From Armatimonadota bacterium (lineage in GTDB: Bacteria > Armatimonadota > Chthonomonadetes > Chthonomonadales > Chthonomonadaceae), in NCBI GenBank assembly GCA_028871815.1, contig JAGWMJ010000012.1, forward strand, positions 1-64,000: a stretch of 64,000 nucleotides of DNA, given 5' to 3'. The number at the start of each line of letters is the position of its first letter. Position 1 is the stretch's first letter. The translations under genes and the position numbers were made by a program. A model generated the notes under the pieces. The model was given only the letters and a program-made list of their open reading frames with translations. It did not search any database and had not been told where the DNA came from. Below, one piece after another: positions 1-64,000 of the stretch.

Positions 1-396
1 CGCATCTGCGATACGATCTTCGCCGGTGACAACGCGGGCGTACTGCTTCGCGGTGTGAACCGCACCGACGTGGAGCGCGGCCAGGTGGTCTCCAAACCCG
101 GCAGCATCAAGCCGCACACCAAGTTCGAGGGCGAGGTCTACATCCTGACGAAGGAAGAGGGTGGGCGGCATACGCCGTTCTTCACCGGCTACCGGCCACA
201 GTTCTACTTCCGCACCACCGACGTAACCGGCGCCATGAACCTGCCGGAAGGCGTGGAGATGGTGATGCCGGGCGATAACATCCGCATCACGGGCGAACTT
301 GGCCAGCCCATCGCGATGGAGGAGGGCCTACGCTTTGCCGTTCGTGAAGGCGGCCATACCGTTGGCGCCGGGGTTGTGACCAAGATACTGGAGTAA
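1..396 (+). CDS. tuf: Elongation factor Tu, C-terminal part (5' end outside window)
   Basis: The reading frame is open from base 1 and ends at a TAA, giving the last 131 residues of EF-Tu, the GTPase that delivers aminoacyl-tRNA to the ribosomal A site. What is visible is the end of domain II ([24 protein letters not shown]) and all of domain III ([20 protein letters not shown], the closing [13 protein letters not shown]). The GTPase domain lies upstream of the window. Its place just before rpsJ is the classic str/S10 junction. No frame damage is seen. The identity is secure because both domain motifs are near-invariant in the family. Confidence 0.97.
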
Positions 397-418
397 GAAC
401 CAGAATAGCCGGATAGAG

Positions 419-453
419 GGAGCGCGGACTTGCAGAGGCCGCGCTCCTTCTCT
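419..453 (+). terminator. Hairpin terminator/attenuator between tuf and rpsJ
   Basis: A perfect 9-bp stem (419-427 with 439-447, GGAGCGCGG/CCGCGCTCC, 11-nt loop) is followed by the pyrimidine run TTCTCT. A second possible stem, 432-437 with 450-455 (GCAGAG/CTCTGC), uses the loop and the 3' tail, so the two cannot form together. The rpsJ ribosome-binding site starts only a few bases later. This geometry fits partial termination or attenuation between the str and S10 operons. The hairpins are seen; the regulation is inferred. Confidence 0.55.
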
Positions 454-468
454 GCCGGAGGAGTGAAA

Positions 469-789
469 ATGCCAGCAACCGTTCGAGCCAATCATGTCCG
501 CATCCGACTCAGGTCGTTCGACCACCGCAGCCTAGACCAGTCGGTCGAGACGATCGTTGAGACTGCCAAGCGCACGGGTGCGCGCGTCGCCGGCCCGGTG
601 CTGCTGCCGACCGAGACCGCGATCTTCTGCGTGAACCGTGGTACCACCATTGACAAGGAGTCGATGGAACACTTTGAGCAGCGAACACACAAGCGCCTGA
701 TCGATATCCACGACACCACGGCGAAAACCATCGACGCGCTAATGAGGCTGGATCTTCCGAGCGGCGTCGATATCGAGATCAAGCTTTAG
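469..789 (+). CDS. rpsJ: 30S ribosomal protein S10
   Basis: S10 of the 30S head and a NusB partner in antitermination. The 106-residue product has the family sequence: [17 protein letters not shown] at the start, GPVLLPT in the middle and [13 protein letters not shown] near the C-terminus. The ATG at 469 is chosen because a strong GGAGGAG stands 5-7 bases upstream; an earlier in-frame start would run through the intergenic hairpin. It is the first gene of the S10 operon, 72 bp after tuf and 47 bp before rplC. Length is normal for the family. Confidence 0.97.
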
Positions 790-836
790 CAAGTTGTACG
801 CGCAGTGTCCCGACCGGAGCTGCTTACGGAGCCAGC

Positions 837-1463
837 ATGGTGAACACAATAATCGGCCGCAAGGTCGGAATGACGCAGGTTTTTGCAGATAATGGCGAAG
901 TGGTGCCCGTCTCGGTCATAGAGGCAGGGCCGGTGGTAGTTATTCAGGTCAAAACGCCGGATAGAGATGGGTACGCAGCGGTACAGGTGGGGTTTGGCAG
1001 AATCCATCCCAAGAATGTAAACCGCCCCATGACGGCTCACTACAAGCGCGCCGACGTAGCCCCCCTGCGATACCTGCGTGAGCTGCCGATCGACTCCAGC
1101 GAGGACTATAAGCCGGGCCAGACCATTGACTGCTCGATGTTTCGCCCCGGGCAGCGTGTCAAGGTTAGCGGTGTCAGCAAAGGTAAGGGTTTTCAGGGCG
1201 TTGTGAAGCGATTTCACTTCCACGGCGGCGATATGACGCACGGATCGATGATCCATCGCAAGCCGCAATCCGGCGGCGCCACGGATGCAGCACGTACGTT
1301 CAAGGGAACGCGCAAGCCCGGCCATATGGGTAGCCGCAGGGTTACCGTTCGGGGCCTGCGCATCGTTCGCGTGGACGTGGAGAAGAACCTGATTCTGATT
1401 GAGGGCGCTATACCCGGCGCCAAGGGAGGGCTGGTTACCATCCAGCAGTTGCCGCCGCGCTGA
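837..1463 (+). CDS. rplC: 50S ribosomal protein L3
   Basis: L3, an early assembly protein of the 50S subunit whose loop reaches the peptidyl-transferase centre. The 208-residue product begins with the usual IGRKVGMTQVF and contains VSGVSKGKGFQGVVKR and RKPGHMGSRRVTVRGL, both diagnostic. The central loop reads HRKPQSGGATD, which is one of the known bacterial variants. The ATG is preceded by ACGGAGCC. The gene follows rpsJ and precedes rplD in canonical order. Confidence 0.97.
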   Translation: MVNTIIGRKVGMTQVFADNGEVVPVSVIEAGPVVVIQVKTPDRDGYAAVQVGFGRIHPKNVNRPMTAHYKRADVAPLRYLRELPIDSSEDYKPGQTIDCSMFRPGQRVKVSGVSKGKGFQGVVKRFHFHGGDMTHGSMIHRKPQSGGATDAARTFKGTRKPGHMGSRRVTVRGLRIVRVDVEKNLILIEGAIPGAKGGLVTIQQLPPR

Positions 1464-1489
1464 GCTGAGTGCGCGCAAGGTTTAGACGA

Positions 1490-2152
1490 ATGCCATCCAT
1501 ATCACTATACAATCAAGCGGGCAAAGAGGCTGGAACGCTCGATCTGCCGGAAGCCGTTTTCGGTGTCGATTGGAACGAGGCCCTGGTCCATCAGGCTATG
1601 GTTGCTGAGGCCGCCAATCGACGCCAGGGCACTGCATCCACAAAGACGCGGTCGCAGGTACGGGGCGGAGGCCGCAAGCCGTGGCGGCAGAAGGGCACCG
1701 GACGGGCCAGGCAAGGCACGATCCGGGCGCCGCACTGGCGCGGCGGTGGCGTCGTGGGCGGCCCCGTGCCGCGCAGCTACCGTAAGGCGCTCCCGGTCAA
1801 GATGCGGCGTGGCGCGCTTCGATGTATCCTCTCCGCCCGCGTTGCAGCCGGCGACGTGATAGGCCTTGATCAGTGGAAACTCGACTCGCCTACGCCAAAA
1901 ACGCGCGCCGCGCGGGCCGTGATCCAGAACCTCGAGCTGGATGGTTACAGCAGAATTCTCGTCATCATTCCTGAACTCGATCGCGTCCTGTGGCGTTCCA
2001 CACGTAACCTTCCGAATGTCCACTTGCGCTATGGCAACGAGTTCTCCGTATCCGACGTACTCTTCGCGCGTAAAATCGTGCTGCTGAGCGGCGCCGTTGC
2101 GCGCATTCAGTCGGCATGGGAACCGGCGCCGGCAGCGGAGGCAGCAGCGTGA
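1490..2152 (+). CDS. rplD: 50S ribosomal protein L4
   Basis: L4 (uL4), 220 residues, a tunnel-lining protein that in some bacteria also represses its own S10 operon. The long basic loop is clear: [35 protein letters not shown] and [11 protein letters not shown]. The ATG at 1490 gives the usual N-terminus ([11 protein letters not shown]); a GTG at 1469 would add seven arginine-rich residues and sits only 5 bp after rplC, so I prefer the ATG. The end overlaps the GTG of rplW by 4 bp, indicating coupled translation. Confidence 0.95.
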
Positions 2153-2448
2153 AAGACCCCTACCTCGTAATCGTACGCCCACTGCTCACAGAAAAAGGCA
2201 CCGATCAGGCGGCGCACAACAAGTACCACTTTCGAGTGGACAAGGCGGCCAACAAAATCGAAATTGCCCAGGCTGTGGAAGCGATCTACGCAGCGAGCAA
2301 TGTTCGGGTGCTTGCCGTCAACACCATGAATGTAAAGGGCAAGCAGCGCCGGTCCATGGTCAAAGGAAAGACGGGCGGCTACTCACCTTCGTGGAAGAAG
2401 GCCATCGTCACTACAGATAAAGAGTTGACGATGTTCGAGGGAATCTGA
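2149..2448 (+). CDS. rplW: 50S ribosomal protein L23
   Basis: L23 sits at the exit of the peptide tunnel and docks SRP, trigger factor and SecY. The 99-residue product has [15 protein letters not shown] near its start and [20 protein letters not shown] with the [12 protein letters not shown] end typical of bacterial L23. The start is a GTG inside the GTGA overlap with the rplD stop; an upstream ATG at 2116 would only add glycine/serine residues encoded by the rplD tail. Normal length. Confidence 0.95.
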
Positions 2449-2452
2449 CGCG

Positions 2453-3304
2453 ATGCCTATACGACAACATAAGCCAACCAGCGCGGGGCAGCGCTTTCGC
2501 AGCTCGTTCACTTTCACCGAACTGACCCGGAAAGAGGGCGCCAACAAGCCGGTTGATCCGTGCAAAAAGCTGCTGACGCCTCTCAAGAAAACCGGTGGAC
2601 GCAACAACAAAGGGCGCAGAACAGCCAGGAACATCGGTGGCGGAAGCAAGCGGATGTACCGCATCATCGACTTTCGGCGCGACAAGTATGACGTATTCGG
2701 AACGGTAACCACCGTTGAGTACGATCCGAATCGTTCGTGCCGCATCTCCCTGGTGGAGTACGATGACGGCGATAAGCGCTACATCCTGACCCCACTCGGC
2801 ATGAAAACCGGTGATCGGATCGTGGCGAGTGAGGGCGCCGACATTCGACCAGGCAACAGTCTTCCGCTGCGCAACATACCGGTTGGCACGCTCATCCACA
2901 ATATTGAGCTGCATCTTGGCAAGGGAGGGCAGCTGGTGCGGTCCGCCGGCGTCGCAGCCCAGTTGATGGCCCGCGAAGAGCGCTACGCACAGATCCGACT
3001 TCCGTCTGGGGAGACCCGGCGCATCCTTCTCACCTGCCATGCCAGTATCGGTCAGGTTGGTAACGCCGAGCACGAAAACATCTCGCATGGCAAGGCCGGC
3101 AAGGTGCGCTGGCTGGGTCGCAAGCCGCACGTACGCGGAGTTGCGATGACCCCGCGAGACCATCCGCATGGCGGCGGCGAGGCGCAGAGCCCGATTGGAC
3201 GTCGCAAAGGCCCGGCTACGCCGTGGGGCAAGCCGGCTCTGGGCTACAAAACTCGCCACAACAAGGCGACCGACAAGTTTATCGTGCGGCGACGAAACCG
3301 CTAA
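2453..3304 (+). CDS. rplB: 50S ribosomal protein L2
   Basis: L2, 283 residues, one of the largest and most conserved 50S proteins, needed for subunit joining and peptidyl-transferase activity. The functional HPHGGGE motif (with the conserved histidine) is present near residues 238-244, followed by [19 protein letters not shown]. The N-terminal half carries [20 protein letters not shown]. It starts 4 bp after rplW. Slightly longer than the common 275 residues but without obvious insertion. Confidence 0.97.
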
Positions 3305-3324
3305 CGCGCCAACGGGAGATGTGA

Positions 3325-3612
3325 ATGGGACGATCGCTAAAGAAGGGGCCGTATGCCGACCCCAAACTGCTTCAGAAGATCCGGGAGATGAATGCGCGTG
3401 GTGAAAAACGTGCAGTGCGAACGTGGTCGCGCCGTTCGACCATATTTCCAGATTTTATCGGCCACACGCTGCTGATCCACGATGGACGGAAACACATCCC
3501 GATCTTCATAACGGAAAACATGGTCGGCCACAAGCTCGGCGAATTTGCCGTCACGCGGCTGTTTCGTGGACATGCCGGCCAGCAGGTGGAACGGCGCTCG
3601 GGCATAAAGTAG
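3325..3612 (+). CDS. rpsS: 30S ribosomal protein S19
   Basis: S19 of the 30S head, which contacts S13 and the A-site finger. The 95-residue product starts [19 protein letters not shown] and contains [13 protein letters not shown] and [12 protein letters not shown] with RLFRGHAG, all standard. GGGAGATGTGA precedes the ATG. It lies between rplB and rplV as usual. Normal length and intact. Confidence 0.97.
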
Positions 3613-3630
3613 AAAGATTCGAGGACTTCA

Positions 3631-4359
3631 ATGCCGCCGGAAGAGAACGGGTTAGCCCGTGAAGCCACTCATCGCGAACATCGCCGCCGTGAACTGGGAC
3701 GCCAGGTGCGCGACGACGAGGCACGAGCTGTAGCCAAGTTCGTCCGCGTACCGCCCCGCAAGGCGCGTTTGGTAATCGATGAGGTACGCGGACTGTACGC
3801 CACCGACGCGATCGTATTCCTGCGGTTTATTCCAAACCGCGCCGCGCAGTACATTCAGCGCGTGGTGGCATCGGCTATTGCCAATGCCGCACGGAATCAT
3901 GACCTTCAGCCTGAACGGCTGAAGGTCGTGGAGGCACGCGTCGATGAAGGACCGCGGCAAAAGCGCGTTCAGCCACGGGCACAGGGCCGCGCTTATCGGA
4001 TTCTCAAGCGCACGAGCCATATTACAATCGTCGTACGGCAGGTAGAGCCGAAGCCGGCGAAGCCGCGAAAAGTTGAAACGGGAGGACGCGCTGCGGCTGC
4101 GCGCCAGGCGAAAGGCACAACGGCAGCTCCTGCCGCTCACGCGGCGTCGCCGGCACGCACCCGGAAAGCGCCGGCACCGGCCGTGAAAGCGGAGGCAGCG
4201 GCAGAAGCCGCCGTCATGGAGGCGCCGGCGGTTGTAGAAACTGTCGTTGAGCAGCCGGTTACGGCAACACCGATCGGCGCCGAGGCGCACGAGCAGGCGA
4301 ACGAGAGCGTTGTGCAGGAAGACCATGGCGAGAGTGACGCAACCGAGGCGGATGCGTAA
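3631..4359 (+). CDS. rplV: 50S ribosomal protein L22 with long Ala/Pro/Glu-rich C-terminal tail
   Basis: L22 lines the exit tunnel. The core is residues about 25-135 (AVAKFVRVPPRKARLVIDEV, ASAIANAARNHDL, RVQPRAQGRAYRILKRTSHI). The product is 242 residues, roughly twice the usual 110-120. About 25 charged residues precede the core. About 100 residues follow it, first basic and Ala-rich, then acidic, ending GESDATEADA. The tail is in frame and the next gene starts 26 bp later, so it is not a misread. Its function is unknown; from the position of L22 it would project near the tunnel exit. Confidence 0.95.
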   Translation: MPPEENGLAREATHREHRRRELGRQVRDDEARAVAKFVRVPPRKARLVIDEVRGLYATDAIVFLRFIPNRAAQYIQRVVASAIANAARNHDLQPERLKVVEARVDEGPRQKRVQPRAQGRAYRILKRTSHITIVVRQVEPKPAKPRKVETGGRAAAARQAKGTTAAPAAHAASPARTRKAPAPAVKAEAAAEAAVMEAPAVVETVVEQPVTATPIGAEAHEQANESVVQEDHGESDATEADA

Positions 4360-4385
4360 GCTGAGCGTGCGAAAGGACTAGCGAA

Positions 4386-5237
4386 TTGGGCCAAAAGGTT
4401 CATCCCATCGGGTTTCGGGTTGGAGTCTTCGTCGATGCGCAGAGCAAATGGTACGCGCCACCGCGCGGCTGTGCCGATGCCGTTTACGAAGACTGGAAGA
4501 TCCGCGACTACGTTAAAAAGCATCTTCCGAATGCCGCGATCTCCCGGGTTACGTTGGAGAAGGCGTCCAACCGAATAACCGTCACGCTCCATTCTGCCAA
4601 GGCCGGCATGATCATCGGCCGCGGAGGCAAGGGTATCGATGAACTGAAGGCTGCGCTGGATAAGCTGACGGGGAAACTGGTCTATGTTCGCGTGTCGGAG
4701 ATCAAATACCCCGACATCGATGCACAGCTGGTGGCCGAGTCGGTGGCGCAGCAGATCGAAAAGCGGATCGCCTACAAGCGGGCGATGCGACAAGCAATCA
4801 TGAGGGCCATGAAGCTTGGAGTGAAGGGTATCCGCATCATGTGCGCCGGTCGCCTTGCAGGAGCCGAAATGGCGCGGCGTGAGCAGGATAGGCAGGGGCA
4901 GATACCGCTTCACACGCTTCGCGCCGACATCGACTACGGCTTTACAGAGGCCGCGACCACATATGGCAATATCGGGATCAAGGTTTGGATCTACAAGCGC
5001 GATCTCCTTCCGGGGCAGCCGCGGGAATCCGACGCGGACCTTGCCCGCTCATTCCGCCCTGAGGGCCGGGCAGATCGGTCGTCCGAACGATCGGACCGCG
5101 GTCGGCGAGGCGCCCGCGGCGGTCGGCCAAGGCCGGCGATGACGCCACGGTCTGCTTCACCGGCGGAAACTGCAGCACCGGCTGCGCCATCGACATCTGC
5201 TGAGTCTCCGTCTCCCGAAGCGCCGGCAGCCGGTTAA
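4386..5237 (+). CDS. rpsC: 30S ribosomal protein S3 with disordered C-terminal tail
   Basis: S3 of the 30S head, part of the mRNA entry channel and helicase. The TTG at 4386 gives the invariant start MGQKVHPIGFRVGV and has AAAGGA upstream. A KH type 2 domain with IIGRGGKGIDELK lies near residues 75-90, and the C-terminal S3 domain has GRLAGAEMARRE. After about residue 215 the sequence turns Arg/Gly-rich and then Ser/Pro/Ala-rich to residue 283, a tail not found in typical S3 (about 210-240 residues). Confidence 0.96.
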   Translation: MGQKVHPIGFRVGVFVDAQSKWYAPPRGCADAVYEDWKIRDYVKKHLPNAAISRVTLEKASNRITVTLHSAKAGMIIGRGGKGIDELKAALDKLTGKLVYVRVSEIKYPDIDAQLVAESVAQQIEKRIAYKRAMRQAIMRAMKLGVKGIRIMCAGRLAGAEMARREQDRQGQIPLHTLRADIDYGFTEAATTYGNIGIKVWIYKRDLLPGQPRESDADLARSFRPEGRADRSSERSDRGRRGARGGRPRPAMTPRSASPAETAAPAAPSTSAESPSPEAPAAG

Positions 5238-5249
5238 GGAGTATCCAAC

Positions 5250-5705
5250 ATGTTGATGCCAAAGCGGGTCAAACATCGAAAACAGCACCGCGGTCGCCGC
5301 GCGGGCACGGCTCATTCCGGAAACGTGGTGAGCTTCGGCGACTACGGACTGCAGGCTCTTGAAGCCTGTTGGATGACCGCTAATCAGATCGAAGCGGCTC
5401 GTATCGCCATGAACCGGTACGTTCGGCGAAACGGCAAAATCTGGATCCGCATCTTTCCGGACAAACCGTTTACCAAAAAGCCCGCCGAAACTCGCATGGG
5501 TTCCGGCAAAGGCGCTCCCGAAGGCTGGGTAGCAGTGGTCAAGCCGGGACGCGTGCTCTTTGAGATGGGTGGCGTAACCGAGGAGTTGGCGCGCGAGGCA
5601 ATGCGGCTCGCGTCGCACAAACTTCCGATTGATACTCGGTTCGTCATGCGCGAGACGGCCGGAGTCGCCTCTTCGCCGGAAACCGAATCGGCAGACGGAG
5701 AGTAA
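5250..5705 (+). CDS. rplP: 50S ribosomal protein L16
   Basis: L16 helps place tRNA in the A site of the 50S subunit. The 151-residue product opens [16 protein letters not shown] and has [20 protein letters not shown] with [17 protein letters not shown], all diagnostic. A strong AAGGAG is 9 bases upstream of the ATG at 5250 (an in-frame ATG at 5256 is equally possible). The last 15 residues form a short acidic Ser-rich tail. Canonical place between S3 and L29. Confidence 0.96.
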
Positions 5706-5709
5706 TCGA

Positions 5710-5937
5710 GTGGCAAATGAGAAGAAGAAGGACCTGCGGCTTCAACTGCGGCAGGTAACCGACGATGAACTGTGGCTGGAAGTATCCAAGCTGCGCCGGT
5801 CTCTCTATGACCTGCGGCGCAAGCACGTGATGCGCCAATTGGAAGATGTTAACGCTATCAGACGTACGCGCCGACAGATTGCGCGTGCACTGACGCTTCT
5901 CCGTGAGCGAGAGCTCACCGGAACAGGACCGGCATGA
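5710..5937 (+). CDS. rpmC: 50S ribosomal protein L29
   Basis: L29, a small two-helix protein beside L23 at the tunnel exit. The GTG at 5710, 4 bp after rplP, gives a 75-residue product: [20 protein letters not shown] followed by [13 protein letters not shown] and [18 protein letters not shown], matching the family (60-75 residues). The longer upstream frame is the rplP end in another phase. The stop overlaps the ATG of rpsQ by 4 bp (ATGA). Confidence 0.93.
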
Positions 5938-6569
5938 TCGAAGAAAACGTGAACGAAGACCAAGTACCCGTTGAGCACGACAGTCCCGTTGTGGCAGAGC
6001 TGTCCGCGGCCGCAGCAGCATCGGAAGTCGTCGAGTCGCCTGAGAGGTTGGTGGCAGCAGAACCGGCGGTTGACACTGCCGATGTACTGGCAGCCTCCCA
6101 GCCTGAGGCTGACACCGGCGACGCCGCAGCCGTAGCGGAGCCTGAGGCAGATACCGCGGACGTGGTGTCGGTGGCGCCGCACGAACCGGAGCCAGCGGCC
6201 GTTGCGGCTGCGCCGGCTCCGCCGCGCAAAGCCGGCTCGGGACGGAAGCCTGTTGCCAATAAGCAGCCACCAGCGCCCGCCGTTGCCGCGCCGAAGCCAA
6301 CCCTTGCTGCCGCCACGGGCGAACGCGGCCGACGCAAGGTGCGCCAGGGCCGAGTGGTGAGCGATAAGATGGAGAAGACGGTGATTGTGCTCGTTGAAAC
6401 GCGAGTGCGACATCCGCTCTACGGCAAAATCATGCGGCAAAGCAGCCGGCTGTACGCACATGACGAACTTGCCAGCGCGGCCGGCGATACCGTGGAGGTA
6501 ATGGAAACCCGGCCGCTTTCCAAACTGAAGCGCTGGCGCGTAACACGCATTGTTGAGAGGGCAAAGTAG
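5934..6569 (+). CDS. rpsQ: 30S ribosomal protein S17 with a 130-residue acidic N-terminal extension
   Basis: The C-terminal 80 residues are S17, a 16S rRNA-binding protein of the 30S body: [38 protein letters not shown] and the [14 protein letters not shown] ending. The first 130 residues are Ala/Pro/Glu/Asp-rich with an imperfect internal repeat ([22 protein letters not shown]). Normal S17 is about 85 residues. The ATG overlaps the rpmC stop (ATGA) with AGGA upstream. The only start near the core is a GTG at about 6339 with a poor ribosome site, and using it would leave a 400-bp gap, so I take the long form as real. Confidence 0.9.
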
Positions 6570-6608
6570 CGGCGAGCCTGAACCGGCGATTCGCTTGGCG
6601 ATATTTCG

Positions 6609-6977
6609 ATGATCCAACCCTACACAAGATTGAAGTGTGCCGATAACTCCGGCGCACGCGAGATACTCTGCATCCGTGTGCTGAAAGGCTCCAACACGCG
6701 CTACGCCTTCGTCGGTGACGTGATTGTGGGAGTTGTCAAGTCGGCCACGCCGAACCAGCAGGTAAAGAAGAGCGACGTTGTCAAGTGCGTGGTCGTGCGC
6801 ACCAGGCATCCTATCCGGCGCCCCGATGGCTCCGTGCTGCGATTCGACGACAATGCTGCCGTGGTGATCCAGCCGAATCTGGAGCCGCGCGGAACGCGTA
6901 TCTTCGGTCCCGTAGCTCGCGAGTTACGCGACCACGACTTTATGAAGATCATTTCGCTTGCTCCTGAGGTGCTATAG
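6609..6977 (+). CDS. rplN: 50S ribosomal protein L14
   Basis: L14 (122 residues) at the subunit interface, forming bridge B8 and the docking site for RsfS. It starts [19 protein letters not shown] and has [14 protein letters not shown], then [20 protein letters not shown] and the [21 protein letters not shown] end. Every block matches the family and the length is exactly typical. The stop is directly followed by the ATG of rplX. Confidence 0.97.
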
Positions 6978-7388
6978 ATGCCACTGCCGAAGCCATCCAT
7001 GCCGAATAAGCCGGTCCGCTTGCGCGTACACAAAGGCGATACGGTTCAGGTAATAACCGGCAAGGACGTAACCAAACGCGGCGAAGTTCTCGCCGCCTAC
7101 CCAAAACGCAACCAGGTGCTGGTAAAGGGCGTGAATATGATCACGCGCCACACCAAAGATCGCCAGACCAACCGGCCAGGGGCGTTTGGAGGCAGCGAGG
7201 TGGTGAAGGGCGGGCGGGTTGAGAAAGAGGCGCCGATGCTCGCCTGCAAGGTGATGGTCGTGTGCCCTAGTTGCCATAAGCCTACGCGCGTAGGGTTGGC
7301 CTTTCGTGATGGCGCCGACAAGCCCGCGCGCCGGAAGTATCGCGTATGCAAACATCCCGAGTGTGGCAAGCCACTGGATGCACGCTGA
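6978..7388 (+). CDS. rplX: 50S ribosomal protein L24, zinc-motif form
   Basis: L24 is an assembly-initiator protein of the 50S subunit. The KOW domain (VHKGDTVQVITGKDVTKRGEV) is followed by VLVKGVNMITRHTKD. The C-terminal part has CPSCHKPTRVG and then CKHPECGKPLD, four cysteines that could bind zinc; many L24 proteins keep only the first pair or none. 136 residues against the usual 100-110. ATG at 6978 abuts the rplN stop. Confidence 0.95.
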   Translation: MPLPKPSMPNKPVRLRVHKGDTVQVITGKDVTKRGEVLAAYPKRNQVLVKGVNMITRHTKDRQTNRPGAFGGSEVVKGGRVEKEAPMLACKVMVVCPSCHKPTRVGLAFRDGADKPARRKYRVCKHPECGKPLDAR

Positions 7389-7433
7389 ATTGCTGGCTCG
7401 GCGTAACGACGCCAACGGAGACGAAGACCACTT

Positions 7434-7985
7434 ATGCCACGGTTGAAGGATCGGTACACGCAAGAGATTGCTGTCACGCTCAAAAAGGAGTTTCAGTTCA
7501 AGAACGTGATGCAGGTTCCGCATCTCGACAAGATCGTGCTGAACATGGGCGTGGGCAAAGCAGGGCAAACTGGCGGTGACGCGAAGGAGCTGGATGGCGC
7601 GCTGCGCGATATGGCGATAATTGCCGGCCAAAAGCCGGTAGTGACGCTCGCTCGCAAGTCGGTTTCCAACTTCAAGCTGCGCGCAGGATCTCGCATCGGC
7701 TGCAAGGTAACGCTGCGGGGAGACCGGATGTACGAGTTCTTCGACCGGCTGGTCAACACGGCGCTGCCGCGTATTCGTGACTTTCAAGGGATATCGCCCA
7801 ACTCATTCGATGGGCGCGGCAACTTTGCCCTTGGCCTTCGCGAGCAGTTGGTGTTTCCTGAGATCGACTACGACAAGATCGACAAAGTTCGAGGGCTTGA
7901 CGTCATCATCTGCACCTCCGCAACCACAGACGAGGCCGCACGGGCGTTGTTAAAGGCCCTCGGCATGCCGTTCCGCGAGCGCTGA
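7434..7985 (+). CDS. rplE: 50S ribosomal protein L5
   Basis: L5 binds 5S rRNA in the central protuberance and contacts S13 and P-site tRNA. The 183-residue product has the usual order: [60 protein letters not shown] and the [19 protein letters not shown] block, ending in [23 protein letters not shown] at 7434. It is the last gene before the inserted EF-G-like gene; in most genomes rpsN would follow directly. Confidence 0.97.
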
Positions 7986-8025
7986 TGCTGGCAATGGACA
8001 CACCTCCAATGAAGCGGGTCACCGT

Positions 8026-10104
8026 ATGAAACCGTACGACGCCACATCCATCCATAACGTCGGTCTCTTCGGCCATCAGGGCGCGGGCAAAACCGCGCTG
8101 GCTGAAGCGCTGCTCTACTGTTCGGGTGCGATCGACAGGCTAGGGCGGACCGACGACGGCACCGCAACCACCGATTTCGACAGCGAAGAGCAGCGCCGCA
8201 GAATCAGCATCAACATAGGCCTTGCCCCCTGCGAATGGCATGGCGCCAAGCTGAACATTGTGGACGTGCCCGGCTACCTCGACTTTGTCAACGAGGTCCG
8301 CTGTGCAATGGCCGTGGTTGACGCTGCCATATTGGTCACGCCGGCGCAAAACCAGCCCGAGGTCGGTTTCGACATCGCATGGGACGCAGCCGTTGGCCTT
8401 CAACGACCCCGAGCGGTGTTTATAAACCGTATGGACCGCGAGAACGCCGACTTTGCTCAAGTGGTCACCAGCTTGCGGACGCGCTACGGCACCGCTATTG
8501 CGCCGTTCCAGCTACCGATCGGGTCTGCAGATTCCTTCGCCGGCGTTATCGACCTGTTGGAGATGCGCGCATTCATTGGCGCCGGTAAAGAGGTGACCGA
8601 GACCGAGATTCCCGCGGAATACCGGGCCGAGGCGGACCGATATCGTGAACTGCTGGTGGAATCGGCGGCCGAAGGCGAGGACGGACTACTTGAGAAGTAC
8701 CTGGGTGGCGACGAGCTGACGCATGATGAGGTGATGCATGGGCTGCACACCGGCATCGACGCCGGCAAGGTTGTGCCCGTTTTGTGCGGCTCTGCCGCGC
8801 GGGATATCGGCATGACCGACCTGCTGGATATCATCGTCCACGAGTTTCCCCATCCGGGTGAGGTTGGCCCGGTTGTCGGACGGCGGCCAGGCAGCGACGC
8901 TGCCGAAGAGGTGCGGCCGGTGGATGCCTCCGCGCCGCTAGCGCTGCAGGTTTTCAAAACCATCGCCGACCCATTTCTCGGTACCCTCAGCTACTTCCGG
9001 GTGTGCTCCGGCACGCTCAAAGCGGGGCAGACACTGCTGAATACCTGTACGGGCCGCGAGGAGCGGATCGGGCAGATCTACTTCGCCCGCGGCAAGAACC
9101 AGGAGTTGACGACTGAGATCCGCGCTGGTGATCTCGGCGTGACGAGCAAGCTTGCCGAAACCCACACCGGGGATACGCTCTGTGATCCGACCGCACGAAT
9201 CATCCTCCCGGATTTTGCGTTATTGCCGCCGGCTTATGAGGTGGCTGTTGTCGCCAAAAGCAAGGTTGACGAAGACAAGCTGGGGCCGGCACTCCAGCGC
9301 GTAGCGATGGCCGATCCGTCGTTTCAGTTCCGCCGCGACGCGGAAACCGGACAGACCGTCATTGCAGGCGCGGGCGATACCCATCTTTCGATTGTGGTGG
9401 AGCGCCTGAAGAAATTTGGCGCCAACGTGGATGTAGTGCCGCGCCGCATCGCATATCGTGAAACGATCGGCATCAAAGCCGAAGGGCAAGGCAAACACAA
9501 GAAGCAGTCCGGCGGCCGTGGTCAGTACGGAGACTGCTGGGTGCGTCTCGAGCCGAACCCTGGTGGAGGAATTGTGTTTGTGGACGCTACAGTCGGCGGC
9601 TCAGTGCCTCGCCAGTATCTGCCCGCAGTGGAAAAGGGGATTCGCCAAGCATCGCAATCCGGCACGGTTGCCGGCTTTCCCGTTGTGGATTTTACCGCAA
9701 CGTGCTACGACGGGTCGTACCATGATGTAGACTCCTCCGAGGCCGCTTTTATCATGGCGGGCATTCAGGCTTTCAACAACGTTGCGGCCAAGGCCAACCC
9801 GGTGCTGCTGGAGCCGATTGTTTCTCTGGAGGTCGTAGTTCCCGAAGGCATGCTGGGCGATGTGATGAGCGACCTTTCTTCGCGTCGCGGCCGCATCGTC
9901 GGCACCACGGCGATTGGCGGACATCGCATCTGTTTGAGCGCCACGGTGCCGGAGGCAGAACTGCTGACATATGCTATCGACCTGCGCTCCATTTCCAAGG
10001 GCCGTGGCTCGTTCAGTTTAAGCCCACTGCACTACGAGGAAGTTCCAGCCCACGTGGCGCAAACGGTGGTCAACGAGGCAAAGGTGGCGAAGGAACACGA
10101 ATAA
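8026..10104 (+). CDS. EF-G-like translational GTPase (FusA2-type) inside the spc operon
   Basis: 692 residues with all EF-G domains. G1 is GHQGAGKT (16-23), switch I RRISI (58-62), G3 DVPGYLDF (80-87), G4 NRMD (134-137). Domain IV has HKKQSGGRGQYGD, and domain V is present. In EF-G and EF-Tu, G3 reads DTPGH or DCPGH and the histidine is catalytic; here it is Tyr84, a feature of the EF-G-like/FusA2 paralogues, some of which hydrolyse GTP poorly. It lies between rplE and rpsN on the same strand, with gaps of 40 and 45 bp, so it is probably co-transcribed with ribosomal proteins. A role on the ribosome is inferred; the canonical fusA should lie upstream of tuf outside the window. Confidence 0.88.
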   Translation: MKPYDATSIHNVGLFGHQGAGKTALAEALLYCSGAIDRLGRTDDGTATTDFDSEEQRRRISINIGLAPCEWHGAKLNIVDVPGYLDFVNEVRCAMAVVDAAILVTPAQNQPEVGFDIAWDAAVGLQRPRAVFINRMDRENADFAQVVTSLRTRYGTAIAPFQLPIGSADSFAGVIDLLEMRAFIGAGKEVTETEIPAEYRAEADRYRELLVESAAEGEDGLLEKYLGGDELTHDEVMHGLHTGIDAGKVVPVLCGSAARDIGMTDLLDIIVHEFPHPGEVGPVVGRRPGSDAAEEVRPVDASAPLALQVFKTIADPFLGTLSYFRVCSGTLKAGQTLLNTCTGREERIGQIYFARGKNQELTTEIRAGDLGVTSKLAETHTGDTLCDPTARIILPDFALLPPAYEVAVVAKSKVDEDKLGPALQRVAMADPSFQFRRDAETGQTVIAGAGDTHLSIVVERLKKFGANVDVVPRRIAYRETIGIKAEGQGKHKKQSGGRGQYGDCWVRLEPNPGGGIVFVDATVGGSVPRQYLPAVEKGIRQASQSGTVAGFPVVDFTATCYDGSYHDVDSSEAAFIMAGIQAFNNVAAKANPVLLEPIVSLEVVVPEGMLGDVMSDLSSRRGRIVGTTAIGGHRICLSATVPEAELLTYAIDLRSISKGRGSFSLSPLHYEEVPAHVAQTVVNEAKVAKEHE

Positions 10105-10149
10105 GTGACCCGCGGCCGCTCCGGCGTCCGCATAGGCTTGGAGACAACA

Positions 10150-10335
10150 TTGGCAAAACAGGCACTCATCGAAAAGCAGAAACGGAAGCCGCGGTTCGCA
10201 GTGCGAGCATACACACGGTGCAACGTTTGCGGGCGCCCACGCGGCGTCATCCGCAGGTTCGGCTTGTGCCGAATCTGCTTCCGCGAAATGGCGCACAAGG
10301 GCTTGATTCCCGGCGTACGCAAAGCAAGCTGGTAG
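10150..10335 (+). CDS. rpsN: 30S ribosomal protein S14, zinc (type Z)
   Basis: A 61-residue S14 of the 30S head. The zinc ribbon CNVC-x12-CRIC (cysteines about 24, 27, 40, 43) is complete, and the end [18 protein letters not shown] is diagnostic. The TTG at 10150 gives [16 protein letters not shown], exactly the short type-Z length; TTGGAG stands 5-10 bases upstream. An in-frame GTG at 10105 would add 15 unrelated residues. Confidence 0.95.
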
Positions 10336-10344
10336 AGGAGTTAC

Positions 10345-10746
10345 ATGGCTTACACAACCGATCCAATCGCCGACCTGCTGACGCGCATCCGTAACGCGGA
10401 GCGCGCCGGTCATCCCTCTGTCGAACTGGCCTCCAGCCAACTTAAGGTCGAAATCCTGAAGGTTCTGGCCCGTGAGGGCTTTATACAGGGATTCGGAGTG
10501 GTGGAGAAGCAGCCGCAGAACTATGTTCACATCGATCTGAAGTATGGCCCGCGTCGCGAGCACGTTATCACCAACTTGAAGCGCATCAGCAAGCCCGGTA
10601 TGCGCGTCTACTGCAGCCATCAAACAACGCCGCGTGTATTGCGCGGGCTCGGCATCGCCATTATTTCAACATCCCGCGGAATCATGACTGACCGTGAAGC
10701 ACGCAAAGCGGGGCTTGGCGGCGAAGTGCTCTGCCACGTATGGTGA
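10345..10746 (+). CDS. rpsH: 30S ribosomal protein S8
   Basis: S8 (133 residues) organises the 16S central domain and represses the spc operon in E. coli. It starts DPIADLLTRIRNAERAGH and ends with the conserved ISTSRGIMTDREARKAGLGGEVLC block. AGAGGAG precedes the ATG. It follows rpsN by 9 bp. Normal length, all motifs intact. Confidence 0.97.
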   Translation: MAYTTDPIADLLTRIRNAERAGHPSVELASSQLKVEILKVLAREGFIQGFGVVEKQPQNYVHIDLKYGPRREHVITNLKRISKPGMRVYCSHQTTPRVLRGLGIAIISTSRGIMTDREARKAGLGGEVLCHVW

Positions 10747-10792
10747 GTTGGATTCACGGCGTAGAAAGCGCTCGTAGAACGAGGACGACTTA

Positions 10793-11362
10793 ATGTCTCG
10801 AATTGGCAAACAACCTATACCGGTCCCGGCCGGCGTTTCCATAACCGGCGATGCCAATGGCCATGTGACCGTGACCGGGCCGAAGGGATCCCTGGAGGTG
10901 GACATAGTCCCCGACATTACCTTTCGCCAGGAAGACGGACTGCTGCTGGTGGAGCGGCCCGGTGACGCTAAACGTCACCGTGCCCTTCACGGCCTTACGC
11001 GAACGCTCATTGCCAACATGGTAGAGGGCGTTACAAAGGGTTATACACGCCAGCTGGAGATTCAAGGCGTGGGCTATCGCGCCGAGTTGGTCGGCCGATC
11101 GATTCGCCTGCTGCTGGGTATGTCGCACCCGCTGGAGGTTGCACCACGAGACGGGATCACGTTTGAGGTAAGTCAGGATCCGGTAACCCGAAATCCGCTG
11201 ATAACGATATCCGGTATCGACAAGCAGCGAGTAGGTCAGACAGCCGCCGAAATCCGCAAGCTGCGCAAGCCCGAGCCTTACAAAGGCAAAGGCGTGCGCT
11301 ATCGCGGAGAGGCAGTCCGTCGCAAGGCCGGTAAGGCCGCAGGTAAAGGCGCCAAGAAATAG
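10793..11362 (+). CDS. rplF: 50S ribosomal protein L6
   Basis: L6, 189 residues, near the factor-binding site of the 50S subunit. It opens [15 protein letters not shown] with [12 protein letters not shown]. The second half has [17 protein letters not shown] and the conserved [20 protein letters not shown] block, then a basic Lys/Ala tail. ACGAGGACG precedes the ATG. It is followed by an unusually long 117-bp gap holding two hairpins before rplR. Confidence 0.97.
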
Positions 11363-11388
11363 TGCCTGCCCGATAGGGGCACACGTTC

Positions 11389-11460
11389 GCAAGCCGGTAC
11401 CTCTAATGCCGGCTTGCAGTACGCTATACTGATAGTTCGCGTCTGTCCCGTGGCAGACGC
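11389..11460 (+). promoter_or_regulatory. Two tandem hairpins with a -10-like element in the rplF-rplR gap
   Basis: The gap has a perfect 9-bp inverted repeat (11389-11397 with 11409-11417, GCAAGCCGG/CCGGCTTGC, 11-nt loop). A TATACT -10-like hexamer follows at 11425-11430, then a second hairpin (11439-11445 with 11454-11460, GCGTCTG/CAGACGC). No good -35 is visible. Neither stem has a U-tract. It may be an internal processing site, a weak internal promoter whose transcript begins with the second hairpin, or a binding site for a regulatory ribosomal protein. The structures are seen; any role is inferred. Confidence 0.35.
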
Positions 11461-11479
11461 TGGAAGCGAGTGGTTCAGG

Positions 11480-11845
11480 ATGCGAGTTGAAGAGAAGGAA
11501 AGGTTGCGGCTCCGTCGTCACCGCCGTGTGCGGTCACGCGTTACGGGTACTGCGAACCGGCCGAGACTGAGTGTTTCGCGGAGCCTTAAGCATATCTACG
11601 TTCAGCTGATCGATGACGCGCAGGGGCACACGCTGGTAGCCGCATCGTCACGCGACACGGAGGTGGCTTCGCAAAAGGTGAGCGGGGGAAACCTCTCCGG
11701 CGCCGTTGCAGTGGGCAAGCTGATTGCCGACCGGGCAAAGCAGGCCGGTGTGGGAGCCGTGGTCTTTGACCGCGGCGGATACAAGTACCATGGCCGCGTC
11801 AAGGCGCTAGCCGATGCCGCCCGCGCAGGCGGGCTTAGTTTCTGA
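11480..11845 (+). CDS. rplR: 50S ribosomal protein L18
   Basis: L18 binds 5S rRNA with L5. The 121-residue product from the ATG at 11480 reads [21 protein letters not shown], then [23 protein letters not shown], and ends [22 protein letters not shown], all typical. The upstream in-frame extension (from 11414) runs through the hairpin region and has no family resemblance, so it is excluded. TTCAGG lies directly before the ATG. Confidence 0.95.
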
Positions 11846-11882
11846 ACGGTTTACGGCGTTTCAGGCGCCGCTGGAGCACTCA

Positions 11883-12410
11883 TTGGCGAAGATAAATCCC
11901 GATACGCTCAATCTGCAGGAACGCGTCATCCGCACCAACAAGTGCCAGAAGACAACCAAAGGCGGCCGCAACATGAGTTGGAGCGCCCTGGTGGTCGTTG
12001 GCGATGGCGAAGGGCATGTGGGTGTTGGCTTGGGCAAGGCTCGCGGCATTCCCGATGCAATCCGCAAGGGCATCGAAGCTGCCCGTAAGAGCCTGATCCG
12101 CGTGCCACTCACCTCCGGCACACTGCCGCACGAGATCTTTCTGCGTCAAGGCGCTGCCGAGGTCATGCTGAGGCCGGCATCAGCTGGAACCGGAATCGTT
12201 GCGGGCAGCAGCATGCGGACGATTCTCGAACTTGCCGGCGTTACCGATGTGCTGGGCAAATCGTTAGGCTCGGCCAACGCGCTGAATATCGCATGGGTGA
12301 CCATCGAGGCGCTGAAGCGGATGAAACAGGCCGGCGAGGTCGCACGGCTGCGCGGAGTGGACCCGCTGCGGCGCCACGACACCGCGCCGGCAGAGGACGT
12401 GGTGCTATGA
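11883..12410 (+). CDS. rpsE: 30S ribosomal protein S5
   Basis: S5 acts in decoding fidelity and the mRNA entry helicase. The core has LQERVIRTNKCQKTTKGGRN, ALVVVGDGEGHVGVGLGKA, RPASAGTGIVAG and KSLGSANALN. The first pattern differs slightly from the usual VNRVAKVVKGGRR (NKCQKTTKGGRN). I choose the TTG at 11883 (MAKINPD, 175 residues): GGAG lies 8 bases upstream and the next gene overlaps its end by 4 bp. A start near 11814 would overlap the end of rplR. Confidence 0.9.
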   Translation: MAKINPDTLNLQERVIRTNKCQKTTKGGRNMSWSALVVVGDGEGHVGVGLGKARGIPDAIRKGIEAARKSLIRVPLTSGTLPHEIFLRQGAAEVMLRPASAGTGIVAGSSMRTILELAGVTDVLGKSLGSANALNIAWVTIEALKRMKQAGEVARLRGVDPLRRHDTAPAEDVVL

Positions 12411-12604
12411 CGACCGCGCTGAAGATCACGCTGGTAAAGAGCGTCATTGGTGGCATGCACGATCAGCGCGCCACCGTGCGATCACTTGGTTTGCGCAGAC
12501 TCGGACAGAGTGTGGAGCGCCCGGATACGCCGGTTGTGCGCGGCATGATTCACCGGGTGCAGCACCTGGTGGTGGTGGAAGCCGCCACCGAAACCAAGGG
12601 TTGA
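12407..12604 (+). CDS. rpmD: 50S ribosomal protein L30
   Basis: L30 (65 residues) of the 50S subunit. The ATG overlaps the rpsE stop (ATGA). The sequence LKITLVKSVIGGMHDQRATV followed by LGLRRLGQSVERPDTPVVRGMIHRVQHLV matches the whole family. The longer upstream frame lies inside rpsE in another phase and is not used. Confidence 0.94.
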   Translation: MTTALKITLVKSVIGGMHDQRATVRSLGLRRLGQSVERPDTPVVRGMIHRVQHLVVVEAATETKG

Positions 12605-12624
12605 CGGTACGGTATAAAACAACT

Positions 12625-13131
12625 ATGACTGAACAGCCAGAACCCATTGCGGCGCATACGCTAAAGCCCGCGCCTGGATCGACGCACCGCCGAAAGCGCG
12701 TGGGCCGAGGCATTGGCAGCGGACGTGGCAAAACGTCCACTCGCGGATACAACGGAAACAAAGCTCGCGGCAGCGTGAATCCAAACTTCGAAGGCGGCCA
12801 AACCCCGCTCCATCGCCGGCTGCCGGAGCGTCGCGGCGTAGGGAAGCGAAATCCGCACGGGTTTCACCCGATTCGCAAGCGTCAATACGCGCTCATCAAT
12901 GTGGGCGCGCTCACCACGCTGTTCTCCCCCGATGACGTGGTAACGCCGGATGTGCTGCTGCAGCGCGGCTTGATCCGGAACCTGCATCAGGGATTGAAGG
13001 TGCTGGCAGACGGTGAGTGTAGCATCAAACTGGCGATCTCCGCGCACGCGGTCTCGGCGGCGGCACGAACCAAGATTGAGGCGGCAGGCGGGGAGGTTAC
13101 TCTTCTTCCCGCGATCAGGAGCCGAGCCTAG
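12625..13131 (+). CDS. rplO: 50S ribosomal protein L15
   Basis: L15, a late-binding 50S assembly protein. The N-terminal Gly/Arg-rich block is typical: KRVGRGIGSGRGKTSTRG, then FEGGQTPLHRRLPERRG and FHPIRKRQYALINVG. From the ATG at 12625 it is 168 residues. A TTG at 12601, overlapping the rpmD stop as TTGA, would add eight residues and fit the coupled style of this operon; neither start has a clear ribosome site. The stop is directly followed by the secY ATG. Confidence 0.93.
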   Translation: MTEQPEPIAAHTLKPAPGSTHRRKRVGRGIGSGRGKTSTRGYNGNKARGSVNPNFEGGQTPLHRRLPERRGVGKRNPHGFHPIRKRQYALINVGALTTLFSPDDVVTPDVLLQRGLIRNLHQGLKVLADGECSIKLAISAHAVSAAARTKIEAAGGEVTLLPAIRSRA

Positions 13132-14427
13132 ATGTTTCAGGCCGTTCGTCGGGCCGCCTCCATACCGGAGCTAAGAAACCGGATTCTGTTCGTGCTCGGC
13201 ATGTTCAGTATCTTTGCCGTCGGCGCGCACATTCCGGTCCCGGGGATCGATCACGCCAAGCTGGCGGCGATTATGGGCCAGCAAGGCGGAGGACTGTTGG
13301 GCCTCGTGGATGTGTTCTCCGGAGGCGCGTTTCGGCGAATGTCGCTGTTCGCCATGGGTATCGCGCCCTACATCAACTCCTCCATTATCATGCAGATGAT
13401 GGCGGTGGCGATACCACAGTTGGACGCGCTCCAAAAGGAGGGCGAGTCGGGTCGAAAGCAAATCGCCCGAATCACCCGGCGCCTCACGGTTGCCCTGTCG
13501 GTTCTTCAGGCAACCGGCATGACGCTCATCTTCTCGCGCGGTGGCATCGAAGTATCCTGGATTACGCGCATCCAGATCATCGTAACGCTTACAGCAGCCT
13601 CCCAGTTCCTCGTCTGGATGGGTGAGCAGGTTACCGAAAAGGGCGTTGGCAACGGAGTGTCGCTGGTGATTTTTGCCGGCATCCTGCTTAGCTTGCCGTA
13701 CCAGGTGAATCTGATCTGGCTGCAGGTTAGCCATGGCACCGTGCCGTGGATCAACATGGTGCTCCTGATTGCTGCATTCGTCGGAACCGTCTATGCCGTG
13801 GTTTATATTACGGAAGGTACGCGTCGGATCCCCATCAGCCATGCCAAGCGCGTAATCGGTATGCGGCAGACTCAAGCGCAAAGTTCGTTTCTGCCGATCA
13901 AGGTGAACACGGCCGGTGTTATGCCGATCATCTTTGCCATCTCGATGGTCCTGCTGCCGCAGACGTTGGTGCAGCTGGTGCCCCCCGCAAGCAGCGGGCC
14001 GTTCGCATGGATCCATAACTTCGCAACCTGGTTCAATCCGGCGGCAAACTGGATCCCGCTGGGCCTATATGCGCTCGCGGTTATCGTCTTTACATACTTC
14101 TACACCTCCATTGTGCTGAATACGGAGGAGCTCTCCGACAATCTGCGCAAGTACGGCAACTACATTCCCGGTATCCGACCAGGTAAGCCTACGCTGGACT
14201 ACCTTGAGCGTGTGGTATCACGCATCACCCTGGCGGGAGCGGTGTTCCTGGCCCTCGTCGCCGTTGCTCAGTACCTCATTCCAGCGTGGACCGGCTTCCG
14301 CAGCTTTACGCTGGTCGGCGGTACGTCGCTTCTCATCGTGGTGGGTGTGGGTATTGAAACGCTGCAGGCTATCGAGGCCCAGCTGATCATGCGAAATTAC
14401 GAAGGATTCATCCGGAACAAGAAGTAG
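13132..14427 (+). CDS. secY: Preprotein translocase subunit SecY
   Basis: The channel subunit of the Sec translocon in the cytoplasmic membrane, 431 residues with ten predicted membrane helices. Visible family marks: IPVPGID in the first periplasmic part, the plug region FSGGAFRRMSLFAMGIAPYI, GVGNGVSLVIFAGI in the middle, and the C-terminal RNYEGFIRNKK. The basic cytosolic loop RRIPISHAKRVIGMRQTQ near residue 230-245 is the ribosome/SecA contact. It abuts rplO as in most spc operons. Confidence 0.97.
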   Translation: MFQAVRRAASIPELRNRILFVLGMFSIFAVGAHIPVPGIDHAKLAAIMGQQGGGLLGLVDVFSGGAFRRMSLFAMGIAPYINSSIIMQMMAVAIPQLDALQKEGESGRKQIARITRRLTVALSVLQATGMTLIFSRGGIEVSWITRIQIIVTLTAASQFLVWMGEQVTEKGVGNGVSLVIFAGILLSLPYQVNLIWLQVSHGTVPWINMVLLIAAFVGTVYAVVYITEGTRRIPISHAKRVIGMRQTQAQSSFLPIKVNTAGVMPIIFAISMVLLPQTLVQLVPPASSGPFAWIHNFATWFNPAANWIPLGLYALAVIVFTYFYTSIVLNTEELSDNLRKYGNYIPGIRPGKPTLDYLERVVSRITLAGAVFLALVAVAQYLIPAWTGFRSFTLVGGTSLLIVVGVGIETLQAIEAQLIMRNYEGFIRNKK

Positions 14428-14577
14428 TCGGCCCGGTAGCCGGCTGTAACTCGGCGGGCTGCGGCTATGCTGCGCTCGCAAAACCGGCCAAACGGGCGAC
14501 GACGCTCCGAGGCCCTGCTGTATACAATCTCAGCCTGTTCGGGGTGTGTACCCGCAAAGGCGCGGGGAAAAGAGGCT

Positions 14578-15279
14578 ATGTACATCGTATTGCTGGGTCC
14601 GCCCGGCTCGGGGAAAGGAACGCAGGCCGCGCGGATCGCCGCCTACTGCCGCATTCCAGCGGTATCAACCGGCGCCATTTTTCGCGATGCCCTGGCACGT
14701 GGCACGGCGCTCGGCCAAGCCGTTAGCGCGGTGAGAATGGATCGCGGAGAGTATGTACCCGACGATGTGGTACTGGCTGCTGTGGATGAGCGGTTGGCGC
14801 TACCAGACTGCGCCAACGGCTGCATTTTCGACGGTTTTCCGAGAACCGTGGAGCAGGCGCACGGACTGGACGCTGTGCTGGTTGCGCGGCACGCGTCGCT
14901 GGACATGGTACTGGAACTAATCGTGCCCGAGGCAGTACTTATCGACCGCTTTACGGGGCGGCGGGTGTGCCCCAGGGATGCCTCCACGTACCACGTTCGG
15001 TATCAGCCGCCAAAAGTAGACGGGCGATGTGACCTGTGTGGGAGTCCGCTCATCATTCGGGCCGACGATGCCGAAGACGTGGTAGAGCGCCGGTTGGCAC
15101 TCTATCACGAAGCCACGATGCCATTAGCGAAGAACTACCGAAACCGAGTACAATATCGGGCTATCGAAGCGGATCGATCAGCCGATGCCATTTTCGAAGC
15201 GGTGAAGGTCGCGCTTGGCGCATGCATGCCGCAGACCGCCGCGGCGCCGCCTTCGCAGGCGTGCAGTGCCGGACAATAG
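14578..15279 (+). CDS. adk: Adenylate kinase
   Basis: Interconverts ATP + AMP and 2 ADP. The 233-residue product has the P-loop GPPGSGKGTQ (residues 7-16), the AMP-binding segment STGAIFRD, and FDGFPRTVEQA. The LID carries CPRD...CDLC, so the zinc site would be Cys-Asp-Cys-Cys rather than four cysteines. I take the ATG at 14578, with AGAGG upstream. The last 15 residues are Ala/Pro-rich. It follows secY after 150 bp that contain a TACAAT -10-like hexamer (14523-14528) but no -35. Confidence 0.95.
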   Translation: MYIVLLGPPGSGKGTQAARIAAYCRIPAVSTGAIFRDALARGTALGQAVSAVRMDRGEYVPDDVVLAAVDERLALPDCANGCIFDGFPRTVEQAHGLDAVLVARHASLDMVLELIVPEAVLIDRFTGRRVCPRDASTYHVRYQPPKVDGRCDLCGSPLIIRADDAEDVVERRLALYHEATMPLAKNYRNRVQYRAIEADRSADAIFEAVKVALGACMPQTAAAPPSQACSAGQ

Positions 15280-15292
15280 CAGAAGCTACTGT

Positions 15293-16081
15293 ATGAAAGA
15301 TACCAGCCGAACCGTCGGCGTACAACCGAAGACCGATGCGGAGATCGAATTGATCCGCCAGGCCGGGCGCGTCGTCCACCGAGTTCTGAACGCGTGCGGT
15401 CAGGCAGTCGCGCCCGGAATTGTAACCGGGGATCTTGAAGATATCGCTATCTCGGTTATATCCGCCGCCGGTGGGTCTTCTCCCTTCCTGGGGTATGCAC
15501 CACCCGGTCATCCGCCGTATCCTGCATGGACGTGCGTGTCGGTGAATAACGAGATCGTGCATGGAATTCCCGGACGCCGCAAACTGGAGGAAGGCGACAT
15601 CGTCACGGTAGACGTCGGCGTGGAGCTGCATGGCTTCATCGCCGACAGCGCCTGGACTTTCGCTGTAGGCGAAGTGAGCTCCGAGACTGCAATGCTGCTT
15701 GAAGTTACCGAGCGAGCCCTGTACGACGGCATCGCGCAGGTCCACAGCGGCGGTCGCGTGTCCGACATAGGAGCAGCCGTGCAAACCCGGGCGGAACGCA
15801 GTGGGCTTTCGGTGGTGAAGGAGCTGACCGGGCACGGAGTCGGGCGATCTCTTCATGAGGATCCGCAGATACCCAACTACGGACGGCCCGGGCGGGGACC
15901 GGAACTGGTAACCGGGATGACGTTCGCGATCGAGCCGATGCTGAATCTGGGCGGGTCTCGGATCGCCGTGCTGGATGACGGGTGGACCATAGTAACAGCC
16001 GACGGATCACGGTCGGCGCACTTCGAACATAGCGTTGCCGTGGCGGATTGCGGTGCGCAGATTCTGACAAACGGAGACTGA
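15293..16081 (+). CDS. map: Methionine aminopeptidase, type I
   Basis: Removes the initiator methionine from nascent proteins. The pita-bread metal ligands are all visible: Asp107, Asp118 (TVDVGVELHGFIAD), His181 (TGHGVG), Glu214 (FAIEPML) and Glu245 (HFEHSVAV). The substrate-pocket His90 (NNEIVHG) is also present. 262 residues, no N-terminal zinc finger, so the short type I form. It starts 14 bp after adk and ends as TGAATG with infA. Confidence 0.96.
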   Translation: MKDTSRTVGVQPKTDAEIELIRQAGRVVHRVLNACGQAVAPGIVTGDLEDIAISVISAAGGSSPFLGYAPPGHPPYPAWTCVSVNNEIVHGIPGRRKLEEGDIVTVDVGVELHGFIADSAWTFAVGEVSSETAMLLEVTERALYDGIAQVHSGGRVSDIGAAVQTRAERSGLSVVKELTGHGVGRSLHEDPQIPNYGRPGRGPELVTGMTFAIEPMLNLGGSRIAVLDDGWTIVTADGSRSAHFEHSVAVADCGAQILTNGD

Positions 16082-16441
16082 ATGCCAGGACCAAGACGAC
16101 CATCCGGGCCAATGCGCCCGGGCGCGCAGCGCCGCAAGAAACCGCCCGTCGCAGCCACCACACCTGGTGCGACCACGGGAGCGCCGGTACGGAAAGTGCC
16201 CGCGGCCGACTCTGGCAAAGAGCCGGGGATTGAAGTAGAGGGTGTGGTGTCGGAAGCGCTGCCGAATGCAACGTTTCGCGTGGAGATAACTGTGGGCGAG
16301 CAGGCACGTTCAGTGCTGGCGCATGTCTCGGGGAAGATGCGGCAGAACTACATCCGTATTCTCCCGGGTGACCGCGTGCTTCTGGAGTTATCGCCATACG
16401 ATGTGGAGCGAGGGCGTATTCGATATCGGTATAAGTCATAG
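16082..16441 (+). CDS. infA: Translation initiation factor IF-1 with N-terminal extension
   Basis: IF-1 binds the 30S A site during initiation. The last 72 residues are the OB-fold: [40 protein letters not shown] and the closing [15 protein letters not shown]. Normal IF-1 is 72 residues; here about 48 Pro/Arg/Ala-rich residues precede it. The ATG at 16082 has GGAG five bases upstream and follows the map stop directly. A GTG at 16196 (81-residue product) is the only alternative and has a weak ribosome site. Confidence 0.92.
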
Positions 16442-16544
16442 TCGGTTAAATGCTGCAGTTGCGTGCGGCAGATACTCGCGCCACCGCGCAAAGTCCGATC
16501 GGTGACGTGATGGGCACTAGCGTGTGCCGCGACGGAGGTGTTTT

Positions 16545-16658
16545 GTGAAGGTTCGAGCATCGGTGAAGAAGATGTGCGAAAAATGCAAGGTCATCAAGCG
16601 CGAGGGCGTGGTTCGCGTAATCTGCGTCAACCCGAAGCACAAGCAGCGCCAGGGCTAG
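16545..16658 (+). CDS. rpmJ: 50S ribosomal protein L36
   Basis: A 37-residue protein too short to be picked up easily. The GTG at 16545, with a strong GGAGG six bases upstream, gives [20 protein letters not shown] and [16 protein letters not shown]. The zinc ligands Cys11, Cys14, Cys27 and His32 are all there, so this is the zinc form of L36. It lies between infA and rpsM as in most bacteria. The stop is followed after 9 bases by the rpsM TTG. Confidence 0.96.
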
Positions 16659-16667
16659 GAGGCCGTT

Positions 16668-17045
16668 TTGGCTCGTATTTCCGGTGTGGATCTGCCGCGC
16701 GATAAGCGCATCGAGTACGCGCTGACGTACATCTATGGTATCGGCCTGCCGAGCGCGCAGCGGATCGTGGCGCAGGCGAAAATCGATCCGGCTACGCGGG
16801 TTCGGAACCTTACCGATACCGAAGCCGGAAGCCTCCGCGAAATCATCGAGCGCGAGTATCGCGTAGAGGGTGATCTTCGCCGTGAGTTTCAGCTGAGCAT
16901 CCGGCGACTGATGGAAATCGGCTGCTATCGCGGCATGCGGCATCGCCGCGGACTGCCGGCGCGCGGACAGCGAACCAAAACCAATGCCCGTATGCGGAAG
17001 GGTCCGAAGCGCGCGGTTGCAGGTAAGAAGAAGCTGAAGAAGTAG
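16668..17045 (+). CDS. rpsM: 30S ribosomal protein S13
   Basis: S13 (125 residues) of the 30S head bridges to L5 and P-site tRNA. The TTG at 16668 gives [20 protein letters not shown], with GGAGG 5-10 bases upstream overlapping the rpmJ end. Other marks: [42 protein letters not shown]. Normal length and order. Confidence 0.97.
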
Positions 17046-17066
17046 GCTGGAAAGTAGAGGATTCTA

Positions 17067-17474
17067 TTGGCATCCAAGCAGCCCACGAAGGGCCAAACAA
17101 AAACGCGGTCGCGCGAACGGAAGAATATCGTGGAAGGAATCGCCTACATCCAGTCGACCTTCAACAACACGATCGTAAGCCTGGCAGACGTAAACGGCGC
17201 CGTAATTGCCAGCGCCAGCGCCGGGAGTGTTGGCTCGTTCAAAGGAACGCGGAAGGGTACGCCGTTTGCCGCGCAGGTTGCGTCCGAGAGCGCAGCACGC
17301 AAAGCCATGGATCACGGCCTGCGTCGGGTAGAGGTGATGGTCAAGGGTACCGGCGCCGGCCGCGAGACGGCTATTCGGGCCCTGACGTCAGTAGGCATAG
17401 AGATTACCATGATCAAGGATGTGACCCCACTGCCTCACAATGGTTGCCGCCCGCCGAAGCGGCGAAGGGTTTAG
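17067..17474 (+). CDS. rpsK: 30S ribosomal protein S11
   Basis: S11 of the 30S platform near the exit-site mRNA. The TTG at 17067 gives [25 protein letters not shown] precedes it. The body has [47 protein letters not shown] and [18 protein letters not shown], matching the family to the last residue. 135 residues. Confidence 0.97.
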
Positions 17475-17502
17475 GAGTTGCGAGTGATGTTCAGGAGTAA
17501 CG

Positions 17503-18159
17503 ATGGCAAATAACCACGATCCACGGTGCCGCCAGTGCCGTCGCGAAGGCGCCAAACTGTATCTCAAGGGCGATAAGTGCTATAAACACTGCACGATGGA
17601 AAAGCCGAGCAAGGACGGCAAGACGCGGTTCCGCGACAAGCCGCCGGGAATGCATGGCGCCCCGACGTTCCAACGGAAAGTAACGGAATACGGTCAGCAA
17701 CTGCGCGAAAAGCAGAAACTGCGAAGGATCTATTGCGTCCTCGAGCGACCGTTTCGAAACTACATGTCTGAGGCGCAACGGAGAGCAGGCGTAACCGGTG
17801 AGAACCTCCTGCAACTGCTGGAAGCTCGCCTGGATAACGTGGTTTACCGCATGGGGCTCGCAGCGTCGCGCGCCCAGGCAAGGCAGATGGTGACGCACCG
17901 GCACTTCACGGTCAACGACCGGCCGGTCAACATTCCGTCGTTTGAAATGAGGGCTGGTGATACCGTCGGCGTCGCCCCGTCTATGCGCGCCAAGGGTGGA
18001 ATCACTGAGGCGCGTCAGCGTGTGCACCGGCAGCGACCGCCGAACTGGATCACTTTCGATACGAACCAGATGCAGGGCACGGTGGTGACGCTTCCGAGCC
18101 GCGATCAGATTGATACCGATGTGCGCGAGCAGCTCATCATCGAGTTCTACTCCCGGTAA
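17503..18159 (+). CDS. rpsD: 30S ribosomal protein S4
   Basis: S4 starts 30S assembly and is the repressor of the alpha operon in E. coli. The N-terminus holds CRQC and CYKHC spaced for a zinc site (C+ form). The S4 RNA-binding fold is in the second half: LEARLDNVVYRMGLAASRAQARQMV and HRHFTVNDRPVNIPSF. 218 residues, slightly longer than the usual 200-209. ATG at 17503 with CAGGAG upstream. Confidence 0.97.
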   Translation: MANNHDPRCRQCRREGAKLYLKGDKCYKHCTMEKPSKDGKTRFRDKPPGMHGAPTFQRKVTEYGQQLREKQKLRRIYCVLERPFRNYMSEAQRRAGVTGENLLQLLEARLDNVVYRMGLAASRAQARQMVTHRHFTVNDRPVNIPSFEMRAGDTVGVAPSMRAKGGITEARQRVHRQRPPNWITFDTNQMQGTVVTLPSRDQIDTDVREQLIIEFYSR

Positions 18160-18262
18160 TGTGCCGACCTGCGCCGCTCGCCGAGGGCGGTGGCGAACGG
18201 CAATCCGGAAGGCGATGTGCTTAAAGACAGTCGCGGGCGGCTGCGCAAGGAGAGTGTGACAA

Positions 18263-19267
18263 ATGGAATCGGCTGTGCCGAAAATCGGTACTCTGGAATC
18301 TACCAGCAGCTACGGCAAGTTTTTGGTCGAACCGCTTGAGCGTGGTTACGGCGTTACGCTGGCCAATGCATTGCGGCGGGTAATGCTCAGCTCCATTCAA
18401 GGGGCTGCAATCACAAGCGCCCGCATCGACAAGGTGCTGCACGAGTTCTCCACGATACCGGGCGTTAAGGAAGACACCACCGAACTGCTGCTGAATCTGA
18501 AAGACATCAACGTCCGCGTCCACCGCAATGGCGTGGTACAGTCCGATCAGCCGCGCGTATTGAGACTCAAGGTAATGGGACCGGCCCGCGTTACCGGGGC
18601 CGACGTTGTTTGCCCGGAAGACGTAGAGGTTGTGAATCCCGAAGTCTACCTGGCGACCATTTCAGACGAGGGTGTCGAGCTTGGTATTGAGATGACGGTC
18701 TCGATCAACAAGGGCTACGTACTCGGCGACAAGCATGAGGACCTGCCGGAAGCCGAGATCGGTACAATCGCACTGGGCGCTGCATTTACACCCGTTCGAA
18801 AAGTGAGCTTCGCTGTAGAGGCGACGCGAGTGGAATCGAACACCAATTTCGAGCGCCTCATCCTCGAAGTTTGGACAAATGGTACGCTGGCGCCCGAAGA
18901 AGCCATGAGCTCTGCCGCCCGGCACCTCTCGCAATTCTTCGCGTTGTTCGTGAACTATAAGCGGCAGCCAGGCGACGTAATGGCACTGCCCGCACTCAAC
19001 GACGAGACCGAGGATGATGAGACGGTACCGGCTATCCGGATCGAAGAGCTGAACTTCACCGTGCGAACGTACAACTGTCTCAAGAAAGAGTCGATCCTCA
19101 ATGTTCGCGAACTTATCCGGTGGACCGACGAGCAGCTGATGCAAATCCGCAACTTCGGCAAGGTCTCACTGGACGAAGTACACGAGAAACTGGCAGTGCA
19201 CGGACTGACCCTGCGCGCAGGGCGACCTGCAATTGCGGCTGTGGACGGCGAGAAGGATAACAACTGA
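18263..19267 (+). CDS. rpoA: RNA polymerase subunit alpha
   Basis: The alpha subunit that starts polymerase assembly and contacts UP elements and activators. The N-terminal domain has FLVEPLERGYGVTLANALRRVMLSS and SIQGAAITSARI; the C-terminal domain, residues about 255-325, has LNFTVRTYNCLKKESI and MQIRNFGKVSLDEVHEKL. 334 residues. ATG at 18263 with AAGGAG. The 103-bp gap after rpsD is the longest in this part of the cluster. Confidence 0.97.
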   Translation: MESAVPKIGTLESTSSYGKFLVEPLERGYGVTLANALRRVMLSSIQGAAITSARIDKVLHEFSTIPGVKEDTTELLLNLKDINVRVHRNGVVQSDQPRVLRLKVMGPARVTGADVVCPEDVEVVNPEVYLATISDEGVELGIEMTVSINKGYVLGDKHEDLPEAEIGTIALGAAFTPVRKVSFAVEATRVESNTNFERLILEVWTNGTLAPEEAMSSAARHLSQFFALFVNYKRQPGDVMALPALNDETEDDETVPAIRIEELNFTVRTYNCLKKESILNVRELIRWTDEQLMQIRNFGKVSLDEVHEKLAVHGLTLRAGRPAIAAVDGEKDNN

Positions 19268-19268
19268 A

Positions 19269-19784
19269 ATGCGGCACAAGCGAGGTTATAAACGGTTCGG
19301 ATTGCCGAGCGACCAACGTAATGCCCTGCTCAAGGGCCTTACGCGGAGCTTGCTCATGCATGATCACATCACCACCACCGAGGTCCGGGCAAAGCAGGTG
19401 AGGCCGATTGTGGAGCGATTAGTAACGATCGCGCGCAAGGGATCATCATCCGCAACCGTGCCGGAACAGGTTCATGCCCGGCGTCTGGTCCGGCGTTATG
19501 TGGACAGCAACGTAAGGAAGTTTATAGAAGATCCGGAGCAGCGTGGCGCCAAAGGCGGTGCCCGGCCAGCGCATAATCCGGAGTACGTCACCGCGCGCCT
19601 GTTCGATGTGATTGCCCCTCGATACATGACGCGGCCCGGTGGCTACACCCGCATCATTCATGTTGGCATGCGACGGGGAGACGCGGCCCCGATCGTTATG
19701 CTGGAGTTTGTGGAAGAGGCCGTTACCGGGGAAACCACCGCTAAGGCCAAGAAAACAACGGGTCGGAAAGCGGCGGCCGGTTAG
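19269..19784 (+). CDS. rplQ: 50S ribosomal protein L17
   Basis: L17 at the 50S base. The ATG at 19269 (one base after the rpoA stop) gives MRHKRGYKRFGLPSDQRNAL, then LTRSLLMHDHITTTEVRAKQVRP and FDVIAPRYMTRPGGYTRI. 171 residues because a basic Lys/Thr-Ala tail follows the core (usual 116-130, but long tails occur). An upstream start inside rpoA is not needed. Confidence 0.96.
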   Translation: MRHKRGYKRFGLPSDQRNALLKGLTRSLLMHDHITTTEVRAKQVRPIVERLVTIARKGSSSATVPEQVHARRLVRRYVDSNVRKFIEDPEQRGAKGGARPAHNPEYVTARLFDVIAPRYMTRPGGYTRIIHVGMRRGDAAPIVMLEFVEEAVTGETTAKAKKTTGRKAAAG

Positions 19785-19816
19785 AGCCGGTAACGCAAGA
19801 GGCGCTGTCTGGGATC

Positions 19817-20623
19817 GTGGGCTCGCCGGCACAATACAGGGCCGTCATCTGCTACGACGGTACGGAGTTCCACGGCTTTCAGTGGCAGCAGGGCTGCCGG
19901 ACAGTGCAACAGACGCTTGAGGAGGCAATTCAACAGCGAGGAGCGCTGATAGGCAGAGTGAACGCGGCAGGGCGCACCGACGCGGGTGTGCACGCGCTGG
20001 GGCAGGTAGTAAGCTTTACTGCCGAGCTTTCGGTGCCGGTGTGCCGTATCAGCGCCGCGCTAAACGGCGTACTCCCGGCCGATGTAGCTGTTAGCCGGGC
20101 CGAAGAAGCATGCGATGGCTTTCACGCCCGTTTCTCGGCGTCCGCCCGAGTTTACTGGTATCTGATCTCGGCAGGCGGCGCCGACGGACCGCTGATGAGG
20201 CGGCACACAGCAGTGGTTCGCAAGGCACTGGATGTGCAAGCCATGAACATGGCTGCTCAGACGCTTATCGGTGAGCACGATTTCCGTGCATTTGCCGCGG
20301 AAACCGAGCCGGATGCATCAACGTGCAGGCGGGTTATGCGGTGCTGGGTCCGCCGATGGCGTGGCCTGATCCTGGTACAGGTGGAAGCGAACGCATTCTT
20401 GCGGGGAATGGCGAGGACGCTGACTGGAACGCTGATCGAGGTCGGCGCCGGAAAGCGGACGGTTCAGAATGTGGCTGGGCTGCTGGATGGCGGACAGCGG
20501 GGCGATGCGGGACCCACGGCTCCGGCCCAGGGCCTCTATCTGTATCGCGTACGATATGGGAAACGACAGGAGTTCGGCGCGCGGCGGTCGGCACTAGAGC
20601 AGGAAGGGCGGGACGTGAATTAG
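19817..20623 (+). CDS. truA: tRNA pseudouridine(38-40) synthase
   Basis: TruA makes pseudouridine at positions 38-40 of the tRNA anticodon arm. The catalytic aspartate is in GRTDAGVHALGQ (residues about 52-63); the N-terminal YDGTEFHGFQWQ and the late FLRGMARTLTGTLIEVG are diagnostic. 268 residues from a GTG at 19817. It lies between rplQ and rplM, its usual place in many Gram-positive-type genomes; its stop is directly followed by the rplM ATG. Confidence 0.95.
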   Translation: MGSPAQYRAVICYDGTEFHGFQWQQGCRTVQQTLEEAIQQRGALIGRVNAAGRTDAGVHALGQVVSFTAELSVPVCRISAALNGVLPADVAVSRAEEACDGFHARFSASARVYWYLISAGGADGPLMRRHTAVVRKALDVQAMNMAAQTLIGEHDFRAFAAETEPDASTCRRVMRCWVRRWRGLILVQVEANAFLRGMARTLTGTLIEVGAGKRTVQNVAGLLDGGQRGDAGPTAPAQGLYLYRVRYGKRQEFGARRSALEQEGRDVN

Positions 20624-21085
20624 ATGGCGAAAGCAACTCGGTTTGCATCGGTAGAAGAAATGCGGGAGTCACGTGTTTGGTACGTGGTGGATGCGGCTGA
20701 CCAGCCCGTCGGCCGTGTGGCCGTAGAGGCTGCACGATTGCTGCGCGGCAAGCACAAAACAATCTACACACCCAACGTGGATTGCGGCGATCATGTAATA
20801 ATCGTGAATGCTGCTAAAGCTGTTTTAACTGGTGGCAACAAGGGCAAGGAACCCATCTATCACCATACCGGCTGGCCAGGTGCATTGAAGAGTGTACAGC
20901 GTGGCGCCGAGTTGGCCGCTACACCGCAACGCACCCTGCGACGGGTTGTCCGTGGAATGCTGCCACACACCCGACTTGGTGACGCCATGGTGCGCAAGCT
21001 CAAGGTGTACAGCGGTCCGGAGCACCCGCATGAGGCGCAGCATCCCGTACCGTTCCTGGGTACCCGAAAGAATGGGGGAGAGTAG
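20624..21085 (+). CDS. rplM: 50S ribosomal protein L13
   Basis: L13, an early 50S assembly protein. 153 residues with VWYVVDAADQPVGRVAVEAARLLRGK, then CGDHVIIVNAAKAVLTG, YHHTGWPGALKS, the VRGMLPHTRLG motif and LKVYSGPEHPHEAQHP. The first 15 residues are a slight extension. It forms a pair with rpsI and starts right after truA. Confidence 0.97.
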   Translation: MAKATRFASVEEMRESRVWYVVDAADQPVGRVAVEAARLLRGKHKTIYTPNVDCGDHVIIVNAAKAVLTGGNKGKEPIYHHTGWPGALKSVQRGAELAATPQRTLRRVVRGMLPHTRLGDAMVRKLKVYSGPEHPHEAQHPVPFLGTRKNGGE

Positions 21086-21087
21086 AC

Positions 21088-21489
21088 TTGCCCGAAGACA
21101 GCAGCGTGCGCTACTACGGAACCGGCCATCGCAAAAATGCGACGGCACGTGTTTGGATTACTCCCGGTGATGGGCTTGTGACGATCAACCACCGCGACGG
21201 ACGCAAGTATCTTGGCCGGGAGCTATTGTACAAGCTCCTTGAGCAGCCGTTTACGGCTACTGAGACCACAGGTCGCTTTAACGTAATTGCGCACTGCACA
21301 GGCGGCGGCGTTACCGGTCAGGCCGGCGCGATCCGTCACGGCATCTCCAAGGCGCTGTTAGCCGTGGACCCAGAGAACCGGCCGGCACTGCGCCGAACCG
21401 GCCTACTGACGCGGGACCCGCGCGTAAAAGAGCGCAAGAAGTACGGACGGAAGCGAGCACGGCGTGGCTTCCAGTTCAGCAAGCGCTAA
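21088..21489 (+). CDS. rpsI: 30S ribosomal protein S9
   Basis: S9 of the 30S head; its C-terminal tail touches P-site tRNA. The TTG at 21088 has GGGGGAG upstream and follows rplM by 2 bp. The sequence YYGTGHRKNATARVWI, VTGQAGAIRHGISKALL, LLTRDPRVKERKKYGRKRARRGFQFSKR is fully typical including the final SKR. 133 residues. Confidence 0.97.
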   Translation: MPEDSSVRYYGTGHRKNATARVWITPGDGLVTINHRDGRKYLGRELLYKLLEQPFTATETTGRFNVIAHCTGGGVTGQAGAIRHGISKALLAVDPENRPALRRTGLLTRDPRVKERKKYGRKRARRGFQFSKR

Positions 21490-21504
21490 ATCGGAGCCCT
21501 GCAA

Positions 21505-22443
21505 ATGGCAACAATGCGCCGCGTAGTCGGCAGTCTGCACTCAATTCGGCAACCCTCCGTCGCTATGGTAATGGCGTCGGTAGCCGTTTGCCTAACGGGT
21601 GTCGCGCGTGCGCAAAGCCAGATCACGCTCAACCTGCCGCCGATTGCAGCCTCCAGTGGCACTGTTGTTACGGCTTCCGCCAGCACGTCGGTACTGCCGG
21701 GAACGCGGCGTGAGTGGGTACGCAAGCCGATGGCGAGCAGACACATGACGGCACGCGGTGCGCCGTCGCGCCACCGTCCCGTTGTTGGCAGCCTTGGTCA
21801 GTTGCTGCGAAGCGCCGGTTTCTATCGGCGGCCGGGTGATCGCAGTACCATCGCCACTGCGCAGGCGGGAACCTACGTTGCTGTACAGCAGCAGGAAGGC
21901 GGCTGGTGCGGCATTCTGATGGCGGATGGCTCTACCGGTTGGGTACCTGCGGCGGCAATTCGCAAACTGGACGATCCCGTGGTTAGCGACGCCACGTCGT
22001 CAGGACCGCCGCCGGCACCGGTCGGGGCTGGCGCAGGGGATATCTACCCCCGTCAGGACCGCCCGTTCTTCACCGGCAATGCCGCCGAGCTGATCCGCGT
22101 TGCGGAGAGCTACCTGGGCGTGCCGTACAAGTGGGGCGGCAACACAACAGCCGGCATCGATTGCAGCGGTTTCGTCAAAAATGTATTCGGCGCTCTCGGG
22201 TTCCAACTGCCACGACTCGGCTCCGACCAGATGGCGTATGGCGTGCCCGTACCCGAAGACCAGCTTCAGCCAGGCGACCGCCTCTATCTGGTTCGGCGCA
22301 CCAATCGGCTTGGCGTGGAGCACACCGCGCTCTATATGGGTAACGGCCTGTTCATCCACGCATCGAGCGGCAAGCATGGCGTGGCGATCAGCCATCTGTT
22401 CACGCCAAAATGGCAGCGACTGTTCGTCTGCGCCCGGCGATAG
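21505..22443 (+). CDS. Secreted NlpC/P60 peptidoglycan hydrolase with SH3 domain
   Basis: A cysteine peptidase that probably cuts peptide bonds in the peptidoglycan stem. The 312-residue product has a signal peptide (hydrophobic 18-34, then ARAQ). A bacterial SH3-like segment spans about 110-155 (AQAGTYVAVQQQEGGWCGI, GSTGWVPAAAI). The NlpC/P60 domain runs from about 193 with catalytic Cys220 (GIDCSGFV), His273 (EHTALYMG) and a third polar residue His285. It follows rpsI by 15 bp, so it probably shares the ribosomal transcript. Exact bond specificity cannot be read from the sequence. Confidence 0.9.
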   Translation: MATMRRVVGSLHSIRQPSVAMVMASVAVCLTGVARAQSQITLNLPPIAASSGTVVTASASTSVLPGTRREWVRKPMASRHMTARGAPSRHRPVVGSLGQLLRSAGFYRRPGDRSTIATAQAGTYVAVQQQEGGWCGILMADGSTGWVPAAAIRKLDDPVVSDATSSGPPPAPVGAGAGDIYPRQDRPFFTGNAAELIRVAESYLGVPYKWGGNTTAGIDCSGFVKNVFGALGFQLPRLGSDQMAYGVPVPEDQLQPGDRLYLVRRTNRLGVEHTALYMGNGLFIHASSGKHGVAISHLFTPKWQRLFVCARR

Positions 22444-22510
22444 GCTGCCTACTAACGAATTCACCAATTTCGCATCGCCGGCATCACGCTGGAGCATGGA
22501 GAACGCAATA

Positions 22511-22786
22511 ATGTCTCGTATTTGTCAACTATCCGGTAAAGGCCCGATGAAGGGCCATCGACGTCGGCACCCACACAGCGGTGCATGGAATCTGCGCGCG
22601 CCGAAAAAGAACCACACGTTTCTGCCGAACCTGCAGACGCTTACGGTAATGACGCCGGATGGCAAAGTACGCCTGAGGGTGGCTGCTCGTATGATGACGA
22701 GCCGCATCGCGCAGGAGTACCTCTCCGGTACGCGCGCCTTACCTGCCGAGTTGACCCGAAAGGCGCGACGCCACCGCCCCGCCTGA
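22511..22786 (+). CDS. rpmB: 50S ribosomal protein L28
   Basis: L28 of the 50S subunit, 91 residues from the ATG at 22511. The sequence MSRICQLSGKGPMKGHRRRH and RAPKKNHTFLPNLQTL, then KVRLRVAARMMTSRI is typical. Only one of the four zinc cysteines remains (Cys5), so this is the zinc-free form, unlike S14, L36 and L24 here. GGAG lies about 12 bases upstream; an in-frame ATG at 22496 is possible. It faces a - strand gene across 72 bp. Confidence 0.9.
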   Translation: MSRICQLSGKGPMKGHRRRHPHSGAWNLRAPKKNHTFLPNLQTLTVMTPDGKVRLRVAARMMTSRIAQEYLSGTRALPAELTRKARRHRPA

Positions 22787-22858
22787 ACGCCGTTCCCGGT
22801 TTACAAGCAACACCAGAGCGTTCGGCGGCCTCGCTCTTGCATGCGCTGCGGTACTGGC

Positions 22859-23671
22859 CTACGCGTGAGGAGCACGCGGCTGCCCAGATCCCGCCGTCGG
22901 CGCCTGCTGGTTGGATCTCAATGAAGCCGTTGCTCCAAGCTCCTGCAGCTGACGGCGAATCGACTCGGCTTTGCGGTGCGGCAGATTCCGCACAACGGTG
23001 AGCGGCGTCGCCGCGCTCACCAGTACCATTTGGCGTTTGGCCTCAGGCATATTGACCACCATCAGATTCACCAGCTTCAGCGCAAGCTCGTTCTCAGTGC
23101 GTCGGTCGTACGCAACCAGCAATACGTCGTAGTTCTGCAGCAGCGCCTCGGTGGAATCCACAGCGGCAGTGCCGACGATAGAAACCTTTTTCGTCGGGTC
23201 GGAACCTACATCCAGCAGGCGGTTGCACCGGTCACACACGTACCGCTGTACGGTCATGGCGACACGATGTTCGGTGTGGCAGTATTGGCAGATGACGGTG
23301 CGAACGGGGACCGGCTCGCCGAACGCAAAATGGACCGTCCGGTGACAGTGATCGCATTCAAAATCGTCGGTGGGAGGAGCGATAAAAAGGTTGTTTGAGG
23401 TGCAATATGGGCACGGAAACGGCACCGTTGGCAGGTCGGACGCCTGCTTGCCGCGCCAAACCGACAACCCGACGATAACCAGCCCCAGCGCAATCGCGAA
23501 CGACGAAAAGATCAGCTCGGCCAACCGGACGCCTGGCGCCGGATGGAAGCGGGTCAGGTAGAGAAGTAGGCCGCCGACCGCAAGGATCACAGCGCCGTTC
23601 CAGGCGGTCAGGAGCGATTCAACCCACTCCGCTTCCAGCAGCTCAGAGAACTTGTTGGTGGTCTTGGCCAT
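22859..23671 (-). CDS. Membrane protein with two zinc ribbons and an L7/L12 C-terminal-like segment
   Basis: Not a named family to me. 270 residues with two membrane helices (about 26-41 and 51-70). Four CxxC pairs follow (CPYC, CDHC, CQYC, CDRC, residues about 87-150), enough for two zinc ribbons. After a spacer, the C-terminal part reads VVRNLPHRKAESIRRQLQELGATASL, which resembles the ribosomal L7/L12 C-terminal fold. The last 20 residues are a low-complexity tail. GGAGG stands 8 bases before the ATG, and a near-consensus promoter is directly upstream, so it is transcribed alone. The function is unknown; protein binding at the membrane is a guess. Confidence 0.8.
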   Translation of the reverse strand: MAKTTNKFSELLEAEWVESLLTAWNGAVILAVGGLLLYLTRFHPAPGVRLAELIFSSFAIALGLVIVGLSVWRGKQASDLPTVPFPCPYCTSNNLFIAPPTDDFECDHCHRTVHFAFGEPVPVRTVICQYCHTEHRVAMTVQRYVCDRCNRLLDVGSDPTKKVSIVGTAAVDSTEALLQNYDVLLVAYDRRTENELALKLVNLMVVNMPEAKRQMVLVSAATPLTVVRNLPHRKAESIRRQLQELGATASLRSNQQAPTAGSGQPRAPHA

Positions 23672-23692
23672 GAACCGTGCCTCCGTGAAGGA

Positions 23693-23721
23693 AGTATAGT
23701 CGCGCGCGCTCAGCTTGTCAA
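23693..23721 (-). promoter_or_regulatory. Sigma-70-type promoter for the zinc-ribbon membrane protein gene
   Basis: Read on the - strand: -35 TTGACA (23716-23721, perfect), a 17-bp spacer, and -10 TATACT (23693-23698, five of six). The expected start lies about 15 bases before the GGAGG ribosome site of the gene starting at 23671. This is the clearest - strand promoter in the first half of the window. Confidence 0.8.
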
Positions 23722-23742
23722 CGCCCGCACGAGCCTTTGGCC

Positions 23743-24831
23743 CTACTCAACCGCCGACAAGCCGATTCGGATTGAGGACCTCCACTCCGATCCCGCCTCC
23801 AGTGCGATCAACCCGGCATCGATGCCACGCGGCTGAAGGTTTATGGCGTCGGTCACACACGTATACGGCTCCAGACAGATCACATTTCGCTGCGTTGGGG
23901 CGTACACCACCCACTCCCGAAATGGTTCGGCGGCCGCAACATACAGCTCCAGTCCACTCTCCAGATCACGAATACGCGCGGTCGAGGCTCCGCCGGCATC
24001 GCGAGCCGATACCCTGGTATAGACGGTGTCGAACGTCCGGCCGTCCAGCGGCGTGAAGGCCCGTAAGTCGGTGGCATCGGCTGCATCGGCCAGCGCCAGC
24101 ACACGCCCGGTGGGCATCAAGTCCTGAAGTTGCCAAACCGCAGCACAGGGTACTGTAACCTCAAGGTTGGCGCGGCTCGCAGCCGGCACAGCTTGCGCCT
24201 GGTCGATGGTCATGACTCCCGGCCGAAGTTGCGTGGGAAACCAGGGATGGATGCCGAACCCGATCGGAATGGCTTCTGCCTCTTTGTTTGCAATGGCGAT
24301 CTCCATCCCTAGCTCACCGTCGGAGAGCCGCCAGCAGACTTGTACGGAGCATCGGAACGGGTACTGCTCCAGAACGTCCGCGTGAAGGCCGGTATCGAAC
24401 TCCAGCGTCAAAGCGGCGCTCTCCGCAGTGCACTCGGAACGCACCGCCTTCCAGGCTTGATCGCCGGCCAGGCCGTGGATCGCCTGGTGGGCAGATCGAT
24501 CCCAACCTTTGTCCAGCGAGCGCTGCATCTTGAGCGCCCGGCCATTCCAAACATAGGCGCCGTCTCGCACTCGATTCGGAAAAGGAAAAAGCACGGGTAT
24601 TCCGGCGTGAAACGGCGATTCCATCAGTTCCCGCAAATCTGCGGGTGGAAGCACGCACAACAGAGGCTCACAAGCGGGCGTACCGCCGGGCCCTCGTGCT
24701 GAGGTTGTCAGACTGACGCAGTTGCCTCCGAGCTCGGGCACAAGGGCTGCTGCCGCCGTAAATACTTCGTCGAATAGCGTATAGGTGGTGAACCCGGCTG
24801 TTTCGCCGGTTTCGATGTGGTACCGGGTCAT
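23743..24831 (-). CDS. Aldose 1-epimerase (galactose mutarotase)-like protein
   Basis: 362 residues of the galactose mutarotase fold. The family pattern is visible: LGGNCVSLTT, PFPNRVRDGAYVWNGRAL, IHGLAGDQAW (catalytic His region), GFGIHPWFP with the second conserved His, and a late EPYTCVTDAINL close to the usual acidic end motif. Such enzymes convert alpha and beta anomers, but many members act on other sugars, so the substrate is open. I choose the ATG at 24831 (MTRYHIETG); a longer in-frame start at 24927 adds 32 Arg/Gly-rich residues without homology. Confidence 0.85.
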   Translation of the reverse strand: MTRYHIETGETAGFTTYTLFDEVFTAAAALVPELGGNCVSLTTSARGPGGTPACEPLLCVLPPADLRELMESPFHAGIPVLFPFPNRVRDGAYVWNGRALKMQRSLDKGWDRSAHQAIHGLAGDQAWKAVRSECTAESAALTLEFDTGLHADVLEQYPFRCSVQVCWRLSDGELGMEIAIANKEAEAIPIGFGIHPWFPTQLRPGVMTIDQAQAVPAASRANLEVTVPCAAVWQLQDLMPTGRVLALADAADATDLRAFTPLDGRTFDTVYTRVSARDAGGASTARIRDLESGLELYVAAAEPFREWVVYAPTQRNVICLEPYTCVTDAINLQPRGIDAGLIALEAGSEWRSSIRIGLSAVE

Positions 24832-25017
24832 GTAGCGATTCGCTCCGCGTCCAGAAGAATGGAGCCGCGCACCGTGCCGGCATCCATTCCCCATCCGGGT
24901 GCGGCATCCCTGCACCAGCCGCGTCACGTGCCCTGGATGGTTCGACCGGGCGAATTGCAGGAATCTTGCGCACGGGCCGCTAACCTGAATTCACCGCATG
25001 TTCGAGGAGGAACAACT

Positions 25018-25344
25018 ATGAAGCGAGTTATCACTACCGTTGGCAGCATAATGGCGCTTGCCATTCTGGCGATCAGCATGGCGTTTGCCTCGCCGGTGCA
25101 AAAGCCCAAGCATCACGTGATGAAGCACACGATGCACCATGCCAAGACGATGAGCATGAAGTGCCCGGCGTGTGGCATGACTCTTTCGATGCACAAATCG
25201 AAGATGACACCGGTCGCGGTCAAGATGCATGGCAAAACCATGTACTGCTGCGCGCGCTGCCACATGAAGGCGATGGCGGGTCACAAGATGGCGGCAAAGC
25301 ATCACGCTCTGAAGCATAAGAGCGCGCATCACAAGACTAAGTAG
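25018..25344 (+). CDS. Small secreted Met/His/Lys-rich metal-binding-like protein
   Basis: 108 residues with a signal peptide (hydrophobic 8-23, FASPV). The mature part is extraordinarily rich in Met, His and Lys (HHVMKHTMHHAKTMSMK, KHHALKHKSAHHK). Its centre has CPACGM and, 30 residues later, MYCCARCHM, a pair of Cys motifs like those in TRASH/YHS-type or copper-binding domains. AGGAGGAAC directly precedes the ATG, the strongest ribosome site in the window. Copper or other soft-metal binding is likely from composition; this is inference. Confidence 0.75.
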   Translation: MKRVITTVGSIMALAILAISMAFASPVQKPKHHVMKHTMHHAKTMSMKCPACGMTLSMHKSKMTPVAVKMHGKTMYCCARCHMKAMAGHKMAAKHHALKHKSAHHKTK

Positions 25345-25463
25345 CCACGTTCCGCGCGCCGGAGTCTGCGACCCGCAAATAGTCCCGCTCTGCAGCTTCG
25401 ATTTGGTAAGCCGGTGAGGGCGGCCCAGCGGGCGGCTGCGACTCTGTGCTGGTGTACCGCCGA

Positions 25464-25488
25464 GGCCCGTCTCTAATTGAGACGGGCC
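25464..25488. terminator. Short hairpin, possible terminator
   Basis: A perfect 10-bp stem, GGCCCGTCTC (25464-25473) and GAGACGGGCC (25479-25488), closes a 5-nt loop TAATT. It lies about 120 bp after the Met/His-rich gene and 70 bp before the next + strand gene. There is no T-run after it, so intrinsic termination would be weak; a transcript-stabilising 3' hairpin is as likely. Confidence 0.4.
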
Positions 25489-25559
25489 CGGCGTGCTCCG
25501 CACGGCTGTGCGACCGTTTCTCTTTCCGCCAATCCGCATTGCATTGAGAATGAAGGCTA

Positions 25560-26093
25560 ATGGCTAGAACGTTTTCCCCCCGTAGGTCGCGAGATGTCAC
25601 CACCGGCGTCAAGCCGTCGGAAGTAGTTATATACATTCTGGTTGTGTTGGGGATCATCGCCGCAGTACGTTGGTATATCAACTATCGCCACTCCGCGCCG
25701 TATGCTCTTTCCGCATTCTACGGCGCGATCAAGGCTTCAAAGGCGCACGATCAGTACGCCTTGCTCGATCCATCGATTCAGGCGCAGTACGCCACGGAGA
25801 AGGAATACGACCAGCAGTGCCCGTTGGCCCATGGGTACGCCGATCGCATTCAGAACGTCAACCTTGGTGACCCGAAATACGATAATCTCCAGAATCCCAC
25901 CATCGCGGAGATTACCGCGCATGTTACAGTCCGCAGCCCATCCCAAGGAGAGCAATTGTACCAAACTGGCACATCCACCTACATTGACAAGGACGTGCTT
26001 AAGAAGGATGCCGCCGGCGACTGGAAGGTCGTACTTGGTAAGTGCCAGCTGGGTATGACCGCCTCCCCAGCGAATCCCACTGGCATGAACTAG
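25560..26093 (+). CDS. Membrane-anchored hypothetical protein, paralogue A
   Basis: 177 residues: a basic N-terminus, one membrane helix (about 21-36, VVIYILVVLGIIAAVRW), then a soluble domain of about 130 residues. The domain begins ALSAFYGAIKASKAHDQYALLDPSIQAQYATEKEYD and ends DWKVVLGKCQLG. The next gene has the same layout (helix, then ASK-DY-TEA-Y near the same place, then a beta-rich half ending in W-V), so the two look like tandem paralogues. The fold may be NTF2/DUF4878-like, judged only from the layout. Confidence 0.7.
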   Translation: MARTFSPRRSRDVTTGVKPSEVVIYILVVLGIIAAVRWYINYRHSAPYALSAFYGAIKASKAHDQYALLDPSIQAQYATEKEYDQQCPLAHGYADRIQNVNLGDPKYDNLQNPTIAEITAHVTVRSPSQGEQLYQTGTSTYIDKDVLKKDAAGDWKVVLGKCQLGMTASPANPTGMN

Positions 26094-26157
26094 GCCGATA
26101 CGGGGCGCCCGGATACGGTTTCTTGCGTGCTCGGGCTGTCATGGGATTGACGGTGCG

Positions 26158-26166
26158 TGGTATCAT
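26158..26166 (+). promoter_or_regulatory. Extended -10 promoter before paralogue B
   Basis: TGGTATCAT fits TGnTATAAT (TATCAT at 26161-26166, five of six). It is about 70 bp before the start at 26235. A TTGACG lies upstream (26147-26152) but too close to pair with it. So paralogue B can probably be transcribed apart from paralogue A. Confidence 0.45.
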
Positions 26167-26234
26167 TACCCGATTTGTGTGCTAGGTCGGCAGTCAAGCT
26201 GCCGATGCTCACAACCGATCATGGAGGCTCGCGC

Positions 26235-26765
26235 ATGACGGCATTCGCTAACCGTAGTTCCCGACAGCGGCATGCAGCTCGCGGTGGCTCGCCGATGCCG
26301 ATCATCGCATCGGTTTGTGTGGCGATACTCGTGGCCGGGGGCGCCTGGTGGTGGTTCCGTATGAGGCGGCCCGACCCGGCCGCGGATGCGATGAAGTACC
26401 TGCAAGCCAGCAAAACGCAGGATTACGCAACAATGTACGAGTACTCTGTTGTGAATAAGGCGCAGTTCCCTACCGAGGCCGCCTATGAGGCGCAGCACCG
26501 CGCGGCGATTGGCATGGTTCCGCCGGCCCTGTTGAAGCAGGTGACAGACAGCCTTACATTCTCATTAGGCAAGGCGACGGTTAACGGCGACGAGGCAACT
26601 GTTCCGGTGGCATTTAGCGTAACGGTGCTTGGCCAGAGTATTCACAAGTCAGTTCCCATGCGTATGCACTATAGCGGATCCGTATGGCAGGTGGAATCCG
26701 GCCAGCAGCCCGGTTTGGGTATGCCGCGATCGCCGGCGCTGAACCAGGCTACACCGGGTCGTTAG
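26235..26765 (+). CDS. Membrane-anchored hypothetical protein, paralogue B
   Basis: 176 residues from the ATG at 26235, which has GGAGG nine bases upstream (an earlier in-frame GTG is less likely). The N-terminal Arg/Gly/Ser stretch precedes a helix (about 22-40, MPIIASVCVAILVAGGAWWW). The soluble part has MKYLQASKTQDYATMYEY, PTEAAYEAQH and a beta-rich half ending SGSVWQVESG. It pairs with the upstream gene by layout and motif order. No known enzyme motif is visible; a DUF4878-type ligand-binding fold is possible. Confidence 0.7.
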   Translation: MTAFANRSSRQRHAARGGSPMPIIASVCVAILVAGGAWWWFRMRRPDPAADAMKYLQASKTQDYATMYEYSVVNKAQFPTEAAYEAQHRAAIGMVPPALLKQVTDSLTFSLGKATVNGDEATVPVAFSVTVLGQSIHKSVPMRMHYSGSVWQVESGQQPGLGMPRSPALNQATPGR

Positions 26766-26835
26766 CCATATGCCGCTAAAAACCAGTAGTGTTGGCTAAT
26801 CGGGTGCAGCCGGACCAACGATTCCATGCAGAAAG

Positions 26836-26885
26836 TTGCTTGTGGCATTATAAACTTTCTGTATTTCTGTTAAACTGTTAACATG
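26836..26885 (+). promoter_or_regulatory. AT-rich island before yggS, probable promoter region
   Basis: A 45-base AT-rich stretch in otherwise GC-rich DNA, with TTGCTT (26836-26841), TTATAAAC (26848-26855) and the near-palindrome GTTAAACTGTTAAC (26869-26882). No pair of -35 and -10 hexamers has ideal spacing, so I cannot name one promoter. It lies 35-85 bp before the yggS start and follows the end of paralogue B by about 70 bp. Confidence 0.35.
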
Positions 26886-26920
26886 CGAGCGGGCAACGCG
26901 CCACGGGTTCGTGTGACGCC

Positions 26921-27640
26921 TTGCTAGGCGGCGCGGCGGCTGTTCACGATGCGGTGTCGCTGGTTCGTCAAAGGATGCGAGCGGCGGCCCGGCGTGCGGG
27001 TCGTGATGCCGAAGGACTCGTACTGGTCGCAGTTAGTAAAAGCGCTTCCGCAGAGCGCATCCTGCAGGCAGTCGCTGCAGGAGTTAACGACTTCGGAGAG
27101 AACTACCTTCAAGAAGCTGAGCCTAAGATCGCGGCAGTAGCAGCTGCCGGAGCCAGACCCAACTGGCACTTTATCGGGCACGTCCAGCGCAACAAGGCGC
27201 GCGGTGTGGCAGTTGGATTCGACTGTGTGCAGAGCATCGACTCACCTGAGATAGCAGCCAAACTGGCGGCCCGCAGCGCAGCAGCGGGAAAGGCCCTGCC
27301 GGTGTTGCTGCAGGTGCGGTTGGACCCAGACCCGGCGAAGCATGGTGTGCCCGTCGAGGATGTGGAAGCTGCGGTGAGGCAGGTCCGTGCGCTCGATGGC
27401 GTGAGGCTGCACGGCATGATGGCCATACCACAAGCTTCGGAGCGGCCCGAAGATGCGCGAGAGGCGTATCGGACGCTGTTTGAGGTGTGGAAGCGAATCG
27501 CATGGCGAGAGCCTGCTGCCCTATCCATGGGCATGAGCTCCGACTATGAGATCGCGATAGAAGAGGGCGCCACGCATATACGCGTGGGAACAGCCATATT
27601 CGGCGCCCGTGACGCGACCGTTGCGGAGAGAGCCGGATAG
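26921..27640 (+). CDS. PLP homeostasis protein, YggS/PROSC family
   Basis: A single-domain PLP-binding protein of the YggS family that buffers pyridoxal phosphate and amino-acid pools. The PLP lysine is Lys40 in LVLVAVSK. Other family blocks: GVNDFGENYLQEA, WHFIGHVQRNKAR, HGMMAIP, LSMGMSSDYEIAIEEGATHIRVGTAIFG. 239 residues from a TTG at 26921; the ribosome site is unclear, and the true start might be a few codons on. It precedes sepF, the common arrangement in SepF-bearing bacteria. Confidence 0.93.
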   Translation: MLGGAAAVHDAVSLVRQRMRAAARRAGRDAEGLVLVAVSKSASAERILQAVAAGVNDFGENYLQEAEPKIAAVAAAGARPNWHFIGHVQRNKARGVAVGFDCVQSIDSPEIAAKLAARSAAAGKALPVLLQVRLDPDPAKHGVPVEDVEAAVRQVRALDGVRLHGMMAIPQASERPEDAREAYRTLFEVWKRIAWREPAALSMGMSSDYEIAIEEGATHIRVGTAIFGARDATVAERAG

Positions 27641-27715
27641 TATCGCCGGCAGGCGATTTAACGACCGGAGCAACATCATCTATGAAGAGCCAATATGGCG
27701 CGCGGGAGGCAATAA

Positions 27716-28162
27716 ATGACTGCTGAACCGGTTCGGAATGACGGAGCTACAAGGCGGAACGCCGCGCAGAAGTTCGCAGAGTTGATCTTTGGCCCACAGT
27801 TTGCCACCGACGAGGCAGCGGAAACCCCGCCCGCCCCGGAGGTGGTTACCGAGCCTGGCCCAGAGCTTGAGCTGAAGACTCTACGCCATAACCGTATCGC
27901 CGTGCGCCGCCATGTGCGCGTGTACGACGATGCCAAACCTGCTGCCGATGGCCTGATCAAGGGCGAGCAGCAGCTGATCAACCTCGAGAATGCATCCCCG
28001 CAGATGGCCGAGCGTGTACTGGACTTCCTGCTCGGCGTTACCTACGCGCTCGACGGCGATCATGAGAAAGTCGGATCGCGCGTGTACCTGTTCGTGCCTG
28101 CCAACGTCGGGATCGAGCGGGATGCTGGTTTGCCCCCAAACACACCTCCGGCTACGCCTTAG
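27716..28162 (+). CDS. sepF: Cell division protein SepF
   Basis: SepF tethers FtsZ to the membrane. The C-terminal core (residues about 67-133) matches the family: VYDDAKPAADGLIKGEQQLINLENA, ERVLDFLLGVTYALDGD and VYLFVPANVGIE. The N-terminal 60 residues are variable and Pro/Glu-rich. Its first 25 residues (RRNAAQKFAELIFG) could form the membrane-binding helix. 148 residues; GGGAGG precedes the ATG. The gene is 75 bp after yggS and most likely in the same operon. Confidence 0.88.
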   Translation: MTAEPVRNDGATRRNAAQKFAELIFGPQFATDEAAETPPAPEVVTEPGPELELKTLRHNRIAVRRHVRVYDDAKPAADGLIKGEQQLINLENASPQMAERVLDFLLGVTYALDGDHEKVGSRVYLFVPANVGIERDAGLPPNTPPATP

Positions 28163-28187
28163 CTGCACCGGTTGTGGTAGCACCTAT

Positions 28188-28228
28188 CGGGCGTTTTGCC
28201 GCATCCTTCGTGGTCGGCAAAACGCCCG
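28188..28228. terminator. Bidirectional terminator between sepF and smc
   Basis: A perfect 14-bp inverted repeat, CGGGCGTTTTGCCG (28188-28201) and CGGCAAAACGCCCG (28215-28228), with a 13-nt loop. It lies in the 87-bp gap between the convergent ends of sepF and smc. The arm contains TTTT, so it can serve either strand, though no long T-run follows. Confidence 0.75.
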
Positions 28229-28249
28229 TCTAAAACGGTGTCATCGCGA

Positions 28250-31200
28250 TCATTTGGTGGCCAATAGCGCCGGCTGGTAAGAGATAACCGAGCTCACACC
28301 GGGCTCGCGCATCGTAACGCCATGCCACGCCGGTGCTTTCTCCATGGTCGTAGGATTGTGCGTGATGGCGATGATCTGTGAGCGCCGACTGAACTCTTCT
28401 ACCAGCGCAACGTACTTTTCCACGTTGGCTCCGTCCAGTGGCGCATCGACCTCGTCCAGGATCACAAACGGACTTGGCCGAACCGCGTGAAGCGCGAAGA
28501 GTAGCGCGGCAGCGGTGAGGGCACGTTCGCCGCCTGAGAGCGCCTCCAGTGGTTGCACCTTCTTGCCGGGCGGCGTAACCGTAATCTCAATGTTCGGTTC
28601 GGCAGGGTCCCCGCCAACCCGGACGATCTGTGCGCTGCCGCCATCAAAAAGGCGCTGGAACAGTCGCTGGAATTCCGCCTGCACCGCGGTCACGGTCTCT
28701 TCGAACACGCCGGCCGTGGTGCGGTCGATCTCCGAAATTGTGGCACGCACCGAGTCACGTCCGGATTCAAGATCGACTCGCTGCGATTCCAGAAAAGTCC
28801 GCCTCTCCTCAAGGCGATTGAACTCCTCGATAGCCCCGGTGTTTACCAGGCCCATGGCTCGGATCTCCCGTCGCAGTCTTGAGACCTCTGCGGTAGTTGC
28901 CCGGTCGATGGCGCCTGCTTGATCTGATTGCAGCGCGGTATCGGGGTCGATGCCGTACTCCTCGCGCAGCCGTGCGATAGCTTGAGCTTGCTGAGCCTCA
29001 ATTCTTGCTGCCCGCATCTCGATGCCGTGGAGTGCGCGTTCTGCGGAAGCCACCGTCGCGAGTGCGCTTTCGGTGGAGGAAAGGGAGTCGGCGTTGTTTT
29101 GGCGCAGGGTATCGCGCCGCTCTGTCGCCAATTCAAGGGACTGTTGCGCGCGCGCAAAAGACTCGCTCGCGGCTTGCTCCAGAATGGTTAGTTCTGCCGC
29201 GGCTTTGGCCAGTTCGGCTGACCGGGCTGCGACACCGCTTGCCTCACGTGCACGCTGCTGCTCCCGCGCGCGAACGTTAGCGAGCGTAGTCGAGGCATCG
29301 CTCATCTCACGCCTGGCTGCGCCGAGTCGCTCTTCCACAAGTGCGACGCGAGCGTGTATGGAAGCCAGCTGCCTGCGTGCCCTGTCACGCGCGTCACTGG
29401 CCTCTGAAACGGCAAACCCCTCGGCATCGTCGGAGTTATTCTCCGTCGCTGTCGCTTCAGTTTGCAGGTCGATTACTGACTTCTCAAGCTCATCGGCCTG
29501 GCTCTGTAACCTCTGGTGGCGCAAGTGCGCCTCGCCGTCGCTTCGGACAAACGCTTCTGCTTGTGACTCCGCCTCGGCGCGGGCCGATTCTGTGAACTGA
29601 AGCGCGGTTCGAGTGGCGGCAAGGTCATTCTCTGCGGCGCCCAGCACCACAGCCGCGGCGGCCAGCTCCGCTTGCACCGTGCGAAGCACCTGTGTGGCCC
29701 CGGCTTCCTGCGCGGCCAGTTTCGGCAGTGCCCGCTGCAGGTCGTTCAACTCACCGCGCCGGCCAATCAGGTGTGTACCGCGCCCTTGCAGTGACCCTCC
29801 CGTAACCGCGCCGCCACGGGTTAACAACTCGCCGGCTTGCGTTACGATTTTGCTCCACCCCGTAGCATATTGCGACACATCCATCGCGTCTTCGAGGTTG
29901 GATACAACGAGCGCGCGATTCAGTAGCAGGTCGATCGCCGGTTGATACCGCGCATCGGTCTGCACGCAATCCGCCAGCAGTTCCGCGCGCGACCCAAGCG
30001 TCTCCGAGCTGCTGCATCTGTCCGGCGGGCGCATGAGAGGCAGTGGCAGAAACGTCGCTCGTCCGCGCCCTGTGGTCTTCAGCCAGTTGATTGCGGCCGC
30101 AGCTTCCGCCTCGGTATTGGTAATAAGGTCCTGCGCTGCGCTGCCGAGTGCTACTTCCACGGCGATCCGCAGCGACTCCGGCGCCTGCAGCACGTCGGCA
30201 ACGGTACGGTAGTGTCCTGTAAGTGTGCCTTCTTCAACGGCGAGCAACACGGACTTTACGCCCTGATAATAGCCTTCGTGCCGGCGTTCAAGGTCGTTGA
30301 GCGCGGCAGCACGGGCGGCTGCGGTGGCCGAACACCTGCGGACCTCATCCAGCGCTTCCTCGGCCGCGGTCACACGTACAGCGCACCGGTCCCGTTCGGC
30401 TGCGGCCGCCTCAACGGCCTGAGCGTTTGCGGCAATCTCCCGTTCAAGAAACGTTACGCGCTCCGCCGCAGCATCGCGTCGGGCTGACGTCGAGGCCAGC
30501 GCGGCCGCCGTGCGTTCCAGCGTTTTGCCAGCGGAATCGATCTCATCGCGCAACTCGACGAGGCGCTTGCGTGCGGATGTGAGGCGCTCGGCGCGTGCTG
30601 CGGCCATGCGCAACGCTTCTTCGCGCAGTGCGCGTGCCCGTGCCTGCGCAGCAAGCAGGCTCTGCACAGCCGACTCCGTCTGCTTTAGCTCCTCGGCGAT
30701 AACCGCTTCCTGGTCACGCAGCCCTACAAGCTCGGCGCTCCCCGCCTCCGTGGCCTCCGTCACACCGCGAATGCGGGCTTCGGCAGCGGTCGCCAGCACC
30801 GCCAGTTCTGCCTCGTCGCGTTGCAGGCGCGCATGTTCATTGGCGCGGCCAGTGCCGCGCTCCGTGCAAAGCGTCAGCTCCGACGTGAGGCGTGCGAGTT
30901 CAGCTCGGCCGGCGTGGTATTGGTTGGCAGCCTGTTCGGCAGCAGATTCGGCCTCTCGCAGCAGTTGGTCGTTGCTGGCCGACTGCTGTTTCACCCTCGC
31001 CGCCTCCACCTCGGCGGCTCGAAGCGTTTGCCGCGCCTCCTCATACTCGTGGCGCGTGTTCTCCAGGTCCGACGATGCCCTGAGCAGTTCAGCCGCCAGC
31101 ATTCCGACCTCATTGGTGCGCAGCTGGTCGACTAACTCCTCGTAGAGTTTCGCGCGGGCCGCCTGATCTCGCAGGGCCTCAACCTGCACCGAAATCTCCA

Positions 31201-31801
31201 GCAGGATGTCGGTTATACGGGTCAGGTTTGCTTCAGCGGTTTCCAGCTTTCTGAGCGCTTCGCGTTTGCGTGTTCGGTACTTCTTTATTCCCGCGGCTTC
31301 TTCGAAGAGCGCCTTCCGCTGGTCACCATCGTAGGAGAGCACCGCATCGATCTCGGTCTGGCTGACGATGGAGTAGGCGCCGCGACCGGCACCGGTGTCG
31401 AGGAACAGGTCTGCCAGGTCCCGTAACCGTGCGGGCGCGCCGTTGATGAGGAACTGACTCTCTCCGGATCGGTACACACGACGGGCGATCGCAACCTCGG
31501 CGAAACCAATCGGCAGCGATTGGTCCTCGTTGTCGATCGTCAGGCGCACCTCAGCCATCCCGGTTTGTCGGCGCTTGGCCGATCCCGCGAAGATCAGGTC
31601 GGCCGTGGTGGCTGCGCGAATGCGTCGCGGATTCTGCTCTCCGAGTACCCAAAGGAATGCATCCACGATATTCGATTTGCCGCTCCCGTTGGGCCCAACG
31701 ATCGCCGTAACACCCGGGTCGAAGACGAGGTCGGTGCGGTCGACAAAGCTCTTGAAGCCGGCCAGGTAGAGGCTCTTAACGCGCACGACCGCGCCTGCCA
31801 T
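28250..31801 (-). CDS. smc: Chromosome partition protein SMC
   Basis: SMC, the ATPase that with ScpAB compacts and segregates the chromosome. 1183 residues, the family length. Walker A GPNGSGKS is at 36-43. Two long coiled coils flank a hinge near 505-660 (YYQGVKSVLLAVEEG). The ABC signature LSGGERAL is near 1085 and Walker B VILDEVDAPLD near 1112. The start at 31801 is an ATG, 36 bp after the deaminase gene; all motifs are intact. It is the third gene of an oxidoreductase-deaminase-smc run. Confidence 0.95.
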   Translation of the reverse strand: MAGAVVRVKSLYLAGFKSFVDRTDLVFDPGVTAIVGPNGSGKSNIVDAFLWVLGEQNPRRIRAATTADLIFAGSAKRRQTGMAEVRLTIDNEDQSLPIGFAEVAIARRVYRSGESQFLINGAPARLRDLADLFLDTGAGRGAYSIVSQTEIDAVLSYDGDQRKALFEEAAGIKKYRTRKREALRKLETAEANLTRITDILLEISVQVEALRDQAARAKLYEELVDQLRTNEVGMLAAELLRASSDLENTRHEYEEARQTLRAAEVEAARVKQQSASNDQLLREAESAAEQAANQYHAGRAELARLTSELTLCTERGTGRANEHARLQRDEAELAVLATAAEARIRGVTEATEAGSAELVGLRDQEAVIAEELKQTESAVQSLLAAQARARALREEALRMAAARAERLTSARKRLVELRDEIDSAGKTLERTAAALASTSARRDAAAERVTFLEREIAANAQAVEAAAAERDRCAVRVTAAEEALDEVRRCSATAAARAAALNDLERRHEGYYQGVKSVLLAVEEGTLTGHYRTVADVLQAPESLRIAVEVALGSAAQDLITNTEAEAAAAINWLKTTGRGRATFLPLPLMRPPDRCSSSETLGSRAELLADCVQTDARYQPAIDLLLNRALVVSNLEDAMDVSQYATGWSKIVTQAGELLTRGGAVTGGSLQGRGTHLIGRRGELNDLQRALPKLAAQEAGATQVLRTVQAELAAAAVVLGAAENDLAATRTALQFTESARAEAESQAEAFVRSDGEAHLRHQRLQSQADELEKSVIDLQTEATATENNSDDAEGFAVSEASDARDRARRQLASIHARVALVEERLGAARREMSDASTTLANVRAREQQRAREASGVAARSAELAKAAAELTILEQAASESFARAQQSLELATERRDTLRQNNADSLSSTESALATVASAERALHGIEMRAARIEAQQAQAIARLREEYGIDPDTALQSDQAGAIDRATTAEVSRLRREIRAMGLVNTGAIEEFNRLEERRTFLESQRVDLESGRDSVRATISEIDRTTAGVFEETVTAVQAEFQRLFQRLFDGGSAQIVRVGGDPAEPNIEITVTPPGKKVQPLEALSGGERALTAAALLFALHAVRPSPFVILDEVDAPLDGANVEKYVALVEEFSRRSQIIAITHNPTTMEKAPAWHGVTMREPGVSSVISYQPALLATK

Positions 31802-31837
31802 GCTTCCGGTACATGCGCCGACAAAAGAGATTGACCG

Positions 31838-33025
31838 TCATCCAGCAAAGTCCAGACGTCCCTGACCGGGCGCGTCGTCGTCGTCCGTGGAGCGAAACTG
31901 CTTGCTGAGCCGGAGACGCTGCCCCTGGTAGCTGGAGCCGCTGCCGGCGCCGTATACGATACCGGGCAGCGCCGTATTGCGCAAAAGCGTGACACGGAAC
32001 AGTGGATGCCCTTCCTCGAGGAGAAACGGCACGTCACGGTTCCGTATTTCCAGCACCACGGCTGCGGCGCTTGTTGCGGGATCGCCGTTCGGCGCATAGC
32101 CAAATCCGGAATCGAAAAAGCCGGCGTAATGGGTCCGAAGCTCGCCGCTGCCGGCATCAAATGGCACCATCTCCGCACAGAATGCCGGAGGTATGCGGAC
32201 CAGTTCTTGCGACGAGAAGATGTAGAACTCGTCGGGCTGGAGTATCATCGGCGCGCTGGATTGAGAATAGAGTCGCTCCCAGTGGCGACGGACCGAAAGA
32301 GTGCCGGGAGCACGCAGATCGATCGGTGGCGTGTTTTTGCGCGCTCGGTAACCAATTGTGATGTCTCTGGAATCGGTGAGGTGCACCGAAAGAAATATGC
32401 CGGAAGCTACACGCAGGTCGGCGGCATGCATTGCATCGCCACGTCGGTGAATGATGATCGGCTGCTGATCCAGCGCCTCCGCAGTATCACCGTCGGTTAG
32501 CAGCGGCTCACCGCGTTGAAAGCGGATTTGCGCCAACAGGTCACCGGGGCGTACGCGTACTGCAAATGAGCGCGGTACCACCTCCAGGTAAAGGCGACCG
32601 CGATATCCCGCCGGTGTGGCGTCAAACGCATCCCCATACTCGGTGACCAGGCGCGTGAAGATATCCAGCCGGCCGATTGTACTCTTGGGATTCCCGCGAC
32701 CTGAGACCTCTTCCGGGAGCGCTACGCTCTCCATGAGGGGAAACAGGTAGACCTGATTCCGCTCGAGCACAGCGCCATCCGCCGGTATCGGTAAGTCGTA
32801 CCAGCGAAACCGGTCCAGCTTGGAGACGAGGCCCTCCGGACCCGGCAGAAAGCTGCACTGCACGCGATAGCCCGAGCGAGACAGGCGGAGGTCGAGGCTG
32901 TTGGGCTGAACCTGTTCGTCTGCAAGCGGATCTTCGGCCGTGATGATGCCGCGCGTAAACGCTTCCAATATCCACTCTCGCGGCAGAACTCCCGATGCCA
33001 AGCCATGATCGCCATAGTCAGGCAA
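31838..33025 (-). CDS. 2'-deoxycytidine 5'-triphosphate deaminase, two-domain form
   Basis: A 395-residue protein built from two dUTPase-like halves, the long 2'-deoxycytidine triphosphate deaminase family. The first half has NPKSTIGRLDIFTR, then GYRGRLYLEVVPRSF and RPGDLLAQIRF, matching the Dcd core (Ser/Arg/Glu catalytic set). The second has HYAGFFDSGFGY, LEIRNRDVPFLLEEG and YQGQRLRLSKQF. Known enzymes convert dCTP to dUTP. I choose the TTG at 33025, overlapping the previous stop by 8 bp; an ATG at 33106 would overlap it by 89 bp. Confidence 0.82.
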   Translation of the reverse strand: MPDYGDHGLASGVLPREWILEAFTRGIITAEDPLADEQVQPNSLDLRLSRSGYRVQCSFLPGPEGLVSKLDRFRWYDLPIPADGAVLERNQVYLFPLMESVALPEEVSGRGNPKSTIGRLDIFTRLVTEYGDAFDATPAGYRGRLYLEVVPRSFAVRVRPGDLLAQIRFQRGEPLLTDGDTAEALDQQPIIIHRRGDAMHAADLRVASGIFLSVHLTDSRDITIGYRARKNTPPIDLRAPGTLSVRRHWERLYSQSSAPMILQPDEFYIFSSQELVRIPPAFCAEMVPFDAGSGELRTHYAGFFDSGFGYAPNGDPATSAAAVVLEIRNRDVPFLLEEGHPLFRVTLLRNTALPGIVYGAGSGSSYQGQRLRLSKQFRSTDDDDAPGQGRLDFAG

Positions 33026-34166
33026 ACTTTGGATCCGTTTCCCGGAGCTGCGTCGCAGATTGCTTCTCGCGGGATCCGGCTTGAAGATCGGCGATGAGGG
33101 CATCATAGCGCGCCCGGTCCACGGGAACCGAAACAGTTTCTCCGGATTTGCCGCTGAGAATGATGCTGTTGAACAGTTCCACTGCGTTCAGTCCGTCGTA
33201 TCCCGGCGCCAGCAGCGTGTCGCCAAAGAGAATGTGTCTGGCAAAGTTCTGTGTAATCGCCGCATGTCCCGAGAGGTCGCTGAACTTTGGCTGTGGTACA
33301 TCAACCAGCTTTGTGCCTGGCCCGGCCCACATCGCCTGGTTCTCGAACGTGAATTCGCGTATCGGCTTATCTACCGTACTGAATTTCAACTCCGAGTGCG
33401 AGATGACCAATTTGCCGACGTCGCCGCATATCTCGATACGCATCGTGTCGGGCGTCTCTGTGGTGCTTGCGTACAGATAACCGTGCGCGCCGTTCGGGTA
33501 CTCAAGAACCGCAAACGCCTCATCCTCCACCTCGATGTCGTGGAGGCGTGTCCGGGTTTGACCCGTAACGCGGGCGGGAAGTCCGCCAAGCCATGTAAAC
33601 GCGTCCAGCAAGTGGGGCGCCTGATTGATCAGAACTCCGCCACCTTCGCCCCGCCATGTTGCCCGCCAGCCGCCGGAGTTGTAGTACGCCTGGCTCCGAT
33701 ACCAACCCATCACGCAACTGGTACGGTAGATATCTCCGACCGCGCCGGATTCGACGATTTTCCTGGCAGCGAGGTATTGTGGCTCACTGCGCATCTGGTA
33801 CATCACGCCAAACGCCCGATTGGCGGCCCGAGCCGCTGAAGCCATTTCGTCAGCGGCGCCGACGGTAACCGCGACCGGCTTCTCGCTGAGAACGTGCAGT
33901 CCACGGGAAAAGGCGTCCACTGCGATGGGAGCATGGAAGTAGTGAGGCGTGGCGATCAATACAGCATCGACCAGGCCGCTATCCAACAAGGCAGTATGTC
34001 TATCGAATGAAGGTACGCTGTGCTTGGCGGATACGGCGAGGCGGGTCGCCTCGTCGATGTCGCAAACGGCGGTCAGCTCCAGCTCCGGAATCGCCGGAAT
34101 CATGCTGCAGTGCCCTGAACCCATCCCGCCGACGCCAATAACGCCCATCCGTAGCTTATCAGCCAT
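33018..34166 (-). CDS. Gfo/Idh/MocA-family oxidoreductase
   Basis: An NAD(P)-dependent sugar or inositol dehydrogenase-type protein. The Rossmann motif GVGGMGSGH (residues about 10-18) and the family mark SEKPVAV near 94 are present. The C-terminal alpha/beta domain has GGGVLINQAPHLLDAF with the conserved His. 382 residues from the ATG at 34166, which has AAGGAG eight bases upstream. The substrate cannot be read from the sequence. It is first in an apparent operon with the dCTP deaminase and smc. Confidence 0.9.
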   Translation of the reverse strand: MADKLRMGVIGVGGMGSGHCSMIPAIPELELTAVCDIDEATRLAVSAKHSVPSFDRHTALLDSGLVDAVLIATPHYFHAPIAVDAFSRGLHVLSEKPVAVTVGAADEMASAARAANRAFGVMYQMRSEPQYLAARKIVESGAVGDIYRTSCVMGWYRSQAYYNSGGWRATWRGEGGGVLINQAPHLLDAFTWLGGLPARVTGQTRTRLHDIEVEDEAFAVLEYPNGAHGYLYASTTETPDTMRIEICGDVGKLVISHSELKFSTVDKPIREFTFENQAMWAGPGTKLVDVPQPKFSDLSGHAAITQNFARHILFGDTLLAPGYDGLNAVELFNSIILSGKSGETVSVPVDRARYDALIADLQAGSREKQSATQLRETDPKFA

Positions 34167-34218
34167 AATCAAATCTCCTTAGCGCATAGCGCCCGCCCAG
34201 ATATCGACTCAGGACACG

Positions 34219-35256
34219 ATGACACGCTTTCAAACGCTCCGTTCATTGTGGCGCGTTGCGGCAGCCTTTGCTCTCGCGCTGCTCGCCGGCTGCGGGCAAC
34301 CGGCCAGCCATCCGGTACTCCGACCTTCAGCACATGCGGCGGCATCCACGCTCTCTACCGCGGATTTGGCGCGATTCAAGGTGAATGAACTCGGCGTTAT
34401 TCCCATTCTGGAGTACCACGAGGTTGGTGCCGGCGGTAGATGGGGACGAACGGTAAGCCAGTTTCGGGCTGACCTCCTTCGCCTGTATACGGAAGGATAC
34501 CGGCCGGTAACCATCGATGAAATGCTTGCCGGCTGCCCGAACCTGGCCGCGGGAGCCAGCCCCGTTGCCATCACATTTGATGATGCTCGCGAGTCGCAGT
34601 TCCGGTTCGCTCCGGATGGCGGTATCGACCCCAACTGCGCAATCGGAATTATGCAGGATTTTGCACGAACCCATCCAGACTTTCCCGCCCATGCTACTTT
34701 CTACGTGCTGCCGGCAAGAGCCTTCGGACCTCCGGATCAATCTGCGCGCAAGCTGCAGCAACTGTTGGCGTTGGGCTGCCAGATCGGCAACCACACCGTG
34801 ACACATCCGCACCTCAGCAGGCTTACGGATGCGGCAGTTGAGTCCGAATTCGCTGGGTGTGTGGCTCAACTCAGTCGCCTGGCTCCTGGCGTGCGTGTTG
34901 ACAGCGTTGCGCTGCCTTATGGCATAGCGCCGCACAATCGCGCACTCATCGAATCCGGCTCGTCGGCGAGTGTTTCTTATGCCAATCGCTCGTGCCTTCT
35001 CGTCGGCGCCGGCCCGGCGCCATCGCCGTTCAGCCGGCGCTTTAACGCGATGAGGCTTCCGCGTATCCAGACGGTCGAAGGTCCATACGGAATAACATTC
35101 TGGCTGGATATCCTTAAACATCATCCCAACCGGCGCTTTGTTGCCGGAGGTGATCCGGCGGTGGTCGCCGCACCAGAATCGATGCGATCGTTTCTGAACC
35201 CTGCGGCGCTGGATGGGCGGGTGGCGAAGTTTTATGGCTCCATAACCGGCGGGTGA
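34219..35256 (+). CDS. Lipoprotein polysaccharide deacetylase
   Basis: 345 residues. A lipobox LLAGC (Cys25) ends a clear signal peptide, so the mature protein should be lipid-anchored. The NodB-type catalytic parts are visible: TFDDA (Asp121, Asp122) and the metal ligands His192 and His196 in NHTVTHPHLS. Such enzymes remove N- or O-acetyl groups from cell-wall or capsular sugars. It is divergent from the oxidoreductase (52 bp) and its last 25 bases overlap the end of the tricorn-like gene on the other strand. Confidence 0.88.
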   Translation: MTRFQTLRSLWRVAAAFALALLAGCGQPASHPVLRPSAHAAASTLSTADLARFKVNELGVIPILEYHEVGAGGRWGRTVSQFRADLLRLYTEGYRPVTIDEMLAGCPNLAAGASPVAITFDDARESQFRFAPDGGIDPNCAIGIMQDFARTHPDFPAHATFYVLPARAFGPPDQSARKLQQLLALGCQIGNHTVTHPHLSRLTDAAVESEFAGCVAQLSRLAPGVRVDSVALPYGIAPHNRALIESGSSASVSYANRSCLLVGAGPAPSPFSRRFNAMRLPRIQTVEGPYGITFWLDILKHHPNRRFVAGGDPAVVAAPESMRSFLNPAALDGRVAKFYGSITGG

Positions 35257-38200
35257 GATTTTGCCCGCTTGGCCGCGGCATCGGCAACCTCTTTCAGGCA
35301 GACCGCTATCGCCGTGTTCAGCTGCGCGTCGTAACGGCGATGAATGTCCTGAAGCGTATTCTCTACCGGCACGTCGGGCCGGATACCCAGGTTCTCCATG
35401 TTCCGACCATTCTTGGTAAACCAGCCAACTGTTGGCATCCGGAAGTGCGTGCCATCCACTAGCGTTCCCTCATACGTGCCGATGACGTATCCGGGAGTGG
35501 TGACACCCACGATCTTGCCGAGCTTGAGCGCCCGGAATCCGGCCGGAAAGATCTCCGCGTCGCTGTATGAGTTCTGGTCGATCAGGAGCACAATCGGCTT
35601 GGTCCACGCCCGCGTCGGCTGCGTCTCGAGCTCGCCATCACGCATCCGGTTATATGCGTAGACACGCCGCGAGAGTGCGCTCAGCAGCGCGTCGTGCGTG
35701 TTGCCGCCGCCGTTTTCACGAATGTCCAGGACAAGTCCATCCTTACGGACCGCGTAGCTCCACAGGTCGCGGTCGAACTGCTGGAGTGACGGCGGATCCA
35801 TTCCACGGATGTGCATATATGCCAACCGTCCGCCAGACGCTTTATCTACGATCGCGCGGTTGCGCTTCACGCGGGCCTGATACTCCAGGTTTCCGATATC
35901 GGCGGCGCTGACCGGCTTAACCGTTACGGTTCTTCCATCTTTGATGTCGGGCGTATTATTCACCAGCAGCTTGACCGGTTTACCGGCCTCATCCTGAAGT
36001 GTGAGGAAGTACTTCTCGTTGAATGAAACGCCGACGCCATTAATCTGCATCACGTAATCGCCTACCTTGATGCCGGTCTCGGGCTTGTCTGCTGGACCGT
36101 TCGGCACGATGCTCGTCACCTTGAGGCCGGGTCCACGCCACGTTTGGTCGAAACGCATGCCTAAGCTGGCCGTCTGCGGGCCGCTTGCACCGCCGGCGGG
36201 TCCGATTTCGGAGTGCGAGGAGTTGACTTCACCAACCAGCTCGGATAGCAGGTTTGCGAACTCCATCGGTGTAGCCACGCCGGCGATTTGCGGTTCATAC
36301 CGGGCTCGCGCGGCGGCCCAGTTCAGGCCGTTCATGCCAGGATCGTAAAACGCCTGGCCAAACCGCCGGTAGAACTCATTGAACGCCTGCCGGTACTGCA
36401 GGCGGCGATCGAAGATATACTCGGCATCAAACGGAATGGTGGTAACCGGGCCGCCACCGGCGCCCATCACCTTTGGCGAGCCACCGTCGCCTATGAAGAA
36501 GAAGTGAGACCCATCCGCTGCGACGCGTATGTTTGAGCCGCCCATGCCCCCAGGTGTGAGGTTAGTGGGTGGCCCACCGTTGAGCGGTACCGCCCAAAAA
36601 GCATTATGCGCATGGACGATCAGTTTCTGGCCGTCTGGACTCACAGCGAATTCGTCCACCGGAGCGAGCATCGGCGCAAACGGATGGGCACGATCCTTGA
36701 TGTCGGTGAAGTCAATTCGCACTGGCACGGCATGCCCCGGCGGCGCACCGGCTGTGGCATGCGTGCCCGGCGCCTGCAGCGGCAGCTCGTACAACGTCGG
36801 CGGCCCACCGCGACTCGCAACAAAGAACAGGCTGCGTCCATCACGCGAGAACTGTGGATCGAAGTTGAAACCGGGGTACTGCGTAACGTTGATCGGGGTG
36901 CCACCTACAGCGGGGACGACCCAGACATCGGTGGTGTCGTATCGGTCGGCTCGACTGTATGCGATCCATTGGCTGTCTGCGGACCAGTTCTGTGAACTGA
37001 TACCCGTTCCAAACTCGTTGTTTCCGTTACCACGGGCCAGTTGTCGCTCTGGCCCACCTGCAGCAGGAATGACATACAGTCCATCCTGTTTGCCCGATTT
37101 CGCGAAAGATATCCATTTGCCATCCGGCGAAAAAGCCGGCCCAGACTCGGTGTCGGTATCGTCGGTAAGGCGAGTCAGCTTGCCCGTTGCAACGTCCATC
37201 AGATAGATGTCTGGTTGATTTCCGCGGTCTGAGATGAAGACGATCTGCTTGCCGTCCGGTGACCAGTTGATGTCGTTATCGGTAGCGGGATTGCTGGTGA
37301 GATTGCGCGCCTGCCCACCCCCGGCCTTCATCAGCCAGATGTCGGCCTTCAACACCACTGCCAACTGCTTCCCGTCCGGAGAAGGTTCCGACTCGTCCAC
37401 TCCTGCCGATAGCTTCATCGGCGACTGGTTGTTCACGGTGTCGTCAGTTGGCGCGGTGAGTACCACCTTGTGGGCGTCGGAGCCATCCGGTCGGCACGTG
37501 TATATCTCGCCGGCGTACAGGTACGCAAGCAGGCTGCCGTCTCCAGAAATCGTTGGCCAACGCACGGCGTCGGATGTGTAGTGCGTTATTGGCGTCGGCT
37601 TGCCGCCTTCTACGCCCACCCGCCACAGGTTGGGTGTATGGCTGCCGCCGGCGATTGTGGTGATATACAGTGCACGTCCGTGGGCCGACCACAGCGGCCA
37701 GAACTCCTGATAACTGTTGGGCATCACCGTGCGCGCCTGGCCATTTGCCACGTTCTGCACCAGCGTTTGCGCGGCCACGCTGCCCTTGTACCACGGTCGG
37801 AACCAGGGCTGGCCGGAGCGTGTGTAGGCAATTTGCGTGCCATCCGGCGAGTACTGGCCAAACCGCAGCGGCTCCTCGTCGTGCGTCAACTGCTTGAGCG
37901 CCATCGTGTGGAGGTTGATCTGCCATAGTGCCCAGGTATGGGTATCCCGAATCGAGTAGAACAGAAGCGAATTGCCATCGCGTGACCAGTCGTTGACCCA
38001 GTCATTGGCACTGTTGAACGTAACCTGCCTCGGCTCGCCGCCCTGAGCGGGAATGATGAAGACATCTGCGTTACCGGTGCGAAGACTGGTGAATGCAATC
38101 CACTTACCGTCTGGTGACCAGTGCGCCGATGCGTCCAAGGCCTCATTCACGGTGAGGCGGTGCGCCCGACCGCCGGAGACCGACGCCTCCCAGAGGTCGC

Positions 38201-38405
38201 CGAGGTACGTAAAGACCAGCCGGTGCCCGTGGGGCGAAAGGGCCGGCCAGCCAGCGCCGATCACCTTTGATGGCTGGGCCGGGGTAAGCAGGTCGCCGGC
38301 GAACGGCGTTTGCGCTGATACCGACCTGGATGCCGCAAGGATGACGGCGAGTGCGCCCACAAGGTGTGTGCTTGCACCCAGGCGCGCTCGGAAGTTCGCG
38401 ATCAT
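35232..38405 (-). CDS. Tricorn-like S41 protease with beta-propeller and PDZ domains
   Basis: 1057 residues. A signal peptide (about 1-31) is followed by WD40/TolB-type repeats (SPDGKWIAF, SPDGTQIAY, SPDGKQIVFIS and others) to about residue 650. A tricorn C1-like part and a PDZ domain (LGMRFDQTWRGPGLKV, GDYVMQINGVGV) come next. The S41 domain has the nucleophile in NSYSDAEIF near residue 945. Tricorn proteins cut peptides released by other proteases; a signal peptide makes this one secreted. AAGGAG precedes the ATG. Its end overlaps the deacetylase gene by 25 bp. Confidence 0.9.
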   Translation of the reverse strand: MIANFRARLGASTHLVGALAVILAASRSVSAQTPFAGDLLTPAQPSKVIGAGWPALSPHGHRLVFTYLGDLWEASVSGGRAHRLTVNEALDASAHWSPDGKWIAFTSLRTGNADVFIIPAQGGEPRQVTFNSANDWVNDWSRDGNSLLFYSIRDTHTWALWQINLHTMALKQLTHDEEPLRFGQYSPDGTQIAYTRSGQPWFRPWYKGSVAAQTLVQNVANGQARTVMPNSYQEFWPLWSAHGRALYITTIAGGSHTPNLWRVGVEGGKPTPITHYTSDAVRWPTISGDGSLLAYLYAGEIYTCRPDGSDAHKVVLTAPTDDTVNNQSPMKLSAGVDESEPSPDGKQLAVVLKADIWLMKAGGGQARNLTSNPATDNDINWSPDGKQIVFISDRGNQPDIYLMDVATGKLTRLTDDTDTESGPAFSPDGKWISFAKSGKQDGLYVIPAAGGPERQLARGNGNNEFGTGISSQNWSADSQWIAYSRADRYDTTDVWVVPAVGGTPINVTQYPGFNFDPQFSRDGRSLFFVASRGGPPTLYELPLQAPGTHATAGAPPGHAVPVRIDFTDIKDRAHPFAPMLAPVDEFAVSPDGQKLIVHAHNAFWAVPLNGGPPTNLTPGGMGGSNIRVAADGSHFFFIGDGGSPKVMGAGGGPVTTIPFDAEYIFDRRLQYRQAFNEFYRRFGQAFYDPGMNGLNWAAARARYEPQIAGVATPMEFANLLSELVGEVNSSHSEIGPAGGASGPQTASLGMRFDQTWRGPGLKVTSIVPNGPADKPETGIKVGDYVMQINGVGVSFNEKYFLTLQDEAGKPVKLLVNNTPDIKDGRTVTVKPVSAADIGNLEYQARVKRNRAIVDKASGGRLAYMHIRGMDPPSLQQFDRDLWSYAVRKDGLVLDIRENGGGNTHDALLSALSRRVYAYNRMRDGELETQPTRAWTKPIVLLIDQNSYSDAEIFPAGFRALKLGKIVGVTTPGYVIGTYEGTLVDGTHFRMPTVGWFTKNGRNMENLGIRPDVPVENTLQDIHRRYDAQLNTAIAVCLKEVADAAAKRAKSHPPVMEP

Positions 38406-38472
38406 GAAGTCTCCTTTCGCGGCACAGTTACGCGCGCTTGCGCGCGAGCGTGAAACCAGCGAAATAATTCAG

Positions 38473-38961
38473 CTATGGTATCGTTACAAACGGTGCAATG
38501 CGTTTCAAACGCTTCGGTCCAATGCCCTTGATGTGCCGCAGCTCCTGCAGCGAGCGAAACGCTCCGTGCGTCCGGCGCCACGACATGATCCGTCCGGCCA
38601 TAACCGGGCCGACGCCGGGAAGCTCCATCAGAGCGCTGGCCGTAGCCGTATTCACCGGGATCTTTACGGTGCTCCCGGGTTGGAGTTTTGCGCTTTTGCC
38701 GCCGGGAGTCGGCCCCGGGACCGGGGCGATCGGTGGAGGCGGTACAGAGCGGTTCGCGGCACCGCTGCTTCTCACGCCAAGCACGGCTCGTGCCACGGGG
38801 TCGGAACTCGAAGTACCACTTTGCGACGCCTGACCGCGCCGGATTGTCACCACGGTCTGCGGTTCGTGAAGCCGCGACCAACTACCAACAGCGGTAACCA
38901 CCGTTACGGTTCCCAGGGCTATCATCAGGCTGGCGGTTTCACGTGAAGTTAAGTCGCGCAT
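38473..38961 (-). CDS. ComEA-like helix-hairpin-helix DNA-binding protein
   Basis: 162 residues: an N-terminal membrane helix (about 10-27), a Pro/Ser-rich linker, and a C-terminal double helix-hairpin-helix (about 105-162). The latter reads IPVNTATASALMELPGVGPVMAGRI and LQELRHIKGIGPKRL, which is the ComEA domain used for DNA uptake. The ATG at 38961 is preferred over one at 38988. It is followed after 67 bp by the tricorn-like gene on the same strand; a perfect GC palindrome (38431-38446) lies in between. comF is also in the window, so competence is plausible. Confidence 0.88.
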   Translation of the reverse strand: MRDLTSRETASLMIALGTVTVVTAVGSWSRLHEPQTVVTIRRGQASQSGTSSSDPVARAVLGVRSSGAANRSVPPPPIAPVPGPTPGGKSAKLQPGSTVKIPVNTATASALMELPGVGPVMAGRIMSWRRTHGAFRSLQELRHIKGIGPKRLKRIAPFVTIP

Positions 38962-39029
38962 TAATCCGCTCAAGCCCCGGCAACACACCGGTGCGTGTCA
39001 GGCGGCCACGCTGAACGCCGGCCCTGGCG

Positions 39030-40421
39030 CTACCGACCCGGCATCGCAAATGTGACCGGGCTTCTGCGACCGTGCGGCGAAACGGCGCGTACCCCGAATA
39101 GAAAATCGTCTTTGGATATGCCGCGGAGCGTAAAGCTGGTGGCGGAACCTGCCCAGCGCGCATGGGTCCACGTAGGAGAAGTTGTCTCGCGCCAGATTAC
39201 CTCATAACCCGTCGCGTTGCTACTACGCGACGGCTGCCACCGGAGGGTCGTATCGTTTGTGAGCGATCGCGCTACCACCCACGCCGCCGCCGGCGCCGCA
39301 GGCGCTCGCGCCAGGCCCGCGATGGATACTGCGTTGATTCGCGCTACGCGGGCCGCGTATCTCCAGTTTACAAACTGAGGCAGATCGCCGTACTGCACGC
39401 CATTCTCTATCCGGGGCGTCTGGTGTTGGTGATGAAAGTTCTCGTGCGATTCGGTGAACCGCACCGCCGGAAAGCCTTGATCCAGGTACGAGACCTGGTC
39501 TCCGCTGCGCAAGTAGCGATCCGTGCGAAAGATCAACTGCACCCTTGGTGACGGTACGTATACGTTCGCGGTTTCTGCTATCCAGCGCGCCAATTCGCGC
39601 GCAGGCGAGTCGCTTTCAGCCCCTGCATACCGGAGTATGGCTAGCTGGCGCGGGGTAAGGCGGCTCGCTATACCTTCCGCAAACAACCGTACGGTTCGCA
39701 TCCAGGGACCGTTTGCATAGATGGGATCTCCACCGATGATGTCGTTGTTCAACACTCCGTCGATACGAGCCCCAGCCAGCTTGAACCGGTGCGCCATGTA
39801 TGCAGATCCGTATAGGCCCTGCTCCTCGCCGGCAACGCACTCAAAAACGATGGTGGCACGAAAGTGGTATGGCGCCAGCGCCATCGCCGACTCCAGAGTG
39901 GCGGCAACGCCAGAGCCGTCGTCGTCCGCGCCGGGCGCGGTCGTGATGGAATCAACCGGGTTGCTGCAGATTGAGTCGTAATGCCCGCTCATTACATACG
40001 CCCGATCGTTCAGACCTTCATCGTCGCCATGCAGGATCGCAACGACGTCTGTCAGGGGCGTTGGCTCCGGAATACGCGGTCCTTGCGGCTGGATAAATCG
40101 CACCATCTCGACGCTCATCCGTCCATGCGCCAAACGCGCAGCCGCGCGGAACCTTGCGTAGATCCAGCGCGAAGCGGCGCCTATTCCAAACTTCGGGTCG
40201 TTCTGCGCGCTCATGGTGTTCCGAGTGCCGAAGCTCACCAGCGTTTCGATGTCGCGCCGGATGGATGCGGGCCGAATCGACCGTGCAATCTGCGCGACGT
40301 CGGCATCGATTCTGGAGCGTGGAGCACTCTGCGCAGCGGCGGGCGAGGCCGGCCCACCGATGGCGATAAGGGTGACGACCGCTGCCAGGGCGGATTGAGT
40401 AGTGCCGATTTCTGCGCGCAT
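39030..40421 (-). CDS. Secreted M28 zinc aminopeptidase with C-terminal fibronectin III-like domain
   Basis: 463 residues from the ATG at 40421 (AAGAGGAA upstream). A signal peptide ends near PAAAQSA (about 25-32). The M28 metal site is complete: His147 (GHYDS), Asp near 167 (ADDDGSG), Glu199/Glu200 (GEEQG) and Asp227 (NND), with a late His in SHENFHHQHQ. Residues about 375-463 form a fibronectin III-like domain (SSNATGYEVIWRE, FLFGVRAVSPHGRRS). It lies 26 bp after trpF and may be read from the same transcript. Confidence 0.88.
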   Translation of the reverse strand: MRAEIGTTQSALAAVVTLIAIGGPASPAAAQSAPRSRIDADVAQIARSIRPASIRRDIETLVSFGTRNTMSAQNDPKFGIGAASRWIYARFRAAARLAHGRMSVEMVRFIQPQGPRIPEPTPLTDVVAILHGDDEGLNDRAYVMSGHYDSICSNPVDSITTAPGADDDGSGVAATLESAMALAPYHFRATIVFECVAGEEQGLYGSAYMAHRFKLAGARIDGVLNNDIIGGDPIYANGPWMRTVRLFAEGIASRLTPRQLAILRYAGAESDSPARELARWIAETANVYVPSPRVQLIFRTDRYLRSGDQVSYLDQGFPAVRFTESHENFHHQHQTPRIENGVQYGDLPQFVNWRYAARVARINAVSIAGLARAPAAPAAAWVVARSLTNDTTLRWQPSRSSNATGYEVIWRETTSPTWTHARWAGSATSFTLRGISKDDFLFGVRAVSPHGRRSPVTFAMPGR

Positions 40422-40447
40422 AGCGTTCCTCTTCTTAGCGTTAGGGT

Positions 40448-41161
40448 TCAGGTTTGATCTGCGGCTCGCACCGCGCGCACAAAAGCGCGCAGCTTCTCGT
40501 GATCCTTGATGCCGGGACGATGCTCCACGCCCGACGAGACATCCACGGCGAACGGTCGTACCGTGCAAACTGCAGTCAGCACGTTTTCAGGGTTCAATCC
40601 ACCCGCCAGTATCAACGGCACGGACACGGCTTTGCGCACTAGTGCGGCAAGCGCCCAGTCCATAACCTTACCGGTTCCTCCCAGTTTGCCGGTGTCCCAA
40701 GAGTCCAGCAGTAACGCTTCCGGCTGAATATGGCCCGGCTGCGCCGGCTGTATCACAAAGTCGCCCTCGGGATCGGCGATCATCGTCTCCGTTACGTTGC
40801 CACGCTGAAGGTTCGCGGTGATCTCCTCAACGGTAGTTTCGTGCCGTACACGCAGCGCCAGTATGAGGCGGCGGCCCGCGCGCTGTGATTCGGCAAAGGT
40901 CTCCGAATAGGTTTGAAGCGTATCAAACTGGGGAAATCGATGGACTGGTACGTCCGCGGCATCACGGCACACAGCAACGCGCGCGACAAACGGCGGTAAG
41001 TCCGCAGCGACCTGGAGCGCATTATCATTCTCCAGCACGCACCGTGGCGATCCAGAAACCAGAATGAAACCCAACGCGTCGGCGCCTGCGTCAACGGCAG
41101 CTTGTGCGTCCGACAGATTCGTGATTCCACAGATCTTGATCCGGGTCCGGTGGGCTTGCAT
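40448..41161 (-). CDS. trpF: Phosphoribosylanthranilate isomerase
   Basis: Third step in the anthranilate-to-indole branch of tryptophan synthesis (PRA to CdRP). 237 residues: KICGITNLSDA at the N-terminus with the catalytic Cys, ILAGGLNPENV, and VDVSSGVEHRPGIKDHEKL at the end with the catalytic Asp, all conserved. A segment after the middle (DSWDTGKLGGTGKVMDW) matches the usual D-x-GGTG-x-FDW. It is cut off from trpC and trpD by a + strand helicase gene, so it needs its own promoter; a weak TATGGG lies upstream. Confidence 0.95.
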   Translation of the reverse strand: MQAHRTRIKICGITNLSDAQAAVDAGADALGFILVSGSPRCVLENDNALQVAADLPPFVARVAVCRDAADVPVHRFPQFDTLQTYSETFAESQRAGRRLILALRVRHETTVEEITANLQRGNVTETMIADPEGDFVIQPAQPGHIQPEALLLDSWDTGKLGGTGKVMDWALAALVRKAVSVPLILAGGLNPENVLTAVCTVRPFAVDVSSGVEHRPGIKDHEKLRAFVRAVRAADQT

Positions 41162-41245
41162 CGCTGCGACTATTCCCCATATCGTGCACCGGAACCTGCG
41201 CGCGGATCTCCGGTCGGGCAGGAACGCCGCGCTTTGGTTGCGAAC

Positions 41246-44200
41246 ATGGCGGTAATGCCGCGCGACAAACTAGAGCTGGGCCTGTACGATGAACTGGTCG
41301 ACACCCTGTTGGAGGCGGCCATTGTCGCGCTGCCAGACGGGCGCGACGCCGACTGGCCGGATTTGGATGCTGGCGAAAGGCACGTGGTACTGGCCGCGTA
41401 CGTTTCGCGCAGACTCGCCGATCGCCTCAAGCGCGACGCCAGCGACGCCGCGGCGCAAGCCCGATTGTGCAATCGGCTGCTTCAGCTGCTTACCGGTGAC
41501 GCCAGTGACGTGGACGCAGAGATCCCATCGAGTCCGAAGTTGTTGCGCGAAGTAGCTGAAGTGAACCCGGGACAAGTATTCCAGCCAACGCCCCGTCCCG
41601 TTACCGAGCTTCGCCATGCAGCGCTCTTCACCTCTCGCGGTGAACCCAATCTGCTCTCCGAACTGAAGCTGGAAATGATGTCCGCCGACCGTGTGGACCT
41701 GCTCTGCTCATTCATAAAGTCGAGCGGCGTCAACGCGCTCTACTCTGCGCTTGACCAGGCTGCCAAACGCGGAGCGGCCATTCGCGTGCTCACAACCAGC
41801 TACATGGGCGCTACGGACCCGGAAGCCGTTGCCCGGCTGGCAAAACTGAAAGGTATTCAGATCAGGGTCTCGTACCAGGTCGACAGCACGCGGCACCATG
41901 CGAAGGCTTGGGTATTTCACCGCAAAACCCACTTTGGCTCGGCTTGGGTCGGCTCAGCCAACGTGTCGACCTCGGCTCTAGCCGGCGGCCTGGAATGGGT
42001 GGTCAAACTCAGCCAGAACGAATTGCCGTACCTGTGGGAGAAGGTGACCGCAAGCTTCGACACGCTTTGGGAGGGCGTGGAGTTTGAGGAATACGACGCA
42101 AACTGCGATGGTGATACGCTCCGCGAAGCAGTGGCGCAACAGCGTGCTCATGCCGAAGGAAGCGCGCAGCATCTCTTTGATATTCGGCCATATCCCTTTC
42201 AGCAGGAGATTCTGGATCGCATCCAGGTAGAGAGGAAGGAACTCGGCCGCAATCGCCATCTGGTCGTGGCAGCCACAGGCACCGGTAAAACTATTATCGC
42301 GGCATTCGACTACAAGGCGTTTGCCGGTGCACAGAACCGGTGGCCCCGGATGATGTTCGTAGCCCATCGCAAAGAGATCCTCGAGCAGGCGCTTCAAACG
42401 TTCCGGCAGGTGTTGCGCGACCAGAACTTTGGCGAACTTGCCCTCGGTGGCTCAATACCCAGGCGTTGGGATCATATCTTCGTCTCGATCCAGCAGTGGA
42501 GTTCCTGGATGAAAGATAGTAATGACCCGTTGCTGCAGGGTGGGTGGGAGTACGTTGTGGTGGATGAGTTTCACCACGCGGAGGCACCGTCATACGTGTG
42601 CCTGTTGGAACGAATGGGCGCCGTGGAGCTTCTTGGCCTTACGGCAACACCGGAGCGCGCCGACCTACGGGACGTGCGGCGTTGGTTCAACGGTGAAATC
42701 AGTGCCGAATTGCGCCTCCCGGATGCTATCAATCGCGGCCTGCTTGCTCCGTTCAACTACTTCGGCATCACCGACTGTGTGAACTACTCACGGTTGAAGT
42801 GGGTGCGCGGCGGATACTCCGTCACCGACCTGGCGGATGCGCTGGAGGCCAACCGGGAGCGAGCGGCGCTGGTGATGGATGCTGTGAAACGGAGAGTCGT
42901 GAACCCGGATACCGTTCGGGGCATCGGCTTTTGCGTGGGAGTAAAACATGCAAAGCTAATGGCCGATTCGTTTCAGGAGGCTGGCGTCGAAGCGCGTGTG
43001 TTGACCGGTGAGACACCGGCCGCAGAGCGAGATCAGATCCGGCGTGAGCTCTCTGCTGGAAGCGTTCGGTATGTTTTTACGGTGGATGTTTACAATGAGG
43101 GCGTAGATATTCCCGACGTGGACACCGTGCTCTTTCTGCGGCCAACCGAAAGCCTTACCATCTTTTTGCAGCAGCTTGGGCGCGGATTGCGGCTCTGCTC
43201 AGGCAAGGAGTCGCTTACCGTATTGGATTTCGTTGGTCAGCAGCATACCAGGTTCCGCTACGACCGGCGGTTTGCCGCGCTGCTGACGGCGCCGGCCGAT
43301 TCGCTGACGGCGGAGATGGATCTCCAGTTCCCGCACCTGCCCGCGGGCTGTGCGATCGATCTGGAGCCGGTGGCGCGCGATCACATCGCGGCCAACATTA
43401 AAGCCGCGATCCGCCAATCTCTTCAGACAATGCAGGCTGCAGTGCGCGAGCACTGGGAGGATAAGGGATCGCACCAGCCCTACGCCAAGTTCCTGCACAC
43501 AAACAACCTTTGCCCAGATGACATCTACCGGCGAAATGTGAGTTACGCACAGTTATGTGCTGAGGCCAGCGGCGCAGCCTGGCCGGTCGACCCCGACACC
43601 AGTAGATTGACAAAGGGCTTGCGACGCATCGACCACATCAGCGGCGTGCGCCAGTTACGCGCTTTGCGTGGCGTTCTGGCTCGCGACGATGGCGTACCGG
43701 AAGAAGCGGCTCCGTATGTGCGGATGATGCACTATGCGTTGTGGGGCGATCCGCTGCCCATGGCTGGAGGGGAGCAGGACACCAGTGAGGCCGAGCTGTT
43801 GACTCGAACGGTCCGGAGTCTGCGACAGAAGCCGGCGATGCTGGAGGAGTTGGATAACCTCTTCGATTATCAGCTTCAATCGGTGAAAAGTCTCTCGATC
43901 CATCCGGATCCGAAGCTGCCGTTTGAGCTGCACGCGGCGTACTCGCGCGATGAAGTGCTGGCCGGACTGGGCGAGCACACGCTAGCCAGAAGGCGGCAGT
44001 TCCGTGAGGGAGTACTTTATCATAGCGAGCGCCATACCGATATCCTGTTTGTAACGATCTGCAAGTCGGAAGCCCGCCATTCGGCCTCCACCATGTACGA
44101 GGACTATGCGCTCAGCTCCACACTGTTTCACTGGCAAAGCCAGAGCACCACGTCCATCACTTCGCGGACCGGCGCGCGTTATACTGGCTGTGAACCAGGA

Positions 44201-44386
44201 TACGCGGTCCAACTGTTCGTCAGGGAGCGAGAGAAAACCGCCGATAAAACGGCGCCGTTTGTCTGGCTCGGACCGGCGACTTACGCAAAGCACGAGGGCA
44301 GCCGTCCGATAAGCATTCTGTGGAACCTCCAGTACCCAATTCCGGCTCGACTGCTCAAATGGATGCAGCGGTTCGGCATGGATTAG
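41246..44386 (+). CDS. PLD nuclease-SF2 helicase-DUF3427 protein, SauUSI-like type IV restriction candidate
   Basis: 1046 residues. A PLD-type nuclease segment is first (HAK at 218-220, GSAN at 236-239). The SF2 helicase follows: Walker A AATGTGKT (342-349), DEFHH (440-444), motif III LGLTATP, and motif VI QQLGRGLRL (642-650). The last 300 residues match DUF3427 (FHWQSQS, VQLFVRERE, PFVWLGPATY). This order is that of SauUSI, an ATP-dependent enzyme that cuts DNA with methylated cytosine. The gene opposes and separates trpC from trpF. I take the ATG at 41246, though 41255 is possible; a start at 41102 would overlap trpF. The antiphage role is inferred. Confidence 0.85.
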   Translation: MAVMPRDKLELGLYDELVDTLLEAAIVALPDGRDADWPDLDAGERHVVLAAYVSRRLADRLKRDASDAAAQARLCNRLLQLLTGDASDVDAEIPSSPKLLREVAEVNPGQVFQPTPRPVTELRHAALFTSRGEPNLLSELKLEMMSADRVDLLCSFIKSSGVNALYSALDQAAKRGAAIRVLTTSYMGATDPEAVARLAKLKGIQIRVSYQVDSTRHHAKAWVFHRKTHFGSAWVGSANVSTSALAGGLEWVVKLSQNELPYLWEKVTASFDTLWEGVEFEEYDANCDGDTLREAVAQQRAHAEGSAQHLFDIRPYPFQQEILDRIQVERKELGRNRHLVVAATGTGKTIIAAFDYKAFAGAQNRWPRMMFVAHRKEILEQALQTFRQVLRDQNFGELALGGSIPRRWDHIFVSIQQWSSWMKDSNDPLLQGGWEYVVVDEFHHAEAPSYVCLLERMGAVELLGLTATPERADLRDVRRWFNGEISAELRLPDAINRGLLAPFNYFGITDCVNYSRLKWVRGGYSVTDLADALEANRERAALVMDAVKRRVVNPDTVRGIGFCVGVKHAKLMADSFQEAGVEARVLTGETPAAERDQIRRELSAGSVRYVFTVDVYNEGVDIPDVDTVLFLRPTESLTIFLQQLGRGLRLCSGKESLTVLDFVGQQHTRFRYDRRFAALLTAPADSLTAEMDLQFPHLPAGCAIDLEPVARDHIAANIKAAIRQSLQTMQAAVREHWEDKGSHQPYAKFLHTNNLCPDDIYRRNVSYAQLCAEASGAAWPVDPDTSRLTKGLRRIDHISGVRQLRALRGVLARDDGVPEEAAPYVRMMHYALWGDPLPMAGGEQDTSEAELLTRTVRSLRQKPAMLEELDNLFDYQLQSVKSLSIHPDPKLPFELHAAYSRDEVLAGLGEHTLARRRQFREGVLYHSERHTDILFVTICKSEARHSASTMYEDYALSSTLFHWQSQSTTSITSRTGARYTGCEPGYAVQLFVREREKTADKTAPFVWLGPATYAKHEGSRPISILWNLQYPIPARLLKWMQRFGMD

Positions 44387-44432
44387 GCCCATCTGACGGA
44401 GCCGCCATCCAGCAGCCGCCATCGACCCGCCG

Positions 44433-45227
44433 TCAGCTTCTCAGTACGTCCGTCAACTTCTGCAGCGCTGCACCCGGATCGGGTGCGCGCATCAGTGCCT
44501 CGCCCACCAGCACGGCGCGCGCGCCGGCCGCTGCAACTCGCTGGATGTCTTCCGCCGTTCGTATCCCGCTCTCACTTACCAGCATTCGCTCCCGCAGTTG
44601 TGGCAGGGCGGCAGTGATCTCTTCCGTGGTCTCGAGGCGGGTTTCGAAGGTTGCGAGATTCCGGTTGTTGATTCCAATCATCTCCGCGCCGGATGCCAGC
44701 GCCACGGTGGCCTCCGCGACGGAGTGGACCTCCACCAGGGCCGCCATCCCAAGCTGTTGCGCTCGCTCCAGGAGCAGGTCCAGCTCATTCTGCTGCAGCG
44801 CGGCTGCGATCAACAGGATGGCATCGGCGCCCGCGGCCCGGCTCTCGGCTACCTGCCACGGGTGAACGATGAAGTCTTTGCGCAGGATCGGGCAGGCTGT
44901 GCAGCGGCGAACCGCCGCGATGGTTGCGAGCTTTCCTCCGAAGTACTGTTCGTCCGTCAGTACCGAGATGCAGGCTGCTCCGGCCGCGGCATAGCCTAGT
45001 GCGATCTCAACCGGTTGGAAACGGTGCCGGATAATGCCGGCCGAAGGCGATGCCTTCTTGATCTCCGCAATCACTCCCACCGGCGCGCCAGCCTTGAGAG
45101 CGTCAGCAAACGGCCGCGCATCGGGCTGAGCTGCCAACTCGTCCAGCAGCACACTTTCCGACTTCAGAGCCATACCGGCCGCGATCTCTTCCCGCTTTGT
45201 CGCCAGGATCTTGTCCAGGATTGTCAC
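44433..45227 (-). CDS. trpC: Indole-3-glycerol phosphate synthase
   Basis: Makes indole-3-glycerol phosphate from CdRP in tryptophan synthesis. The 264-residue TIM barrel has VIAEIKKASPSAG (catalytic Lys/Glu region), SVLTDEQYFGG, LRKDFIVHPWQV, EVHSVAEA, GINNRNLATFE, and the final VSESGIRTAEDI and LVGEALM. It overlaps the end of trpD by 4 bp. The next gene downstream is the + strand helicase, convergent with a 46-bp gap. Confidence 0.96.
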   Translation of the reverse strand: MTILDKILATKREEIAAGMALKSESVLLDELAAQPDARPFADALKAGAPVGVIAEIKKASPSAGIIRHRFQPVEIALGYAAAGAACISVLTDEQYFGGKLATIAAVRRCTACPILRKDFIVHPWQVAESRAAGADAILLIAAALQQNELDLLLERAQQLGMAALVEVHSVAEATVALASGAEMIGINNRNLATFETRLETTEEITAALPQLRERMLVSESGIRTAEDIQRVAAAGARAVLVGEALMRAPDPGAALQKLTDVLRS

Positions 45228-46312
45228 GGCACGTCGCTATCTGCCTTGTGCACACGGCCGAACGCTGCTAACTGTTCCAGTTTCTCCCAGGCTGCACCCG
45301 ACTCCATAACGGCCATGGCGGCCTCCGTGGCTTCGGGCCATGAGGAAGCCAGGTCGCAGAGGCGCAAGCACGCTGCGGCGTTTACGGCCACCAGTTCCCG
45401 CTGTGCCGCTACGGCCGGTGTCGGAGCTGCTCCCATCTGCAGCACCTTCTGAACGATCTGAGCATTCTCTTCGGCCGACCTCGCCGGCGCCAGCAACTGC
45501 AGCGGCGGTGGCGACCCCGCAAGTGCCAGCGCCTCGCGCGTTAGTGTGTACTGCCGGATATCGCCATCGCGTAGTTCATGAACCTGGGTAGGACCGAATG
45601 AAGATATCTCGTCCAGCCCATCTTCTCCGTGAACAACGATGGCTCTATCGATGCCCAACTCTTTTAACGCTGCAATCGCCAACCCACAAAGCGACGAATC
45701 GTATACACCCATCAACTGCAGTGAAGCGCCCGCGGGGTTCGTTAGCGGGCCAATCAGATTGAAGATCGTGCGGATGCCAAGCTCCCGGCGCGGCCCGGCT
45801 ACGGCCCTGGTTGCCGGGTGGTAGGCCGGTGCAAAAAGAAAGCCGATGCCGATTGCATCGATACAACTAGCGGTGTCACCGGGCGCCATCTGTATGTTTA
45901 CGCCCAGTGCTTCCAACACATCCGCGCTGCCGCAAATGCCCGTTGCGGCCCGATTGCCGTGCTTCGCGACGGTGGCGCCGGCAGCGGCCGCCACCAGCGC
46001 AGCACATGTTGAAACGTTGAACACGCGGCACTTCGCGCCGCCGGTTCCACATGTATCCAGCAGCGGCTGTCGATGCGGGCGGATGGTTACCGCTCGCTGA
46101 CGCATCGCGTCCACAAAGCCGGCTGCGATCTGTGGTGACTCGCCACTTACCCGCAGCGCCGTCAGCAGGCCGCCAATCTGGCTTGCGGTTGCGCCGCCAT
46201 CCATGAGCAGGCCGGCGAGAGCACGGGCATCACTCCGTTCGAGTGGCGGGCCCTCAATGAGCCGCTGCAGGTAGTTGCCGGCGTCGAGGTCAGCGGGCAG
46301 GGCGACGTCCAC
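45224..46312 (-). CDS. trpD: Anthranilate phosphoribosyltransferase
   Basis: Transfers phosphoribose from PRPP to anthranilate. 362 residues with the family motifs LDTCGTGGAKCRVFNVST, KHGNRAATGICGSADVLEALG, and IFNLIGPLTNPA. The C-terminal third is somewhat longer and more variable. Its ATG overlaps the end of the DUF1444 gene by 23 bp and its stop overlaps trpC by 4 bp, so the three are probably co-transcribed. Confidence 0.95.
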   Translation of the reverse strand: MDVALPADLDAGNYLQRLIEGPPLERSDARALAGLLMDGGATASQIGGLLTALRVSGESPQIAAGFVDAMRQRAVTIRPHRQPLLDTCGTGGAKCRVFNVSTCAALVAAAAGATVAKHGNRAATGICGSADVLEALGVNIQMAPGDTASCIDAIGIGFLFAPAYHPATRAVAGPRRELGIRTIFNLIGPLTNPAGASLQLMGVYDSSLCGLAIAALKELGIDRAIVVHGEDGLDEISSFGPTQVHELRDGDIRQYTLTREALALAGSPPPLQLLAPARSAEENAQIVQKVLQMGAAPTPAVAAQRELVAVNAAACLRLCDLASSWPEATEAAMAVMESGAAWEKLEQLAAFGRVHKADSDVP

Positions 46313-47321
46313 CCACTTCGCTGTCGGTACCGGTTGGCTCGGTCATACCATACCAACTGTTCAGGTCACGCGGACCAGTTGGTTCGGCTGCCGCAGCCGG
46401 CGCCGCGACGCGTGTTGGAGCCTGCGGCGCGAACACCGACTGCTTATCCAGAGTGACGCCATCACCCTGCGGGTTATACACGGTAACCTGGCCGCCGGTA
46501 GTGTTGATATTCACGTAGAACAGGTCCGAAGTGAGAGCGTACGGCAACTGCTTGAAGTTTCGATTTGATCCCTGAACCGAGGCGATCAGGCCCGGTTCAT
46601 CTGCCCGTACCGCTACCATCCGATTGCGGTTGGGAATGGCAAAAACAAAATCGCCCTCGAGCCTCATACCGATGTGGTCGCGAAACCGCTCCATCAAGCC
46701 CCAGGTCGCCGTCATGTGGTCACCTTCAAAAACAAGCCCAACCACCTCGCTGCCCGTAGCATGCTTCGATGCTCCGCCGGTATAGAGCTCTCGCGTCACG
46801 TTGGGAAAGCTCATCATATTCATGTTGCTCATGGCCTCTGCCAGCGCCGTTTCAAAGGAGACATCCCAGGACTCAAGCTGTAGTTGAGTTACGGCGATGA
46901 GCGTGCCGGTAATCTCGCGCATGACAATTACGCCAAGCTGCCCGATGAACGGTTCAAACGGAAGGTTGTCGCCGGTTTTCGCCATCGACTCCGAGGCCTG
47001 CACGATCGCGTCGTTCGGCTTTAGCATGGGCCGGAGCAGCGTTCTGGCTTCGGACCAACTGTGGTCTGGTGGCCGCGTGATCAACGTGTGCATCCAGGCA
47101 TCCACAATTGCGTCACGGTCACCGGGATTCCGGCTGTACTCCGCATAAAGCTGGCGCAGGTTGCACGCTTGCGCCGTGCCATCCACGGTGAGTACGAATC
47201 CCGTGTCGCTGGGTTCTATCTTTGAACCGGGAAGTCGCCTTCGCACGGTAAGCCGCACATGATCCCTGAAGGCGCCGTACGGCATAGCTTTCTGCTTGGT
47301 GAATATGCCCAGAAGCTTCAT
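46290..47321 (-). CDS. DUF1444 (YtpQ-like) protein
   Basis: 343 residues that resemble YtpQ of Bacillus subtilis (DUF1444). Shared layout: a charged N-terminal helix, VIDAWM-type helix, then ESWDVSFETALAEAMSNM and a core with VGLVFEGDHMTATWGL, EGDFVFAIPNRNRMVAV. The last 60 residues are a Pro/Ala-rich tail that overlaps the start of trpD. AGAGGCGGG precedes the ATG. The function of DUF1444 is not known. The match is by eye to remembered family patterns. Confidence 0.7.
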   Translation of the reverse strand: MKLLGIFTKQKAMPYGAFRDHVRLTVRRRLPGSKIEPSDTGFVLTVDGTAQACNLRQLYAEYSRNPGDRDAIVDAWMHTLITRPPDHSWSEARTLLRPMLKPNDAIVQASESMAKTGDNLPFEPFIGQLGVIVMREITGTLIAVTQLQLESWDVSFETALAEAMSNMNMMSFPNVTRELYTGGASKHATGSEVVGLVFEGDHMTATWGLMERFRDHIGMRLEGDFVFAIPNRNRMVAVRADEPGLIASVQGSNRNFKQLPYALTSDLFYVNINTTGGQVTVYNPQGDGVTLDKQSVFAPQAPTRVAAPAAAAEPTGPRDLNSWYGMTEPTGTDSEVGGRRPAR

Positions 47322-47471
47322 GTTGAGTCCCGCCTCTTTTTCGGACGTGCCTGCAATCGTGGCGCGCCCCGCGCCTGCTGGTGCGATACTTTACCTTATA
47401 CGAGCATATGACGGGGGGAGAGGATTCCGGCGCTGCAGGCACGCCGTTGTCGTCGTGGCGCGCCTCACTTG

Positions 47472-47480
47472 TGATATAAT
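47472..47480 (+). promoter_or_regulatory. Extended -10 promoter for mreBCD
   Basis: TGATATAAT is a perfect extended -10 (TG at 47472-47473, TATAAT at 47475-47480). No standard -35 is at 16-18 bp, as expected for extended -10 promoters. The start would be about 30 bp before the mreB ATG, in the 195-bp gap to the divergent DUF1444 gene. Confidence 0.65.
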
Positions 47481-47516
47481 TCGGTTCCCGTCGTTTGTTG
47501 GAGAGTTGGCTACCGC

Positions 47517-48563
47517 ATGAATTTCCTTCGCGGCCTCTTGGGCCGCATTTCGCGTGATATGGGAATTGATCTTGGTACCGCAAACACACTGGTGTATGTG
47601 CGGGGCAAGGGGATTCTTCTCCGCGAGCCGTCCGTTGTGGCCATTGATCGCGATACGCGCAAAGTCTTGGCAGTCGGCGAAGAGGCGAAGCGGATGTTGG
47701 GCCGCACGCCCGGTAATATTGTGGCCGTGCGCCCGCTGAAAGACGGCGTTATCGCCGATTTTGACCAGACGGAGCGGATGATTCGCCACTTCATTGAAAA
47801 AGTGCATCGCCGCGCCATGTTGGTGGCGCCTCGGGTTGTGGTTGGAGTGCCAAGCGGCGTGACCGAGGTAGAGATGCGCGCCGTTAAAGAGGCCGCCAAG
47901 AAGGCTGGGGCAAAAGAGGCGTTTCTTATCGAAGAGCCGATGGCTGCTTCAATTGGCGCCGGCCTCCCGGTGAACGAACCGATCGGCTCCATGATTGTAG
48001 ATATCGGTGGCGGAACGACGGAGGTCGCGGTAATATCGATGGATGGTGTCGTCACCAGCAAATCGATCCGCATTGCCGGGGACGAGGTTGACGAGTCAAT
48101 TACCAGTTACGTGCGGCGAACCTACAATCTCTATATCGGAGACCGTACGGCGGAGGATGCAAAGTTTCAGGTGGGCTCTGCATTTGACGACGGAAACGAG
48201 CGCTCGATGCAGGTGCGCGGTCGCGATCTCATCTCCGGTTTGCCGCGCAGCGCTACAATCACCAGCACGGAGGTGCGGGATGCAATCCAGGAACCTCTGA
48301 ACGCCATTGTCGAAGCTGTGAAGGTAACGCTGGAGACGACGCCGCCGGAACTGGCTTCCGATGTGTTCGAACGCGGGATCGTGCTGGCCGGAGGGGGCGC
48401 GCTGCTGCAGGGCATCGACAAACTGATTGCCCGTGAAACCTCGATGCCGGTTCACATTGCCAACGATCCACTTTCTTGTGTGGTCAACGGAACCGGGCAG
48501 GTGCTGGAAGAGCTGGACCGTAACCCGCAACTGCGAAAGTCTCTAAAGGGGCAGTCGTCTTAG
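47517..48563 (+). CDS. mreB: Rod shape-determining protein MreB
   Basis: The bacterial actin that directs side-wall peptidoglycan synthesis. 348 residues. Phosphate loops [10 protein letters not shown] and [27 protein letters not shown], and the C-terminal [17 protein letters not shown] are all there. A GTTGGAGAGT ribosome site precedes the ATG. First gene of mreBCD, 49 bp before mreC. Confidence 0.97.
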
Positions 48564-48612
48564 TCACTGACAGCGCTTAGCAGAGTACGACGGCAGGAAT
48601 GCCGAGAAGCGG

Positions 48613-49437
48613 ATGAACCGAACGACCCGAAGCCCCTGGCGGCGCGCCGCACCACTCCTGCTCTTCGTTTTCCTTGGGACTCTGGCGGGCGTTTGGCACA
48701 ACCACGCCGTCGCACACCACAAGCCAGACATTACCGGCGACGCTGTGCGCAGCGTCGCTAAGCCGGTCTTGATGGCCAGCCATGCTACCGGCAGCTGGTT
48801 CAGCCGGAATATCGGATGGCTTTTCCGTGGCCGCTCGCTGGCCGCACAGAATCGTCGTTTGGAAGCTGTCGTCGGAGACCTGCGAATGCAGAATGCCGAA
48901 CTGGTGCAGCAGGCACAGGAAAACAGTCGCCTGCGCGCCGATCTGGGATTCGTGCAGCGCGCGCCATTCCGCTTGATCGGCGCCGACGTGATTGCGCTGC
49001 GACCCGATCCGGATTACGACACACTGCTGATTGACCGGGGTTCAACCTCAGGCGTTCATTCAGACGCTATTGTCGTTACAGGCAACGGTCTCGTTGGCCG
49101 TATCTTCGACGCCGGACCGCAAACCGCCTCGGTGCTGCTGCTATCCGACGCCAACTCCGCAGTTGGAGCGCGGGTGCAGCGCGCAGATTCCAATGCGATC
49201 GGCGTCGTGCGCGGGTCCAGCACAGGAATTTTGCAATTGACCTTTCTGCCGTTGGACGCCGACATCAAGGCCGGCGATACGATCGTAACATCCGGCATCG
49301 GTGGTGTCTTTCCACCCGGGATTACTATTGGTACTGTGGTTTCGGTGCGCACGAATACGGGGTCCGCCGAGAAGACGGCCACGATTCACGGCGCTGTGGA
49401 CTTGCAGAGCCTGGACGAGGTCTATGTTCGTCAATAG
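48613..49437 (+). CDS. mreC: Rod shape-determining protein MreC
   Basis: MreC links MreB to the periplasmic wall synthases. 274 residues: one membrane helix (about 13-28), a coiled coil (about 70-115, QNRRLEAVVGDLRMQNAEL), then the double beta-barrel with VIALRPDPDYDTLLIDRGS, GNGLVGRI and GDTIVTSGIGGVFPPGI. The ATG is at 48613. The stop overlaps the mreD ATG by 14 bp. Confidence 0.94.
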   Translation: MNRTTRSPWRRAAPLLLFVFLGTLAGVWHNHAVAHHKPDITGDAVRSVAKPVLMASHATGSWFSRNIGWLFRGRSLAAQNRRLEAVVGDLRMQNAELVQQAQENSRLRADLGFVQRAPFRLIGADVIALRPDPDYDTLLIDRGSTSGVHSDAIVVTGNGLVGRIFDAGPQTASVLLLSDANSAVGARVQRADSNAIGVVRGSSTGILQLTFLPLDADIKAGDTIVTSGIGGVFPPGITIGTVVSVRTNTGSAEKTATIHGAVDLQSLDEVYVRQ

Positions 49438-49993
49438 GTCCCAATCCAAGCGTTTGACGCAAGTGCCGGATGGCGGCGTGTCGCCGAATCTCCGGCGAAA
49501 AGCGACACTCTGTTTCGCCGTAGTGGTGGCCGCATGTCTTCAGGCCAACTTCGCGTCGCGCTGGCAGGTAGCTGGCGTACAGGCAAACTTCCTCACGGCT
49601 ACCGCGATCGGGATCAGCATCTTTTGTGATATGACGGGTGCGGCTGCGACCGGATTCAGCTGCGGTCTTATACTAGCCGCGATCTCCTCACCACCTGCAG
49701 GCGGAGTGGGCGCCATCATCGTCAGCACTACAGTGGCCGCCGCCGGAGTCGGCTGGATGGAGCGTCGCGTTTTCCGTGACAACGCTTTGCTTGCGGCGCC
49801 ACTGACGCTACTTGCATGCCTGGCCGCTTCGTTGCTGGCGTTTGTGATCTCGCCACAGGCTGGCGTCACCCAATATGTGGGGCATGCTGCCGGCGCTGCT
49901 GCTCTCAACGCCGTACTGGCGATACCGCTCTACCTCGGCTTGCGCGCCGGCATCGGTCGGCAGCCACGCCGCGAGCTGCAGATGGCCGAATAG
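49424..49993 (+). CDS. mreD: Rod shape-determining protein MreD
   Basis: A small polytopic membrane protein in the MreD position directly after mreC. 189 residues from the ATG at 49424, with four to five hydrophobic segments. The sequence is poorly conserved in this family, so the name rests on the membrane layout, the length (about 170 usual) and the gene order mreB-mreC-mreD. The first 30 residues are basic and polar. It converges with comF across 23 bp. Confidence 0.82.
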   Translation: MFVNRSQSKRLTQVPDGGVSPNLRRKATLCFAVVVAACLQANFASRWQVAGVQANFLTATAIGISIFCDMTGAAATGFSCGLILAAISSPPAGGVGAIIVSTTVAAAGVGWMERRVFRDNALLAAPLTLLACLAASLLAFVISPQAGVTQYVGHAAGAAALNAVLAIPLYLGLRAGIGRQPRRELQMAE

Positions 49994-50016
49994 CCGGACG
50001 CGGATTGGAGAATCGG

Positions 50017-50754
50017 CTAGCCGCGCGTCGCCCGCGCAACGGCAGCAACGGTTATCGTCTGGACGCCGCAAGCGCGCAAAACGCGTGCACACTCTGTTAC
50101 TGTAGCCATAGTCGTCATAACATCGTCGACGATCAGAACATGCTTGCCCGTTAGAGCGGTCACCTCTCCGGCGGCAAACGCACCCTGCACATTGACCTCG
50201 CGGTCCGCGGATGCCAGTTGAATCTGCGGTGGGGTATAGCGAATGCGCCGCAGGGCGCGGTGGGCAATCGATATGCCCAGCCTTTCCGACGCTGCTTCTG
50301 CCAGCAGGTGGCTCTGATTAAACCCCCTCATCCGCGCACGCCACCAGTGCAGCGGAACGGGGACGATCGCGTCGGCAGGCTGCCCGTCGCCTTTGCGACC
50401 CGCGATGACCGCGTCGGCAAGCATCGTGCCCAGCGGCCCGGCAAGTGCCGTCCGTCCTCCGTACTTGAGGCGGTGAATAGCCTCGCGAAGCGGACCCTCA
50501 TAGCAGCCTACCGCGTGGCTGTGATCGATGGGCGACCTCGCGCTCCGGCATTGCACGCAGCGGATTGATGTCCCGCCCGTATCCCCGCCACACGTTTCAC
50601 ACAGGCCTGGCGGCAGCGGTTGAATTGCAGACCGGCAAGCGCCGCATAATGCACCGTCCTGATGTCGCGCGTGGCAAGCCTGACACCGACACGGATAGAT
50701 CGCCTCCAGGGTTGCCTGGAGGGTCCACTGTGCCGCGGTGCGTAGAAGCTTCAT
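50017..50754 (-). CDS. ComF-family phosphoribosyltransferase-like protein
   Basis: ComF takes part in DNA uptake or DNA processing in competence. 245 residues from the ATG at 50754. N-terminal zinc-finger pairs: CRCQACHARHQDG, CGAC, CETCGG and CVQC. The PRT domain has PVPLHWWRARMRGFNQSHLLAE and the PRPP loop VLIVDDVMTTMAT near 205-217. All ComF hallmarks are intact. A longer in-frame start at 50847 adds 31 unconserved residues. Confidence 0.93.
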   Translation of the reverse strand: MKLLRTAAQWTLQATLEAIYPCRCQACHARHQDGALCGACRSAIQPLPPGLCETCGGDTGGTSIRCVQCRSARSPIDHSHAVGCYEGPLREAIHRLKYGGRTALAGPLGTMLADAVIAGRKGDGQPADAIVPVPLHWWRARMRGFNQSHLLAEAASERLGISIAHRALRRIRYTPPQIQLASADREVNVQGAFAAGEVTALTGKHVLIVDDVMTTMATVTECARVLRACGVQTITVAAVARATRG

Positions 50755-51158
50755 GCTCGGCGCCGTGCCGATCGTGCGGCGGGCACCAATGTATGAGGCC
50801 GGTTTGGGATCAATTCGGAGCGTCGGATCAAGCTGCCAGTGGCCCAACCAGTTTCATGCTGTGACATCCAAAATGCAACCGTGGTTGAGCCGGGATGCAT
50901 TCTGCCCAATCCTCACTCACGCCTATGCGAGAGAGGCTAGTGTACAGTTTGTTGCAACTGCTTGACAATCCTGCGTTCGATTCGCCATCATTATCCATGA
51001 GAGTGCACGCGGTTACACCGCAACTGCGCAGTGGTGCGCTGCGGATAAGCCGGCCCACTTGATGCTGACATGAACGCTGGCCGGCGAGCGAAGTTCCTTG
51101 CCAGGCAGCAGGCGTTGGCCGGGCCACTTTCAGAATGCAGAGAAGGGAAGGCAACCAG
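50755..51158. other. 404-bp gap without a convincing gene
   Basis: Between comF and the repeat protein. The only open frame of size (on the - strand, 50828-51199) is Cys- and Ser-rich with no family resemblance or ribosome site, and crosses the start of the next gene. A perfect TTGACA lies at 50962-50967. I see no tRNA, repeat or hairpin of note here. Confidence 0.6.
50962..50991 (+). promoter_or_regulatory. Possible promoter before the homing-endonuclease-repeat gene
   Basis: A perfect -35 TTGACA (50962-50967) is followed after 18 bp by CATCAT (50986-50991), four of six to the -10 consensus. The start would be about 160 bp before the gene at 51159. Weak because of the poor -10. Confidence 0.35.
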
Positions 51159-51767
51159 GTGCGAAAATGGACTAAGGAATCTATTATCGTCGACATCAAG
51201 TCGCTAGCGGCGGCTGGTCACGATCTCAATTACTCCACCATCGCCGAAGAGCAAGTGGCGTTGCTGCGCGCCGCCACACGATACTTCGGTTCGTGGCGTG
51301 TAGCGATTGAGGCGGCTGGTCTCCACTATGTGAAGATCCGGCGATACCAGGCGTGGTCACGCGAGAAGATACTCGACCGGATCAAGGCGCTGCACAAGCA
51401 GGGCGTTGACCTCAGTTGGCGGAACATCAGCACGCAGGTCGACCCACAGCTTGCTGCTGCAGCCACCAAGTTCAAGCACTTCGGCTCATGGCGTGGCGCC
51501 ATCGAGGCCGCCGGGCTGGACTACAGCAAGATTCGGAAGTACAAGGAGTGGTCCGAGGCAGCGATCATCGAGCGCATCAAGGAGCTTCACAAGAAGGGCA
51601 CGGAGCTGAACGCGAAGAGCGTGGAAGAGCACGACATCACGCTTATCACGGCAGCCCGACGGCGCTATGAAAGCTGGGATCGCGCTTTGGAGGCTGCTGG
51701 GCTCGATCATACGAAGATCGTGCTCCGAACGCCGTACCGCCGCCAGAGTGACGCCGGGACCAAGTAG
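51159..51767 (+). CDS. Protein of three homing-endonuclease-associated (HNH) repeats
   Basis: 202 residues, almost wholly made of three repeats that begin at Trp4, Trp66 and Trp131 (period 62-65). Each repeat reads W(T/S)-x-E...I-x-IK-L...G...L, then FGSWR-AIEAAGL (YESWDRALEAAGL in the third). This is the pattern of the homing endonuclease-associated repeat, thought to bind DNA. No nuclease (HNH, GIY-YIG or LAGLIDADG) motif is attached. I prefer the GTG at 51159 (AGGGAAGG seven bases upstream) over an ATG at 51135 with no ribosome site. A sequence-specific DNA-binding role is inferred. Confidence 0.85.
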   Translation: MRKWTKESIIVDIKSLAAAGHDLNYSTIAEEQVALLRAATRYFGSWRVAIEAAGLHYVKIRRYQAWSREKILDRIKALHKQGVDLSWRNISTQVDPQLAAAATKFKHFGSWRGAIEAAGLDYSKIRKYKEWSEAAIIERIKELHKKGTELNAKSVEEHDITLITAARRRYESWDRALEAAGLDHTKIVLRTPYRRQSDAGTK

Positions 51768-51840
51768 TCAGGTCTAGAGGGCGATATGCTCCATGGCATC
51801 CCAGCTTCTTGGGAGCTGGAGCCGCCTTTCCGGATTGCAA

Positions 51841-51875
51841 GCGAGCGGGCGTCTGCCAGGCAGACGCCCGCTCGC
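51841..51875 (+). terminator. Strong GC hairpin after the repeat-protein gene
   Basis: A perfect 17-bp inverted repeat, GCGAGCGGGCGTCTGCC (51841-51857) and its complement (51859-51875), separated by a single base; the innermost bases form the loop. GCTTTGTG follows. It is 73 bp after the stop at 51767 and about 60 bp before the next promoter, a good place for a terminator. Confidence 0.65.
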
Positions 51876-51935
51876 GCTTTGTGCGAGACCACCGAAACGC
51901 GCAGCACGGTGGCGCACGTACCCGAATACCGCGGC

Positions 51936-51964
51936 TTGACACCCACGCCCTTGCGCGTCATAAT
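51936..51964 (+). promoter_or_regulatory. Near-consensus sigma-70 promoter for the DnaA domain I-like gene
   Basis: -35 TTGACA (51936-51941, perfect), a 17-bp spacer, and -10 CATAAT (51959-51964, five of six). The expected start is about 60 bp before the ATG at 52036. Together with the terminator upstream, this makes the next gene an independent unit. Confidence 0.8.
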
Positions 51965-52035
51965 CGTACGAGCCGGCAAATGATTTCTTTGCGCCGCCGG
52001 CCCGAGCCAATCGATCTGCTCCGGAGCGTATCGCC

Positions 52036-52713
52036 ATGAACGCCGCCTCCTTGCCGGCCCTCTGGTCGGACTGTGTAGAACGGATAAAGGATCGCGTCTC
52101 CAACCGCTCGCTATGGGAGGCGCTCGAATCGGCACACCCCATAACGATCTCCGGTGAACTGCTCGTCGTGGGTCTCGATCCGATGAACTCCTCTCGGATC
52201 TCGCACATTCAGCAGGCTTCGCTGCGGAACGTAATTCAGGGTGCGGTTACCGAGGTATTTGGCCACCCGCTTACGCTGAAGGTGATCGAGGGCACTACAC
52301 TCAGCGACTGGGATTTGACACAACAACGGGAAGAGCGCATCGCTACAATGCAGCGCGCTGAAGGCGTCAGTTCGATACGCAGCCGGGTGGCCGAGAACTC
52401 CTGGGAAGCAGTAGGCGATGCACTCGCTGAGGCATACACAAACTCGCCGCTGCGCCACTTGCCACAGGGCAAGGCCAGATATGCCAACGAAGCCGTGTAT
52501 GCTATCGTTGACGCACTTGCAACACTCTACTCCGATGACCCGGATGAGAACGCTGAACGCGGCTATGCGCGCCTTCTCGAACGCGTTAGCTCCAACGCCG
52601 ATATTCCAGCCTCGGTGCTTGCTTTCGAGGTCGAGCGTTTGCGCGCATGGCAGCAGCAGCCGCCGACCTCCGAAGCCGAGTCCGAGCCGGACAAACCCGC
52701 CGCCGAGGCGTAG
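52036..52713 (+). CDS. Stand-alone DnaA domain I-like protein
   Basis: 225 residues. The first 85 look like the N-terminal domain of DnaA: LWSDCVERIKDRVSNRSLWEAL, LVVGLDPMNSSRISHIQQ and VFGHPLTLKVIEG follow its spacing (L-W helix, then a three-strand sheet and helix ending near G-x-x-x-x-x-x-I). No AAA+ Walker A or DnaA HTH domain is present. A second helical part (SWEAVGDALAEAY, NEAVYAIVDALATLY) and an acidic Pro-rich tail follow. DnaA domain I binds DnaB and regulators, so a replication or helicase-interacting role is a guess. A strong promoter is directly upstream. Confidence 0.6.
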   Translation: MNAASLPALWSDCVERIKDRVSNRSLWEALESAHPITISGELLVVGLDPMNSSRISHIQQASLRNVIQGAVTEVFGHPLTLKVIEGTTLSDWDLTQQREERIATMQRAEGVSSIRSRVAENSWEAVGDALAEAYTNSPLRHLPQGKARYANEAVYAIVDALATLYSDDPDENAERGYARLLERVSSNADIPASVLAFEVERLRAWQQQPPTSEAESEPDKPAAEA

Positions 52714-52801
52714 CGGGTCGCCGTGCCTCGGCAATTGCCTTAATCGCCGGTAATCGAGCTTTTTGCCGCAGCGAGGGATCTTTCGACGCAGCCGCCAACC
52801 C

Positions 52802-54607
52802 CTACCGCGGCGCCGTCACGGTAGCCACGATCCGCCCGGCGTCGGCATCGCTCTCCAAAGAAAACGTGCCGTTCAGGTCGCCACGGACTAACGTCTCCAC
52901 GATCCGGAGTCCGAGGTTTTCCGACGCCTGCGTTGTAAAACCTTCCGGCAGCGGCTCGCCATCGTTGTCCACGACCACGGTGTATTCGGTTGGCATTTCC
53001 GTGAGTCGAATGTTAATCCGACCGCGATCCAGCACCTTGAAGCCATGCTCCACGGCGTTTTGTACCAGCTCGTTCAGGACGAGCGCCATGGACGTCGCCT
53101 TTTCAAATGGCAGCACAAAGTCGTCGCCGTCCACCCGCATCTCAATCGTGCGGTCCGGCGGTACCACACTCTGCTGGGTGGCATGCACAATGCTCTCCGC
53201 CACCTTCTTGGTGCTCACAGAATCGAGGTCATCGCGCCGAAGTAGTTCGTGTACGCTGCTGATGGCCATGATGCGGCTCAGCGTATCGTTCAACGCGCCG
53301 TCCACCGTGCTGTATTTGCTGAAACGCAGCTCGAGCCGTATAAGGCTCACAATCTGCTGGAGGTTGTTGCCAACGCGATGGTGCATCTCTTGAACCACGG
53401 CGCTGCGGACCATCAGCTTGGCATGCTCAATCGCGAGTGCAGCCTGGGTTGCCAGCGCCTGCAGAACGGTCAATTCTGCGGCTGAAAACACGTGGGGCAG
53501 TTCGGTGCAGCAGGTCAGCACTCCGATTGGCTCGCCTCCAATCAGGAGTGGCACGCCGGCCATGCCGCGAAATCGCTTTGGCAGTCGCGTTTCGCCGGAT
53601 ACTTCCACGGGCAGCATCTTGACGTCCGGCACGGCAATTGCGTTGCGTTCGCTGGTGACCCGGGCGGCATGGCGCTCAACAAACGCCAGATCGGCGCTCC
53701 CGACTCCGGCTCCATCTGCCGTCCAGCTCGCCTTGAGCGTTAAGCCCTCCAGATTTCCCTCCTTCAGCAGCACGGTGCAAAGGCTGTAGTTCATCGTTTG
53801 CGCCGTCATGGAGACCAGCAGCTGTACCAACTCCTCCATGTAGAGATTGGAGGTGACGGCTTGACTGACCTCGGAGAGCGTATGGAGATGCTCGGTTGTG
53901 CGCTCCAACTGACGATAGGTTCGCGACCGCTCGACGGCGCCGGCCACCTGATTCGCAATGCCGGAGAGCAGCCGGATCTGTCCCAGGGTGTATTCGTGCG
54001 TCTGGCGGGTTCGCACGTTAATTACGCCCAGCACATCGCCACGAGCCAGCAGTGGAACCGAGAGGATGCTTTCGTACTCGCCCTCCTGCATTTCGGCAAA
54101 GAAGCGAAATCTCGGGTCCTCCCACGCGCGTTGGCTCACGGCAACCGACCGTCGTTCTCTCGCGGCCCAGCCGGTGATGCCCTCGCCGAGCTTCAATCGG
54201 ATTTTGCCCACCACGGCGCCAAAACTCTCGTCGGTGGCGCGCAGGATAAGCTCCTGCCTGGCCGCGTCCCACAGGTAGACCTGGCACGAGTCGGTGCCGG
54301 TCATCCGAACCGCGATCGACGCGGCAACCTTGAGCATCTCTTCCAGGTCGAATGAAAGACCGGTGGCTTCGGCTACCTTCCGCAGCGCTTCGGCCTCGCC
54401 CCGGTTCTCCTCCAGCTCGGCCCGCAGCTTCCGGATCTCCTGGCCCATCGCCCGAAGTTCCCGCGCATAAGCCGAGACCTCGCGGCGAACTGCGGGGGCA
54501 TCATCACCCTGATAGTGGGAAAGCGCAACAGCCAGCCGTCGTGCGCGAACCGAAGCCAGGTGCCCGGGGCGGGCCGAGAGCCGTGCAGAGCGCTGCTTTA
54601 CCGACAT
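52802..54607 (-). CDS. Histidine kinase with two GAF domains and HisKA_2 phosphoacceptor
   Basis: 601 residues, no signal peptide or membrane helix, so a cytosolic sensor. A helical N-terminus is followed by GAF 1 (about 80-215, EGITGWAARERRSVAV) and GAF 2 (about 240-395, MAGVPLLIGGEPIGVL). The phosphoacceptor is EMHHRVGNNLQQI near 406-418, the HisKA_2 type. The ATPase domain has ALVLNELVQNAVEHGF and ENLGLRIVETLVRGDLNG. It lies 6 bp after the ANTAR regulator. The signal bound by GAF domains cannot be read. Confidence 0.92.
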   Translation of the reverse strand: MSVKQRSARLSARPGHLASVRARRLAVALSHYQGDDAPAVRREVSAYARELRAMGQEIRKLRAELEENRGEAEALRKVAEATGLSFDLEEMLKVAASIAVRMTGTDSCQVYLWDAARQELILRATDESFGAVVGKIRLKLGEGITGWAARERRSVAVSQRAWEDPRFRFFAEMQEGEYESILSVPLLARGDVLGVINVRTRQTHEYTLGQIRLLSGIANQVAGAVERSRTYRQLERTTEHLHTLSEVSQAVTSNLYMEELVQLLVSMTAQTMNYSLCTVLLKEGNLEGLTLKASWTADGAGVGSADLAFVERHAARVTSERNAIAVPDVKMLPVEVSGETRLPKRFRGMAGVPLLIGGEPIGVLTCCTELPHVFSAAELTVLQALATQAALAIEHAKLMVRSAVVQEMHHRVGNNLQQIVSLIRLELRFSKYSTVDGALNDTLSRIMAISSVHELLRRDDLDSVSTKKVAESIVHATQQSVVPPDRTIEMRVDGDDFVLPFEKATSMALVLNELVQNAVEHGFKVLDRGRINIRLTEMPTEYTVVVDNDGEPLPEGFTTQASENLGLRIVETLVRGDLNGTFSLESDADAGRIVATVTAPR

Positions 54608-54613
54608 GCCAAC

Positions 54614-55201
54614 TTACACGTTGTCGGCAATGATGATCGCCTCGGCAATCTCACGCATACTCCGGCGCGTGTTCATGCTCTGGACCTGGATGCGCCGGAA
54701 AGCCTCCTGCTCGCGAAATCCATGCTTGTCCATCAGGATTCCCTTTGCACGATCCACCGCCTTGCGGGTCTCCAGTTTCTCCTCAAGGTCCGCCGCCTGC
54801 TGATCGATCTGGATCCACGCGTTCCAGCGCGCAACCGCTACCTCGATCTGCGGCATCAGCGCCGGTCCGCTGAAGGGCTTGACGATGTAGGAGTAGACGC
54901 CCGCCTCGTTTGCCCGCCGAACAAGGTCTGCCTCACAATAGGCCGTAAGGAGTAGAACGGGAGCAATCTTCTCATCGGTGATAATGCGGGCCGCGTCGAT
55001 GCCGTTGGTTTCCGGCATCTTCACATCCATCAGCACGAGGTCCGGCGTCAGGCTGCGGGCCATGTCTATTGCCACGGCGCCATCGGCAGCCTGCCCCACC
55101 ACGGTATATCCGAAGTCGTCCAGGTATTGCGACAACTCGAGACGCGTCAGCGAATCGTCATCGGCAATCAGCACACGCAGGCTTTTGGTCTCTGAAGTCA
55201 T
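54614..55201 (-). CDS. ANTAR-domain response regulator
   Basis: 195 residues. The receiver domain has Asp13-15 (LIADDD), phosphoacceptor Asp59 (VLMDVKMP), Thr86 and Lys108 (YIVKPF). The C-terminal ANTAR domain (about 130-190, KLETRKAVDRAKGILMDKHG, SMREIAEAII) binds two-hexaloop RNA hairpins and prevents transcription termination in known cases. So this pair probably controls RNA antitermination. I take the ATG at 55201 with GGGGGT upstream; the longer start (55243) is less likely. Confidence 0.93.
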   Translation of the reverse strand: MTSETKSLRVLIADDDSLTRLELSQYLDDFGYTVVGQAADGAVAIDMARSLTPDLVLMDVKMPETNGIDAARIITDEKIAPVLLLTAYCEADLVRRANEAGVYSYIVKPFSGPALMPQIEVAVARWNAWIQIDQQAADLEEKLETRKAVDRAKGILMDKHGFREQEAFRRIQVQSMNTRRSMREIAEAIIIADNV

Positions 55202-55462
55202 GGTTACCCCCATCTTGAAGTCGCGCCGGGCAGCAAGCTGCATTCAGCCGCGGAGATGGCGGTAAAACCGGCTCGGAGGCGCGGTTATGATGGCCGGAGG
55301 GAGAGCGGGTTGATGCAAACAACAGGACTGCAGGCGGTTGCGCGGCTTCGTCGTTGAAGAACCGTGCGGAATGCGAACCGCCGCATTTTACTTGGAATCG
55401 GCTCGATCTGTCAAAGCTTCATGCGGTTCGGTGCAGCGTTCCATCGCCGGAAACCAATGCTG

Positions 55463-57049
55463 TTACATCACGGGCCCAAGCAACCATGGCGCAAACTCCG
55501 CCTCGCCGAAGCCCTGCGCCTCGCTGAGCGTCCGCGCACCGCCGGCAACCTCCAGCAGCCGCTCAAATATCTGCTGGCCCACATCCTCCACGGCCACACC
55601 GTTGAAGATCACACCGGCATCCAGGTCCATGTCGTTTGGCATCCGTTCGTACAGACTGGTGGTGGTGGATATCTTCAGCACCGGGCAAGGCTTGAAACCG
55701 AGGCACGAGCCGCGCCCAGTGGTAAAGGCGATCAGGCTGCATCCGCCGGCGGCGAGCCCGGTTACGGAAACCGGATCGTGCCCGGGCGTATCCATAAAGG
55801 TGAGGCCGTGCTGCAAGATGCGCTCACCGTATCCGTAAACCTCCATCAGCGGCGAGCTTCCTGCCTTCGCGACAGCCCCAAGTGACTTTTCGTAGATCGT
55901 GGTGAGCCCGCCCTCCTTGTTGCCGGGTGCGGGGTTCGCGTCCAGCGTTGCGCCAAATGTTCCGGTGTACCACTCCCACCAGCGCATCAGCTCCACCAGC
56001 TTGCGGCCAACGGCGGGTGAAATGGCGCGGCGTGTCAACAGGTGCTCTGCGCCATACGTCTCGGAGGTCTCGGCCAAAACCCACCCCGAGCCCTGAGCCA
56101 CAAACAGGTCGCCGGCGTGGCCCAGCGCGGGATTGGCGGTAATGCCGCTTGCGCCATCGCTGCCGCCACAGTTGGTGCCGATGACCAGTGCCGCTGCCGG
56201 CTGAGTGGTTCGGACCGCAGCAGCTGCCTGGCGCAGCAGGGGCTCCAGTGCCTCCGCGCCGCGCGCGATGGTTCGCGCCACGCCGCCCTCTTCCTGAATT
56301 ACGATTCCGCGAGGGCGCTGCGGATGAGTGCCGAGTTCACCCGCACGGATGAGGCCGGTATTGCTCGCCAAAGCCGAAATCTGGTTGTCTTCGCAGCCCA
56401 GGCCGGTAAAGAGGTAGCCGCTAACATTGGGATGCGTGGCAATGCCCGCCAGCGTGCGCTGAAGCTGCTTGTAATCGGCGCCGCCAAGGTGTTGGCCGCA
56501 GCCGCTCTTGTGCGTAAACGGAACCACGCCATCCACGCCCGGAAAATCAAGCAGCGCCGCGCCGCGAAACCGCTCCGCAATGCCGATGGCCGAGTTTGCG
56601 CTGCAGTTTACGCTGGAGATGACCGCGACGTAGTTCCTGGTACCCACGCTGCCGTCGGGTCGCAAATAGCCGGGAAAGGTTCGCTGCTCTACCGCCGGCG
56701 ATATGCGGCAGCGATCGGCATCGGCGCCCCATGCGTAGTCGGGTTCTGCGCGCGCCGCCTCTTCGACCCGTGCGAAACTGAGGTTATGCAGGTGCACCCA
56801 ATCGCCGGTGGCTATCTCCTGCGAAGCAAAGCCGATCATCTGCCCGTATTTGCGGATCTCGTCGCCGGTTCGCGCGGCCCGTACCGCAACTTTGTGGCCG
56901 GCCGGTACTTCGGCACGCACGGTGACGGTGATGCCATCACCGACCAGCACGTCCCCAGTGTTAAGCGCCCGGCGGGCAACCGCTACGGAGTCGCCAGACT
57001 TCAGTAAAAGAACCGCCGAAGCGAACTCGAGTTCGCGTCCGGCCGTCAA
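55463..57049 (-). CDS. Altronate dehydratase family protein (UxaA-like)
   Basis: 528 residues with both UxaA parts in one chain: an N-terminal SAF domain (about 12-90, SGDSVAVARRALNTGD, PAGHKVAVRA) and a C-terminal dehydratase domain (GTRNYVAVISSVNCSANSAI, KSGCGQHLGG, GLGCEDNQI, GTNCGGSDGASG, SCLGFKPCPVLKIST). Such enzymes dehydrate hexonates (altronate, galactarate) with a metal at the SAF His. Substrate not decidable. It overlaps the end of the metallo-hydrolase gene by 4 bp (ATGA) and shares its promoter. Confidence 0.93.
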   Translation of the reverse strand: MTAGRELEFASAVLLLKSGDSVAVARRALNTGDVLVGDGITVTVRAEVPAGHKVAVRAARTGDEIRKYGQMIGFASQEIATGDWVHLHNLSFARVEEAARAEPDYAWGADADRCRISPAVEQRTFPGYLRPDGSVGTRNYVAVISSVNCSANSAIGIAERFRGAALLDFPGVDGVVPFTHKSGCGQHLGGADYKQLQRTLAGIATHPNVSGYLFTGLGCEDNQISALASNTGLIRAGELGTHPQRPRGIVIQEEGGVARTIARGAEALEPLLRQAAAAVRTTQPAAALVIGTNCGGSDGASGITANPALGHAGDLFVAQGSGWVLAETSETYGAEHLLTRRAISPAVGRKLVELMRWWEWYTGTFGATLDANPAPGNKEGGLTTIYEKSLGAVAKAGSSPLMEVYGYGERILQHGLTFMDTPGHDPVSVTGLAAGGCSLIAFTTGRGSCLGFKPCPVLKISTTTSLYERMPNDMDLDAGVIFNGVAVEDVGQQIFERLLEVAGGARTLSEAQGFGEAEFAPWLLGPVM

Positions 57050-57870
57050 CGCGATACTTCGATCTGAAGCCCGTCGTAGCCCGCAACAATGCCGGCGGGT
57101 TCCAGGAGCGCCTGCAGGTCATCGTGCACCATGCCGCCGTTATGAGAATGGTGCGTCGTCACCACCTGCGCATCCACGGCCATATTGCCGCGCCGAATCA
57201 ATTCGGCTCGCATTCGCTTCACATCTCCGACCGAAAGGTGACCATTATAACCGCCCTCGATGGGGCCTTTAGTGCACTCAACAATCAGCGCATCAATGTC
57301 GATGCCCTCCATCGCGCGCCATTGCGCTTCGCCCCACACGCCCGTGTCGGTGGCATACAGCACGCTGGCGCCGGACGGGTCGGCGATGACGTAGTTCAAG
57401 CAGGTAAGAGCCGGGTCGTGCGGCGCCGGAATACCTGTAATGCGGTATCCACCAAGGGCAGTGGTTTCTCCCGGCGCGATGCACTGCGGCTCCAGCGGGG
57501 CCAACTGCAGATCCACTTGACCCTTGAGCGCGCACACCACATCGATCGGCCCCACAATCGGCAATTTGTCCTTCCATGCATCCACCACAAAATAGGGTCC
57601 ACGGTACTGCAGCTCCGTCACGCAGAAGTGGTCATCATGGGCGTGCGTGATCAAAACCGCCTGTACCGCAGTCAGGTCCAGGTGGTGCTGGAGCACATGG
57701 AGGTACGTATCGGGCGGAAAATCTATAAGAAGGCGATCATCAACCAGTGCGGACGAGCGCGTGCGGATGTTGCGCCCGCCAAGTTCAATCGCCCTCTTGC
57801 AGGCAGCGCACCGGCAAAACAACCCCGGCCAGCCCTCTGCCGCCGCCGTTCCGAGCAGAGTGATCTTCAT
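57046..57870 (-). CDS. Metallo-beta-lactamase-fold hydrolase (PhnP-like)
   Basis: 274 residues. The metal motif HAHDDH is at 76-81 and later ligands in PAPHDP, YATDTG and THHSHNG are visible. The N-terminus has GLFCRCAACKRA with three cysteines at 19, 21 and 24, like the zinc site of PhnP-type cyclic phosphodiesterases. The reaction here is unknown; its partner is a sugar-acid dehydratase, which hints at a sugar-phosphate or lactone substrate. The ATG at 57870 is about 65 bp after a near-consensus promoter. Confidence 0.85.
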   Translation of the reverse strand: MKITLLGTAAAEGWPGLFCRCAACKRAIELGGRNIRTRSSALVDDRLLIDFPPDTYLHVLQHHLDLTAVQAVLITHAHDDHFCVTELQYRGPYFVVDAWKDKLPIVGPIDVVCALKGQVDLQLAPLEPQCIAPGETTALGGYRITGIPAPHDPALTCLNYVIADPSGASVLYATDTGVWGEAQWRAMEGIDIDALIVECTKGPIEGGYNGHLSVGDVKRMRAELIRRGNMAVDAQVVTTHHSHNGGMVHDDLQALLEPAGIVAGYDGLQIEVSR

Positions 57871-57940
57871 CCAGGTTCCTTGAATGGGCTCTATCGCCGG
57901 ACGGCCGGCGGCAAAGAGCGGTCTTCACGCCTATCCCGCC

Positions 57941-57969
57941 ATTATAGGAGCGAGTTGCGGCGGTAACAA
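57941..57969 (-). promoter_or_regulatory. Near-consensus promoter for the metallo-hydrolase-dehydratase operon
   Basis: On the - strand: -35 TTGTTA (57964-57969, four of six), a 17-bp spacer, and a perfect -10 TATAAT (57941-57946). The start is predicted near 57933, 60-65 bp before the ATG at 57870. No inverted repeat for a repressor stands out. Confidence 0.75.
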
Positions 57970-58077
57970 GTTAGGCTGCTCACAGCAGCACAATGAAAAA
58001 CTTCACAGCAGCGCCGGCATTGTGCAACTTTTGATACCGAGGCGCACTTCGCGTACGCGTGTCCGCCGCATGCCGGG

Positions 58078-58281
58078 CTACAGATAGTCCCCCATCGGCT
58101 CAAAAGCATGACCGCAGCCTGCGCACCGCTTCGAATTGCCAGGAGCAACCATGCGGCAGCGCGGGCACAGCCGCAGCTTGACGGGAAACCGTCCGCACTG
58201 CGGGCACTCGCGTGTTTCTCGATAAACCAGCGCGCCGCAGTGCTGACACGCCCTGGCGTCGTCGCGTGGTACCGGCTTCAT
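58078..58281 (-). CDS. Small double zinc-ribbon protein
   Basis: 67 residues with four CxxC pairs (CQHC, CPQC, CPRC, CAGC), enough for two zinc ribbons. The start is an ATG overlapping the end of the membrane metalloprotease-like gene by 4 bp (ATGA). The last residues are FEPMGDYL. No known specific role; small zinc-ribbon partners are often fused or paired with membrane proteins in this kind of lineage. The coupling suggests a joint function. Confidence 0.82.
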   Translation of the reverse strand: MKPVPRDDARACQHCGALVYRETRECPQCGRFPVKLRLCPRCRMVAPGNSKRCAGCGHAFEPMGDYL

Positions 58282-58994
58282 GCGGCAACCGACTGCAGCT
58301 TTCGGACGCGGGTTCTACGCCAAAAAACGCGCAGCGACCAGAAAAGCGTGGCGCCGGCGATTCCAGCCCAAATGAGTGCCCAAAACTCGGGCGGCATGCC
58401 GACCGCACGCGACATGAACACCGCATCGTTATCGCCGATATGCGCGGATGTGAGGTAGAGCAGGTTCACAAGGTCGGTTATGGCGTTAAGGCAGCACTGT
58501 ACGGCAACGAAACTGGCGGCGAACTCGGCGGCCCGTGGCGGCAGCAATCGAGCCATCCCAAGCAGCAGCACGCCAATGATAAGGCCGGCCGCAACGGAGA
58601 AAGCAGTGCGGCACCACAGCAACACCACCAGAAAGAGGAAGCCACCGGCAACTCCCAGCGCGGTCCGCCCCATACCGCGACGGCCGAGCCTTCCGGTATG
58701 CAGCATCAATGCGCCAAACGCGGTTGCTCCCAGATAGCCGCCGGAGTACACGAACGGCAGTGCCCATCCCGCCGTTCGCGTGTAGGTAAGGCCGGAGCCA
58801 TCTGGACGTATCGTCATCGAGATAACGTCTCCCCCGGTCGCCAGCGCCGTCAGCGCGTGCCCCGATTCGTGCACGAACGTTACGAACAACCGAAGCGGGT
58901 ACAACAGAATGGGTCCGAATGGCGCCATCCACAGCAAAATGGATGCCGCTGTTGCCAGCAGCAGCAACTTCCGGTTGTCTAACTGCATTTTCAT
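58278..58994 (-). CDS. M50-like membrane metalloprotease
   Basis: 238 residues and about six membrane helices. The HExxH zinc motif is HESGH (42-46) near the end of the second helix, and VYSGGYLGATAFG matches the second part of the M50B-type family (NPDG-like region weak). Site-2-type proteases cut within membranes; M50B members are mostly uncharacterised. The next gene overlaps by 4 bp. It is divergent from coaX across 88 bp. Confidence 0.78.
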   Translation of the reverse strand: MKMQLDNRKLLLLATAASILLWMAPFGPILLYPLRLFVTFVHESGHALTALATGGDVISMTIRPDGSGLTYTRTAGWALPFVYSGGYLGATAFGALMLHTGRLGRRGMGRTALGVAGGFLFLVVLLWCRTAFSVAAGLIIGVLLLGMARLLPPRAAEFAASFVAVQCCLNAITDLVNLLYLTSAHIGDNDAVFMSRAVGMPPEFWALIWAGIAGATLFWSLRVFWRRTRVRKLQSVAA

Positions 58995-59082
58995 ACGTTT
59001 AACTGCCGCACTCCGGACGGATACCTACAATACGCATTCTACTCCGAATTGGGTTTTTGCGGTACCGGCCCTCCCACGAGTA

Positions 59083-59892
59083 ATGTTGACGCCGATCCCT
59101 CCAACCGATTTGCCGCTTTTGTGCCTGGATGCTGGCAACACCTCGGTCCACGCCGCTGTATTGTGCGGAATGGAGCCGGCAGGTTCGATACGCTTGACGC
59201 GCGTGGAGGCCGAGTCGTCCGAGGTGCTTGGCGGCGCGCTGCGCGGACTGCTGGCTCGATCACACGTGAGACCCTCGGGAGCCGCGGTATCCGTTCGGCC
59301 GGAACTCAACAATTGCCTGCGCCAGGCATCCGAGCCCCTTTTGACCGGTCCGCTCCACTTTGTAACGTGCGACGACTGCCCGATCGAAATGCGATACAAG
59401 CAGCCGCAAGCCCTGGGAATGGATCGGCTGTGCAATGCCGCGGCTATTCACGCACTCCTTCCGGACAAACTGCCCGGTCTGGCGATCGATTTCGGTACGG
59501 CGACCAAGTTTGACCTCGTGGGGCACCATGGAGCCTACGAGGGCGGGGCGATTGCGCCAGGTCTCGAAACGGCGCTGCAGGGCCTGATCGGTGCGGCCCA
59601 GCTTTTGAGCGCGGTGGACCTCGAAGCGCCGGATTCCCCGATCGGCCGTACAACTGCAGAGTCGTTGGCAAGCGGCTTTATCCTGGGTTTGGCCGCGTTG
59701 ACCGACGGAATGGTCACCCGCTTCAGCGCTGCAGCCGGCAGCGATTTGACCTGCGTCGCTACCGGCGGTTATGCCGCAAAGATTGTAACGCACTGCACCA
59801 CGCAAATGCGGGTGGATCCGTTCCTGACGCTGCGCGGCGTGCGACTGCTCTGGGAGTACCGGCAGCGCCGTTCCGCCACAAGTTCGGCCTAG
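59083..59892 (+). CDS. coaX: Type III pantothenate kinase
   Basis: First step of coenzyme A synthesis, by the ASKHA-fold type III enzyme. 269 residues from the ATG at 59083. Motifs: LDAGNTSVHAAV (about 15-26), GMDRLCNAAAIHAL, LAIDFGTATKFDLV and GGAIAPGLETALQGL, all diagnostic. An in-frame start at 58909 adds 58 residues without homology. The stop overlaps the end of the transglycosylase gene on the other strand by 4 bp. Confidence 0.93.
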   Translation: MLTPIPPTDLPLLCLDAGNTSVHAAVLCGMEPAGSIRLTRVEAESSEVLGGALRGLLARSHVRPSGAAVSVRPELNNCLRQASEPLLTGPLHFVTCDDCPIEMRYKQPQALGMDRLCNAAAIHALLPDKLPGLAIDFGTATKFDLVGHHGAYEGGAIAPGLETALQGLIGAAQLLSAVDLEAPDSPIGRTTAESLASGFILGLAALTDGMVTRFSAAAGSDLTCVATGGYAAKIVTHCTTQMRVDPFLTLRGVRLLWEYRQRRSATSSA

Positions 59893-61538
59893 AGCCGCGG
59901 CAGTTTGCCGGTGGATGCCACCTTCTGCAGCGCGAGCCGATAGGCGGGATTGGGTACCAGATGATAGCGCGCTGGGCCGCCGCTGGAGGAGCGAACCCAG
60001 GCGATAATGCCCCGGTCGGAAAGTGCGCCGAGCGCCCACAACAGCCGCAGCTGTTCCAGGCGCGATTTCGGCTGCAGCACATCGGCCGCGATGCCGGTGG
60101 TGTGGTAGTTGAAGGCCGGCGGTGGACCAACCGTTGCGCTGCCATCGGGCATTTCGGGCGCCGGCTGCGCCTGCAGGGAATCCGGCCACTTGGCCACTTG
60201 AAGGCGCTGGTACGCCACCGTGATCGTCAGGTCACCGAGTTGAAGCCGTGCCTGCCCGCCGGCCCTGCGATAAATCGCCGCCAGCAGTTTCAGTGCGCCG
60301 AGCGTTTCCGGGCGCACGCATGCATACGGCTCCGCATGAATCGGGTCCAGCGGGGCCGGCTCGGCTGCCAACGCAGCAGAACTGGCAACCGGAACCAGGA
60401 CGCCCTGCGCGCGCGCGCGCAGCAGCGTGGGCATATCCGGAATAGCCTGCTGCATTCCAGCGGGATACCACGCAGCCTCCATCAGTCGACCAGGCGCCAA
60501 CTGTGACCACTCTGCCGCTGCAGCCGCGGGAGACTTCCGATACACCGCCAGCAGTTGCATTGCGGCCAGCAGCTTCCACCAGTAGTAACGATGATCGTCA
60601 GAACGGCTGTACAGGTAGGTGAACGCCCGGACATGACTCGTGGGCGAGCAGCCAAAGTAGATCATGGGGTATGAGAGGCGCGAGCCGCCGGCGCCCCGTG
60701 CGATCGACGCGGCCGTGCTGGTACTCGCGCCGAGAAAAAGATCGATCAGCCGCTTCACGCCGCCCGCACCGCCATGATATGCCTGCATAAGCCAGTCCGC
60801 GGCCGGAAGATGCTGCCACTCCGACAGCAGGTAGCCCGTTTGCGCGGCAATCGCCAGGTCGGGATTGTAACGCTCATCTGCCTTTGCACGCTCCGCGGTC
60901 AGCATGGCGATCCGGCTTGCCGCCAAGGCTGCGGGGGATCCCGGCGCGGTACCACCCGTACCTTGCGATTGCAGTGCGCTGATTTGGGCGGTGAGGTCGG
61001 TGGACGCAGCCGCATCCACGTGGAGCCCCATGCCGCGCCCGGAAGAGGGCATCCACTGCGACACGCCGACCGCGCCGGCGGGCGATATTGCGTCCGGCAG
61101 TCCACCCGACTCAATGTAGATGTCGGCAGCCAGCAGACCCTCCCACCTGGCACGAGCCGCGCTGAACGGTTCGTGGCGTGATGCGGCGATCGCGCGGAGC
61201 GCCCGCATATTGGCCGGTAGCGCCAGCACCCGGTCCAATATCGGCACTACGTTCGTCTCTACACGAGCGGCCGCGTCCAGTGAATCGGGACGGCCGGCGA
61301 CACGCTTCATCAGTGACGCCACAATACTGGCTTCCAACTCGTTTCGGGTCAACTGCAGTGGCAGTGGCGCGGTTCCGGGCAGTGACGAAAGGGGCCCGAA
61401 CCGGACGGGCGTGGTGCGCCGGCGAGGTTTGCCGCAGCCGAACACGGACAGAGTCAGGCAGGCGACAACAACAAAGGCAGGAACGGGCGGAAGTATACGC
61501 TGAATACCAGGTGGCGAAACGTCGCGCTTGAGGTGCAC
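59889..61538 (-). CDS. Lipoprotein with lytic transglycosylase (SLT)-like domain
   Basis: About 549 residues. A hydrophobic stretch ending SVFGCGKP gives a lipobox Cys near residue 35. The catalytic-like part is ADIYIESGGLPDAISPAGAVGVSQWMPSSG, which has the SLT Glu and the S-x-x-GA-G-x-x-Q pattern. The later MQAYHGGAGGVKRLI resembles the A-Y-N-G-G loop. The C-terminal 300 residues are without clear family (an LD-carboxypeptidase-like segment is possible). The start is unsettled: GTG 61538, ATG 61577 or 61595; the last two overlap the + strand gene at 61541. Confidence 0.8.
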   Translation of the reverse strand: MHLKRDVSPPGIQRILPPVPAFVVVACLTLSVFGCGKPRRRTTPVRFGPLSSLPGTAPLPLQLTRNELEASIVASLMKRVAGRPDSLDAAARVETNVVPILDRVLALPANMRALRAIAASRHEPFSAARARWEGLLAADIYIESGGLPDAISPAGAVGVSQWMPSSGRGMGLHVDAAASTDLTAQISALQSQGTGGTAPGSPAALAASRIAMLTAERAKADERYNPDLAIAAQTGYLLSEWQHLPAADWLMQAYHGGAGGVKRLIDLFLGASTSTAASIARGAGGSRLSYPMIYFGCSPTSHVRAFTYLYSRSDDHRYYWWKLLAAMQLLAVYRKSPAAAAAEWSQLAPGRLMEAAWYPAGMQQAIPDMPTLLRARAQGVLVPVASSAALAAEPAPLDPIHAEPYACVRPETLGALKLLAAIYRRAGGQARLQLGDLTITVAYQRLQVAKWPDSLQAQPAPEMPDGSATVGPPPAFNYHTTGIAADVLQPKSRLEQLRLLWALGALSDRGIIAWVRSSSGGPARYHLVPNPAYRLALQKVASTGKLPRL

Positions 61539-61540
61539 CC

Positions 61541-63220
61541 GTGGATCAACAGCCTGTTCCGGAGACGTTGTTTGCATTGTATAAGCGGGCCGCAACAGCG
61601 CGGCCCAATGGCCCGTTGTTCCGCCTGTGTGAGCCAGATGCGATTCGCGATATCACCGGAAGCGAGTTTCTCGCGCGGGCTGAGTCGCTGGCCTGCGGCA
61701 TGCTGGCTGCCGGCGTGAGCGCCGGCGACCGTGTGGGAATAGTATCCGAAAACCGGCTGGAATGGATTGAGACCGACTGCGCGATCCAGTGCGCCGGCGC
61801 CATCACAGTGGCCCTCCACGCGCCGCTAAGCGCCCCCCAGGTCCGCGAACAGTTTCTGGATTCCGACCCGGCGCTCATTTTCGTATCCTCTGCCACACAG
61901 CGCGATAAAGTCCTGCAGTTTCACAAAGAGTGCTCCGCGCTGCGCGGAGTCTACACGTTCGATCATGACGCCGCCACCCTTGCGACGCCGTACCTCGATG
62001 AGATCGCCATTCAGCCGAGGGCCGAACTTCTTGCCCAGTTGGCGACGCGCGCCAGGTTCAGCTATCCCGATGACACAGCGGCTATCATCTACACGTCTGG
62101 AACCACCGGCGCCAGCCGTGGAGCGTCGCTTACGAACCGCAACCTGATCTCAAACGTAGCCTCAACAGCCCGGATGATTCCACCGGAGGAGACGCCCGAT
62201 CCGGTCTTGCTCAACTGGCTGCCGCTCAGCCACATCTTCGCGCGTTCGGCCGACCTCTATGGCCCGCTCCTCCGCGGGCTCATCATCGCGCTTACTCCCT
62301 CCATCGAGGCGCTGCCCGGTGACCTGCTGCGCATCCATCCGGACTACCTCTGCGGCGTACCGCGCCTCTGGGAGAAGCTGGCAGCCGCGGCGGAGCCGGA
62401 GCTGGAGTCCGGCGATACGGGAGCACTGAGGCGATTGATGGGCGGCCGCCTTCGATGGGGCATCAGCGGTGGCGCGGCGCTGAACCCGAGGATTGCCGAG
62501 GCGTTTGCCGCAGCCGGCGTACCGCTCTACCAGGGATACGGACTTACTGAAACAAGCCCAACCGTCACGTGCAACTTTCCATCGCACAGTCGGCTTGGAA
62601 GCAGCGGAAAAGCCATCCCGGACGTGGAGGTGCGCATCGCCGAGGATGGGGAGATACTCACGCGTGGACCGCACATCATGAAGGGTTACTGGCGCAAACC
62701 GGCTGAGACTGCCGCGGTGATCGACGCGGACGGCTGGTTCCAAACCGGCGATATCGGCGAGCTGGACGACGATGGCTACCTGACAATCACCGACCGCAAG
62801 AAAGATATTCTGGTGACTGCGTACGGCAAGAACGTGGCGCCGCAACAGATCGAAAACCGGCTCTGCTCGGACCGATTCATTGAGCAGGCGTTTGTCTATG
62901 GCGACGCCCGGCCGTTTCTCGTGGCGCTGCTGGTTCCGCGCTTCAAGGAGCTTGCCGATTGGTGCGTCGAATCGGAGGTCCCGGAGCCGGTACGCGATGC
63001 CATCGACCAGTCGCCGCAAATCCACGAGCTCTTTCACCAGCGCATCTCGATCGCCCTTCGCGACCTGGCGCCGCATGAGCAGGTGCGCCGTTTCGTGCTG
63101 GCGCCCGGCTCGTTCAGCATCTCGTCCGGCGAATTGACGGTTACAGCAAAGCTGAGGCGCTCGCAAATCCTCGCGAACCACCGGGAACAACTCGACGCGC
63201 TGTACGAGCTGTCAGAGTAG
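61541..63220 (+). CDS. Long-chain acyl-CoA synthetase (AMP-forming)
   Basis: 559 residues of the ANL superfamily. The ATP loop YTSGTTGASRGAS begins near residue 183; GYGLTETSPTVT, GWFQTGDIGELDDDGYLTITDRKKD and the late KLRRSQI (with a Lys for adenylation in VTAKLRR) are in place. The family is the long FadD15-type that activates fatty acids with CoA. The GTG at 61541 has GAGGTG five bases upstream; the only other gene end nearby is the opposed transglycosylase, with starts only 2 bp apart. Confidence 0.93.
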   Translation: MDQQPVPETLFALYKRAATARPNGPLFRLCEPDAIRDITGSEFLARAESLACGMLAAGVSAGDRVGIVSENRLEWIETDCAIQCAGAITVALHAPLSAPQVREQFLDSDPALIFVSSATQRDKVLQFHKECSALRGVYTFDHDAATLATPYLDEIAIQPRAELLAQLATRARFSYPDDTAAIIYTSGTTGASRGASLTNRNLISNVASTARMIPPEETPDPVLLNWLPLSHIFARSADLYGPLLRGLIIALTPSIEALPGDLLRIHPDYLCGVPRLWEKLAAAAEPELESGDTGALRRLMGGRLRWGISGGAALNPRIAEAFAAAGVPLYQGYGLTETSPTVTCNFPSHSRLGSSGKAIPDVEVRIAEDGEILTRGPHIMKGYWRKPAETAAVIDADGWFQTGDIGELDDDGYLTITDRKKDILVTAYGKNVAPQQIENRLCSDRFIEQAFVYGDARPFLVALLVPRFKELADWCVESEVPEPVRDAIDQSPQIHELFHQRISIALRDLAPHEQVRRFVLAPGSFSISSGELTVTAKLRRSQILANHREQLDALYELSE

Positions 63221-63288
63221 TATCCCCGGTCACCGCCGGACCGGGCCGGAGCGGCCGTTCACAGTGTCTTGCAGGCGGAAACGCACCG

Positions 63289-64000
63289 TCAGTGAGGCTG
63301 CATCGCCTTGATCATCGGCAGAACGGTGGCTACGGCTAGCGCGATCAGCAAGATGCCTGGCAATATCGTCGCCAAAAACACCGCGCCGAAGGCCGCTCCG
63401 GTACCGATCTGGTGAACGCGCGCCACACCGATGATTGCCACCACAAACCACCAGACGAGGCCAATCAACGACGCCAATCCGTACAGCGGATTTGACGTTC
63501 CAGCTAACATGGGCGGTGGCGCCTGACTCGTTTGATAACCGTTATAGCCCTGCGGAAAAGGCGGCGGCGCTTGCTGATTACCGGCCTGAGCGTTGAATTG
63601 CGCAGGGATCACGCGAATCCTTGCTGTGCCGGTTCCGGGGCCGCTTCTCATCGCGGTTACTTGCGGCGCCGGCGCCATCAGTCCTGCTACCAAGAGCCCG
63701 ACAGCCGTGAGAAACACCCGTGGGTAATGGGAATAGACGGTAACACGATAGGAGCTGTCAAACGCGCCGTTTCCGCCAAACATCCGAGCGAACATATGGA
63801 GAAGTCCGCCGAAGATGTACGACGCGATCAGGAAGACCAACGTTAATCCGGCCGTTCCGAGCACCATCGCTAATACGCCGAACATGGCCTGGCCCTTGAC
63901 CAGCATGCCAATACCCACCGACATACAGGTCACTAATGCCATCAGAACGATCGCCGCGTACGGCGCGTTTTTGCCTTCCCGGCCGAGCTGCCCGGCAAAG
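63289..64000 (-). CDS. Yip1-like membrane protein (5' end outside window)
   Basis: The frame is open to the end of the window, giving at least 236 residues. It has about five hydrophobic segments (GMLVKGQAMFGVLAMVLGTAG, VFLTAVGLLVAGLMA, ASLIGLVWWFVVAIIGVARVH, AVFLATILPGILLIAL), the pattern of the Yip1/YIPF domain family. A Pro/Gln/Ala-rich loop (QAPPPFPQGYNG) separates the second and third helices. An ATG at 63942 is inside the frame, but the upstream codons continue without a stop, so the true start lies beyond 64000. Confidence 0.75.
   Translation of the reverse strand, partial: FAGQLGREGKNAPYAAIVLMALVTCMSVGIGMLVKGQAMFGVLAMVLGTAGLTLVFLIASYIFGGLLHMFARMFGGNGAFDSSYRVTVYSHYPRVFLTAVGLLVAGLMAPAPQVTAMRSGPGTGTARIRVIPAQFNAQAGNQQAPPPFPQGYNGYQTSQAPPPMLAGTSNPLYGLASLIGLVWWFVVAIIGVARVHQIGTGAAFGAVFLATILPGILLIALAVATVLPMIKAMQPH

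What the first reader, a model, noticed from the sequence alone, without database searches (positions are those of the whole stretch)
41246..44386. SauUSI-like restriction enzyme splits the tryptophan operon
A 1046-residue PLD-SF2 helicase-DUF3427 protein lies on the + strand between trpC and trpF, which are on the - strand. The architecture is that of SauUSI, a type IV enzyme that cuts 5-methylcytosine DNA. It is a single-gene defence system in a biosynthetic operon, with a 46-bp gap to trpC and an 84-bp gap to trpF. This suggests insertion into an ancestral trpDCF. The seen part is domain order and placement; the antiviral role and insertion are inferred.
Basis: partly seen in the sequence, partly recalled or inferred. 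Interest (0 to 1): 0.75.

Follow-up and report, generated by a model that had tools for sequence, protein, structure and literature searches.

The report
SauUSI-type restriction gene between trpC, trpF
A bacterium of the phylum Armatimonadota carries a single-gene enzyme that very probably cuts DNA bearing modified cytosines, inserted backwards between two neighbouring tryptophan-synthesis genes; the enzyme type is known, but this host should put the same kind of mark on its own DNA, so the enzyme's exact target is an open and testable question.

Summary
ORF 41246-44386 (+, 1046 aa) is a full-length SauUSI-family protein: PLD nuclease, SF2 translocase, helical coupler and an SRA-fold target domain (DUF3427). 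PADLOC's type IV model scores 711 bits; the whole-chain match among solved structures is SauUSI (7clg); the C-terminal domain folds like 5mC/5hmC-binding SRA domains. Key nuclease, ATPase and two base-pocket residues are kept. Insertion is well supported: same-family genomes G006 and G013 keep trpF-trpC-trpD-343-aa-gene with the downstream M28 peptidase gene and nothing between trpF and trpC, and trpC-trpF neighbour each other throughout the sister families. Two corrections. Second, the host encodes an intact EcoRII-type system (REase, Dcm-like methyltransferase, Vsr) predicted to make Cm5CWGG, a known SauUSI substrate. Strict SauUSI specificity would destroy the host, so specificity has probably shifted, or one system is silent. 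Homologues sit alone in unrelated contexts; the trp location looks incidental. New member of a known kind.

The parts
41246..44386 (+). SauUSI-family ATP-dependent modification-dependent restriction endonuclease, 1046 aa (an alternative ATG at 41255 would give 1043 aa)
   Evidence: PADLOC mREase_IV 711 bits; A1 profile hits SauUSI 7clg 515 bits over chain 30-921; model matches 7clg_A over the chain, Foldseek E 1.4e-44
41246..41596 (+). N-terminal helical extension, residues 1-117; SauUSI itself has only about 30 residues before the matching part; function unknown
   Evidence: helices 13-28, 45-63, 68-83, 97-104 at low confidence; present in the homologues of A1
41597..42115 (+). PLD nuclease domain, about residues 118-290
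   Evidence: PLDc_2 162-275
41897..41905 (+). Catalytic HxK (H218, K220); N239 and E250 also invariant
   Evidence: invariant in the 28- and 45-sequence alignments; aligned with SauUSI H119/K121
42182..43276 (+). SF2 helicase-like ATPase, residues 313-677; Walker A ATGTGKT 343-349, DEFHH 440-444, QQLGRGLR motif VI
   Evidence: ResIII and Helicase_C; invariant motifs
43313..43900 (+). Helical coupler, residues 690-885
   Evidence: mostly helical in the model; aligned with SauUSI 618-805
43901..44383 (+). Target recognition domain with SRA fold (C-terminal part of DUF3427), residues 886-1046; D953 and W963 match SauUSI D858 and W868
   Evidence: domain model pLDDT 91; VIA Z 13.2 to 7clg TRD, 8.5-9.3 to SUVH5/SUVH6/AbaSI/KRYPTONITE
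41162..41245 (.). 84-bp divergent gap between the starts of trpF (-) and the restriction gene (+); any separate promoters for the two must lie here or inside the genes
   Evidence: no consensus promoter above chance; no CCWGG site
44387..44432 (.). 46-bp convergent gap between the restriction gene and trpC
   Evidence: no terminator above chance; no target-site duplication found
40448..41161 (-). trpF, phosphoribosylanthranilate isomerase
   Evidence: PF00697 100 bits
44433..45227 (-). trpC, indole-3-glycerol phosphate synthase
   Evidence: PF00218 279 bits
45224..46312 (-). trpD, anthranilate phosphoribosyltransferase
   Evidence: TIGR01245 362 bits
46290..47321 (-). Conserved 343-aa protein of unknown function, next to trpD in most relatives of the family; part of the syntenic frame
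   Evidence: no Pfam match; same place in G001-G006, G008, G013
39030..40568 (-). M28 peptidase ORF (true start probably near 40424), downstream of trpF here and in G006 and G013; part of the syntenic frame
   Evidence: PF04389; synteny

Best explanation
The gene encodes a single-chain, ATP-driven, modification-dependent (type IV) restriction enzyme of the SauUSI family. It most likely works like SauUSI: the C-terminal SRA domain flips out a modified cytosine in incoming DNA, binding switches on the SF2 motor, the protein moves along the duplex, and paired PLD domains of a dimer cut both strands. It entered a trpD-trpC-trpF run of an ancestral Armatimonadota genome as a lone gene in the opposite orientation, long enough ago to have taken on the host's base composition. 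The trp site is incidental. Because the host's own EcoRII-type methyltransferase should make Cm5CWGG, the enzyme probably does not cut that context: its target differs from SauUSI's S5mCNGS. Shown: domain order, conserved active-site residues, SRA fold (by model), insertion polarity, presence of the host 5mC system genes. Inferred: cleavage, dimerisation, translocation, antiviral role, target.
For: Full-length type IV model match. Profile of 28 sequences aligns to SauUSI 30-921. Structure model pLDDT 82 with SauUSI as best Foldseek match. TRD alone pLDDT 91; the best 45 entries are SRA-type structures, chiefly modified-cytosine binders and restriction enzymes, Z 13.2 to SauUSI's TRD. H218, K220, N239, E250 and Walker A and DEFHH residues invariant or nearly so. 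SauUSI pocket residues D858, W868 and F841 kept as D953, W963, F935, and I842 replaced by V936; Y831 and M829 differ (V923, E921). Empty site: G006 and G013 have M28-trpF-trpC-trpD-343aa with nothing between trpF and trpC; G010 and G005 have adjacent trpC-trpF; in the sister families f2 and f3 trpC and trpF neighbour each other in 14 of 14 genomes, 13 within about 200 bp. Homologues stand alone in unrelated contexts. GC 59.6%, GC3 69% and codon usage like the host's genes. Intact EcoRII-type REase, Dcm-like MTase and Vsr in the same genome. Three of the four Armatimonadota genomes with strong EcoRII-C matches also carry a SauUSI-family gene (31 of 291 genomes do), hypergeometric P 0.004, post hoc.
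Against: No activity data. SauUSI's HxK(x)4E motif is not complete (H225 in place of E126), although that position varies across the family. Two of six modelled pocket residues differ, so even the modified base is not certain. The EcoRII-type MTase is predicted from homology only and may be silent; then no specificity change would be needed. The branch leading to this protein is long and its place in the tree unresolved.
Confidence: 0.8

Rival explanations
1. The enzyme keeps SauUSI's S5mCNGS specificity but is kept silent in this host, for example by methylation of its promoter or by antisense transcription from trpDC, as PcaRCII is silenced by the PcaRCI methyltransferase in Pectobacterium (PMC8989522).
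For: The host should carry Cm5CWGG; silencing of a methylation-dependent nuclease by a Dcm-type MTase is described (PMC8989522). trpDC read-through would run antisense along the whole gene, with no terminator above chance in between.
Against: No CCWGG site lies in the 84-bp gap; the nearest on the trpF side is at 41011, 235 bp from the start codon. SauUSI-family genes coexist with EcoRII-type systems in three genomes from two families, which a shared tolerance explains more simply than repeated silencing.
Confidence: 0.2
2. No insertion: the gene was in the trpC-trpF interval in the family ancestor and was lost cleanly in the others, or trpF was relocated next to the gene.
For: Several relatives have trpF elsewhere, some of them without the gene.
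Against: Outgroup families f2 and f3 have neighbouring trpC-trpF in 14 of 14 genomes; G006 and G013 match the window on both sides (M28 and trpF, trpC and trpD) without the gene. One gain is needed against many precise losses. The trpC-trpF gaps of relatives are too short for remnants.
Confidence: 0.04
3. A noncontiguous operon: trpDC and trpF are still co-transcribed through the antisense restriction gene, so that tryptophan supply and restriction regulate each other.
For: The gene order fits the published architecture (menE-menC-MW1733-ytkD in S. aureus, PMC7154746); no terminator above chance.
Against: No transcript data. The 84-bp divergent gap can hold a promoter for trpF. trp genes of this genome are scattered anyway, so co-transcription is not required.
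Confidence: 0.12
4. A helicase of DNA repair (RadD-like) rather than a restriction enzyme.
For: The ATPase domain is close to RadD: 104 bits to the RadD model, VIA Z 31 over 343 residues.
Against: RadD's equivalog cut-off (720 bits) is missed by far; the protein also has an intact PLD nuclease and an SRA domain, which match SauUSI, not RadD.
Confidence: 0.03

Closest known systems
SauUSI of Staphylococcus aureus (PDB 7clg, PMC7913695)
   Same: Domain order PLD nuclease, SF2 ATPase, coupler, SRA-type TRD; catalytic H and K; Walker A and DExH; pocket D858 and W868; single gene without its own methyltransferase
   Different: About 22-27% identity; about 90 extra N-terminal residues; Y831 to V923, M829 to E921, E126 to H225; found with a host system predicted to make Cm5CWGG, a SauUSI substrate
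PADLOC mREase_IV PDLC03659 family (long DUF3427 proteins, wide in Bacillota, Actinomycetota, Planctomycetota, archaea)
   Same: Full-length match 117-1036, 711 bits; same extra N-terminal part as in the homologues
   Different: Only the place between trpC and trpF and the long, isolated branch
RadD helicase
   Same: SF2 core
   Different: No PLD, no SRA domain
CglI / NgoAVII PLD-SF2 restriction systems
   Same: PLD nuclease plus SF2 ATPase
   Different: Those are multi-subunit with B3 target domains (PMC7913695); here one chain with an SRA domain
Noncontiguous operon (S. aureus men locus, PMC7154746)
   Same: Gene on the opposite strand between genes of one pathway
   Different: Co-transcription not shown here

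Membership tests
SauUSI-type type IV restriction enzyme | N-terminal PLD nuclease with HxK and downstream N and E | tested here: met
   H218, K220, N239, E250 invariant; PLDc_2
SauUSI-type type IV restriction enzyme | Acidic residue completing HxK(x)4E as given for SauUSI | tested here: not met
   H225 at that position; the position varies across the 77 wider relatives listed, so it is not a constant feature of the family
SauUSI-type type IV restriction enzyme | SF2 ATPase with motifs I, II and VI | tested here: met
   ATGTGKT, DEFHH, QQLGRGLR
SauUSI-type type IV restriction enzyme | Helical coupler followed by C-terminal SRA-fold domain | tested here: met
SauUSI-type type IV restriction enzyme | Modified-cytosine pocket residues of SauUSI | tested here: inconclusive
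   D858, W868, F841 kept, I842 conservative (V936); Y831 and M829 changed
SauUSI-type type IV restriction enzyme | No cognate methyltransferase next to it | tested here: met
   neighbours are trpF and trpC
SauUSI-type type IV restriction enzyme | Cuts S5mCNGS DNA with ATP | not testable with these tools
   needs enzyme; the host's EcoRII-type system argues against cutting of Cm5CWGG
SauUSI-type type IV restriction enzyme | Homodimer through the PLD domains | not testable with these tools
   only a monomer was modelled
Noncontiguous operon | Opposite-strand gene within a gene run of one pathway | tested here: met
Noncontiguous operon | Flanking genes co-transcribed through the antisense gene | not testable with these tools
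   no RNA data; terminator scan at chance level

The most novel reading that the evidence does not exclude
A SauUSI-family enzyme lives with an active EcoRII-type 5mC system because its SRA pocket reads a different mark or context, and its gene, lying antisense inside trpDC-trpF, is tied to tryptophan gene transcription as a noncontiguous operon.
Probability: 0.07. Interest if true: 0.6.

Novelty: new member of a known kind. Interest (0 to 1): 0.3.

Why it matters
The enzyme type is known and its homologues are widespread, so the find by itself is ordinary. Two points give it some value. It is a clean case of a lone defence gene entering a biosynthetic gene run, in a phylum that includes a species already noted for scattered amino-acid operons (Chthonomonas calidirosea, PMC4959169). 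It also sets a direct test: members of the SauUSI family occur in genomes that should methylate Cm5CWGG, so the S5mCNGS rule from S. aureus probably does not extend to the whole family.

Tried and rejected
Link with tryptophan genes: of 110 SauUSI-family loci from relatives and other phyla only one (G005) has a trp gene (trpE) nearby, so no functional link is claimed. Mutual exclusion of SauUSI-family genes and C5 methyltransferases: 11 of 31 genomes with versus 103 of 260 without, Fisher P 0.70; none found. Recent foreign origin by composition: rejected, GC and codon usage match the host. Target-site duplication or inverted repeats at the edges: none beyond chance. Avoidance of CCWGG in the window: none, observed 168 against about 171 expected. 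Promoter and terminator scans: at chance level. tRNA or known RNA at the site: none. Tree of the enzyme: the window branch is long and unplaced, so donor not identified. Trees of trpC, trpD, trpF: mostly unresolved. The first single-sequence scan of genome contigs found nothing.

Full report
WHAT IS THERE. The ORF at 41246-44386 codes for 1046 residues with PLD, SF2 helicase and DUF3427 matches in that order. PADLOC's type IV model covers residues 117-1036 with 711 bits. trpF lies 84 bp away on one side (divergent), trpC 46 bp away on the other (convergent).

ORGANISM. The genome is a member of the Armatimonadota: the contig of G223, a genome of the same phylum, is titled Armatimonadetes bacterium. 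The complete family member G002 has the size of Chthonomonas calidirosea (3.44 Mb; identification from memory), a species reported to have scattered tryptophan, histidine and purine genes (PMC4959169).

FAMILY. A profile of 28 sequences of the phylum aligns with SauUSI (7clg) from residue 30 to 921, target domain included. The structure model (pLDDT 82) has SauUSI as its best Foldseek match and as the whole-chain match in the second look, where RadD scores higher over the ATPase alone. Folded alone (pLDDT 91), the last 165 residues match SauUSI's target domain at Z 13.2. The next 44 entries are all SRA-type structures, chiefly 5mC and 5hmC binders such as SUVH5, SUVH6, AbaSI and PvuRts1I. So the DUF3427 end is, by model, an SRA domain here too.

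ACTIVE SITES. H218, K220, N239 and E250 are invariant, and Walker A 343-349 and DEFHH 440-444 invariant or nearly so, in two broad alignments. From the SauUSI paper's pocket (PMC7913695), D858, W868 and F841 are kept, I842 is V936, but Y831 is V923 and M829 is E921 (alignment). V923 is typical of this wider family.

INSERTION. In G006 and G013, same family, the order M28 peptidase - trpF - trpC - trpD - 343-aa gene is that of the window without the restriction gene. In G013 other genes lie between the peptidase and trpF. Gaps between trpC and trpF in relatives are short, mostly well under 100 bp, about 210 bp in G005. In the sister families f2 and f3 trpC and trpF are neighbours in all 14 genomes, 13 of them within about 200 bp, G028 with 0.6-0.8 kb between. 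G010 and G005 also have them adjacent. The restriction gene therefore entered on the branch of this genus. Some relatives (G001, G002, G003, G004, G008, G015) have trpF elsewhere. G002, G003 and G015 lack the restriction gene, so loss of trpC-trpF linkage has other causes as well. No duplication or inverted repeat marks the edges, and composition is that of the host: the event is probably old.

CONTEXT OF HOMOLOGUES. Homologues (E below 1e-60) are found in 31 of 291 genomes of the phylum and in many phyla. They stand mostly alone among unrelated genes. Only G005's copy has a trp gene (trpE) beside it, in 110 loci. The gene behaves as a lone, mobile defence gene; the trp site says nothing about its function.

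SELF-METHYLATION. The same genome has, at C1:658-662 kb, a complete EcoRII-type system: a REase matching EcoRII over its whole length (351 bits, both EcoRII domains), a C5 methyltransferase with best solved relatives 3lx6 and 3me5 (344 bits; NCBIfam dcm models), and Vsr. A second C5 methyltransferase with Vsr is at C2:88 kb. EcoRII and Dcm act on CCWGG (general knowledge), and SauUSI cuts Dcm-modified Cm5CWGG (PMC3874153). The window alone has 168 CCWGG sites. An active enzyme with SauUSI's specificity would cut the host. Of the four genomes of the phylum with strong EcoRII-C matches, three carry a SauUSI-family gene (P 0.004, small and post hoc). Either the Armatimonadota enzymes read another context or mark, as McrBC tolerates Dcm in E. 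coli (general knowledge), or one of the systems is silent, as in Pectobacterium (PMC8989522). I favour shifted specificity.

EXPRESSION. The layout fits a noncontiguous operon (PMC7154746), but nothing here shows co-transcription, and promoter and terminator scans are at chance level.

VERDICT. A real, well-preserved SauUSI-family gene, inserted between trpC and trpF in one genus; new member of a known kind. The specificity question is the useful part.

Noticed in passing
L235 1655-4692 (G000:C1:658654-661691): Complete EcoRII-type R-M system (REase, Vsr, Dcm-like MTase) in the window's genome.
   Followed up: yes
L236 2968-5462 (G000:C2): Second C5 methyltransferase with Vsr and a 362-aa neighbour without any Pfam match, possibly its restriction enzyme; a putative transposase gene lies next to it.
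   Followed up: partly
L105 5951-7051, L106 10456-11508, L107 6539-7636, L108 1-686: An APH-family phosphotransferase gene (PF01636) lies directly beside the SauUSI homologue, upstream and on the same strand, in four genomes of the family (G011, G001, G008, G014); possible two-gene unit.
   Followed up: partly
L103 9640-14520: In G005 the SauUSI homologue lies directly upstream of trpE, about 36 kb from trpDCF on the same contig.
   Followed up: partly
window 46290-47321: 343-aa protein without Pfam match, conserved next to trpD across the family.
   Followed up: no
window 40448-41161: trpF is about 25 residues longer than relatives, with an insertion near residues 118-145.
   Followed up: no
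L104 8552-10163 and L091 11775-13001: A site-specific DNA methyltransferase-like gene with a neighbour lies beside the SauUSI homologue in G004, and a related pair lies near trpDC in G008.
   Followed up: no
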